Shown piece by piece: positions 1 to 39,599 of a DNA stretch of 39,599 nucleotides; within the stretch, counting starts at the first letter, position 1; each line of letters begins with the position of its first letter. The position numbers and the translations under genes are program-made. The notes under the pieces were generated by a model that worked only from the letters and a program-made list of their open reading frames with translations, was not told the DNA's origin and made no database searches. The stretch lies in contig CAIPPE010000203.1 in NCBI GenBank assembly GCA_903866825.1, forward strand, positions 1 to 39,599. The letters are read 5' to 3'. The DNA is from an uncultured Methylococcaceae bacterium. GTDB lineage: Bacteria; Pseudomonadota; Gammaproteobacteria; Methylococcales; Methylomonadaceae.

Positions 1-1
1 C

Positions 2-136
2 AGAACAGAATCTTATGCGCTGGCTTATTGTCGAATATCGAGCTATCTACAAACGATGGCGAACAAAGGATACAACCCACTAATAGCGATTCAAATAGCA
101 TTGGCTGGCGAATTAGACTTGTCTGGGGGAGAGTAG
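2..136 (+). pseudogene. IS66-family transposase (TnpC), C-terminal end only
   Basis: An open frame enters from the window edge and ends at TAG 134-136, giving 44 residues. The part reading YCRISSYLQTMANKGYNPL, followed by ALAGEL, resembles the extreme C-terminus of IS66 TnpC transposases, where a CRIRSYI-type helix precedes a Lys-Gln-Gly-x-N turn and a short tail. The rest of the gene lies outside the window, so it may be intact upstream or only a remnant. It marks this end of the window as a mobile-element neighbourhood. The family call rests on remembered motif similarity, not on a search. Confidence 0.5.
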
Positions 137-475
137 TTACTATTGATGGATGCTTGATTTGCCCTTGGCGTTTTTCAATCGCCGAGGGTTCCGGGTGGTT
201 TGTAGGCCTCTGGAGGGGGTTCTTCCACAGGACCCCTATCTGCCGAAATTACCTGTTTAATTTCTAATGCTCCGGTGTAGGCTATTGAGCGTTGGCTTGA
301 TCGTATTATTGATGCTCAACAATTATCTGACATATTCAAAGACGATTTATGAAGCGGTGTGTGTGGGGACAGGTTCTCGGCATTCTACATCCCCGATTTT
401 AAGTTTACACTGAATCTCTTGACCCTCTTATTTCAATTCAAACTCCAGATAGATTATCTTTTTGATTTCTTGACG
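137..475. other. gene-poor stretch with a possible nuclease-tail remnant
   Basis: No convincing gene is visible. On the plus strand, 281-352 reads AIERWLDRIIDAQQLSDIF and then stops. It is preceded immediately by an in-frame TAG. The phrase resembles the C-terminal tail of Rpn/DUF4351-type nuclease proteins, so this may be a scrap of such a gene. The longer frames here are rich in Phe, Leu and Ile and look like non-coding translation. Confidence 0.25.
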
Positions 476-658
476 CTACAACTTTGTTTTTTCATATTCC
501 ATTTCTCCATTTCTATTGATAGCTCCACACCCTTGCTTCCATTGCAAGTATTGATAATCATAATCAAAAATATTTAAGGCAAATTCATCCTTAACCCCAT
601 AATAAAGATCATTAGTGATTTTCCCTTTTTTTAACTCCATGAAGTCTGGAATTGGCAT
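476..658 (-). CDS. small hypothetical protein (60 aa)
   Basis: A short minus-strand frame begins at MPIPDFMELKKGK, 8 bases after the stop of the 234-codon ORF upstream, and ends at 476. The frame stays open back to 754, but that part overlaps the neighbouring gene, so the ATG at 658 is the more economical start. The protein is hydrophilic and aromatic (DYDYQYLQW), with no signal peptide, membrane segment or motif I recognise. Its tight spacing suggests co-transcription with the upstream ORF. An immunity or effector partner is conceivable given the accessory setting, but nothing in the sequence establishes it. It may also be non-coding. Confidence 0.35.
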   Translation of the reverse strand: MPIPDFMELKKGKITNDLYYGVKDEFALNIFDYDYQYLQWKQGCGAINRNGEMEYEKTKL

Positions 659-665
659 AGGTTTT

Positions 666-1370
666 TTATTTGTTTTGCTTGTATAATTTATCAACAAAGA
701 TGGCAGCATCACTTTGTGTTGAAAAGCACACATAGTAATAAGGCACGTAGTCATGCCGATTCTTGTAGCTGGCTAAAATAGGCTTATCATCTAAATAAAT
801 CCCATAATAATCTTTATATTCTGATCTAGGCAATACTGTTGCAGAAATTGTTTTAGTACCAGAGATGAATTCAACCTTATCATCAGCTTCTTCAATTGTA
901 TCACCACCATCCTTAACGTGACGGAGAACATAATCAAGCGTTACGTTAGCCTTTATATTATTTTGAATACTGGGCGGAGTAATTATTTTATATACTATTT
1001 CGTTTTTCAAGAAAGATATCATAGTTAATTTGCAAGCTTTCTCTGGCTTAATATTTAGACAATTTGTGCCAACAGAGAGCGAAACATTTATGACTGTATT
1101 TCCAGTTAACGGCAAACCATTTTGGACGCTATGTTTTTGAACCTTTAATGTATCTGCATGCCCATAGCATTTATGCTTCTCTTCATTATCTTCATTTCTG
1201 TTTTTTATTTTAGATTTATCTTTACAACTCAGCGAGACAGTCAATTGTTCTACAGGCAGAAAGACGCTTAGATTTTTTGTTATGGTATTGTTTTCTGTTG
1301 AATTAGCTGATACTTGTCCAACTTTGTGTAAAATCGCAACATTTTCCAGTACGTTCACATACTTTCTCAA
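666..1370 (-). CDS. hypothetical protein (234 aa), unrecognised
   Basis: This is an uninterrupted minus-strand frame. The first start codon is TTG at 1370, with only a poor AGAG-like ribosome site, so the true start is uncertain. The N-terminal third is Asn/Lys/Ser-rich. The C-terminal half looks globular, with alternating beta-like segments (KTISATVLPRSEY, YYGIYLDDKPILASY) and an ending YYYVCFSTQSDAAIFVDKL. There is no obvious signal peptide or membrane span. Codon use is more AT-rich than in the housekeeping genes, consistent with acquired DNA beside the IS66 fragment. I do not recognise the family. It could be a secreted-effector-type or phage-defence accessory gene, but no motif supports either. 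Confidence 0.45.
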   Translation of the reverse strand: MRKYVNVLENVAILHKVGQVSANSTENNTITKNLSVFLPVEQLTVSLSCKDKSKIKNRNEDNEEKHKCYGHADTLKVQKHSVQNGLPLTGNTVINVSLSVGTNCLNIKPEKACKLTMISFLKNEIVYKIITPPSIQNNIKANVTLDYVLRHVKDGGDTIEEADDKVEFISGTKTISATVLPRSEYKDYYGIYLDDKPILASYKNRHDYVPYYYVCFSTQSDAAIFVDKLYKQNK

Positions 1371-1990
1371 TTCTCTATTTCTAGCAGGATTAGGACGGAA
1401 ACTATTTATAGCTATTATTAATAAATTAGTTTAAAGATTCAACACAATAGCAACTGACCCTAATACTGCTACCGCAAATCTAATACATAAATATCATAGG
1501 CTTGAGCATGCCTCGATTTTTGGCGTGTTCAATAAAGGAAAAGGTTTTAGTCGACGTTTGACAGCTCTCGGCTGGTTCTTTCGTTTTAAATAGCAGGGTA
1601 GAGTAAACTTAAATATAAATTTATTCTGAAGCCTACGCCCCAATTCTTAGAAACTCCAACGTATTCATTGTTCGGTAGCAAATTTTTTATACAGGCCAGT
1701 TCGGTAACTCCAAACCGATTAAATCCGGCGTATATCCAAATACCCTCTTTCTTCTGTATAACGCATCATTAAACACCATCAAGCGCAAAGCAAAATCGCC
1801 TGATAATACCCATTCATAAAATAAACAATATTTACCTTGCAGTTTATGTAAATAAGCCTATAGTTCTTGATAAGCCACCTGAATTAGCAATTAATTCTGT
1901 GAATGTACTGGGTAAGCTCTCCTAAATGGCGCTCTGCAACTACGAGCTAGTGTTCGGCAATGATAAATAAATTCCAGCAATTAAAGTTGA
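1371..1990. other. intergenic region, no intact gene
   Basis: About 620 bases lack a credible complete gene. Short coding-like scraps occur. On the plus strand near 1500-1593 there is a phrase ending SRRLTALGWFFRFK before a stop. On the minus strand across roughly 1690-1860 there is a phrase containing ALYRRKRVFGYTPDLIGLEL with stops on both sides. They look like decayed genes, but I cannot name the parents. The last ~60 bases may hold very degenerate in-phase units of the array that starts at 1991. Confidence 0.4.
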
Positions 1991-2347
1991 CTACTTGAAA
2001 CACCTGTTGAATGAGTTCAGCAACCCGGCCAATTACTTGGCCTATCTGGCGAACTCACTCAGTGACTCAAAAAGTGACTCAAAACACCTGCTGGTCCACT
2101 GAGAAAACATTTTAGACTGCTTCAAAAATCCAGTGGAGTGCTGGAGGATCACTCGTATTCTTTTTGTTAAATCGGCCCAGTGCTTAAACAAAACTTTGCA
2201 TTACTTTAAAAGGTTGGGCAAGTAGTTCAACGTATTTCTACAATAATCCACTGACCTTTTGTAGCTTTCAAGTGATCTTTTGCAGTACTTCAGCGTAAAG
2301 TGCCAGTACTCCACCGCATTTTTACACCAGTCAAAAGTCATTATTTT
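1991..2347. repeat. degenerate tandem array, 17 units with an exact 21-bp phase
   Basis: Cutting the plus strand every 21 bases from 1991 (2012, 2033, and so on to 2327) gives 17 units with no insertion or deletion. In the plus-strand register position 5 is T in 16 of 17 units, position 8 is A in 14 and position 21 is A in 13. Positions 2-6 approximate TACTT. No two units are identical, so this is an old or functionally constrained repeat rather than a recent duplication. Two further units at 2390 and 2411 are roughly in phase, which would extend the array to 2431 with weak units between. Read on the minus strand the units encode imperfect heptads such as CKRSLES, YKRSVDY and CRNTLNY, broken by stops. 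21 bp is two DNA helical turns and also seven codons. The function is unknown. Confidence 0.75.
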
Positions 2348-2430
2348 TATAGAGTCATGACTTTCTAGCGCCAAATTAAGATTGTTTAAACAGTGCTAAA
2401 GAGTGGGACAGTGATCAATCGTTTTGGCTA

Positions 2431-2494
2431 GATGCAGAGTTCTAATAGCGGGAAGCTAAAAAATCATTGCAGACAGTTCATAAAGTTCTGCATC
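2431..2494. repeat. 8-bp inverted repeat ahead of the Fn3-like gene
   Basis: GATGCAGA at 2431-2438 is matched by its exact reverse complement TCTGCATC at 2487-2494, enclosing 48 bases. It lies between the 21-bp array and the start codon at 2533 and could close a folded leader RNA or be an operator pair. There is no T tract, so it does not look like a terminator. An 8-bp match with a long loop can occur by chance. Confidence 0.3.
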
Positions 2495-2532
2495 ACGTTT
2501 TAATTTGATCTTTAGAAAGGAACTAAATTATT

Positions 2533-3222
2533 ATGAGTACAACTACATTTATGCCGAGTACTGACAGTGGTAAGGCAGACTTGCTGAACCATCTGACAAT
2601 CGCCTTGCCACCTTATGCTAACTTGCTGAATATTTCTGGAGAGGAGTTGGCCATACTAAATGATGATACCATCAGCTTTAGTTATACCATTCAAAGTGCT
2701 GGTGATATGCAAGCCTGCTCTAAAAGCTGGACGGCTTTTAAAAATCAGCTGCGTGATGGCGCAAGTGGTTCAATGAGTTTTCCAAAAACACCTACAGCGA
2801 TTCAACCCGTTCCATCGGTTGTTAACGAGGGAGTTGTACCTCGATTATCGGCGTTAGTTGGACAGATTAAAGCCAATAAAAATTACACGGATGCCATTGG
2901 CAAAGACCTATGGTTAATCGGTACGGCACAAATTATTGATCCGAGCACCTGGAAACCTATTTTAAGTATCCAGAATCAAGCCGGACATCCGATTATATGC
3001 TGGACAAAAGGCAGAGCAGCCGCGATAGAAATTTGGGTAGATCGGGGTGATGGCAATAATTTTACACACTTAGCCATTAATACCGAACCCAACACCACCG
3101 ACAAATACCTTCTCCCTGTAACAGGCAACAGCCAGGTCTGGAAGTATAAAGCCATCTACTTATTACATGATGAACAGGTGGGGCAGTGGAGTGATGTAAT
3201 AAGTGTATCGGTGGGAGGGTAA
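2533..3222 (+). CDS. fibronectin-III-like domain protein of unknown function (229 aa)
   Basis: The N-terminal ~130 residues look largely helical (SKADLLNHLTIALPPYANLL-like amphipathic stretches, and later RLSALVGQIKANKNYTDAIG). The C-terminal ~90 residues look like an Fn3-type beta sandwich, with IICWTKGRAAAIEIWVDRG, a KYKAIYLL strand and the closing WSDVISVSVGG. This helical-bundle plus Fn3 layout matches a family of uncharacterised bacterial proteins known to me only by architecture. No signal peptide or membrane segment is visible, so it is probably cytoplasmic or released by an unknown route. AAAGGA at 2516-2521 is a plausible ribosome site 11 bases before ATG. The gene stands alone, with the 21-bp array upstream and a hairpin terminator downstream. 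Alternatives include a phage-like or scaffold protein. Confidence 0.7.
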   Translation: MSTTTFMPSTDSGKADLLNHLTIALPPYANLLNISGEELAILNDDTISFSYTIQSAGDMQACSKSWTAFKNQLRDGASGSMSFPKTPTAIQPVPSVVNEGVVPRLSALVGQIKANKNYTDAIGKDLWLIGTAQIIDPSTWKPILSIQNQAGHPIICWTKGRAAAIEIWVDRGDGNNFTHLAINTEPNTTDKYLLPVTGNSQVWKYKAIYLLHDEQVGQWSDVISVSVGG

Positions 3223-3269
3223 TTCGGAAAATACACGGGTTTTGATCATTACTTAATTTAACTATTATA

Positions 3270-3303
3270 AAATGTAGAGATAGGTCGCGGTCTTTACATT
3301 TTT
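3270..3303. terminator. Rho-independent terminator, possibly bidirectional
   Basis: AAATGTAGAGA (3270-3280) pairs with TCTTTACATTT (3291-3301) through one G-U pair, around a 10-base loop, and is followed by further T residues. It lies between the convergent ends of the Fn3-like gene and the DUF5615 gene, so it could serve both. Confidence 0.7.
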
Positions 3304-3309
3304 CAATTG

Positions 3310-3642
3310 TCAGGTGATACGAATAAATGAAACACCATCGTTTTCATAAAACGTTGTTATTAGTGCCACTTTATTTCTCAGTATCAATTGAATTTGTCTG
3401 TTGGTGCTGTTACCACATTTTATTAAAATTACTTTGGGTGGATGTCCGTATAAAATGCTTTTTTCGTAGAAATCAGAATCCTTACTTACGATCATAAAGC
3501 TATTTTCTTTGGCATAACGCCAAACGTCATCATCGGAATCGCCACCTAACCCAATCCGGTCAACATGAGCGGAATCGGGAAAAACATCCGCCAAGGCTAT
3601 AACCATTTTAGGTGATAGATTTTCATCAAATAACAATTTCAT
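3310..3642 (-). CDS. DUF5615 PIN-like protein, probable toxin of a TA pair
   Basis: This 110-residue protein begins KLLFDENLSPK and carries VSKDSDFYEK in the middle. The early Asp-Glu-Asn and the later Asp-Ser-Asp-Phe are the acidic clusters typical of the DUF5615 / Mut7-C-like PIN fold, which is thought to act as a ribonuclease. Its ATG overlaps the stop of the DUF433 gene by 4 bases (ATGA), so the two are translationally coupled. This order, small DUF433 gene first and DUF5615 second, is a recurrent putative toxin-antitoxin pairing. Length and motifs appear intact. Toxicity is inferred from family and context only. Confidence 0.8.
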   Translation of the reverse strand: MKLLFDENLSPKMVIALADVFPDSAHVDRIGLGGDSDDDVWRYAKENSFMIVSKDSDFYEKSILYGHPPKVILIKCGNSTNRQIQLILRNKVALITTFYENDGVSFIRIT

Positions 3643-3869
3643 CCGGTAATAACTCGGGTATGACGTTCTCTATCGGCGGCATAAGAAAAACACGCTCTAA
3701 TATCATCCTGAGTTAAATAATCATAATCTTCTAAAATTTCTTGTTCTGTCATGCCAGCGGCAAAACAATCGAGAATATCGTCGACGGTAATGCGCAAACC
3801 CCTAATACAGGGTTTTCCGCTACGTTTTCCGGGTTCAATGGTGATAATGTTGTGATAGTCAATGTTCAT
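3639..3869 (-). CDS. DUF433 domain protein, probable antitoxin
   Basis: The 76-residue protein reads IEPGKRSGKPCIRGLRITV near its start, the signature of DUF433. It continues with MTEQEILEDYDYLTQDDIRA, a helix-turn-helix-like segment that resembles a winged or RHH-like DNA-binding fold. It heads a two-gene unit with the DUF5615 gene and would be expected to bind that partner and autoregulate. Divergently upstream (3870-4057) is AT-rich intergenic DNA that separates it from the tgt promoter. The family is confident; the antitoxin role is inferred from the pairing. Confidence 0.8.
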   Translation of the reverse strand: MNIDYHNIITIEPGKRSGKPCIRGLRITVDDILDCFAAGMTEQEILEDYDYLTQDDIRACFSYAADRERHTRVITG

Positions 3870-4057
3870 AGCTTGCTGATAGCGAGGCTGTTACCCCATT
3901 TTGCGACTTGCATAGTCAGATCCTGTGCATATTGATATACAAAACTTATTATATATCCGTAATTCATAAGCACACCATGCTTAATTTTGACGTAGGGTTA
4001 ATGGTAGTTTAGATGCTTTAGTTAATCATAGTTTTCTGTTTGATAAATAAAGCAGTG

Positions 4058-4087
4058 TTGCGCAATTGCCTAAAAAGGCAGGATAAT
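4058..4087 (+). promoter_or_regulatory. candidate sigma-70 promoter for tgt-yajC-secDF
   Basis: TTGCGC at 4058-4063 and GATAAT at 4082-4087 are spaced by 18 bases and end 33 bases before the tgt ATG. A small inverted repeat, TGCCT/AGGCA, lies in the spacer. The -35 element is imperfect, so the call is moderate. Confidence 0.45.
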
Positions 4088-4099
4088 CTGCACCCTTGA

Positions 4100-5236
<1,137 letters not shown>

Positions 5237-5277
5237 TGGCGAAATTTTTTAAAATACAATAATAACTGAGGATAATT

Positions 5278-5631
5278 ATGAGTTTTTTTATTTCTGACGC
5301 ATTAGCGGCAGCGCCCGCAGCAGCACAACCAGGCATTGAAGGCATGCTGTTTCCACTCGGTATTTTAGCGTTTTTTTACTTTTTATTTTTACGTCCTCAA
5401 TCAAAACGTACTAAAGAAAAGAAGCAGATGATTGCTGCGCTGGGTAAAGGGGTGGAAGTCGTTACTTCGGGTGGTATTTTAGGTAAGGTCGTTGATCTGG
5501 ATGATAACTTTGTAAAACTTGAAGTGAGTGAAAATTCGTTTATTCAAGTACAGCGTCAAAGCATTGAGAGCATGATGCCTAAAGGAACTTATAAAGCAAT
5601 CACTAAAAAAGTAACTATTAATAAAGCTTAA
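5278..5631 (+). CDS. yajC: preprotein translocase accessory subunit YajC
   Basis: A single-span inner-membrane partner of SecDF that joins the holotranslocon. The 117-residue protein has an Ala-rich N-terminal leader, one transmembrane helix (GILAFFYFLFLRPQ) ending in the diagnostic FLRPQ, and then a basic cytoplasmic domain with VTSGGILGKVV. Length is close to the family norm. A GAGG-type ribosome site precedes the ATG (ctgaggataatt). It lies 41 bases after tgt and 70 bases before secD, consistent with one operon. Confidence 0.97.
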   Translation: MSFFISDALAAAPAAAQPGIEGMLFPLGILAFFYFLFLRPQSKRTKEKKQMIAALGKGVEVVTSGGILGKVVDLDDNFVKLEVSENSFIQVQRQSIESMMPKGTYKAITKKVTINKA

Positions 5632-5701
5632 TGTGATAGCGCGAAGCAGAGTCAAAGCAATGGACTTTGTTTGGAGCGCAGTTTAATTATTGGAATAACA
5701 C

Positions 5702-7549
5702 ATGCAAAACCATTATCCACTTTGGAAAAATTTATTAGTTCTGATTATTTTTGGTATCGGAATTATTTACTCATTACCTAATTTGTACGGCGATGACCCT
5801 TCCGTTCAGGTGTCATCAACCCAAGCGACTAATATTACACAAGATCAATCAAATCAGATCGAGTCTGATATTAAAGCATCGGGTGTGCCTGTAAAAGCGT
5901 TTGAGTTTAAAGACGGTCGTATTTTAGCGCGATTTACCAATACCGATGATCAGCTTAAAGTGGCTGATTTATTAAGAGATAAAATGGGTAGCAATTATAC
6001 GGTTGCTCTAAATCTGGCGCCAACCACACCGACCTGGTTACGTGCTTTAGGTGCACAGGCTATGTATCTTGGTTTGGACTTACGCGGAGGTGTGCATTTT
6101 CTAATGGAAGTGGATATGGATGCAGCGGTAAAGCAGGCTGAAGACCGTAATATAGATGATATTCGTTTAGCGTTAAGAAATGCAAAATTACGCTATCAAA
6201 CGGTTGCAAAAGATAATGGCTTTTTTAAAGTCACGTTAAAGTCTGCAGAAGATAAGACAGAAATTTTGACTGCTTTAGATAAAGATTTTCATAATCTTGA
6301 GATTACTGAACCAGAAGCACAGGATCAAATCTGGTTAAAATTATCGGATAAAGAAATCCGTGAAATCAAGAAATTTGCTGTAGCGCAAAACATGACCACG
6401 TTACGTAATCGTGTTAATGAATTAGGGGTGGCAGAGCCGGTTATTCAGCAACAAGGTGAAAACCGTATCATGGTGCAATTGCCTGGCGTACAGGATACCA
6501 CCAGAGCGAAAGAAATTTTGGGTACGACAGCGACGCTGGAGTATCGCTTAGTTGATGTTGAGCATGACGTTCAACAAGCTGTATCAGGACATGTGCCCGT
6601 AGGCAGTCGTTTATATAATGACAGAAGTGGGAATCCAATCCTTTTAGATCGTCGGGTTATTGTTACTGGTGATCAAATCGTGGATGCGTCTTCTGGTCAG
6701 GATCAGGATGGCCGGCCTTCGGTTAATATTTCCTTGAATGGCGTGGGTGCAGCAAAGATGGCTAAAACTACACAAGTGAGTGTAGGGAAGCCAATGGCTG
6801 TTGTATTCATTGAATATAAGGTAGAAACAAAAATAGTGGATGGTCAAAAAGTCCGTCACAAAGAGAAAGTAGAAAAAGTGATTAACGTTGCGACGATACA
6901 AGGTGCATTTAGTAAGCGTTTCCAAACGACTGGCTTGGATAGTCCGCAAGAAGCCAGAAATTTATCGTTGTTATTGAGAGCGGGAGCTTTAGCGGCGCCA
7001 GTTGATATTGTTGAAGAACGTACAGTCGGTCCTAGTTTAGGACAAGATAACATTGATAAGGGCATGTTATCGTTTGTGGTGGGTTTTGCCTTGGTTGTAT
7101 TGTTTATGGCGGTTTATTATCGTCTTTTTGGCGTGATAGCCAATTTTGCGTTAGCTTTTAACGTGGTGATTGTGGTCGCTATTCTGTCTATGTTGCAAGC
7201 AACGTTAACATTGCCGGGTATTGCAGGGATTATCTTGACGGTAGGTATGTCGGTTGATGCTAACGTATTGATTTTTGAGCGTATCAAAGAAGAACTCAAA
7301 CATGGCATAACACCGCAGGCGGCTATTTTTATTGGTTACGATAAAGCCTTTGCAACCATTCTTGACTCTCACTTTACCAACCTTGTCGTGGCGGTAGTTT
7401 TGTTTGCTTTTGGTACCGGTTCAGTAAAAGGTTTCGCGGTAACGCTGATTATCGGGATTTTATCCTCTATGTTTACAGCGATTACGGGAACGCGGATGGT
7501 TATTAACTGGATCTATGGCAATCGTAGAGTTGAGAAGCTATCTATATAG
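5702..7549 (+). CDS. secD: protein translocase subunit SecD
   Basis: Proton-motive-force-driven component that helps pull and release exported proteins on the periplasmic side, in complex with SecF and YajC. The 615 residues match E. coli SecD. An N-terminal transmembrane helix follows HYPLWKNLLVLIIFGIGI. The large periplasmic P1 domain contains YLGLDLRGGVHFLMEVD and MTTLRNRVNELGVAEP. The C-terminal RND-like bundle contains the conserved SVDANVLIFERIKEEL. No break or oddity is visible. The gene sits between yajC and secF on the same strand. Confidence 0.98.
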   Translation: MQNHYPLWKNLLVLIIFGIGIIYSLPNLYGDDPSVQVSSTQATNITQDQSNQIESDIKASGVPVKAFEFKDGRILARFTNTDDQLKVADLLRDKMGSNYTVALNLAPTTPTWLRALGAQAMYLGLDLRGGVHFLMEVDMDAAVKQAEDRNIDDIRLALRNAKLRYQTVAKDNGFFKVTLKSAEDKTEILTALDKDFHNLEITEPEAQDQIWLKLSDKEIREIKKFAVAQNMTTLRNRVNELGVAEPVIQQQGENRIMVQLPGVQDTTRAKEILGTTATLEYRLVDVEHDVQQAVSGHVPVGSRLYNDRSGNPILLDRRVIVTGDQIVDASSGQDQDGRPSVNISLNGVGAAKMAKTTQVSVGKPMAVVFIEYKVETKIVDGQKVRHKEKVEKVINVATIQGAFSKRFQTTGLDSPQEARNLSLLLRAGALAAPVDIVEERTVGPSLGQDNIDKGMLSFVVGFALVVLFMAVYYRLFGVIANFALAFNVVIVVAILSMLQATLTLPGIAGIILTVGMSVDANVLIFERIKEELKHGITPQAAIFIGYDKAFATILDSHFTNLVVAVVLFAFGTGSVKGFAVTLIIGILSSMFTAITGTRMVINWIYGNRRVEKLSI

Positions 7550-7614
7550 CCATGGTCAATAGAGTCTGTATGGATAAGCACATAGCTTTGCTCCTACTTT
7601 TAGAAGAATAAAAT

Positions 7615-8541
7615 ATGAAGACAACAAATATAAATTTTATCGGTAATCGCAATAAAGCAATCATATTCTCTAGTGTGTTGATGCTTATTTCGATGGTTTC
7701 GCTGGCGACGCGTGGCTTGCAAATGGGTATCGATTTTACCGGCGGTACGTTGATTGAGGTGGGATATCAACAAGCGGCGGATCTAACAGCGTTGCGTAAC
7801 ACTTTAAATACTCAAGGTTTTGATGATGCGACTGTGCAGAACTTTGGTACCACTAAAGATGTTTTAATTCGTTTAAAGCCTCATTCAGACATTAGTAACG
7901 CTGATTTAAGTACAAAAGTGTTAGAAGCTATTAACAAAACAACGGCAGAACCCGCTAGTGTTCGACGAGTTGAGTTTGTCGGGCCGCAAGTCGGTGATGA
8001 TTTGGCTGAAGATGGCTTTTTGGCTTTATTGTATTCCACTATCTGTATCTTGATTTATATCGCTTGGCGTTTTGAATGGAAGTTCTCTACGGGTGCGATT
8101 ATTGCGACTATTCACGATGTTGTTGTTACCTTGGGATTGTTTTCTATTTTGGGGTTAGAGTTTGATCTGACGGTATTAGCCGCTGTGCTCGCTTTGATCG
8201 GTTACTCGCTAAACGATACTATCGTTGTATATGATCGAATCAGAGAAAACTTTCGCTTATTAAGAAATAAATCAACTGAAGAAATCATGAATATTTCAGT
8301 TAATGTTACCTTAAGCAGAACCATTATGACGTCGTTGACCGTTATTTTGGTATTGATTTCTCTGTTTTTCCTGGGTGGTGAGATTATTCATAACTTCTCT
8401 ATCGTGCTTTTGTTTGGGGTCTTCTTTGGTACTTATTCTTCAATATTTATTGCCAGTCCAGCGGCATTATTATTGGGTGTTAGTGCAGAAGATTTGATGA
8501 TACCGGTTAAAGAAGGTGCAGATATAGATCGTAGACCTTAG
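7615..8541 (+). CDS. secF: protein translocase subunit SecF
   Basis: Partner of SecD in the inner membrane. The 308 residues have an N-terminal transmembrane segment, the signature GLQMGIDFTGGTLIEVGY, a short periplasmic domain, and five C-terminal helices with SLNDTIVVYDRIRENFR, the SecF counterpart of the SecD helix-4 motif. The ATG at 7615 follows an AGAAGAATAA ribosome region. It begins 65 bases after secD and closes the tgt-yajC-secDF run. Length is slightly under the E. coli protein, in the normal range. Confidence 0.98.
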   Translation: MKTTNINFIGNRNKAIIFSSVLMLISMVSLATRGLQMGIDFTGGTLIEVGYQQAADLTALRNTLNTQGFDDATVQNFGTTKDVLIRLKPHSDISNADLSTKVLEAINKTTAEPASVRRVEFVGPQVGDDLAEDGFLALLYSTICILIYIAWRFEWKFSTGAIIATIHDVVVTLGLFSILGLEFDLTVLAAVLALIGYSLNDTIVVYDRIRENFRLLRNKSTEEIMNISVNVTLSRTIMTSLTVILVLISLFFLGGEIIHNFSIVLLFGVFFGTYSSIFIASPAALLLGVSAEDLMIPVKEGADIDRRP

Positions 8542-8583
8542 TCGTTGGCTAGGTCGTTGCTCTACAATGCCTTGAGGATCAGG

Positions 8584-8589
8584 TATAAT
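8584..8589 (+). promoter_or_regulatory. candidate -10 element for ndk
   Basis: A perfect TATAAT lies 50 bases before the ndk ATG, in the gap after secF. No good -35 hexamer stands at the usual 16-18 base spacing, so this is a partial promoter match. Confidence 0.35.
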
Positions 8590-8639
8590 GTAAAGCTTAA
8601 GAAATTTATTTAATATTACTTTTGGAGTTTAAAAACATA

Positions 8640-9071
8640 ATGGCAATAGAACGCACTTTTTCAATTATTAAACCTGACGCTGTTGCAAAAAATGTAATTG
8701 GTCAAATCTATAGTCGTTTTGAAAGCAATGGTTTAACAATCGTTGCTGCTAAAATGCTGCATTTGACTCAAGAACAAGCAGAAGGTTTTTACGCAGAACA
8801 CAGTGAGCGCGGTTTCTTTAAAGATTTGGTTGCTTTTATGATTTCTGGTCCAGTGATTATACAAGTATTAGAAGGCGAAAACGCGGTTCTTAAGCACCGT
8901 GAAATTATGGGTGCCACTAACCCTAAAGATGCGGCTCCTGGTACTATTCGTGCCGATTTTGCTAGCAGCATTGATGAGAATGCAGTACACGGTTCTGATG
9001 CGTTAGAAACCGCTAAAAGAGAAATCGCTTATTTTTTCTCGGATAATGAAATCAGTGCTAGAACCCGTTAA
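8640..9071 (+). CDS. ndk: nucleoside diphosphate kinase
   Basis: Transfers the gamma phosphate of ATP to other nucleoside diphosphates through a phospho-histidine. The ATG at 8640 gives [14 protein letters not shown], the standard family start, and 143 residues, the usual length. An earlier in-frame TTG at 8622 would add six residues, but it contains the GGAG ribosome site, so it is not the start. The catalytic His lies in NAVHGSD near residue 118, with ATP-binding KPD and RGFF motifs. The end overlaps the rlmN start by 26 bases. Confidence 0.97.
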
Positions 9072-10158
9072 GACAGAACGTTTTAATTTGCTAGATTACG
9101 ACAGAAAAGGCCTTGCGGCTTTTTTTGTCGCTTTAGGTGAAAAACCTTTTCGAGCAACACAATTACTTAAATGGATCTATCAGGAAGGCGTTTCTGATTT
9201 TGATTTAATGACCAATTTAAGTAAGCCATTACGTGCTTATCTTAAAGAAAACTGCTACTTGGCAACGCCTGAGATTGTAGTTGAGCAGATTGCCAGTGAT
9301 GGCACCTGTAAATGGGCTTTGCAAACCAGTTGCGGTAATCGTATTGAAACCGTATTTATTCCTGAAGAAGGTCGCGGTACGTTATGTGTTTCGTCTCAAA
9401 TTGGTTGCGCTTTAGCGTGTACCTTTTGCTCAACAGCTCAGCAGGGTTTTAACCGTAACCTGAAAACCTCAGAGATTATTGGTCAAGTGATCGTTGCGCA
9501 AAATCGCTTAGGCGACACCAAGAAAATTACTAATGTTGTGATGATGGGCATGGGTGAACCCTTGCTCAATTTTGACAATGTCGTCGCTGCGATGAATTTA
9601 ATGATGGATGATTTTACCTTTGGATTATCTAAACGCAGGGTCACTATTAGTACCTCGGGTGTTGTTCCGGCGATGTATCGATTAACTGAAGTGTGTGATG
9701 TCAGCCTTGCGGTTTCGTTACATGCGGTAAGAGATGATTTAAGGGATGAACTGGTCCCCATTAATAAAAAATATCCATTAAAGGAATTAATGGAAGCCTG
9801 TCGTGATAATGCCAAGATAGCGCCACGCAGAACCATTACTTTTGAGTACGTGATGCTCGATGGAATCAATGATTCCATGGATGATGCGCGTGGACTGGTT
9901 AAACTATTAAAAACGGTGCCGGCAAAATTAAACTTAATACCCTTTAACCCGTTTCCTAATAACGCTTATCGTTGTTCAAGCAAGGAAGCGATAAATCGTT
10001 TCAAGACGTTTTTGAACGATGCTGGGATAGTGACAACGGTTAGAAAAACGCGTGGTGAAGATATTGACGCAGCGTGTGGGCAATTGGTTGGGCAAGTTGA
10101 AGATAAGAGCCGTCGACATCTAAAGTTAAAATTAGTAGGCGCTGAGAGTGCAGTCTGA
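9046..10158 (+). CDS. rlmN: dual-specificity 23S rRNA/tRNA adenine C2-methyltransferase
   Basis: Radical-SAM enzyme that methylates A2503 of 23S rRNA and A37 of several tRNAs. The CxxxCxxC cluster motif is CALACTFC. The two mechanistic cysteines are visible in [12 protein letters not shown] and [17 protein letters not shown] is the SAM-binding glycine motif. At 370 residues it is full length. The ATG at 9046 lies inside the ndk coding end, implying coupled translation. Downstream pilW overlaps its stop. The rlmN-pilW-hisS arrangement is a standard gammaproteobacterial neighbourhood. Confidence 0.97.
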
Positions 10159-10909
10159 TGCGGAAAAGTTATTTAATCGCATAAGTTTCGGATTTTTATT
10201 GGCTGTTTTGATTTCATGTGCTTCATTGACAGATGAGGCCACTAAAAAAGAATCAGGCAGTATTTATTTGCAGTTGGGTGTTCGTTATATGGATCTGGAT
10301 AAACTTGAAATAGCGAAAGAAAATCTGCAGATAGCCCTAACTAAAGATCCTGATAATGTTCAGGTACATAACGCTTATGCATTTTTGTATGAGAAGTTAA
10401 AGGATGATCAACAGGCCAGTGTCCATTATGAAAGAGCGCTGGCATTGTCCCCTGATGATTGGAGTGTACAAAATAATTTTGGGCGTTTTCTTTGCGAACG
10501 TGGTAAATATAAGGACGGTATGGCTTTGCTGTTACTGGCAAGTTCAACGCAGTTAAATGATAAGCAATGGATAGCCTTAACGAATGCAGGGCGCTGCGAA
10601 TTGGCTTTGAAAAGCAACCAAAGTGCCAAGGCTTATTTTGAACAAGCATTGATACTTAATTTTGCTTATGCCCCTGCATTACTAGAAATGCAAAAAATCA
10701 GCTTCCAAAATAGGGAATATCAGGAAGCCAGGAATTATCTGGAGAGATACATAATGGTTGGAGCTTATACATCAGGGCTTTTATGGATTGGAATGCAAAC
10801 GGAGCATGCCTTGGGTAGTCCCGCAAACGCAGAACACTATCAACAATTATTGGTAGAAAAATTTCCTTTATCTTATGAAGCAAAACAACTCAAGCCTGTT
10901 CTGCAATAA
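10148..10909 (+). CDS. pilW: type IV pilus biogenesis/stability lipoprotein PilW (PilF)
   Basis: An outer-membrane pilotin needed to localise and multimerise the PilQ secretin. The GTG start at 10148 overlaps the end of rlmN by 11 bases. A signal sequence ends in the lipobox LISC, so the mature protein is a lipoprotein. The remainder is a set of TPR repeats: [59 protein letters not shown] and more. At 253 residues it fits the family. Position between rlmN and hisS is the usual one for PilW, though no other pilus genes lie in the window. Confidence 0.9.
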
Positions 10910-10926
10910 GGGCATAAATAATTAAA

Positions 10927-12201
10927 ATGGCAAATAATATACAAGCGATTAGAGGCATGCATGATGTGCTTCCAGACCAGACTCCATTATGGCAATATGT
11001 CGAAGGGATACTAAGAGAGGTATTGGGTACGTATGGATACAGTGAAATTCGTTTACCTATCGTTGAAAAAACAGAGCTTTTTAAGCGATCTATTGGTGAA
11101 GTAACGGATATCGTTGAAAAAGAAATGTATACTTTTGAGGATCGTAATGGTGATTCATTAACGTTACGTCCAGAAGGGACTGCGGGTTGTCTTAGAGCCT
11201 GTCTGGAGCATGGCTTATTACATAATCAGCTGCACCGATTATGGTATTACGGACCTATGTACCGGCATGAACGTCCTCAAAAAGGTCGCTATCGTCAGTT
11301 TATCCAATTGGGTGTTGAGACTTATGGCATGTCAGGGCCTGATATCGATGCCGAATTGATTATTCTCATGGATCGCTTGTGGAAGAAATTGGGTATTCGG
11401 GACAAAGTGCGTTTGCAGCTAAATTCATTGGGAACTATCGAAGAGCGGTTGGTTTATCGCGCAGTTTTAGTCGATTATTTTCGAGGACATTTAGAGCAGT
11501 TAGATGAAGATAGTTTACGTCGACTAGAAACTAACCCGTTGCGAATACTAGATACTAAAAATCCGGCAATGCAGACTTTGGTTGCCAATGCACCAGAATT
11601 GATGGATTATTTGGGCGCTGAGAGTATCGCCCATTTCAAGACCTTAACAGCTATCCTGGATGATCTGGGTATTGGTTATGAGATAACAACACGCCTGGTT
11701 CGTGGTCTGGATTACTACAGTAAAACAGTATTTGAATGGGTGACTGATGAATTAGGTTCGCAAGGGACTGTGTGTGCAGGTGGACGTTACGATAGTTTGG
11801 TAGAACAACTGGGCGGTAAAGCGAATTTCGCAGTTGGATTCGCCATGGGGATTGAACGTTTATTGGCGCTAATCGAAGTGTCTGGTCATGTTGCTGTCAC
11901 GCGAGCAGTTGATGTTTTCATGATTCGTGTAGGTGAGACTGCTGAACGTGAAGGACTACGTTTTGCTGAGGTAATCAGAAATGAAGTCCCAGGGTTAAAA
12001 CTACAGGTCAATTGTGGTGGTGGCAGTTTTAAAAGTCAGTTTAAGAAGGCCGATAAAAGTGGTGCTGATTACGCTCTGATTTTGGGTGACGATGAAGTGA
12101 GTCGTGGTGAATTAAGTCTTAAGTCATTACGTGATGATCAAGGCCAACAGACTCTTTCACAACAGCAAGTCATCGCTTTTTTGCAAGATTATAGGTTTTA
12201 A
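10927..12201 (+). CDS. hisS: histidyl-tRNA synthetase
   Basis: Class II aminoacyl-tRNA synthetase, 424 residues, normal length. It begins with [16 protein letters not shown]. Motif 2 is [19 protein letters not shown], and the histidine-binding motifs are [13 protein letters not shown] and [13 protein letters not shown]. The C-terminal anticodon-binding domain contains [18 protein letters not shown]. It starts 17 bases after pilW. ispG and rodZ, which often sit between pilW and hisS, are not here. Confidence 0.98.
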
Positions 12202-12212
12202 TCTAAATGATT

Positions 12213-12242
12213 TTGACGATATAGTTTTACAAGCATTATCTT
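12213..12242 (+). promoter_or_regulatory. possible promoter before yfgM-bamB-der
   Basis: TTGACG (12213-12218) and TATCTT (12237-12242) are 18 bases apart in the 67-base gap between hisS and yfgM. The -10 match is poor, so this may only supplement read-through from hisS. Confidence 0.3.
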
Positions 12243-12268
12243 TTTTAATTATCACATAGAGTAAGAAC

Positions 12269-12931
12269 GTGGAAATTTACGAAACAGAAGAGCAGCAACT
12301 TGAAGCCGTTAAGAGATGGTGGAAAGAAAACGGACAATCAACTATTATCGGTTTGATTCTGGGTATTGCCATTATTTTGGGTTTTAATTACTGGAAAGAG
12401 CAAAAGCGAGCTCAAGCAGAACAGGCTTCAGCTTTTTACAGTGAGTTAGTTCAATCGATTGAGACAGAAAAAATAGACTCTGCGGATAAGTTAGCAGAGA
12501 AAATAAAGGATCAGTATCCTAAAACTGAATATGCAAGTTATAGCCAGCTTTTATTAGCCAAATTAAAAGCTCAGCAAGGTGATCTTGTTAGCGCAAAGTC
12601 AATTCTTCAGAATGTTGCTGCCGGATCAAATAAGGAGTTGAGTAATATTGCAAAGATTCGTTTGGTTAGATTGATGCTTGCAACTGGAGAATATGAGAAG
12701 GGTTTAGAGCTGGTTAATAGTGTTGATCCAGCTACATCGGCTAGTTTCTCAGGCAATTATGATGAATTAGTGGGTGATTTGTATGTTGCCCTGGATCGTG
12801 TTGATCAGGCAAGAAGCTCTTACCAAAAAGCCATAGAAAGTGGTTATAGATCACCTTTGTTACAAATTAAAATAGATGATTTGACTGCCCCCGAAAAAGC
12901 AGTTGTTCCAAATACAGAGCCTGGAAAATAA
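12269..12931 (+). CDS. yfgM: YfgM/RcsF-regulating TPR-like membrane protein (DUF2133)
   Basis: Inner-membrane protein with a periplasmic TPR domain, an ancillary partner of the Sec translocon and periplasmic chaperones in E. coli. It starts with GTG. The opening EIYETEEQQLEAVKRWWKEN is the family hallmark, followed by one transmembrane helix (STIIGLILGIAIILGFNYW) and TPR-like helices to residue ~200. At 220 residues it is slightly longer than the E. coli protein. Its TAA shares an A with the bamB ATG, so the genes are coupled. Confidence 0.92.
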   Translation: MEIYETEEQQLEAVKRWWKENGQSTIIGLILGIAIILGFNYWKEQKRAQAEQASAFYSELVQSIETEKIDSADKLAEKIKDQYPKTEYASYSQLLLAKLKAQQGDLVSAKSILQNVAAGSNKELSNIAKIRLVRLMLATGEYEKGLELVNSVDPATSASFSGNYDELVGDLYVALDRVDQARSSYQKAIESGYRSPLLQIKIDDLTAPEKAVVPNTEPGK

Positions 12932-14130
12932 TGCGCCTCCTAACGCTTATCAGTTTTTTTTTAGTTTTAACTGTAACGGGCTGTGCTGCTTTAGATACAG
13001 TTAATGAGACTTTTGATGGCATAACCAATTATTTTAAAGGTGGCGAGGATAACTCTGATCCGCCAGCCGTTTTGGTTGAATATCCTCCAGAAATAAAGAT
13101 TGAAGCGCTTTGGAGTGAGTCTGTTGGTGTTGGTGCAGATGAGCAATCTTTGAAGCTACTTCCTGTGAACGGTTTTGGTAAGTTGTTAGTCGCGGATAGG
13201 GAGGGGGTAGTACAGGCAAGGGATCTGGTTACTGGACGAGTTATCTGGGAAGTCGAAACAGACGTTCATTACTCTGCAGGTCCTGGGATTGGTGTCAATA
13301 CGATTATTTTAGGTTCAAGTGATGCAGATGTTGTTGCTTTGAATAGTGAAAACGGTGCACAACTGTGGCGCTCAAAAGTGTCCAGTGAGGTATTATCGGT
13401 ACCTGTTGTTTCTAATGGAATCGTGATTATAAGAACGACTGATGGTGAACTGATTGCTTTAAATGAAAAAACCGGTGCCAAGATCTGGAATTATGAGCAT
13501 AATGCGCCCGCATTAAGTGTCCGAGGTATCGGAGCGCCTTTGATTGCAGAAGAGAATATTATCGAAGGATACGATAATGGCAAATTAATGGCATTGCGTT
13601 TAACTGATGGTAAATACGCTTGGGAAACAAGTATAGCAATACCTAAAGGAAGGTCTGAGGTCGAACGCTTAGTAGATCTTGACGTTGACCCAATAGATGT
13701 TTCAGGGATAATTTATATTGCCAGTTATCATGGAGGTATCGCAGCTATATCAGAGTCGGATGGTGAAGTACTTTGGCGTAACGAAGCTATATCCTCTTAT
13801 ACTGGATTGGGGCATGATACACGTTATTTATATGTGTCTGATACAAGCGATGATGTTTGGCAGTTGGAACAACGTACAGGCGCTTCATTATGGAAGCAAA
13901 AAGATTTACATCAAAGGAAGTTAACAGCGCCGGCAGTTTATGAAAACTATGTCGTTGTCGGAGATTTTGAGGGTTATGTGCATTGGCTATCTAAGAGTGA
14001 TGGTAGGCAACTCGGACGTATCAAAATTTCTGATAGCGCAATAGATGCCAAACCAGTTATTGTTGATGGAATTGTTTATGCATATGCAAAAGATGGCACA
14101 CTTGCCGCTATAAAAACCCGAGCACCTTAA
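12931..14130 (+). CDS. bamB: outer membrane assembly lipoprotein BamB
   Basis: Eight-bladed beta-propeller lipoprotein of the BAM complex that inserts outer-membrane proteins. The signal peptide ends in lipobox VTGC at residues 15-18. Repeated PQQ-like blades are evident: [43 protein letters not shown] and [13 protein letters not shown]. At 399 residues it is full length. It begins at the yfgM stop (TAATG) and is followed 4 bases later by der, the canonical yfgM-bamB-der order. Confidence 0.96.
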
Positions 14131-14134
14131 AAAT

Positions 14135-15535
14135 ATGTTACCTGTAATAGCTCTTGTTGGGCGTCCTAATGTGGGTAAGTCCACGTTGTTTAATTATTTA
14201 ACCCGAAGTAGAGATGCTTTAGTTGCCGATTTTCCAGGATTAACCAGAGATCGGCAGTACGGTCGTGTTAAGCATGGTATTCGCCCTTGTTTGGTTGTAG
14301 ACACGGGCGGAATTGCAGATGATGCAGAAGGAATTGAAAGTTTTGCCCGTAAGCAGGTTCAAATTGCATTGCAAGAAGCGGATGTGGTTTTGTTTATGGT
14401 GGATGCGCGAGAAGGTCTGAGTGCATCAGATAAAGTTATTGCTGATTCACTTAGAAAATTAGATAAACCGATACTGTTAGTGACAAATAAGGTCGACGGT
14501 ATTGATGCAACGGTTGCTGCTTCAGATTTTTATTCGTTGGCTCTTGGTGAGCCTGTTCAAATTGCGGCCTCTCATGGTCGTGGAATTCCAGAGTTATTGC
14601 TAAGAGTTGATCAATTACTACCTATTAAAGTGGATGGTGTAGTAGAAGATGATACCCGAAGAGGTATTGCAATTGCAGTTGTGGGTCGTCCAAATGTGGG
14701 TAAATCGACTTTAGTCAATCGGTTGCTAGGCGAAGAGCGCGTCATTGTATTTGATGAGCCAGGAACGACTCGCGATAGTATCTATATTCCTTTTGAGCGT
14801 AATGGCAAACAATTCACTTTAATTGATACTGCGGGTATGCGGCGTCGGTCCAGAGTTGCAGAAACTATTGAAAAGTTCAGTGTAATTAAAACATTGCAAG
14901 CTATAGAGCAAGCCAATGTCGTTATTTATATGATTGATGCAAGGGAAGGTGTTGCCGATCAGGATGCACATTTATTAGGTCTAGTCTTGGAAGCGGGGCG
15001 GGCATTAATAATCGGTTTAAATAAATGGGATGGGCTTAATATTGAACAAAAGGAAACAGTTAAGCGCCAACTAGAAGTTAAGTTATCGTTTCTTGATTTT
15101 GCTGAAAAACATCCTATCTCTGCGCTGCATGGAAGCGGAGTGGGTAAGTTGTTTGATGTGGTGCATAAGTTATATGACTCCGCCATGCTGGATATGTCAA
15201 CGCCGGTGTTGACTCGTATACTAAAAGAAGCAACGGTTGCACATCAACCTCCTATCGTGAATACCCGTCGTATTAAATTAAAATACGCTCATCAAGGTGG
15301 ACGCAATCCACCCATTGTGGTGATACATGGGGTGCAGACAGATGCTCTTCCAATTTCTTATAAGCGTTATTTGATGAATTATTTCCGTGAGAAGCTTAAA
15401 TTATCAGGAACACCAATACGCTTAGAGTTTAGGTCACCAGTGAATCCGTTTCATGGACAAAAAAAGAAGCTAACTGAATGGCAGGTTCAGAAGCGTGAGC
15501 GCTTGCAAAAACGAGCGAAAACCAAAAAAGAATAA
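14135..15535 (+). CDS. der: ribosome biogenesis GTPase Der (EngA)
   Basis: Tandem-GTPase factor for 50S subunit maturation, 466 residues. Both P-loops read GRPNVGKST, near residues 8-16 and 186-194. Switch motifs DTGG and DTAGMRRR and the specificity motifs NKVD and NKWD are all present. The C-terminal KH-like domain ends in a Lys/Arg-rich tail. No irregularity is visible. It is the last gene of the bamB cluster, and a 70-base gap precedes tpx. Confidence 0.98.
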
Positions 15536-15605
15536 ATTTGATTGATACATAAGATGTGTAGTCTTTTATTGCTAAGATTCCTATTTAATATTTATTGAGA
15601 TTTTT

Positions 15606-16100
15606 ATGGCAACTATTTCATTTCAAGGTAAACCTTTGCACACATCTGGTGAGTTGCCAGTTATAGGTAGCAAAGCGCCAGACTTTTCTTTGGTCAACAG
15701 TAAGTTGATGGATGTTAATTTAGCTTCTTTTGCAGGTAAGAGAAAGGTGCTGAATATTGTACCCAGTTTGGACACACCAACTTGCGCAACTTCGACCCGT
15801 ATTTTCAATGAAAAGGCATCTCATCTTTATAATACGGTTGTTTTGGTTGTTTCTGCTGATTTGCCTTTTGCGCAATGCCGATTTTGTGAGGTAGAGGGTT
15901 TAAAGCATGTTTTGGCATTATCTACGTTTCGTTCTGATTTTGCAGAAGTTTATGGCGTGCGGCTGGTGAATACTTTTTTAGCTGGATTAACGGCTAGAGC
16001 TATAGTGGTAATTGATGAGCATGATACTGTTATTTATACTCAATTAGTGGATGAGTTAGCTAATGAACCTGACTATGAGGGTGCGTTAGCGGCGTTATAA
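15606..16100 (+). CDS. tpx: thiol peroxidase Tpx
   Basis: Atypical two-cysteine peroxiredoxin that reduces lipid and other hydroperoxides using thioredoxin. The peroxidatic Cys is in [16 protein letters not shown] and the resolving Cys in [17 protein letters not shown]. An additional Cys stands four residues before the resolving one, where E. coli has Ser (AQS), a small variation. The start [15 protein letters not shown] fits the family. Length is 164 residues, as usual. The 231 bases after it hold no gene and probably carry the promoter of the oad operon. Confidence 0.95.
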
Positions 16101-16331
16101 AGAAAATTGAATAGGGCTTGGCACATCAATTTATTGTGGCTTGTGCTTGTCAACTTCGATAATATGGATTATCAAATTATATCAAACATCTCTTTCGTTT
16201 CTTCTAAATGAAGATATGAGGTTGTATAGAGAGTGCTTTTATAGTAAATTCACTTTGACGCTTTATAAAGAGTCATCAAGGTATCAGCATTTTTAATAGA
16301 TATACAGAGTATTAACTCAAGGTTTAGCGAA

Positions 16332-16565
16332 ATGGCAGAAATGATGAGTAGCGGGGTTGAATTAATGTTTGCCGGGATGGGCATTGTATTTCTGTTTTTG
16401 ACGATGCTGGTGTATGCAGTCAATATCATGTCTACATTAATTCAACGATTTTTCCCCGATGTACCTGTATCCGGGATATCAACTTCTCTATCAACTGGTA
16501 TTGATAAGAGTGTAATTGCTGCTATAGCAGCAGCTGTTCATCAACATCGGAGACAACACAAATAA
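16332..16565 (+). CDS. oadG: oxaloacetate decarboxylase gamma subunit
   Basis: Small membrane anchor that joins the alpha and beta subunits of the sodium-pumping decarboxylase and binds zinc at its C-terminus. The 77-residue protein has one N-terminal transmembrane helix (FAGMGIVFLFLTMLVYAVN), a Pro-containing linker and a C-terminus with AIAAAVHQHRRQHK. That His-rich tail suits metal binding. It opens an operon with oadA 119 bases on and oadB after that. Confidence 0.93.
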   Translation: MAEMMSSGVELMFAGMGIVFLFLTMLVYAVNIMSTLIQRFFPDVPVSGISTSLSTGIDKSVIAAIAAAVHQHRRQHK

Positions 16566-16684
16566 AGTCAATGTGAGTCAGTTGCCTGACACTGACCTGA
16601 GTCGTATCAATCGTTTTATGTGCTTTAAACGACCCAAAAGGTTAACAATTTCGAACCTACAAGATTCTTGGAGAAATATTTAGA

Positions 16685-18481
16685 ATGGCCAAAGATAAAA
16701 AAAAGCCCCTAGCTATCACTGAAGTAGTCTTAAGAGATGCTCATCAATCTATCTTAGCCACTCGTCTACGCATAGCAGATATGCTGCCAATCTGTGAGAA
16801 ACTTGACCAGATCGGTTATTGGTCTATTGAGTCATGGGGAGGAGCAACATTTGATGCGTGTATCCGATATTTAGGCGAAGACCCTTGGGAAAGACTGCGA
16901 ACTCTTAAAGCTGCAATGCCTAAGACACCCCAGCAAATGTTGCTTAGAGGGCAAAATATTTTAGGTTATCGGCATTATGCAGATGATGTGGTTGATAAGT
17001 TTGTTGAACGCTGTGCAGTGAACGGGATTGACGTTTTCCGTATCTTTGATGCGATGAATGATATGAGAAACATCGAGCACGCTGTTAAAGCCGTGCTTAA
17101 TACCAATGCTCATGCCCAAGGTACAATTTCTTATACCACGAGTGCTGTTCATACTATCGATGTCTGGGTAGACTTGGGTAAGCAGATTGAAGATATGGGT
17201 GCGCATTCTATCTGTATTAAAGATATGGCGGGGTTGCTCAAACCTTATGATGCTTTTGAATTGGTTAGTCGCTTGAAAAAGAGCACTAAAATTCCAATCC
17301 ATTTGCATTGTCATGCTACAACCGGTTTAAGCGTTGCCACTTTGATTAAAGCCGCAGAAGCGGGGATTGATAATGTCGATACGGCCATCTCATCGATGAG
17401 TATGACCTATGGTCATAGTGCGACAGAGACAATCGTTGCAAGTCTTGAAGGTACAGATAGAGCAACAGGCTTGGATTTAGTTAAACTAGAAGATATTGCG
17501 CTCTACTTTAGAGATATACGCAAGAAATATGCACAATACGAAGGTAGTCTGAAAGGTGTTGATGGTCGGATTTTAATATCACAAGTCCCGGGTGGCATGT
17601 TGACCAACATGGAAAGCCAGTTAAAGGAGCAAGGCGCTTCTGATAAATTTGACGAGGTGTTACGTGAAATACCCAGGGTGCGTGAAGATTTAGGTTTCAT
17701 CCCATTAGTAACCCCTACTTCTCAAATTGTGGGTACGCAAGCTGTTATGAATGTAATGACAGGCGAGCGTTATAAAACCATTACCAAAGAAACCGCAGGT
17801 GTATTAAAAGGTGAATATGGCGCAACACCGGCACCTGTTAATAAAGAGTTACAAGATAGAGTGTTAGCGGGTGCTGAACCCATTACTTGCAGACCCGCTG
17901 ATTTAATCCAGCCAGAAATGGATAAATTGATTGCAGAAGTGCAAGAAAAAGCGAAAGCAGAAGGTGTAAAGCTCGCTAAAAATATTGCAGAGGATGCCTT
18001 AATCAATGGTATGTTCGCTCAAGTGGGCTGGAAGTTTTTGGCCAACCGGGGTAATCCAGCCGCTTTTGAAGCTGCGCCTGATCAAGCTCCAGTGATTAAT
18101 ACCGTTGAAGTGCCTAAAACAACAGTCGCTGCAGGCGAGGGTAGTATAGGAACCTATACCGTTAATGTTGATGGTAGAAATTTCAATGTAACTGTAGGGC
18201 CAGTGGGTGCAGCGTTAAAAATTCAGCCTGTCGTTACTGAAGCAAGTACACAGCCAGTGATAGAAAGTTCTGGTTCTAGCGTATATGCACCTATGGCGGG
18301 AAACATACTAAAAATTCTCGTTGAGGTGGGTAGCGTTGTTGAAGAAGGCGAAGTGGTTGTCATAATGGAAGCCATGAAAATGGAAACCGAAGTGCGATCT
18401 AAATTCGCAGGTACTGTCAGTGCTGTCCATATTAAGGAAGGCGGTGCAGTCGCAGGCGGTAATGCTTTAGTTACCTTATAG
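16685..18481 (+). CDS. oadA: oxaloacetate decarboxylase alpha subunit (biotin-dependent carboxyltransferase)
   Basis: Transfers the carboxyl group of oxaloacetate to biotin, yielding pyruvate. The TIM-barrel carboxyltransferase domain starts with [15 protein letters not shown] and includes the zinc-binding HLHCHATTG and [11 protein letters not shown] with the catalytic Lys. A PYC-OADA helical domain follows. The C-terminal biotinyl domain has the biotinylation motif EAMKMETE, preceded by a short linker. At 598 residues it matches OadA. oadG and oadB on either side favour the sodium pump over a soluble pyruvate carboxylase subunit B. Confidence 0.95.
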
Positions 18482-18507
18482 CAACTTAGCTTATCAAGAG
18501 ACATTTT

Positions 18508-19635
18508 ATGGAAAATCTGCTATCACTCTGGCAAAGTACAGGCCTATATAACTTTACTAGCGGTCAGGCATTTATGATGCTGGTTGGGTTTTTGTTGCTG
18601 TTTCTAGCTATTAAAAAAGGTTTTGAACCTTTGCTATTATTACCTATTGGTTTTGGCGCGATTTTGAGTAATATTCCTGTGGCAGGTATTGCCGAAGAAG
18701 GTGGTATATTATATTACTTATATTTCGGTATTAAGTTGGGTATTTTTCCTTTGCTTATCTTTATGGGTGTTGGAGCAATGACTGATTTTGGCCCTATGTT
18801 GGCCAACCCAAAAACCATGTTATTAGGTGCTGCTGCGCAATTTGGTATCTTTGCTTCGTTATTAGGTGCTTTAGCTCTTAATGCGATTCCCGGTTTGGAG
18901 TTTAGTTTAAGAGATGCTGCGGCGATTGGTATTATCGGAGGTGCTGATGGCCCAACAGCTATTTACGTAGCTTCAAAGTTGGCGCCTGATCTGCTCGGTG
19001 CGATTGCTGTTGCTGCCTATTCTTATATGGCACTCGTACCTTTAATTCAGCCGCCTATCATGCGTGCATTAACGACAGAAGATGAGCGAAAAATTGAAAT
19101 GCAACAAATGCGTGTGGTCAGCAGAACTGAGAAAATTGTATTTCCATTGATGCTGTTAGTTTTGTCTGTTCTGTTATTGCCTTCCGCTACTCCTCTGATT
19201 GGGATGTTTGCTTTGGGTAATTTGATGAATGCGTGCGGCGTAGTTGAACGTTTAAGTCAAACCGCGCAAAATGAACTGATCAATATTGTGACTATCTTTT
19301 TAGGCTTGTCTGTTGGATCAAAGTTGAGTGCACATGCTTTTTTACAATTTCAAACACTCGGTATTTTAGCATTAGGTGCAATTGCTTTTGCTATAGGAAC
19401 TGCTTCGGGGGTTATTATGGCGAAAATTATGAACCGATTCAGTGATACCCCTATCAATCCTTTGATTGGGGCGGCTGGAGTTTCTGCTGTGCCTATGGCT
19501 GCCAGGGTAGCAAACAAACTGGGTTTAGAAAGCAATCCCCATAACTTTCTTTTAATGCATGCGATGGGACCCAATGTAGCCGGTGTTATTGGTTCTGCCG
19601 TGGCAGCAGGAGTATTATTAAGTTTGGTTAAGTAA
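18508..19635 (+). CDS. oadB: oxaloacetate decarboxylase beta subunit (sodium pump)
   Basis: Polytopic membrane protein that decarboxylates carboxybiotin and couples this to sodium export. The 375 residues comprise roughly nine or more hydrophobic helices. The conserved [16 protein letters not shown] carries the functional Asp of the OadB/GcdB/MmdB family, and [17 protein letters not shown] is the second signature near the C-terminus. It starts 26 bases after oadA and completes the gamma-alpha-beta operon. The family is shared with other biotin-dependent pumps, but the alpha subunit points to oxaloacetate. Confidence 0.94.
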
Positions 19636-20115
19636 GTCATAACAAAACTCGATTTGCCAGATGATTTGATGTCTGTCCGAGTATGGCTATCCTCACTTCA
19701 CCACCTAACAGTACTGTGGGGATAGTAGACCCTAAATTATAAACTTTTTGTGCGTGTTTATTAATACTTGATGTCGGAGAGCATAATAAAATTGAATTTT
19801 AACAATTACCATTTATGAATACTTGTTCGTATTTTATGAATGTATCATCATGGTTAAGTATCTCAAAGTTACTAAGAAAAATGTGAGTGTACTAATGATG
19901 TTTTGTTAAAATCCCTTTCATGGCTCATATAAATTTTATCGGTATAATAACTTGATAGTAAATCACGTTTAAAGCAAGATGTGAGTATCAGTATAGCTAA
20001 TTAATGGAAGAGCTATATAGTACGTTTTTAAATCTTATATTTTTAAAGTCTGTATAGAGTTATAGCCTTTGATTGATACCGAACCAAGCAACTGATGATA
20101 GTAAATTAATCCGCT
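19636..20115. other. 480-base intergenic region with one hairpin
   Basis: No gene is visible on either strand. The only structure I can support is an imperfect 10-bp stem, CTATCCTCAC (19687-19696) with GTGGGGATAG (19716-19725), containing one G-U pair and a 19-base loop. It lies about 50 bases after oadB but lacks a T tract, so it is a weak terminator or processing stem. The remainder is AT-rich and presumably carries the promoter of the Sel1 gene. Confidence 0.4.
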
Positions 20116-20556
20116 ATGATAATGAAAATATCCAAAGTGCTGCTTTTTTTTGTAGTGTTGTTTTTTTCAATGTGCACATTTGCAGACTATAAAGCAGTTT
20201 TGAAAAAAGCTAAACAAGGAGATGCAAAAGCACAATATTCCTTAGCTATTATGTATCAATTCGGTAAAGGTGTTCCAGAAGACGATCGAAAAGCATTTAA
20301 GTGGACTCAGTTAGCTGCGATGCAAGGTTATCCCAAAGCACAAAATAACCTAGGCTATATGTATGATGTGGGTGAGGGAGTCGCACAAAACAATATGCGA
20401 GCTTATGTGTGGAAATATTTTGCTGCAGCTCAGGGTGAGTTAGACGCTGTAGAGCATCGGGATGATCTTGCAAAGCAAATGAGTAAGCAACAGCTTAAAC
20501 AAGCTAAAAATATGATCAGGGAATGCAAAGCTACAAGATACAAGAATTGCTATTAA
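20116..20556 (+). CDS. exported Sel1-repeat protein
   Basis: A 146-residue protein with a cleavable signal peptide (KVLLFFVVLFFSMCTFA, cut before DYKAV). Two clear Sel1-like repeats follow: GDAKAQYSLAIMYQFGKGVP with WTQLAAMQGY, and KAQNNLGYMYDVGEGVAQN with WKYFAAAQGE. Sel1 repeats are alpha-alpha superhelices used for protein-protein contacts in the periplasm or at the envelope. The start may be 20116 or the Met two codons on. It has no operon partner. The function cannot be assigned beyond the repeat family. Confidence 0.85.
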   Translation: MIMKISKVLLFFVVLFFSMCTFADYKAVLKKAKQGDAKAQYSLAIMYQFGKGVPEDDRKAFKWTQLAAMQGYPKAQNNLGYMYDVGEGVAQNNMRAYVWKYFAAAQGELDAVEHRDDLAKQMSKQQLKQAKNMIRECKATRYKNCY

Positions 20557-20583
20557 AGCAAATTCAATTTGATCAAAGAGGGG

Positions 20584-21845
20584 TCAATGATTAGTTTGAT
20601 TTATTATTAGAGTGCAGTCTCCTAAATATTTCATTAATATTTCCATTAGTTGCTTAGAATCGATAGGTTTGGTTATGTAATCATCCATTCCAGCCGTTAA
20701 GCATTTCTGACGTTCACCTTCCAGCGCATTTGCCGTGAGTGCTATCACTGTTTGATACGGTAAATTTTGCTGGGCCTCCAAAAAACGTAGTTCACGGGTC
20801 GCGGTATAACCATCCATAATTGGCATATGGCAATCCATGAATACCAAATCGTAAGAGCAGTGTGCCAGTTTGTCGAGAGCAAGTAGCCCATTTTCTTCCA
20901 CGTCAGGTACAATATTAAATTTACCAAGCTTCGAAACAATGACTTTTTGATTTATTTTGTTATCTTCAACAACAAGTACTTTTTTGAGTTGATAATTTAG
21001 TTGTTTAGTTTCTGGAGAGTGGACGGTGGGCGTATTAAATACATCTGTAAGGACATTAACGACTGCATTATAGAGTTGCATATGTCGCACCGGTTTTAAC
21101 AGGCAGTGTGTGATACCAGTATCTTGATAGTCGCTTGGCTCAAAATAGTCATGTGATAATAATATAATTGGTAAGGAAGCTAATGTAGGTATTTTGCTTA
21201 GACATTTAGCAAATGTAATACCCTCCATCCCCGACATCTGCATATCAACCAGAATAAGATCGTATCGTATACCTTGAAGTATTGAACTTTGCAATTTTAT
21301 CAGTGCAGAGCCACCATTATCAGTTTCACTGACTGTCAACCCCCAGTTGTTTAGGTAGTTGTTAAGAATGCTCCGGTTTGTTGCATTGTCATCCACAATC
21401 AAGCTTCGCTTACCCGAAAAGTCATAGTATGGACTAATAAAGGTATTATCAGCTTCGGCAATGCTTTGCTTGATTGGTAAGGTAAACCAAAAACAGGAGC
21501 CTTTATCTAATAAGCTATTAACACCGATTGAGCCACCCATAAGTTCAACTAGTTTTTTGCTTATAGACAGTCCCAAACCAGAGCCACCAAAACGTCGAGA
21601 AGTCGAACTCTCAGCTTGAATAAAAGGCATAAATAACCGAGACCTAGTTTCTTCAGATATTCCTATACCTGTATCATGTACTGCAAATTGCAATTTAGCA
21701 GGACTATCTGATTCGATCGATTGGATGAATTTAACATATACTTCGCCTTGCTCTGTAAATTTAACAGCATTACTAATTAAGATTGTTAATACTTGCCGGA
21801 TGCGCATAGGATCACCCTGCCATCTCAACGGCATGGCTGCAGGCC
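20584..21845 (-). pseudogene. hybrid histidine kinase, front-truncated (HATPase-REC-REC)
   Basis: The homology begins abruptly at GDPMRIRQVLTILISNAVKF, part of an HATPase_c domain. It includes the N box, DTGIGIS and GSGLGLSISKKLVELMGG, then two receiver domains with phospho-acceptor regions LILVDMQMSG and LVFMDCHMPIMDG. The sensory part and the dimerisation/phospho-His domain are missing. Upstream, the open frame runs on to 21900 only by reading antisense through an IS110 remnant, so the apparent N-terminus is spurious. Without the phospho-acceptor His it cannot autophosphorylate alone. The receiver and ATPase parts carry no stops, so decay is recent or a fragment is still expressed. Confidence 0.85.
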
Positions 21846-22146
21846 CGCAAGGGCAATGCGATTGTCCGTTATATTTTATGTGAATGTGCCAATGCAGCAC
21901 GTAACACCAAGAGTTCCTTGGCTGCGAAATACCGAAGTCTTATGGCTCGCAAGAGCCATAAAAAAGCCATTGTTGCCATTGCCCATAAATTGATTCGTAT
22001 CATTTATTTTATGCTGTAGCGGCATGAGCCCTATTGTGATCCCGGGGTCGATTACGAGGCCATGTCCGCAAAAAAATGCGCCACGCTGGATCAAGGCTCT
22101 TAAAAAAATCGGCAAGTTGCCAGTAACAAAACCTGCTTTAAACTGA
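21846..22146 (+). pseudogene. IS110-family transposase C-terminal remnant
   Basis: The reading RKGNAIVRYILCECANAAR, continuing through KKAIVAIAHKLIRIIYFML, is the transposase_20 C-terminus of IS110/IS116/IS902 elements. It is interrupted by TAG at 22017-22019, where a Lys is expected before RHEPY. A frameshift then occurs in the seven-A run at 22070-22076. In the shifted frame the protein continues APRWIKALKKIGKLPVT to the stop at 22146. The 5' part of the element is absent. It abuts the truncated histidine kinase, so its insertion or a later deletion probably removed the kinase N-terminus. Confidence 0.85.
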
Positions 22147-22191
22147 TCAATAACTTATTGATTTTATTATACTGTCTAGGGCAGTAGGGTT

Positions 22192-22407
22192 ATGCTTGTC
22201 TGGAGTACGGGGGCTTTCACGGTAAACCTGTTGGCCTTCCTCACCCATACCGCACTTGAATGGTTGGATGAAGCTTACCGCGACGTCAGAAATTCGGCTC
22301 CCTCCAGGCGAACTTTCTTCGAAAACTTACCTACGCTACTGCAATTTATCCCTTTTGATAACTGGCAACATCTGATGCAATTTATGCTAAATGGCAGGAT
22401 CGAATAA
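22192..22407 (+). pseudogene. second transposase remnant, C-terminal end (ISNCY/IS4-like)
   Basis: A 71-codon frame reads LLAFLTHTALEWLDEAYRDV, then PSRRTFFENLPTLLQFIPFD and NWQHLMQFML before the stop. This is the tail pattern of a transposase family in which an HT-x-L-D helix is followed by an R-x-T-F-F-x-x-L motif and a closing W-x-x-L-x-x-F-M segment. It resembles ISNCY-type tails, though the family assignment is from memory. The catalytic parts are missing, so it is dead. It sits 46 bases after the IS110 remnant, giving a compound scar upstream of gltB. Confidence 0.65.
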
Positions 22408-22609
22408 CCAGTTAAAACCTAAGGCTTTAAATTTGTAATTGCTGAAATTGCATGTCCATCAATGACAAATAAATCGGGTTATGCTAACATTGGTCGGTTT
22501 ATTAAATGACTTGTAAATAATCTTACGGTCAGTTCATGGGTTAATCGGAAGTATAGTGCTCTGATGAACTTTGATATGACCAATACTAGACGCTGCATAT
22601 AACGAAAAT

Positions 22610-25600
22610 ATGAGAGATAAAAACGCTATGCTTTACAACGCTGATTTATCGCAGGATAGCTGCGGTGTGGGTTTTATCACTCACAAACAAAGTAAACAAA
22701 CGCATGATTTGCTGGTTAAGTCTCATGAAGCCTTATGTACCATTCCGCATCGTGGTGGGATGAGTGCCGAAGGGATAGGTGATGGTGCAGGCGTTAATAT
22801 CGATTTATCTCTTAAATTCTTTCGTAAAATTACCGGTATCAAGGATCTTGAGCTGGGAGATTTTGGCGTTGCCAACTTCTTTTTTCCTGAAGATCATGAT
22901 CATTATGATTCAGCAGCAAATGAACTGATTGAACGTCACTTCATCAGCTTTGATTTACCCATCCTGTTGTGGCGTAATGTGCCTGTTGATAATGAGGTGC
23001 TTAATGCGGCCTCAATAAAAGCTCAGTTACCTATCAAGCAGTGTGTGTTCGGTCGTCCGGAAAGCTTGAAAAAAGCTTCTCATAAAGCCTTTGAAAAGCA
23101 TATACAAGCAGCCTTGCTGGATCTGGAAGTTGAAGGCTTTAGTCGCCCCGAATTAACAGGTTTTTACCCCTTATCCATGAGCTCTCGTACTCAGGTTTAT
23201 AAAGGCCGGTTAAATTCTTTTGAAGTGATTCCTTATTTCATAGATCTGTATGACACGGATCACGAAATCAGTACGCTGTTTTTCCATACCCGGTTTTCTA
23301 CCAATACCGCCCCTGCGACCATGATGGCGCAGCCGTTCCGGTATATGGCGCATAATGGTGAACTGAATACCGACAAGAAAAACCGTTTAAGTGAAAGTGC
23401 GATTGCCAGACAGCATAACAAGCATGTTATTTTCCCAAAGGGTCAGTCTGATTCCGGTCGTTTAGATCAGACATTGACGCGCCGTATCAACGAAGATGAT
23501 ATGGATATTGTCACAGCAGTGTTAGCGATGATGCCGCCTGCCTGGGAAAATGATACCACCTTATCGCCTGCAGTCCGTGCGATGCTGGAGTATTTTAGTC
23601 TCTATGAAGAAAAAAATGACGGTCCAGCGGCCTTGATATTTAACGACGGTATTCGTGTGGGCGCGCGATTGGATCGTTTAGGTTTACGGCCTTTGCGTTC
23701 GGTTGAAACCCATGAATATTTAGCCGTGATGTCAGAAGCGGGTCAAATTGATTTTCCCCCTAAAGATGTTTTAAAACGGGGCCGTATTGAGGCTGGTGGC
23801 ATGCTGTATTTTGATCACAGTACTGGCGAAGCGTACAACAATCATCAGGTTTTAGATCGTTTGGCTGCCGAGCAGGATTATCAGGCATTATTGGTTAAGC
23901 GCTGTTTGCATTTGTCTGATTTGCCCACAGTAGATTTGTCTGAAATCAGTCATGAGCATGCTTTTACGGTTGATCAGCAACATACGGCTTATTCATTAAA
24001 TCAGGAGAGCTTTAAGTTCTTGCTAGATCCCATTCTGGCTACCGGCATGGAAAAAGTGTCTGCGATGGGTTACGGTTTAGCGCCTAATGCCTTGTCCAGT
24101 GCTGAAGGCGGCATGTCCCGTTATTTTAGCCAACGTTTCGCTCAAGTCACAAATCCTCCCCTGGATTCCATCAGAGAAAGTGACGGGATGACTTTGCGGG
24201 TTGCATTGGGTGCAAAACCTAACTTCTCTGATGAAGATAGCAAGCAATTAGTTATTGAAACGCCTATCTTGAGCAGAGCGCATCTGGAACAGATTCGTAG
24301 ACAAACCAGTGTCAGTTCAATTACTCTGGATATGGTCTATCAGCCAGTTTTACATGATCGAAAAGCTAATGAAGCTGCTTTAGAATCGGCATTGTTGAGT
24401 GTTTGTGAGCAGGTTGAACAAGCAGCAAAGAATAACGTTGGCATTGTTATTTTAAGCGATCTAAAGATTAGTTCTGAGTTGGCAGCGATTCCTGCATTAT
24501 TAATGGTTGCAGCGGCTAATCAGCATTTAGTCAAGCAAGGTTTACGTTTTAATTCCTCACTGATAGCAGAAACGGGTCAGGCAGCGAGTCCGCACGATAT
24601 TGCAACGCTATTAGGTTTTGGCGCTTCAGCGGTTTGTGCTTTGAGTGTTCATAATCGGGTGGTGAGTCATTATCCTGCGGCAGAACGGGAAAAGGTTTTA
24701 TACAAGTTTCAAAAGGGTATCGAAAAATCATTGATGAAGACCATGGGTAAGTTTGGTCTGTGTACGGTAGAAAGTTATATCGGTGGTGAGTTCTTCGAGT
24801 CCAATTATCTTGATACTGATGAGCCACGCTTAAGTGGTTACTTTCCGAATATCCATGCTTCAGTAGGTGGCGTGCGTTATGCGGATATTGCCGCTAGTGT
24901 GGTTGAATGGCACCAAAAGGCCTTAACGGTTCGTGAAGAAAAAGATATTCCTTTCCTGGGTTTATTCAAAGAACGTCAGGATGGAGCAGGCCATTCCTAC
25001 GGGAATACCGCTGTTAGAGAATATATCAATATGACCGATGAGGCCATTTTGTATATTCCTCAAGATAAATCACCGGTTGCCAGTGATACGGCTTATCTTG
25101 ATACGGGTTATGAAAAGCGTACTCCAGAACAGATTGATAGTTTTGGAATTACCCCTGCTTATCGTAGCTTTGCGAAAAACCTGTATTTGGAAAGAGACTC
25201 AAGACCGGCTTCTTTACGCGATATTATGGATTTCCCTGCCGATGTGAGTGCAGCCAATACCACGGCTGAGTTTGATCGCATTTTAGGTAAACAGAATTTA
25301 CGCGGTAATATTAATTATTTAATTCGCGGCTTACGTGTTGCAGTCGTTACCGAAGATAGCTACAAGATTGTTTTGTCATCGAACTCTTCTGCAGAGCGTT
25401 TAGAACAGTTGGCTGCACACTTTAAAAACCGATTTGCGGACACTGACTTTACTGCTGCCGTATCGGGTGAGGCGCTTGAACTTAAGGTGACGGATACCAC
25501 GACTTTATTGGCTAACTATTTAAGCCATATCAAACCAGCGCGTGACCCGCTGGCTTTAAAAGACGTGCAACCCGCGCATGAGATTACTGCTACTTTGGCT

Positions 25601-28075
25601 TCAGGGGCAATGAGTCATGGGGCTTTAATTGCAGAAGCGCATGAAGCCGTCGCGGAAGGGATTAATATTGTTGGCGCGTTAAGTAATTCGGGTGAGGGTG
25701 GTGAACATTCAAGTCGTTTTAATACCCTACGTTCTTGCAACATTAAACAGTTTGCTTCAGGTCGTTTTGGTGTTTGGGCGGGTTATTTAGCAGACCCCAA
25801 TATCAAAGAGATCGAGATTAAAATCGCTCAAGGTGCAAAGCCTGGTGAAGGTGGACAATTACCCGCCGCTAAAGTGTCTGTGGAAATTGCCGCCTTACGT
25901 GGCGGTACACCCCGAGTGGAGTTGGTGAGTCCGCCACCCCATCACGACACTTATTCTATTGAAGATTTAGGTCAGTTGATACATGATGCTAAAGCAGCAC
26001 GTGTTAAAGTCGGTGTTAAGTTAGTCTCTTCTGAAGGGATTGGTACTATTGCTGTCGGTGTGGCTAAAGCGGGTGCGGATGTTATTAATGTCGCGGGTAA
26101 TACCGGTGGAACAGGTGCGGCAGCAGTAACGAGTTTAAAAAACAGTGGCCGTTCACCTGAGATTGGTATTGCAGAAGTCCATCAAGCCTTGGCTGTTAAC
26201 GGGTTGCGTGACAAAGTTATCTTACGTGGCAGTGGTGCCCATCAAAGTGGCCTGGACGTAGTTAAGTCAGCTATTTTAGGTGCTGATTCTTTTGAGTTTG
26301 GTACTACGGTACTGATGATGCTGCGTTGTGTGATGGCAAAGAATTGCAACATTAAATGTCCAGCCGGTTTAACTACTGAGCATGAAGAGTTTAAAGGTGA
26401 CTCACGTGTGCTAGCGCAGTATTTTATGAATCTGGCCCATGAAGTGCGTGAGATACTGGCTGTTTTGGGTTATCAGAGTTTGCAGGAAATTCGTGGCAAA
26501 ACGGATTTATTGCATTTGATTGATCATCCGTCTATGGTGGGTCAGCTTGATTTAACCAAGATGCTGGCTAAAGTTGATGTGATTGTTGTGCCAAAGCCGG
26601 TTTATCTGGAAGCCAGTTTTAATGTCGATGATAAAATTATCGAACACGCTAAAGCCTTTATTGTTGAGGGTCAATCGTCACAATTAGTAATTGAAGGCGA
26701 GGGCTTTAAACTCAATAACTGTAATAAATCAGTGGGTGGGCAGGCAGCGATTGATATTGAACGCTTGTTGTCTTATGAGTTGACGGAACAGCAAATTGTC
26801 GATTCAAAGATTATTTATACACACCCACAAGGACGTCGGTATTTAGCGCCTGATAGTATTGTCATTCGTACCCATGGTTCTGCAGGGCAAAGTTATGCGG
26901 CCTTCTTAAATGACGGTATGCGCATGGAGCATTTAGGAACCTGTAATGATGGTGTGGGTAAGTCTGCTTGTGGTGGTACCTTAGTGGTTGAATCTCCAGG
27001 TGGTGGTATTAAAACACCGGGTAATAACGTCTTGATTGGCAACTTTGCTTTATTCGGTGCGACCGGTGGTAAGTTCTTTATCAATGGGGAAGCGGGTGAC
27101 CGTTTTGCGGTAAGAAACTCTGGTGCAATGTCGGTTGTTGAAGGTGTAGGCGATTTTGCTTGCGAATATATGACTAATGGCTCTGTGCTTAATATCGGTG
27201 GTTTTGGTAAAGGCTTCTGTAATGGGATGTCTGGCGGTAATGCTTACCAGTATGACCCAGAGAACTTACTTGAAAAACTGTACGATAAAACTTCGGTTGC
27301 ATTGCATAGTTTGAGTGAAGAGACTAATGAAGCGCGTGCGCATGAGCAATTCATATTGGCGATGCTTGAGCAGCATGCAGATTTTGCTAATTCAAGTAAG
27401 GCAAGAGCTTTACTCGAAAACTGGCAAACAGAACGTCAGCATTTTAAATTTGCGATGCCTTTGTGGCTCTACAAAACTCAAGCCAAAGAGTTTTTACAGC
27501 AAACCATAGAGCGTAAAGAAATGATCGAAGAGTTGTCGCAAGCGTTGGCTCAACAACAGATCGAGCAGGTCAAAAAAGCCTATGAAACGTCTCAGCCCAT
27601 ATTTGGCGGTGCTGTTCCAGGGTATGACTCGACTGATAAGTCTTTAATGTTCAAATTGATTAATAGTTTTGCAGTACTTGAAAAAGCCCAGCAATGCGCT
27701 AAAGATTTACTTAAAAATCTGCCAGAAACTCAGCGTACTCAGGTTGACATTGAGCGGGCAGCGCGTAAGCTTATTTTAGAGCGGCCTCGTAAGTTACAGG
27801 AAGCGCTCGTTAAAAGCACCCGTGAAGCTTATAGTAATTACAGTGATGAACATCTTGCTTATCTGTTAGCCAATAAGCGCCTTAATGATTATAAAAAAGC
27901 CTTGATTAACCGTTCTGTACAAAGTATTTATTCCATTGGTTCTACTGCATGGATTATTGAGCAGGACATTATAAATAAACGGGCGTTAGTAAATATTCCT
28001 TGTATCGAAGAATATTTGGCTGGCTTGCTCGGTCTGGCAATAGTTCAAGGACTGTCCAACGAACAGGCCGCTTAA
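22610..28075 (+). CDS. gltB: glutamate synthase large subunit, extended form
   Basis: Makes glutamate from glutamine and 2-oxoglutarate. Order: class II amidotransferase with nucleophile Cys18 (QDSCGVGF) after a short propeptide; central domain with FAQVTNPPLDSIRES; FMN barrel with SGAMSHGALIAEAHEA near residue 1000; Fe-S cysteines 1240, 1246 and 1250; the GXGXG helix near 1425-1560; then a tail. At 1821 residues it is about 300 longer than the usual 1480-1520. The surplus lies in an insertion at ~875-975, between the central and FMN domains, and in a helical C-terminal extension after ~1625. The Fe-S motif is C-x5-C-x3-C, one residue shorter than the common C-x5-C-x4-C. No gltD is adjacent. 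ATG 22628 is an alternative start. Confidence 0.93.
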   Translation: MRDKNAMLYNADLSQDSCGVGFITHKQSKQTHDLLVKSHEALCTIPHRGGMSAEGIGDGAGVNIDLSLKFFRKITGIKDLELGDFGVANFFFPEDHDHYDSAANELIERHFISFDLPILLWRNVPVDNEVLNAASIKAQLPIKQCVFGRPESLKKASHKAFEKHIQAALLDLEVEGFSRPELTGFYPLSMSSRTQVYKGRLNSFEVIPYFIDLYDTDHEISTLFFHTRFSTNTAPATMMAQPFRYMAHNGELNTDKKNRLSESAIARQHNKHVIFPKGQSDSGRLDQTLTRRINEDDMDIVTAVLAMMPPAWENDTTLSPAVRAMLEYFSLYEEKNDGPAALIFNDGIRVGARLDRLGLRPLRSVETHEYLAVMSEAGQIDFPPKDVLKRGRIEAGGMLYFDHSTGEAYNNHQVLDRLAAEQDYQALLVKRCLHLSDLPTVDLSEISHEHAFTVDQQHTAYSLNQESFKFLLDPILATGMEKVSAMGYGLAPNALSSAEGGMSRYFSQRFAQVTNPPLDSIRESDGMTLRVALGAKPNFSDEDSKQLVIETPILSRAHLEQIRRQTSVSSITLDMVYQPVLHDRKANEAALESALLSVCEQVEQAAKNNVGIVILSDLKISSELAAIPALLMVAAANQHLVKQGLRFNSSLIAETGQAASPHDIATLLGFGASAVCALSVHNRVVSHYPAAEREKVLYKFQKGIEKSLMKTMGKFGLCTVESYIGGEFFESNYLDTDEPRLSGYFPNIHASVGGVRYADIAASVVEWHQKALTVREEKDIPFLGLFKERQDGAGHSYGNTAVREYINMTDEAILYIPQDKSPVASDTAYLDTGYEKRTPEQIDSFGITPAYRSFAKNLYLERDSRPASLRDIMDFPADVSAANTTAEFDRILGKQNLRGNINYLIRGLRVAVVTEDSYKIVLSSNSSAERLEQLAAHFKNRFADTDFTAAVSGEALELKVTDTTTLLANYLSHIKPARDPLALKDVQPAHEITATLASGAMSHGALIAEAHEAVAEGINIVGALSNSGEGGEHSSRFNTLRSCNIKQFASGRFGVWAGYLADPNIKEIEIKIAQGAKPGEGGQLPAAKVSVEIAALRGGTPRVELVSPPPHHDTYSIEDLGQLIHDAKAARVKVGVKLVSSEGIGTIAVGVAKAGADVINVAGNTGGTGAAAVTSLKNSGRSPEIGIAEVHQALAVNGLRDKVILRGSGAHQSGLDVVKSAILGADSFEFGTTVLMMLRCVMAKNCNIKCPAGLTTEHEEFKGDSRVLAQYFMNLAHEVREILAVLGYQSLQEIRGKTDLLHLIDHPSMVGQLDLTKMLAKVDVIVVPKPVYLEASFNVDDKIIEHAKAFIVEGQSSQLVIEGEGFKLNNCNKSVGGQAAIDIERLLSYELTEQQIVDSKIIYTHPQGRRYLAPDSIVIRTHGSAGQSYAAFLNDGMRMEHLGTCNDGVGKSACGGTLVVESPGGGIKTPGNNVLIGNFALFGATGGKFFINGEAGDRFAVRNSGAMSVVEGVGDFACEYMTNGSVLNIGGFGKGFCNGMSGGNAYQYDPENLLEKLYDKTSVALHSLSEETNEARAHEQFILAMLEQHADFANSSKARALLENWQTERQHFKFAMPLWLYKTQAKEFLQQTIERKEMIEELSQALAQQQIEQVKKAYETSQPIFGGAVPGYDSTDKSLMFKLINSFAVLEKAQQCAKDLLKNLPETQRTQVDIERAARKLILERPRKLQEALVKSTREAYSNYSDEHLAYLLANKRLNDYKKALINRSVQSIYSIGSTAWIIEQDIINKRALVNIPCIEEYLAGLLGLAIVQGLSNEQAA

Positions 28076-28109
28076 TATTGTGAACGCTTGCACAGCAGAT
28101 AATTAAACT

Positions 28110-28140
28110 AAGCCGGATTTGCGCAGGCATAATCCGGCTT
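28110..28140 (+). terminator. terminator-like hairpin after gltB
   Basis: A perfect 10-bp stem, AAGCCGGATT (28110-28119) with AATCCGGCTT (28131-28140), is followed by only a short T/A run. It lies 35 bases after gltB and 53 bases before the next gene, so it probably separates, or partly attenuates, transcription between them. Confidence 0.6.
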
Positions 28141-28192
28141 TAAACTGTGTGCATATGTCCCTTAAATAATAATTTAATTGTCAGTAACTTAA

Positions 28193-29932
28193 ATGAAATT
28201 ATCTAAAATTCTACTTGATGCTCCCTACAACGAAGGCCAGCGTGCCTGGTTAAGCGGTTTCTTTACCGGTATGCAAACCCATATGAATCAAAACACGGGT
28301 TCATCGATTGAGACAGAAACACGTACAATTACTATCCTGTATGGAAGTCAAACTGGCAGCGCAGAATCAGTAGCTAATGATGCAGGGGCTGTTGCTAAAA
28401 CTTATGGCCTGGAGCCGATTGTAAAAAGTATGGATGAGATTGAGGCGGCTGCTTTGCCTGCTATCGATTATTTGCTTATTATTACCAGTACTTATGGTGA
28501 GGGTGAAATGCCTGATAATGCCCAAATGCTCTGGGAGAGTGTTTCTGCTGATACTATGCCTAGACTTGAGGGTGTTAAATATTCTGTTCTGGCATTGGGT
28601 GATACCAGTTATGACTTATTCTGTCAGGCCGGTATTGATTGGGATAATAAATTGGCCGAGTTAGGTGCAACCCGTATTTATGAGCGTACCGATTGTGATG
28701 TCGATTTTGAAGAACCTGCAGAGCGCTGGATATCAGCGGTCATCCCTCAGGTAGCTGGGGGCACTGGTGCTGTTAATACAGAAACTGATACTCAGGCGGC
28801 CGAAAAACCTGAATTCAATCGTAAAAATCCATATCCAGCGAAGTTACTGGTTAACCGCTTATTAACAGATGCCTCGTCTTCAAAAGAGACCCGTCATTAT
28901 GAAATTTCTATTGCTGGTTCCGGTTTAAGTTATGAGGCGGGTGATGCGCTTTGTGTCGTGCCGACAAATTGCCCTGAATTAGTCGCTGATATAATCAAAG
29001 CGTTAGCCTGTAATGGAGATGAGGAAGTGCCCGTTAATGGTGAGTTAGTTTTATTAGAAATTGCACTAAGAACGCACTTTGAAATTAAAACACCCAGTAA
29101 AGAATTAGTTGAAGAAATTGCAACCCGTTCGGGTGATCAAGAGTTTAACGGCATTCTTGCCTCAGGTGATAAAGACAAGTTATCTGATTATTTATGGGGT
29201 CGGGATACGCTGGATTTGCTATTGCAGAACCCTGTGTGCGAGTTTGCAGCAGCCGAGTTTATTGCACTTTTAAAACCCTTGCAGCATAGAGCCTATTCAA
29301 TTTCTTCAAGTGGTAAGCAATCGCCTGAAGCCGTGCATCTGACGGTTGCTAGTGTGCGGTATGATGCTCATACCCGTCATCATAAGGGTGTTTGTTCTAC
29401 TTTTTTAGCGGATTTAGTGACACCCGAAACGCCTGTACGTTGTTTCTTTACTCCCAATAAAGTCTTTAGGGTTCCAGAGGATAATAGTCTGCCCATGATT
29501 ATGGTTGGGCCGGGTACGGGTATCGCACCGTTTAGAGCTTTCTTGCAAGAGCGTGCTTATAGAAAAGCCGCAGGAAAGAACTGGCTATTTTTTGGTGACA
29601 GAAACGCGGCAACCGATTACATTTATCGTGATGAACTGGAAGCCTATCAGGAATCAGGTCTCTTAACACGTCTGGATCTGGCTTTTTCCAGGGATCAGGA
29701 AGCTAAGATTTATGTACAGGATCGTATGCTCGAACAAGGCGCTGAACTGTTTCAGTGGTTAGAGCAGGGTGGTTATTTCTTTGTGTGTGGTGATGCGTAC
29801 CGAATGGCAAAAGATGTTGATCAGGCTTTACATAATGTCATTGCTGAGCATGGTAAATTATCGGAGCAACAAGCTATTGATTACGTTAATCAATTGAAAA
29901 AAGATAAACGTTACGTCAGGGACGTTTATTAA
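28193..29932 (+). CDS. CysJ-like diflavin reductase (sulfite reductase flavoprotein type)
   Basis: NADPH-dependent FAD/FMN electron-transfer protein, 579 residues. A short leader (PYNEGQRAWLSGFFTGM) of the kind seen in CysJ relatives precedes a flavodoxin domain with YGSQTGSAESVAND and STYGEGEMPDNA. FAD binding is marked by HRAYSISSS and GVCSTFLADL, NADPH binding by GPGTGIAPFRAFLQER and FVCGDAYRMAKDV, and the C-terminus ends in the aromatic RYVRDVY. This is the full CysJ architecture. No cysI hemoprotein or other cys gene is nearby, so the true electron acceptor is open. The neighbour is gltB, which lacks its usual GltD partner here, but a hairpin separates the two genes. Confidence 0.9.
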   Translation: MKLSKILLDAPYNEGQRAWLSGFFTGMQTHMNQNTGSSIETETRTITILYGSQTGSAESVANDAGAVAKTYGLEPIVKSMDEIEAAALPAIDYLLIITSTYGEGEMPDNAQMLWESVSADTMPRLEGVKYSVLALGDTSYDLFCQAGIDWDNKLAELGATRIYERTDCDVDFEEPAERWISAVIPQVAGGTGAVNTETDTQAAEKPEFNRKNPYPAKLLVNRLLTDASSSKETRHYEISIAGSGLSYEAGDALCVVPTNCPELVADIIKALACNGDEEVPVNGELVLLEIALRTHFEIKTPSKELVEEIATRSGDQEFNGILASGDKDKLSDYLWGRDTLDLLLQNPVCEFAAAEFIALLKPLQHRAYSISSSGKQSPEAVHLTVASVRYDAHTRHHKGVCSTFLADLVTPETPVRCFFTPNKVFRVPEDNSLPMIMVGPGTGIAPFRAFLQERAYRKAAGKNWLFFGDRNAATDYIYRDELEAYQESGLLTRLDLAFSRDQEAKIYVQDRMLEQGAELFQWLEQGGYFFVCGDAYRMAKDVDQALHNVIAEHGKLSEQQAIDYVNQLKKDKRYVRDVY

Positions 29933-29957
29933 CGTTCTTGCGGTGATCTAGCGATTT

Positions 29958-29991
29958 ACTATAGAGGTCTTAAACCAAAGACCCCTATAGT
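29958..29991. terminator. bidirectional terminator between convergent genes
   Basis: ACTATAGAGGTCTT (29958-29971) pairs with AAGACCCCTATAGT (29978-29991) with one mismatch, around a 6-base loop. T-rich sequence follows on the plus strand. It sits exactly between the convergent ends of the diflavin reductase gene and the NlpE-domain gene. Confidence 0.7.
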
Positions 29992-30001
29992 TTCAATCTT
30001 T

Positions 30002-30535
30002 CTAGTGAATATGGACTTCTCTTGCCTTTACGGTATCACTTCTACGTAGGGTATAGCTATCTGACTGTTTTTCTGGCATTGGCGTACCATCACTGTTCAT
30101 CAGAACCAGCGTTCCTTCATCTTTAATTTGATATTGCCGTGGCTTTGAATCGTCACGTGGTGTTAAAACAACGGTATGAGTTTCTTCATTCCAATCGTAT
30201 TTTCCCTTTTCATAAATCTCCCTTGAAGATTCTTTTGCTGGCTGCGTGACTAACAGATAATTGTTTTTTTGCTTTAAAGACAGGGTAGACTTAATGCCAT
30301 TGCAATCCTTGCAGGGAAGAAAACCATAGAATACGCCATGAAAATCCAGGCTTTTTTCGATAGGGATTATATGATTCTCGTGGTTTCCATTTTGCTCAAG
30401 GCTCTTGACGCGTGCCTTAAGGTAGTTTTCTTGTGCCGTTAAGTCTGTTGCTGCCATTGCAAAGCTGGAAGACAGCAGCAGACAGATAGAGATCAAAGTA
30501 ACATGTTGTTTGAAGTGTCTTTTTAATACTTGCAT
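30002..30535 (-). CDS. NlpE N-terminal-domain periplasmic protein
   Basis: The mature domain opens with LDFHGVFYGFLPCKDCNGIK, the CxxC-containing signature of the copper-resistance/Cpx-sensing NlpE N-terminal domain. It continues with EKGKYDWNEETHTVVLTPRD and DEGTLVLMNSDGTPM, also typical. The protein has 177 residues and a signal peptide ending near FAMA, but no lipobox Cys at the cleavage site. Unlike E. coli NlpE it is therefore probably a soluble periplasmic protein. It lacks the second, C-terminal NlpE domain. Copper or envelope-stress sensing is inferred from the family and fits the nearby copper operon. Confidence 0.82.
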   Translation of the reverse strand: MQVLKRHFKQHVTLISICLLLSSSFAMAATDLTAQENYLKARVKSLEQNGNHENHIIPIEKSLDFHGVFYGFLPCKDCNGIKSTLSLKQKNNYLLVTQPAKESSREIYEKGKYDWNEETHTVVLTPRDDSKPRQYQIKDEGTLVLMNSDGTPMPEKQSDSYTLRRSDTVKAREVHIH

Positions 30536-30717
30536 ATCTATTCCCGTTTTTATAGTTTTAGTTAGTTTAGAAAGTCTTTCGATAAGTTTACCTCGAAAAC
30601 ACTTCTTTTAATACCCTCTGCATGAGTTGTTCAGTGATGGTTTTCAAGCCTCGCTGCTTATGCCAATATAACGGGAATACCGCAATGGTCAAATTTTAGA
30701 ACAGTTGATTTAGCTCA

Positions 30718-30852
30718 TCAGACACTTGATGTATGTCGAATAAATTGTTTTAAAACCTGTAAGATTTGGGCGACAGGCCTTCTTTTATAATGTCTCATAA
30801 TCTCGTTTACTTTATTATTGACTTGGTCCTGCATATGAATTCTTTGTTGCAT
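30718..30852 (-). CDS. small ORF downstream of lexA (44 aa)
   Basis: ATG at 30852 follows a strong ribosome site (AACGAGGAGAACAACC on the minus strand) and opens MQQRIHMQDQVNNKVNEIM, ending ...QFIRHTSSV at TGA 30720-30718. It begins 26 bases after the lexA stop, on the same strand, so it is likely co-transcribed and SOS-controlled. The peptide is basic, Gln-rich and probably helical, with no hydrophobic span. I do not recognise it. A cell-division inhibitor or a regulator is possible but unsupported. The strong ribosome site is the main evidence that it is a gene. The remaining ~180 bases before the NlpE gene hold nothing I can identify. Confidence 0.5.
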   Translation of the reverse strand: MQQRIHMQDQVNNKVNEIMRHYKRRPVAQILQVLKQFIRHTSSV

Positions 30853-30878
30853 GGTTGTTCTCCTCGTTAATAAAAATT

Positions 30879-31505
30879 TTAATGTGACCGATAGCTACGC
30901 ATTTGGCCGACCAATACCCCCTGGATTTCTACTTGGTCAGGTCGATAGGAAAAAGCCGTCATATTGGTATTGGCAGGTATTAGCAATACCTGTTCTGTAC
31001 TTTGTTGAATGTATTTTAAAGTGGCTTCTGATTTTTCAATTAAAGCCACTACGATTTCACCATTTTTTGCATAATCCCGTTGCTCAATAACTACCCAGTC
31101 ACCATCAAATATACCGGCATCAATCATGGAGTCACCTTTTACTTGCAGTACATAACAGGGTTTATCTGTTTTTAAAGCATCGGGTACGGTCATATAAGCA
31201 ATATTTTCCAAGGCTTCGATGGGTCTTCCAGCGGCAATAGTGCCGATAAAAGGGAGTCCCTGTTCTTCGGGTTCTTCGTCATTAAGAGCTTGAATGGTTA
31301 AGCGAATCCCGGCCTGTTTATTCCCCGTAAAGGGTTCCACCAGGCCGGCATTAATTAAGGCAATAATGTGTTTATACAAAGATCCTCGTGAAGCTACTCG
31401 CAGCCTGACGCAAAGCTCTTCCAAACTGGGCGGGCAAGCAAAGCTGTCATTATGTTCACGTAAATAATTGTAGATTTCACGCTGTCGTCGGGTTAAAACA
31501 TTCAT
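30879..31505 (-). CDS. lexA: LexA-family SOS repressor
   Basis: Transcriptional repressor that self-cleaves with RecA help after DNA damage. The N-terminal winged helix reads LTRRQREIYNYLREHN, then SLEELCVRLRVASRGSLYKH. The self-cleavage Ala-Gly pair is in IGTIAAGRPIEA. The serine of the S24 dyad is in VKGDSMIDAGI and the lysine in VALIEKSEATLKY. All catalytic parts are intact in 208 residues. The recognition helix differs from E. coli LexA, so a different operator is expected; a perfect palindrome lies just upstream. The gene is followed by the 44-codon ORF. Confidence 0.93.
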   Translation of the reverse strand: MNVLTRRQREIYNYLREHNDSFACPPSLEELCVRLRVASRGSLYKHIIALINAGLVEPFTGNKQAGIRLTIQALNDEEPEEQGLPFIGTIAAGRPIEALENIAYMTVPDALKTDKPCYVLQVKGDSMIDAGIFDGDWVVIEQRDYAKNGEIVVALIEKSEATLKYIQQSTEQVLLIPANTNMTAFSYRPDQVEIQGVLVGQMRSYRSH

Positions 31506-31540
31506 GATGGAGGTTGTGCTCTTCTTCTGTTGACTGCTTA

Positions 31541-31557
31541 TTATCTTACCAAGATAA
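31541..31557. promoter_or_regulatory. perfect palindrome upstream of lexA, candidate LexA operator
   Basis: TTATCTT-ACC-AAGATAA forms a perfect 7-bp inverted repeat about 36 bases before the lexA start. It does not match the E. coli CTGT-N8-ACAG operator. Given the divergent recognition helix, an autoregulatory role is a reasonable inference. No second copy was found by eye. Confidence 0.5.
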
Positions 31558-31653
31558 AATAAGAAATCAAGAAAAAGAAAACAAAAAGAGAACGTATTGA
31601 GGTAAATATTTAGAGACTTCCCTGTATTCTGGGATATTAAATTAAACAGGCGT

Positions 31654-31679
31654 TACCGGATATGCACGCATATCCGGTA
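31654..31679 (-). terminator. hairpin terminating the copper operon
   Basis: TACCGGATATG (31654-31664) and CATATCCGGTA (31669-31679) form a perfect 11-bp stem with a 4-base loop. It starts right at the end of the ATP-grasp gene. The following minus-strand sequence is only moderately T-rich (CTGTTTAATTTAAT). Confidence 0.65.
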
Positions 31680-32972
31680 TCAGAGAACAACTATTTGTGC
31701 AAAACCACCCCCTTGGGTACGAAAGTTTGTTGTTTGTCCTTGATAAAGGCGTGCGCAGAGTAATTGACTTTTGCCTCGATAAACATAGTGGCGCAAATCC
31801 AGTTTGAAGTTGACAATGCCGTGATCGATTTCTAGTTGCCGTTCACTGGGTTTAACCAATGTCTGAGCGACATAGTCGTGTTGTAAAATAGTGGCAAAAA
31901 CCTGTTGGGTTAATTTATCGCCGCGATAAGTCGCTTTACTGCCAAAGCCCTTGGCGGGTTTAAAAAACAGTTTTTTACGCTCAGACCAAAGCGCCTTTGA
32001 GTCTTTTGCATCGACAAGAAAGGTATGGGCGATACCCTGAACCAGAATATCCCTAATGTGAGCCTCCACACCGATAATTTGAAGAAAATCATCGTTACAG
32101 AGCCAAATCAGATTCCGTTTGTCTGCGTAAATGGCATGATTTCTTGGGTGTGGGGTTAGTACCACATCACCTGCCAGATACGCTTCCCGGAGAGATTTTT
32201 GATTGTCCTCTTCGAGACTAAAATCTGTTAAGCGATTATAAATTAAATCGATTTTTAAATTACCCAGCCAAATAGCTGAATCGCGATAACTAAGCTCGGA
32301 TGGGTCACATATTACCGCGTCAATCCCATGCTGTTTGAACAGATGTTTGAACAGGATAAATTCCGGTAACATATACTGCGTTTCGGGTTTATCATCGACG
32401 ATAGCAATACGCTGTAAAGGGATTGTGCCACGTTCCGCCTGCCATTCATGATGAAACATTGCCATGAATAACGTTTCGGGTGGGTCAATAAGCTGCTGTA
32501 GAAAATTTACTTTACCCGGTTGCAAGCCTCGGACTTTCTCGCAACAGGCCTTTTGGGCGCGTATCACTAAGGCGTTGATTAAGGCACCACCCGCATTGGA
32601 GTTTATCTCAATCAGCTTTGGACCTTCGGGGGAGAGATGAAAATCGTAGCCTACAAAAACACCGCTTGCTTTGGGCAAAAATTGTGCAGTTTGTGGGGCA
32701 TAGCGCAGCACGTATTCCTGATAAGCCGGCATATGGATGACCTGTTCCAGCGCAGCGATAATTTTAAGTTGCTGATTAAGGCATTCCTGACTAACAAATA
32801 CCGCCGAATCTGAAATTAGATTGGGCCGATCAGTAACGATCATCCGATATAAATCACCCGTATCATCTAGTTCAATCAGTTGGTTTTGTAAAGCCTTCCG
32901 GTTGAGTGACAGGCAATGACAGGAGCTGTTAAGTTGCTCTGCGCTTGAGAGACAAATTCCGTCGTCATTCAT
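31680..32972 (-). CDS. ATP-grasp-like protein of unknown substrate
   Basis: A 430-residue protein with the features of an ATP-grasp ligase. GPKLIEINSNAGGALINAL lies in the first half; KKLFFKPAKGFGSKATYRGD lies near residue 340, with the ATP-contacting Lys and Gly-rich turn; and FKLDLRHYVYRGKSQLLCAR lies near the end, with DLR as a metal-ligand-type segment. It resembles glutathione-synthetase-like or circularly permuted ATP-grasp proteins that join carboxylates to amines. It is the last gene of the copper operon, 33 bases after copA. A role in making or tagging a metal-binding peptide is conceivable but purely contextual. No signal peptide is visible. Confidence 0.65.
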   Translation of the reverse strand: MNDDGICLSSAEQLNSSCHCLSLNRKALQNQLIELDDTGDLYRMIVTDRPNLISDSAVFVSQECLNQQLKIIAALEQVIHMPAYQEYVLRYAPQTAQFLPKASGVFVGYDFHLSPEGPKLIEINSNAGGALINALVIRAQKACCEKVRGLQPGKVNFLQQLIDPPETLFMAMFHHEWQAERGTIPLQRIAIVDDKPETQYMLPEFILFKHLFKQHGIDAVICDPSELSYRDSAIWLGNLKIDLIYNRLTDFSLEEDNQKSLREAYLAGDVVLTPHPRNHAIYADKRNLIWLCNDDFLQIIGVEAHIRDILVQGIAHTFLVDAKDSKALWSERKKLFFKPAKGFGSKATYRGDKLTQQVFATILQHDYVAQTLVKPSERQLEIDHGIVNFKLDLRHYVYRGKSQLLCARLYQGQTTNFRTQGGGFAQIVVL

Positions 32973-33005
32973 AGTTGTAAAGCAACAGCTAGAAATTTCG
33001 ATAAT

Positions 33006-35345
33006 TTATTGACCCAATTTGATGTGCTGTTCGCAGTATTTCCATAGCTTGTTTAGCGCAGTATTTAAAGCCTGATTAACAGGGTGCTCATTAGAATCCA
33101 GACTTTCGAGTTTGATCCAGCGTAAGCGATTGGCATTACTCACTACCGTTACGGAAGACATAGCCATCGCGGCACCCGCTATCATTGGATTCAATAAGAC
33201 ACCAAATAACGGATACAGCAAACCTGCCGCTACCGGGATGCCAATGGTGTTGTAAATAAAGGCCCCCAGCAGATTTTGTTTAATATTGGTTACAGTCAGT
33301 CTTGACAGGATGATGGCTTCAGGAACCTTGAGTAGCGAGCCTTGCAGCAACACAATGTCCGCGCTTTCTATCGCCACATCGGTGCCGGTGCCAATCGCAA
33401 AACCGACATTGGCTTGTGCCAGGGCAGGGGCATCGTTGATACCATCGCCGACCATGCCGACGATTTCACCCTGAGACTGAAGTTCTTTAATGATTATAGC
33501 TTTATCCTGGGGTAATACCTGAGCACGAATCTCGCTGATACCGGCTTGAGCAGCGATGGCTCTGGCGGTGATGTCATTATCGCCAGTGACCATAATCAAG
33601 CGAATACCCCGGTTGTGCAGTTGCTGAATAGCTGCAGCCGAATCGGCTTTAATTGGATCGGCTACAGAAATAATACCAACGACTGCATTATCACTAGCCA
33701 AGAGCATCGGTGTTTGTCCCTGGCTCGACAATTCCGCCATGAGCTGGCTATGTTGGGTAGTATCAATACTGTGCTCAGCCAGTAGAGCGACGTTACCAAA
33801 CAGCCAGTGGTGATCACCAATACGTCCTGCTATACCATGTCCGGCCACTGCTTCAAATTTTCTGACCTTTTCAAGTGATAGCCCTTTGTTTTGAGCAGCG
33901 CTTAGAATTGCAGCAGCCAACGGATGTTCTGAACCGGATTCAAGGCTGGCGGCCAATTGTAAAACCCGGTCTTCGTTATAATCCTGAAAGGCGCTTACCG
34001 TTGCCAGACTGGGTTTACCCGTGGTGACCGTACCGGTTTTATCCAGGATCAAACAGGTAATTTTTCCGGCGCTTTGTAGTGCTTCACCCTTACGAATTAA
34101 AATACCGGTTTGAGCCGCACGCCCCACGGCAACCATCACTGAAATAGGTGTAGCCAAGCCCAATGCGCAGGGGCACGCAATCACCAGCACCGTCATTGAG
34201 GTTACAAAGGCATAACCCAGGGCCGGTTCTGGGCCGAAGGCAAGCCATACCAGAAAGGTGAAAATGGAAATGCACACTACGATGGGTACAAATATGCTGG
34301 AAATCTTATCCGCCAGTCGGGCGATGGCCGGTTTGGCATTTTGAGCCTGACGAACACTGTGAATAATTTGAGCCAAAGCAGTATCACGCCCAATCCGGGT
34401 AGCAGTGAATAAAAAACTGCCTTGCTGGTTGATGGTACCAGCTGCAACCGAGGACCCTGGGGTTTTTTCGATCGGCATCGGTTCACCCGTCAACATGGAT
34501 TCATCGATGCTGGAATGTCCCTCGGACACCACGCCATCCACCGCAATTTTTTCGCCCGGTCTGACGCGCAAAATTTCACCTAGCCCCACCTGATCGATAG
34601 CAATATCGATTTCCAGACCTTCACGAACCACACGAGCTGTTCTGGGCTGCAAGCCGATTAATGAACGTATGGCTAATGATGTTTTACCTCTGGCGCGAGT
34701 TTCCAGGGCATTACCCAGGTTTATAAAAGCCAGGATAACCGCTGAGGCTTCGAAATAGGCATGCGCCGACAAAGAAGGTAATAGATTTGAATAATCAATG
34801 ACGACACAGGAATAAAGCCAGGCCGATCCAGTCCCCAAGGCAATCAGGGTATCCATATTGGTCTGTTTGACGCGAAGCAGCTTAAAAGCGCCGGTAAAAA
34901 AATGTCCACCGGAGTAAAATAATACTCCAAGGGTCAGTAAGGCAACACCCATCCAAAAGCGGCTGCCTTCTGGCGTGCCCATCATCGGGAACCAGTCCAG
35001 GTGCGCCCCTAACATCAACGGAATCCCCAACGCCCCCGCAACGATCGCTTTTTTCATCAGCTCCCGATAACGTAGGTCTTCCTGCTGCTCTTCGGCACTG
35101 GGGTCTTCAAAACCTTCCATGACGGCGGCATCATAACCTGCGGCTTTTAACGACTGTTTCATTAATTCGGTCTCACCACCTATAACGGTAGCGGAATGAT
35201 CGGCAAAATTGACGCTGACTTTAGTCACCCCCGCCACTTCATTGAGGGCTGACTCAACGGCTGCAATGCAACCTGCACATCGCATACCGAGAATGGACAG
35301 ACGGACTTGGACTTCTTCTGGACTGGTAGCTTCTGGTGAGCTCAT
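33006..35345 (-). CDS. copA: copper-transporting P1B-type ATPase (CopA type)
   Basis: Exports Cu(I) from the cytoplasm. The start is placed at the second Met (35345), which has AAGGA just upstream; the longer frame to 35375 adds ten residues without a better ribosome site. One N-terminal HMA domain carries GMRCAGC. The TGEPMPIEK actuator motif, [11 protein letters not shown] metal-site helix, [10 protein letters not shown] phosphorylation site, SEHPLA nucleotide-binding His-Pro and [10 protein letters not shown] hinge are all present. At 779 residues it is full length. It is the fourth gene of the copper operon and the second P1B ATPase in it; two such pumps commonly split detoxification from supply to exported cuproenzymes. 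Confidence 0.94.
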
Positions 35346-35419
35346 GAGATTTCCTTGCGTTCTTTGGCGGTTCAAAATAAGAGTTGTAACGCAAACTGCA
35401 CGCTACGTAAACTTAAAAC

Positions 35420-36265
35420 TCAATTACCCTGTATGTTTTTTATCATACCTGCGTAATATTCAACCATTATCTCAAGAAAGTGAATAGCATGATCAATATG
35501 ATCTTTAATATCGTAAACGAAATTGTGTTCTGGAAAGCTCTCGGCAACGTAAAAAGACATGCCCATATACAGGGTATTACACCCCATCACAATCATAATC
35601 AATGCGGCTGATTTTAGCATGAAGCCTCTCAGTTTAGCCGTCATTTTGCCAAAAGCCACGCTGACAAAGAGCATGGTGGGTAAGGTGCCCGCCCCAAACG
35701 TTAACATTAATAAGCCACCTTGCAGAATAGTCGGTGCTGAAGTTGCTTTGACTGCCATAGCAAAGGTCATCGGGCAGGGCATTAAGCCATTTAAAATCCC
35801 GGCAATGGCCGCTCCGATAATCGGCCCCTGTTTTCTTGATTCAGCATATCCGCGCCTCAATAATACCATTGGGATCAGTTTGATCGACCCTTGAAAGGGG
35901 ATCAGGCCCAGTATGCCAATCGCTAAAATAATAACGATAGCACCGATAGACATTTGCAAGATGCTTTGAACCTTACCAAACACGCCGCTAGAAACCAGCA
36001 CAAAACCCAGGGCAGCCGCCGCAATACCCACCAGGCTATAAACAAATAATCTGGCGATTTGATAAACAAAATAAGGCAAGTATCTTTTGGAAGGTCCTGC
36101 CTTCATAAAATACCCTGAAACCAGAGCACCACACATGCCTAAACAATGGCCACTGCCCAGTACGCCCGCCATAAAGGCCAGTCCATAATCAAAACTACCT
36201 GCCGCATGGGCAGCATGAGCCATATGCTCCATGCCCATACCCATATCCATCGTTGAATGATCCAC
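35420..36265 (-). CDS. TauE/SafE (DsbD-like) membrane protein with Met/His-rich N-terminus
   Basis: Polytopic membrane protein, 281 residues and about six helices. The N-terminus MDHSTMDMGMGMEHMAHAAH is packed with Met and His and is a likely extracytoplasmic copper-binding tail. Conserved cysteines occur in GSGHCLGMCGALVSGYF and in NGLMPCPMTFA, the pattern of the sulfite-exporter TauE/SafE branch often found beside P1B ATPases and cbb3-oxidase assembly genes. It begins 2 bases after the upstream ATPase stop, so it is certainly co-transcribed. Copper movement or oxidase maturation is inferred; the substrate is not established. Confidence 0.85.
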   Translation of the reverse strand: MDHSTMDMGMGMEHMAHAAHAAGSFDYGLAFMAGVLGSGHCLGMCGALVSGYFMKAGPSKRYLPYFVYQIARLFVYSLVGIAAAALGFVLVSSGVFGKVQSILQMSIGAIVIILAIGILGLIPFQGSIKLIPMVLLRRGYAESRKQGPIIGAAIAGILNGLMPCPMTFAMAVKATSAPTILQGGLLMLTFGAGTLPTMLFVSVAFGKMTAKLRGFMLKSAALIMIVMGCNTLYMGMSFYVAESFPEHNFVYDIKDHIDHAIHFLEIMVEYYAGMIKNIQGN

Positions 36266-36267
36266 GT

Positions 36268-38721
36268 TTAATCCTGTTTTTTACTTAAGCGTAAGGAATT
36301 GACAACAACCGATACCGAACTAAAGGCCATGGCTGCTGCTGCAATCATTGGATTTAGTTTTCCCATCGAGGCAACCGGAATAGCAATTACGTTATAGGCA
36401 AACGCCCAAAACAGGTTTTGCTTTATAATCCGGATGGTATCGGTACTTAATTGAATGGCAGCAGTTACTTTAGTGATATCGCCATGTACCAGGGTCATGT
36501 CGGCTGACTCAATGGCGATATCCGTGCCCGTTCCAATTGCAAAACCTACATCTGCAGCAACCAATGCCGGAGCGTCATTAATACCATCACCGATCATCCC
36601 TACCTTTTTACCTTCGCTCTGAAACTGGTGAATAATGGCCAGCTTTTGTTCGGGTTTGGCATTGGCGATGACCGTTTCAATACCGACCATGTTAGCAATA
36701 TAATGGGCCGTCTTTTCAGTATCCCCTGTCACCATTAACGTTTGTACACCCAGTTTTCTTAATTGTGAAATAGCCTGTAAGGCCTGTAAACGGGGTTTGT
36801 CTGCAATGCCAAACACCGCAGCGGCTTTCCCGTTAACGGCCATAAAGACCGGTGTTTTGCCTTGCAGAGAAAAATCGTTTGCTGCTATCAACAAAGGTTC
36901 TACTACAATGTTATTAAGCTCTAACCATTCGCGGTTACCCAGTAACAGTTTTTTTCCGTCCGTTTCTGCTTGTATGCCGTGTCCGGTTTCACTGTAGAAA
37001 TAACTGCAATCCTGGGGTTCAATCGCTTGCTCTTTTGCGTAAGCAACAATCGCCTTACCCAAAAAGTGTTCTGAATTGTTTTCTGCAGAAGCGGCCAGGC
37101 GAATGATATTTTCTTCGCTGATTCGGGATACTTTAAAGACATCGGTTACTTTCGGCTTACCTTCAGTAATCGTGCCTGTTTTATCAAAAACAATAACATT
37201 CAGCTTGGCCGCTGTTTCCAGACTTTCACCATTGCGGATATAAATGCCTTCATCAGCGGCTTGTCCGGCACCGACCATAATCGCTGCGGGTGTTGCCAAG
37301 CCCAACGCACAGGGGCAGGCGATTAATAACACGGTGATGGCACTACCAAAAGCAAACCCAAACGGTGCGCCTATCGCTAACCAACCCACCAGAGTAACAC
37401 CCGATAAAACCATGACGACGGGGACAAAGACCGCCGAAATTCGGTCAACCTGCTTTTGAATGGGCAGCTTGGTGGCCTGAGCCTGGTCCACCATATGGAC
37501 AATACCGGCTAATACGGTATCCATGCCTACGGCAGTGACCCTTATCCGCAACACACCACTGCCATTAACACAGCCGCCAATCACTTTATGACCCGACTCT
37601 TTAACGACCGGGATACTTTCTCCGGTGACCATCGACTCATCAACCGTCGATAGGCCCTGAATAACGATACCATCAGTCGGAATCTTGTCACCGGGGCGGA
37701 TCAATAATTCATCATCAAGAACACACTCATCCACTGAAATAATAATTTCCTGTCCATCCCGAAGTAGGGTGGCTGTTTGTGGTTGCAAGTCGACTAACTT
37801 ACGAATGGCTTCTCCTGCCTGGCCTTTTGCACGCTCTTCTAAAAAACGTCCCAGTAACACAAAGGTGATAATGGCGGCACCCGCTTCAAAATAGATGTGG
37901 CCTTTGCGTCGGAATAAACTGGGTAAGCTATAGCCGTAAGCCGAGCCAACGCCTATGGCAATCAGCGTGTCCATATTCGCTGTACGCTGCTTGGCCAAAC
38001 GCCACGCTTTAGCAAAAAAAGTCCATCCAGACCAAAACACTACTGGCGTTGTCAGGACAAACTGTAGCCAATGTAACCAGCGGCTCTTGGGCATACTCAT
38101 CCCAACGATCACCACGGGTAAACTCAAAACACCTGCCCAGATAAAATGTTTTTTGGCGCTTAGAATCCGTATCTGTTCTTTTTCAATGAGGATTTTCCGT
38201 TGTGACAAGGTGTCCATCGCATAGGTTTTGTACCCTAGCGTTGCCACTTTGGCGCTGACTTCGTCCTTGGCTATCTTACCGTACACTGTTAGAGTCGAGG
38301 TGCCAAAATTAACACTGGCCTGTTTAACTCTGGGATCGCGCTTTAATACCATCTCAATTAACAAGGCACACGAAGCACACGACATGCCCTCAACGGCAAG
38401 ATCGACTTCCTGGATCTGACCCTCAAACACTTGAGTACTCTGCTGATGCTGAACTGATTTTTTACGCGCTATATTGCTTAGCACGGCATCCAGCAGAATC
38501 AGCAAGTTCTTCTTTGGCAAATGCTCAGGATCAAACTCTATGACCACAGAGCCCAATGCATAAACCGACCTAACCCGCTTTATTTCTGGACGCTTTTTTA
38601 AAAGAATCTCAAAGATATAGCTCCGCTCCTGATCATTCTTTAATACCAGCGACTCAATTCGGATGCGGCGTTTTAATTGATGAACCAGCTTGAAATGGGT
38701 AGCGTTATAGGTTTCTGTCAT
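36268..38721 (-). CDS. heavy-metal P1B-type ATPase with degenerate plus canonical HMA domain
   Basis: A 817-residue cation pump starting at METHIONINE 38721 (TETYNATHFKLVH), which avoids overlapping the preceding gene; an upstream frame to 38787 is open but overlaps it. The first ~80 residues form an HMA-like ferredoxin fold with no CxxC. The next domain has the canonical GMSCASC. Core motifs [38 protein letters not shown] and [10 protein letters not shown] are intact. CPC together with CxxC fits Cu(I), and the TauE/SafE neighbour suggests possible supply to a cuproenzyme such as an oxidase (CcoI/CopA2-like). This is an inference from context. Confidence 0.92.
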   Translation of the reverse strand: MTETYNATHFKLVHQLKRRIRIESLVLKNDQERSYIFEILLKKRPEIKRVRSVYALGSVVIEFDPEHLPKKNLLILLDAVLSNIARKKSVQHQQSTQVFEGQIQEVDLAVEGMSCASCALLIEMVLKRDPRVKQASVNFGTSTLTVYGKIAKDEVSAKVATLGYKTYAMDTLSQRKILIEKEQIRILSAKKHFIWAGVLSLPVVIVGMSMPKSRWLHWLQFVLTTPVVFWSGWTFFAKAWRLAKQRTANMDTLIAIGVGSAYGYSLPSLFRRKGHIYFEAGAAIITFVLLGRFLEERAKGQAGEAIRKLVDLQPQTATLLRDGQEIIISVDECVLDDELLIRPGDKIPTDGIVIQGLSTVDESMVTGESIPVVKESGHKVIGGCVNGSGVLRIRVTAVGMDTVLAGIVHMVDQAQATKLPIQKQVDRISAVFVPVVMVLSGVTLVGWLAIGAPFGFAFGSAITVLLIACPCALGLATPAAIMVGAGQAADEGIYIRNGESLETAAKLNVIVFDKTGTITEGKPKVTDVFKVSRISEENIIRLAASAENNSEHFLGKAIVAYAKEQAIEPQDCSYFYSETGHGIQAETDGKKLLLGNREWLELNNIVVEPLLIAANDFSLQGKTPVFMAVNGKAAAVFGIADKPRLQALQAISQLRKLGVQTLMVTGDTEKTAHYIANMVGIETVIANAKPEQKLAIIHQFQSEGKKVGMIGDGINDAPALVAADVGFAIGTGTDIAIESADMTLVHGDITKVTAAIQLSTDTIRIIKQNLFWAFAYNVIAIPVASMGKLNPMIAAAAMAFSSVSVVVNSLRLSKKQD

Positions 38722-38729
38722 AGAGGTCA

Positions 38730-39341
38730 CTATTTTTGTCTGCGTGAACGAACCAGTAAGAAAAACATATAAAACAAAGCCATCCATTCATAACGATATT
38801 TGAGTGGCTTTACCAACCAGTTTTGGGTAATTTCTCCCCAATGTAGCTTGATAAGAAACAGCACCAGAATATCATTAAGAAAATCAATGATGGATTTCTC
38901 TGGGTCTTTTAAAAAGGCTTTGGGTTTCTTCAGTCCCAGTTTCGTCAGCACTTTGGCAGCCTGTACGGTTTCTTTCGCCTCACCGAACTTTTCTTTAGTC
39001 CAGCGGGTCACTTTAAAAGAATCCAGTTTGGCTGACAGCTTTTCTTTCCATTGGGAGACAGCCGGAACCGATGGAGGCTCCAAGGCACCTTGTTGTTCCA
39101 GATCAGCCAATAAATCAAATAACTGTCGGGCCAGTGCTTTAAAATCACAAACCACTTCATTAAAACGAATCGATAGTTTCTGCTGGCTGCGATACAGCGT
39201 AACGCGATAGACACCCTCTATTCCAGAAATGCCAGCTGTAACAGCATTGGCTGCATCAGCCTTACAAAGTTGAGCGGGTATTTGAAACCTGACATGCCCG
39301 TCTTCTCTATAACGCAACACACATTCTTTTTGGATAGACAT
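38730..39341 (-). CDS. HMA-fold-like membrane-anchored protein (203 aa)
   Basis: Residues ~5-75 (VLRYREDGHVRFQIPAQL, then GIEGVYRVTLYRSQQKLSIR) look like a ferredoxin-type HMA domain without the metal-binding CxxC. A charged linker follows, with PSVPAVSQWKEKLSAKLDSF and further Lys/Glu helices. The C-terminus has two hydrophobic stretches, FLNDILVLFLIKLHW and WMALFYMFFLLV. It is the first gene of the copper operon, 8 bases before the ATPase start, whose own first domain is a similar CxxC-less fold. It may be an adaptor for the pump. I know no experimentally defined function. Confidence 0.65.
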   Translation of the reverse strand: MSIQKECVLRYREDGHVRFQIPAQLCKADAANAVTAGISGIEGVYRVTLYRSQQKLSIRFNEVVCDFKALARQLFDLLADLEQQGALEPPSVPAVSQWKEKLSAKLDSFKVTRWTKEKFGEAKETVQAAKVLTKLGLKKPKAFLKDPEKSIIDFLNDILVLFLIKLHWGEITQNWLVKPLKYRYEWMALFYMFFLLVRSRRQK

Positions 39342-39367
39342 AACCTAAAAAACCCCTAATAAACAAA

Positions 39368-39402
39368 ACGGGTGTCTTGTATGCACTCTACAAGACACCC
39401 GT
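39368..39402 (-). terminator. strong terminator hairpin after the YtxH-like gene
   Basis: ACGGGTGTCTTGT (39368-39380) and ACAAGACACCCGT (39390-39402) form a perfect 13-bp stem with a 9-base loop. On the minus strand it is followed by TTTTGTTTATTAG. It lies between the YtxH-like gene and the copper operon, so the operon probably has its own promoter or depends on leakage past this stem. Confidence 0.8.
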
Positions 39403-39455
39403 CAATGACGTCAATTCATTCAGATAACAGAATGAACAGGCTAAGAAACTAACAT

Positions 39456-39599
39456 TTATTCTTTGCTTTCTGCGACGAGATCTTCAAGATTTTCTTTTTG
39501 CTGTAACACAAAATCTTTACCCGCATCGACCGCTTTAGTCGTACTTGAAATGATTTCCTTTCTATATTTATAAATCAGATACCCCCCGACCAGACCTAA
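39456..39599 (-). CDS. YtxH-like small membrane protein, C-terminal part
   Basis: The frame enters from the window edge and ends at TAA 39458-39456, giving 47 residues. LGLVGGYLIYKYRKEI is a glycine-containing transmembrane helix end followed by a basic boundary. STTKAVDAGKDFVLQQKENL is the amphipathic helical tail usual for YtxH-type proteins. Proteins of this kind occur next to HMA-fold and P1B ATPase genes, which fits the neighbourhood. The N-terminus and exact family lie outside the window. Confidence 0.6.
   Translation of the reverse strand, partial: LGLVGGYLIYKYRKEIISSTTKAVDAGKDFVLQQKENLEDLVAESKE

Follow-up and report, generated by a model that had tools for sequence, protein, structure and literature searches.

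A phased 21-bp array recurring before relatives of an uncharacterised FN3-type gene suggests an undescribed protein-binding DNA scaffold

The locus considered here raises the question of what a long run of DNA units can be when the units keep a 21-bp phase while their sequences differ widely from one another. The window, i.e., the whole stretch of 39,599 nucleotides from an uncultured Methylococcaceae bacterium that was analysed, contains such a run, which the original prediction had described as 17 consecutive units aligning without any gap. All of these units, together with the base counts given for them, are found as described: T is present at position 5 in 16/17 units, A at position 8 in 14/17 and A at position 21 in 13/17, with a mean pairwise identity among the 17 units of 0.39. 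The comparison with shuffled sequence that had been proposed as a check gives a lag-21 identity of 0.408 over 1991-2347 and of 0.386 over 1991-2431, where the shuffles give 0.259 ± 0.022 and 0/1000 of them reach 0.386. Over the latter interval, lags 42, 63, 84 and 105 are each reached by 0/1000 shuffles, while lag 20 is reached by 30/1000 and lag 22 by 268/1000. The array is present at 1991-2431, where it had been placed, but its true extent by the lag-21 signal is longer (Table 1), and homologous copies reach the ribosome-binding site of the gene. It is noted that the window array has one extra base at 2166 relative to 12/12 other copies and one at 2376 relative to 11/11 copies covering that site; presumably a −1 step near 2340 cancels the extra base at 2376, and it is for this reason that the phase seems intact in the units at 2390 and 2411. 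Tandem Repeats Finder lists no 21-bp array at this place.

Table 1. Positions of the array and of the features next to it in the window
Feature	Position	Strand	Remark
21-bp phased array, core	1991..2347	.	17 gap-free 21-bp units
21-bp phased array, full, including degenerate 3' part	1970..2494 (approximate)	.	lag-21 signal
Gene of uncharacterised 229-aa protein, constant neighbour of arrays	2533..3222	+	helical N-terminal part, FN3-like C-terminal part
Promoter-like box TTGCAG-N16-TATAGT, 5' edge of array	1837..1864	+	candidate from sequence; kept in most copies reaching it
Short conserved hairpin (TGCAGAC...GTTCTGCA), array-gene interval	2468..2492	+	one of five consensus-fold helices
Ribosome-binding-site-like AAAGGA	2516..2521	+	read from sequence

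The array is flanked by a minus-strand ORF (666-1370) and by the plus-strand ORF of the 229-aa protein, and across loci the distance from array to ATG is about 20 to 475 bp. For the 229-aa protein nothing of weight is found in Pfam, PHROGs or NCBIfam, and for 30 family members compared with Pfam the best E-value is 0.04 (two families, one member each), with no FN3 hit among the 30. The best match of its sequence to a solved structure, at an E-value of 0.022, is a coiled coil. The structure model (mean pLDDT 82, pTM 0.50) has a helical N-terminal part, and its C-terminal part matches FN3-containing chains, among 50 listed, at E-values from 6.5e-5 to 8.4e-4 and with TM-scores by target up to 0.70, values that are to be read with the pTM of the model; we refer to the gene as FN3-type. 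Between this gene and the downstream gene, which we take to be tgt, adjacent DUF5615 (PIN-like) and DUF433 genes lie on the minus strand (3310-3869), presumably a toxin-antitoxin-like pair. A dispersed repeat of ~134 bp, distinct from the array, lies at about 1454-1588 and has 10 matches of 80-81% identity in one related complete genome, as well as matches of 69-83% and short pieces in several other genomes. In addition, a REP-like palindrome is located directly 3' of the FN3-type gene in the window (about 3274-3297) and at the loci L009, L052 and L055 (GTAGAGACAGGTCGCGACCTGTCTTTAC in L055), and a stretch similar to it is located upstream of tgt in L205.

A DNA search finds further copies of the array region, both elsewhere in the genome and in one closely related to it, with the longer matches being 73-81% identical. 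Three of the copies in the own genome carry the 229-aa gene (L009, L013 and L015), and six are array-only, having no 229-aa gene in the stretch examined (L010, L011, L012, L014, L016 and L017), where the contig of L014 ends inside the array and the gene could lie beyond it. One copy, next to what we take to be a radA-like gene, is common to two genomes (L012 and L019). In the array-only copies L010, L012 and L016 the similarity stops at about the AAAGGA. An alignment of thirteen copies spans about 690 bp and contains few 1-bp differences (L010, L012 and L014 covering the alignment only in part, L015 being without 41 bp, aligned as three gaps, and L011 without 20); the copies are 55-97% identical, with a median of 66%.

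In these thirteen copies the conservation depends on the phase within the unit (0/5000 permutations). With phase 1 at position 1991, the conservation peaks are at phase 5 (T, 0.93) and at phases 8 (A), 12 (A or T) and 21 (A), 0.87 each. The same dyad axis, at phases i+j=5, is given by the conservation profile (p 0.04) and by the base complementarity (0/20000): A21 is the mate of T5 and A8 the mate of T18 (T18 0.81), so that a core near TNNAGYRCTNNA recurs at 21-bp intervals, while phase 12 sits at the other dyad axis. It had been claimed that the units have almost no conserved identity. This holds only in part: the units of the window are 39% alike, but in the dispersed copies certain phases are conserved symmetrically about the dyad. 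Moreover, the unit consensus is different in other clades and often palindromic, as in L063 (ACTCAGCAAGCCTTGCTGAGC), L091 (ATCTAGCAACCATTGCTAGAC), L096 (ACGGCAGAATCATTCTGCCGC) and L164 (GTTCCCCAAGCATTGGGGAAC). Dyad symmetry of the unit is significant (p<0.05) in 17/38 arrays of a first set, with a combined p of 2e-14, from which 9/47 arrays had been left out (near-duplicates, and L108 for a 15-bp repeat), and in 10/23 arrays of a second set, with a combined p of 3e-9, which includes L189, a repeat of L096. The test is non-significant in the other 21/38 and 13/23 arrays, and for the window array alone p is 0.28.

The 47/59 upstream regions that pass the array caller, which was tuned on the same data, contain 679 steps, of which 635 measure 21 bp, 27 measure 20 bp, 3 measure 22 bp and 14 have other sizes; in the third set of family members described below, there are 274 steps of 21 bp, 5 of 20 bp, 2 of 22 bp and 3 of 23 bp. 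After de-duplication by hand the 20-bp steps still outnumber the 22-bp steps by 17 to 3 (p 0.003), with some of the 20-bp steps shared by descent. The strict phase of the original prediction holds for most steps, with exceptions in the occasional 20-bp steps of related copies and the two extra bases of the window array, and the selection on spacing that it had put forward is supported. Note also that, per substitution, arrays contain about one third as many non-unit indels as the sequence outside them, 8 per 909 versus 21 per 750 (Fisher p 0.004), as tallied by hand in 9/14 pairs, three of which share loci, with gaps at alignment edges left out. The high-information columns change more slowly in 13/14 pair comparisons, 6 of them at p<0.05, where the pairs share loci. 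Of the two meanings that had been offered for the period, two helical turns or seven codons, the former is supported, with the purine signal concentrated in the 10.5-bp harmonic (z 4.2) and the 21- and 7-bp periods depleted.

Comparable arrays at homologous loci with a constant neighbour gene, the search for which had been proposed as a check, are found. Relatives of the protein are present in 30/35 genus genomes searched and at 54 loci in GTDB contigs, the titles of which name Methylococcaceae, Methylobacter, Crenothrix, Methylumidiphilus, Gallionella, Nitrosomonadales, Thiodictyon, Verrucomicrobia and Limisphaerales bins; in a sample of 274 genomes of the class, they are present in 1/274, the genome of the window itself. 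With an array defined by an identity of at least 0.42 at lag 21 or 42 over 210 bp, 71/91 family members tested have an array upstream, or 70 without L108, a set 2 locus that reaches the threshold through a 15-bp repeat. Set 1 (close relatives) consists of 35/54 GTDB-contig loci that are full-length or nearly so and have upstream DNA, plus 4 own-genome loci, and gives 31/39; set 2 consists of 20 distant paralogs hand-picked from the matches listed in the genus search and gives 15/20; set 3 (further relatives) gives 25/32, made up of 21 full-length matches, among them L154 from the own genome, of which 15 reach the threshold, and 11 C-terminal matches with estimated gene starts, of which 10 do so. 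The threshold was picked after set 1 had been seen, and sets 2 and 3 are the fairer test; L161 and L167 were left out for their short upstream DNA (133 and 238 bp). Control lags of 18-20 and 22-24 and their doubles give 0-2 per set. In the background, 20 stretches of 20 kb (400 kb) from one genome, 4/260 windows reach 0.42 at lag 21 or 42, and 3 of these 4 read as coding coiled coils; this background is conservative, because its windows are 1.5 kb long while the upstream regions are 900 bp. The 20/91 upstream regions without an array at threshold count against the model proposed below, and the 91 loci are not independent, since L189 repeats L096, L111 repeats L089 and near-identical loci remain. 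The array-bearing bins are named Methylococcales, Gallionellales, Nitrosomonadales, Thiodictyon and Verrucomicrobia, where mis-binning is possible for the verrucomicrobial, Nitrosomonadales and Thiodictyon arrays, each of which comes from one bin. In a survey of 24 loci, in which the first 60 residues of neighbouring ORFs were read by eye, only the FN3-type gene is constant.

Some individual loci of the family are also noted here. In L187, L188 and L190, from Gallionellales and Nitrosomonadales bins, the units of the 21/42-bp array are nearly alike (identity 0.83 to 0.95), which suggests a recent expansion of units; these arrays precede distant members of the family by about 220-660 bp. L056, without a 21-bp array, has a 27/54-bp periodic stretch from 1156 to 862 bp upstream of the gene, and the region from −374 to −123 in L168 shows lag 41 (0.433) in place of 21 or 42, as would result from alternating steps of 21 and 20 bp.

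The sequence of the array goes with the clade of the protein and not with the genome. For 53 arrays, with ten others left out, the more identical the proteins are, the more similar is the array consensus (Mantel r 0.32 in pairs below 65% identity, 0/2000). Within the own genome, the array similarity is 0.61-0.91 inside the window's protein clade, with two further pairs at 0.54 and 0.57, while across clades it stays at the baseline of 0.15-0.36. Since own-genome arrays differ in this way between protein clades, one sequence-specific host factor for all arrays is unlikely; it is noted that co-inheritance alone could also produce the clade-tracking pattern. In the aligned parts of L063 and L086 the adjacent gene differs by 1.4% and the array by 17.8%, where the gene match of L086 is only 416 bp; gene conversion or an unusually fast change of the array are possible for this pair.

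The recurrence of the array before relatives of the gene suggests an undescribed protein-binding DNA scaffold. In the model that we propose, the array would be a cis-acting DNA element in which a dyad-symmetric site recurs in tandem at every 21 bp and successive dyad axes are separated by 10.5 bp. Because one site per 21 bp is one per two helical turns, all the sites would be on one face of the helix. A putative dimeric DNA-binding protein would probably assemble cooperatively on these sites, and we infer that it may do so as the protein filament that had been considered at the outset; the bound protein would probably control the expression of the adjacent FN3-type gene. This reading as a whole is plausible, though we stop somewhat short of expecting it to be right. 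What the computation establishes is the periodicity, the tie to the gene family, the lack of coding function, the conserved phase and dyad-related positions and the array sequence going with the protein clade; the binding protein and its effect go beyond this. Counting against the model are the array-only copies, the variable distance from array to ATG, the arrays in which the dyad test is non-significant, the fact that no binder was found and the FN3-type protein being unlike a DNA-binding protein by fold search.

It is useful to compare the array with known systems, of which iteron and operator arrays are the nearest. Phased operator arrays are known as a principle. Plasmid iterons and partition-site (parS/parC) arrays, with which PMC4980987 and PMC7671480 deal, lie next to rep/par genes. 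They resemble the present array in that their tandem sites follow one another at about two helical turns and precede a gene, and they probably keep proteins on a single face of the helix. That spacing is evident here from the step sizes given above. By contrast, no rep, par or ATPase gene was recognised by eye beside the 24 loci, and the array departs from iterons in this respect as far as the neighbours are readable by eye; it also differs from them in having no plasmid match, many matches per genome and more degenerate units. Ribbon-helix-helix operators such as those of Arc, Mnt, MetJ and omega are similar in having dyad-symmetric sites, as seen here across the window-clade copies and in the fractions of arrays given above, and the Arc operator is 21 bp; presumably its centre resembles the TAGAGTGCT of some units here, which is no more than a lead. 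These operators have one to a few sites, unlike the 8-29 units of the arrays here. BldC is reported to bind direct repeats as cooperative multimers (PMC5859096), and a cooperative protein multimer along repeats is what we would expect here as well, with the difference that the units here are often dyad-symmetric. A CRISPR array is likewise regular, but the present units are contiguous, with no identical repeats and no spacers, in agreement with the original prediction, and no cas gene was recognised by eye beside the 24 loci. REP/BIME repeats are also palindromic, dispersed and intergenic, but they are single palindromes, unlike long phased arrays tied to one gene family.

An alternative is that the array and the gene together form a mobile or selfish unit, in which the array is a recognition or maintenance site (centromere-, iteron- or end-like). 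The matches per genome, up to 16 in the genus and, if partial matches are counted, 2 to 27 in 8 other genomes, are consistent with this, as are the patchy spread over the 274 class genomes, the dispersed array-only copies and the fact that the array sequence travels with the protein clade. Moreover, there is no such element next to tgt in 5/5 relatives with about 1.4 kb upstream examined (0.4 kb in a sixth relative), where an element located farther upstream would have escaped notice; one of the five, L205, retains 63 bp matching the sequence that directly follows the gene in the window. However, the 24 loci show by eye no constant transposase or recombinase neighbour, there are no clear shared ends or terminal repeats, and no match is found in IMG/VR, phage or plasmid collections; we consider a mobile unit unlikely.

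It could also be supposed that the array acts as RNA, being a long 5' leader or a free RNA in which the 21-nt units fold or bind a partner. The putative promoter box at the 5' edge is present in most window-clade copies reaching it, including the array-only copies L011, L016 and L017 (it is altered in L014 and not seen in L010), and 18/33 arrays are more stable on the given strand than dinucleotide shuffles, with z below −3. Against arrays shuffled by column, z is below −4 in 3/28 arrays (L060, L070 and L075), with means of −1.3 and −1.2 on the two strands. These three arrays and the kept promoter-like box make transcription of the array possible, but low folding energies result largely from the palindromic units, and both strands fold, the antisense often more stably, as expected from palindromes. 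A conserved RNA fold is not supported. The consensus fold of the 13 copies (~690 nt) has 26 pairs in five helices at −9.5 kcal/mol with a covariation term of +0.12, 2 pairs in which both partners have changed and a single convincing hairpin, which immediately precedes the gene; there is no per-unit covariation in 31 arrays (mean z 0.04, several palindromic arrays being negative), and at dyad-paired positions G-T is not in excess of A-C mismatches (698 versus 782). In addition, Rfam gives no match above the gathering score over window positions 1-6000, where the single sub-threshold match at E≤1 (3545-3614) is outside the array, and promoter scores over 61 arrays show no general enrichment at the 5' edge (z 0.20±0.17, compared with −0.28±0.14 inside and 0.58±0.15 in the 3' spacer). 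An RNA function is thus quite unlikely.

An ordinary minisatellite or satellite, expanded by slippage and decaying neutrally, would explain that some arrays are very homogeneous (lag-21 identity 0.93 in L187), that whole-unit gains and losses of 21 and 42 bp occur and that in most pairs the adjacent gene changes no faster than the array. The window array lacks the high unit identity that recent duplication would leave, as seen in some relatives; its units are little alike, yet thirteen copies keep the register and the conserved phases, which agrees with the earlier view that this is unlike a recent satellite. Since the rarity of non-unit indels inside arrays and the association with one gene family also stand against it, we regard this explanation as improbable. 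Phased intrinsic curvature, in which the 21-bp period would bend the DNA in one plane with no specific binder, fits the period of two helical turns and the excess of 20-bp over 22-bp steps (27 versus 3), but at 10.5 bp the predicted roll has z 1.5, WW z −0.8 and AA/TT z 1.4, none of them significant, and the most conserved positions form the dyad core rather than A-tracts, making it very improbable. Finally, a relic or active heptad-repeat coding sequence, the seven-codon option, has in its favour the period itself and the long open frames with heptad-like peptides in strong arrays such as L062, L068 and L091, but it is hardly credible, being opposed by at least 4 stops per 119 codons in each of the six frames of the window array, by the 20-bp steps, which break the frame, and by even substitutions over codon positions in orthologous or paralogous pairs (L062 had no pair): 8,12,8 in the array versus 2,3,37 in the adjacent gene for L068/L076, 39,39,40 versus 37,20,77 for L058/L060 and 26,30,22 versus 2,0,4 for L063/L086.

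Returning to the protein-binding scaffold, a wider and more doubtful proposal can be made, namely that the array is inherited together with the FN3-type gene, the two making up a genetic unit of a new class. Its DNA would be a self-matched scaffold with a dyad site at every two turns, the sequence of which may drift while phase and symmetry persist. The partner recognising it would be specific to the clade and may be the encoded protein, alone or in a complex. Such units would occur in bins of two bacterial phyla, where a single genome has up to 27 family matches. Literature searches at the level of abstracts gave no description of an array that is long, drifts fast, is often dyad-symmetric and goes with a single uncharacterised gene family in bins of two phyla. 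Elements selected mainly for phase and symmetry would be missed by ordinary homology searches. If the scaffold reading is right, a large uncharacterised bacterial gene family carries a long non-coding DNA module that is selected for helical phase and dyad symmetry more than for sequence. The module would then provide a clean test of how far spacing defines a functional protein-DNA array, and the array would offer a way to approach what the FN3-type family does.

What the first reader, a model, noticed from the sequence alone, without database searches (positions are those of the whole stretch)
1991..2431. Degenerate tandem array with an exact 21-bp phase
Seen directly: 17 consecutive 21-base units from 1991 to 2347 align without any gap. 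Position 5 is T in 16/17, position 8 is A in 14/17 and position 21 is A in 13/17, while the remaining positions vary widely. Units at 2390 and 2411 seem in phase. The strict phase with almost no conserved identity is unlike a recent satellite or a CRISPR (no spacers, no identical repeats). It implies selection on spacing: two helical turns for a protein filament or DNA-binding array, or seven codons for a coding or template function. No known feature class explains it.
Basis: seen in the sequence. Interest (0 to 1): 0.8.

Follow-up and report, generated by a model that had tools for sequence, protein, structure and literature searches.

The report
Helix-phased repeat arrays before orphan genes
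Upstream of an uncharacterised bacterial gene lies a row of 21-letter DNA repeats, and most copies of that gene family that were examined, in methane-eating and some distantly related bacteria, carry such a row with the same spacing but often quite different letters, which suggests that the spacing along the DNA helix is what matters.

Summary
The array is the 5' half of a module whose other half is the 229-aa gene at 2533-3222, which has no convincing Pfam, NCBIfam, PHROG or PDB-sequence match. Of 73 family members tested, 59 have 21 bp (6 more 42) as best period upstream; 57 of 73 score above 8 upstream, 1 of 73 downstream. A 400-kb sample of a related genome holds no such array. Units differ between loci (39 strong arrays, 28 sequence clusters), yet spacing stays 21. 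Coding is argued against by open frames missing in 13 of 32 loci, mostly even substitutions over codon phase, and register jumps of which 25 of 26 remove exactly one base. Many arrays are self-complementary without overall strand preference, pointing to duplex DNA rather than RNA. Best reading: a cis-acting DNA element phased at two helical turns, probably a docking or regulatory array for the downstream gene. Binding factor and gene function are unknown; seven copies in this genome lack the gene.

The parts
1673..3299 (+). Repeated module (leader, array, gene, 3' palindrome) shared with L041, L042 and L128 at about 80% identity
   Evidence: blastn ends at 1673 and 3299 in three loci; L041 and L128 share flanking genes (PIN-domain gene and ribF, Pfam on the L041 copies), while the window copy lies elsewhere, near tgt
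1861..2510 (+). Conserved non-coding element containing the array; about 10 further places in the same genome match it, four nearly full length and the others in part
1990..2342 (+). Core phased array, about 17 units of exactly 21 bp
1819..1887 (+). Conserved block at the upstream edge of the array, kept also in gene-less copies (L007, L009, L010) and in L127
   Evidence: 80-86% identity blocks
2533..3222 (+). Gene of an uncharacterised family (229 aa): predicted N-terminal helices and C-terminal Fn3-like sandwich
   Evidence: no convincing Pfam, NCBIfam, PHROG or PDB-sequence match (best PDB-sequence E 0.03); AlphaFold2 mean pLDDT 82.8, pTM 0.53; Foldseek best hits are Fn3 or cytokine-receptor domains, E about 1e-4, query TM about 0.3
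3270..3299 (.). Palindromic end of the module (imperfect in this copy, better in L041 and L128), possibly a terminator
   Evidence: right-edge sequences printed; read by eye, function inferred

Best explanation
The array is a non-coding, cis-acting DNA element that forms a two-part module with the gene downstream of it. SHOWN: most examined members of the gene family carry an array directly upstream with a 21-bp period whatever the unit sequence; some arrays differ by whole units; the rare register shifts are, but for one, a single missing base. INFERRED: the 21-bp step equals two turns of B-DNA (2 x 10.5 bp), so equivalent positions of every unit face the same side of the helix. The array then acts as a phased platform, either for an oligomerising DNA-binding protein or as in-phase bends, and controls the promoter or the state of the adjacent gene. 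Because units differ even between paralogs of one genome, recognition is more likely to depend on phase, shape or symmetry (a number of arrays are dyad-symmetric) than on one fixed sequence. The gene product is not obviously the binder: the 24 aligned whole proteins have pI 5.1-6.4, although the N-terminal half is basic in a few (up to 8.9).
For: Association: 65 of 73 members have 21 (59) or 42 (6) as the best period upstream, against 7 of 73 with 21 downstream; score above 8 in 57 of 73 upstream and 1 of 73 downstream. Specificity of the period: 54 segments at 21 bp in 706 kb of fetched loci (some loci fetched twice), against 0-5 at nine other periods, and none in 400 kb of control genome. 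Sequence turnover: 28 clusters among 39 arrays, including four unlike arrays of the window's own genome, L117, L119, L121 and L122. Against coding. Phase: 25 of 26 register jumps in 33 arrays (11,031 bases) are exactly one missing base and none is one added base; the model recovers planted +1, -1, +2, -2, +5 and -5 changes in 66 of 66 tests. Duplex rather than RNA: 32 of 52 arrays have z below -2 against column-permuted arrays on the + strand and 30 of 52 on the - strand, median strand difference z -0.02; mismatches at dyads G-T 132, C-A 167. Bends: mean z 0.58 (se 0.19) over 28 cluster representatives with one model.
Against: No transcript, binding or expression data exist here. The period could be inherited without selection if arrays are re-amplified from older arrays. 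The second bend model gives -0.23, so curvature is not established. Dyad symmetry is strong only in a subset (4 of 28 representatives at z above 2), and single arrays do show strand differences in either direction. Promoter scans do not settle whether the array lies upstream of the promoter (mean z 0.07 before the array in 51 cases, 0.56 after it in 36 cases). Seven array copies in the window's genome have no family gene in the flanks held, up to 1.5 kb (tblastn at E 0.01), and several of them point at the 3' ends of other genes, so not every copy can act as a promoter element. Of 73 members, 8 do not have 21 or 42 as best period and 16 score 8 or less. 12 of the 54 period-21 segments were not within 400 bp upstream of a detected family gene. 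The register jumps are not independent (about 10 array lineages), and one-base deletions are a common kind of mutation anyway. The Verrucomicrobial arrays come from one metagenome-assembled genome.
Confidence: 0.5

Rival explanations
1. RNA leader: the array is transcribed as the 5' untranslated region of the gene and works as a repetitive structured RNA (protein or small-RNA sponge, or translational control).
For: Many arrays run to within tens of bases of the start codon; single arrays fold well against dinucleotide shuffles (z -5.9, -8.9 and -2.4 for L080, L057 and the window).
Against: No overall strand preference in folding and no excess of G-T over C-A mismatches at dyads, which selection on a sense-strand RNA should produce; an RNA sponge would not need exact 21-base spacing; no Rfam match in window 1-6000.
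Confidence: 0.17
2. Passenger satellite: an ancestral 21-bp tandem repeat travels with a multicopy gene module, is re-amplified now and then, and has no function.
For: Dispersed copies, seven without the gene; homogeneous arrays (L132, L159) and degenerate ones (window) fit cycles of amplification and decay; at 14 of 21 identities the 39 arrays merge into 15 clusters, so remote common ancestry is possible.
Against: Arrays persist upstream of paralogs only about 25% identical and in two phyla, Pseudomonadota and Verrucomicrobiota, almost always 5' of the gene; register jumps are nearly confined to one missing base; upstream divergence is below synonymous divergence in 12 of 14 pairs and a little below other non-coding DNA in one orthologous pair (13 of 640 against 29 of 794 sites; modest).
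Confidence: 0.2
3. Mobile or recombination element: the array is a recognition end by which the array-gene module is copied or moved, gene-less arrays being leftovers.
For: The 1.63-kb module occurs at two places of one genome (window and L128) with matching ends; several gene-less copies (e.g. L004, L009) keep the sequence up to the ribosome-binding region; a tyrosine integrase gene lies about 0.8 kb beyond one member, L069.
Against: I saw no recombinase or transposase gene in the other neighbourhoods whose ORFs I read, but neighbours were not annotated systematically, and the L069 member itself has no array directly before it (score 2.3); no target duplication noticed by eye at the ends printed; no match in the plasmid and phage collections and no confirmed relative in viral contigs.
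Confidence: 0.1
4. Heptapeptide-repeat coding sequence (7 codons x 3 = 21), now intact or decayed.
For: Several arrays have long open frames, e.g. L073, L080, L057; a coding repeat would explain a 21-bp period independent of sequence.
Against: Open frames occur on either strand, and 13 of 32 loci including the window have none of 70 aa or more in the region printed; differences are about even over codon phase in most of 28 pairs of related upstream regions (the clear exceptions, L078/L116 and L026/L048, are members without a scored array); 25 one-base register shifts in 13 of 33 arrays.
Confidence: 0.03

Closest known systems
Plasmid replication iterons (R6K, RK2, pSC101 type; recalled)
   Same: Direct repeats of about 17-22 bp spaced near two helical turns, so that a protein binds along one face of the DNA
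   Different: No replication initiator gene; several loci on one chromosome with unlike unit sequences; gene family without a known domain in Pfam
Type II plasmid centromeres such as R1 parC (recalled)
   Same: A phased repeat array directly upstream of the gene it may regulate
   Different: About 11-bp iterons and an actin/ParR operon there; here 21 bp and a protein predicted to be helical plus Fn3-like
TAACTGA intergenic heptamer repeats of Beggiatoaceae (MacGregor 2015, PMC4679880; abstract and section list read)
   Same: Short direct repeats just upstream of start codons in gammaproteobacteria and some distant lineages, binding factor unknown
   Different: One fixed 7-bp sequence upstream of unrelated genes; here one gene family, 21-bp period, many sequences. 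TAACTGA occurs 7 times in the window, none in the array
Repeat-number promoter contingency loci (e.g. Haemophilus hmw; recalled)
   Same: Tandem repeats upstream of a gene, unit number differing between relatives (21- or 42-bp steps in 4 of 28 pairs)
   Different: The window's array is degenerate; phase variation was not looked for

Membership tests
Plasmid iteron array | Tandem direct repeats spaced close to two helical turns | tested here: met
   21 bp
Plasmid iteron array | Adjacent replication initiator (Rep) gene | tested here: not met
   Downstream protein has no Pfam or NCBIfam match of note and an Fn3-like C-terminal fold is predicted
Plasmid iteron array | Carried on a replicon whose copy number it controls | tested here: not met
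   Six members with period-21 DNA upstream lie on one 4.8-Mb contig of G018 (L129-L134); no plasmid hits. Copy-number control itself is not testable here
CRISPR array | Near-identical repeats separated by unique spacers | tested here: not met
   Head-to-tail units without spacers
Heptapeptide-repeat coding sequence | One open frame kept through the array, with codon-biased substitutions | tested here: not met
TAACTGA direct-repeat system | Consecutive TAACTGA heptamers before start codons | tested here: not met
   No TAACTGA in the array
Described RNA family | Rfam covariance model at gathering score | tested here: not met
   0 matches in window 1-6000; other arrays not searched
Protein-bound helically phased operator array | A protein bound with two-turn periodicity in vivo | not testable with these tools
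   Needs footprinting or ChIP
Protein-bound helically phased operator array | Register shifts limited to those that nearly keep the helical face | tested here: met
   25 of 26 jumps are one base short, detection unbiased; jumps are not all independent, about 10 array lineages

The most novel reading that the evidence does not exclude
A previously undescribed class of genetic element: a gene family in which most members carry their own upstream array that is recognised by helical phase or shape, not by sequence, so that unit sequences are free to turn over while the two-turn spacing is kept across phyla.
Probability: 0.4. Interest if true: 0.9.

Novelty: categorically new. Interest (0 to 1): 0.78.

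Why it matters
Regulatory DNA is normally recognised by sequence. Here the sequence changes from one paralog to the next within a genome while a 21-bp step and the position upstream of one gene family are kept in Methylococcales, in Gallionellales and other Nitrosomonadales, and in a Verrucomicrobial genome. That would be a natural case of spacing or shape as the inherited signal, and it can be tested with simple insertions of 5 or 10 bp. It also gives a first handle on an unnamed multicopy protein family. My six paper searches (in the held open-access PubMed Central library only) did not turn up a description; most subscription papers and bioRxiv are not held there.

Tried and rejected
Coding heptads: argued against. 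RNA structure: weakened by the lack of overall strand preference. Within-unit covariation beyond the consensus dyad: weak (largest within-minus-between difference 0.16, otherwise 0.06-0.11, in 22 arrays). DNA curvature: against column-permuted arrays both models are positive (mean z 0.95 and 0.57, 52 arrays), but against natural 21-mers they disagree (0.58 and -0.23, 28 representatives). Sigma-70-like promoter search: inconclusive, a slight excess between array and start codon; a TTGCAG-16-TATAGT match that I noted by eye near window 1843-1870 lay outside the stretch scanned for the window, and its counterpart in L013 did not exceed shuffles (z -0.24). Rfam, plasmid, phage and viral-contig searches gave nothing. 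Strong purifying selection on the array: Ks comparisons suggested it, but against other non-coding DNA of the same pair the effect is modest. An early alignment was misleading because loci from the genome search are not reoriented; it was redone with minus-strand loci turned.

Full report
What was checked first. Lag-21 identity over 1991-2431 is 0.386, against a shuffle mean of 0.258 (sd 0.021, maximum of 2000 shuffles 0.340), and lags 42, 63 and 84 are raised too. Scanning the window at periods 10-45 with one threshold finds only this segment (score 13.7, threshold 12) and its 42-bp harmonic. A cyclic 21-state profile trained on the region puts the core at 1990-2342 without a register jump and does not extend to the units proposed at 2390 and 2411. 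Tandem Repeats Finder does not report the 21-bp array, presumably because the units are too unlike.

The array is one of many. A DNA search of the window's own genome found 13 matches including itself: four others nearly full length at 75-78% identity, the rest partial. In the ten loci fetched, no open frame of 80 aa or more spans the array; one in L005 overlaps its edge. In relatives, 6 of 101 genomes (own included; at most five candidates scored in each) had DNA-level matches, among them G033 (85% and 81%), G012 and G032 (76%) over about 650 bp with nearly no length change.

The constant neighbour is a gene. The 229-aa gene at 2533-3222 starts right after the conserved element. Protein searches found relatives in 31 of 61 genomes of the neighbourhood and 53 loci in public genome contigs labelled Methylococcaceae or Methylococcales, Methylobacter, Crenothrix, Methylumidiphilus, Thiodictyon, Gallionella, Gallionellales, Nitrosomonadales, Verrucomicrobia and Limisphaerales. 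In a broad draw over the phylum only the window's own genome had it (1 of 398). The window's genome shares its GTDB genus with a genome (G031) whose contig length, 2,423,795, equals that of Methylobacter sp. KS41, so I infer a Methylobacter-like methanotroph.

Array and gene go together. For 52 distinct members the best period in the 800 bp upstream, among 10-45, was 21 in 45. With diverged paralogs and further genomes (1000 bp upstream) the set grew to 73: 21 in 59 and 42 in 6. The downstream control (gene and what follows, 1200 bp) had 21 as best in 7 of 73; score above 8 was reached by 57 of 73 upstream and 1 of 73 downstream. The eight with another best period are L021, L037, L048, L053, L069, L078, L116 and L145. 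Members were dropped if the match began after residue 40, if less than 300 bp of upstream DNA was held, or if the last 120 bp equalled another member's. Some of the 73 are close relatives of one another, so they are not 73 independent cases. In 706 kb of fetched DNA, where some contigs appear twice, there were 54 period-21 segments against 0-5 at each of nine other periods; 12 of the 54 were not within 400 bp upstream of a detected family gene, some of them beside partial genes and a few that look like coding repeats. In 400 kb of evenly spaced DNA from the complete-looking genome G018 there were none, against five segments over all other periods from 10 to 45. One distant member in that sample has only weak lag-21 identity, 0.39 at -400 to -100.

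The letters change, the step does not. Units of different members look unrelated, for example TTTCTTCACGTGAATCCCGGA (L132), GATAAGCTACTCGGTGTTCTG (L119), TCTAGCAACCATTGCTAGACA (L080), and L159 has two different blocks in one phase. Consensus units of 39 strong arrays fall into 28 clusters at 16 or more of 21 identities, where 4000 random comparisons reached at most 15; at 15 of 21 there are 23 clusters and at 14 of 21 there are 15. Clustering uses consensus units from the best five-unit stretch only, so distant common ancestry is not excluded.

It does not look coding. No frame is open for 70 aa or more across the window array; 13 of 32 loci, the window included, have none in the region printed, while others have open frames on either strand. 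In 28 pairs of related upstream regions mismatches are mostly even over the three phases (e.g. 39, 30, 32 for the window against G033); two pairs are not, L078/L116 (33, 34, 59) and L026/L048 (6, 8, 20), all four of which score 5.5 or less. Length changes are mostly single bases; whole 21- or 42-bp steps occur in 4 pairs, and other lengths in several. In 33 arrays with 11,031 array bases a profile that treats all shifts alike found 26 register jumps, of which 25 are exactly one missing base and one is four added bases. The same program recovers planted changes of +1, -1, +2, -2, +5 and -5 in 66 of 66 tests. The 25 jumps sit in 13 arrays and come from about 10 array lineages, since two ortholog pairs and one shared higher-order pattern (L023, L034) repeat them. 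The mean step is therefore about 20.96 bp, close to two turns of B-DNA; that comparison is mine.

DNA rather than RNA. Arrays fold better than versions in which the 21 columns are permuted alike in all units: z below -2 in 32 of 52 on the + strand and 30 of 52 on the - strand, with no overall strand bias (median -0.02), though single arrays lean either way, from -4.0 to +3.1; G-T and C-A mismatches at dyads are 132 and 167. Against natural 21-mers the excess of dyad symmetry over 28 cluster representatives is modest (mean z 0.57, se 0.19; 4 above 2), predicted bending is +0.58 by one model and -0.23 by another. Whether the promoter lies before or after the array could not be settled.

Constraint. 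Divergence of the 500 bp upstream is below Ks in 12 of 14 gene pairs (the exceptions, L058/L061 and L020/L021, have Ks of 0.03 and 0.01; the pairs are partly dependent and some are paralogs). In one orthologous pair the array differs at 13 of 640 sites against 29 of 794 other non-coding sites of the neighbourhood (sum mine, leaving out an unalignable stretch of 352 sites), a modest difference.

The protein. No convincing Pfam, NCBIfam, PHROG or PDB-sequence relative. AlphaFold2 gives N-terminal helices, one of about 40 residues, and an Fn3-like C-terminal domain (mean pLDDT 82.8, pTM 0.53); Foldseek finds Fn3 and cytokine-receptor domains at E about 1e-4 with query TM about 0.3. pI is 5.1-6.4 for the 24 aligned whole proteins; first halves reach 8.9.

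Reading. Position, step, unit turnover, one-base-short shifts and duplex symmetry fit a cis-acting DNA platform phased at two helical turns best. The factor, the promoter and the gene's role are not known. Seven array copies in the window's genome (L002, L004-L007, L009, L010) have no family gene within the flanks held, by tblastn at E 0.01; they speak for relics or a second role and are the main unexplained point.

Literature. Six text searches in open-access papers found no description. Of MacGregor 2015 I saw the abstract and the section list; other papers were seen only in search listings.

Noticed in passing
window 3310-3890, minus strand: A DUF5615 (PIN-like) gene with a DUF433 gene before it on the same strand, directly downstream of the module; that such pairs are toxin-antitoxin systems is recalled.
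   Followed up: partly
window 237-420: Repeated stretch also found in L041 and L128 (86-92% identity), perhaps part of an insertion sequence.
   Followed up: no
window 666-1370, minus strand: 234-aa ORF without Pfam or NCBIfam match.
   Followed up: partly
L057 about -378, L080 about -357 (upstream of the gene), L088 about 5650-5690: The first unit of several arrays carries the same palindrome, GTTCATCAAGCCTTGATG (one base different in L088), although later units differ.
   Followed up: no
L154 (array -777 to -235) and L164: A block of units in one orientation is followed by a block of nearly reverse-complement units, in L154 after a one-base register jump.
   Followed up: no
L159 -777 to -680 and L157 -525 to -465: Other short tandem repeats (about 7-8 bp) lie directly before the 21-bp array.
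   Followed up: no
L073 -401 to -8: An open frame with a signal-peptide-like start runs through this array (read by eye); probably incidental.
   Followed up: partly
L048 1503-1667 and L055 511-677: 21-bp arrays more than 1 kb upstream of the family gene; L048 also carries tgt next to its array, as the window has tgt near its module.
   Followed up: partly
L069 7419-8453, minus strand: Tyrosine-integrase gene (Phage_integrase plus SAM-like N-terminal domain) about 0.8 kb beyond a family member that has no array directly before it.
   Followed up: partly
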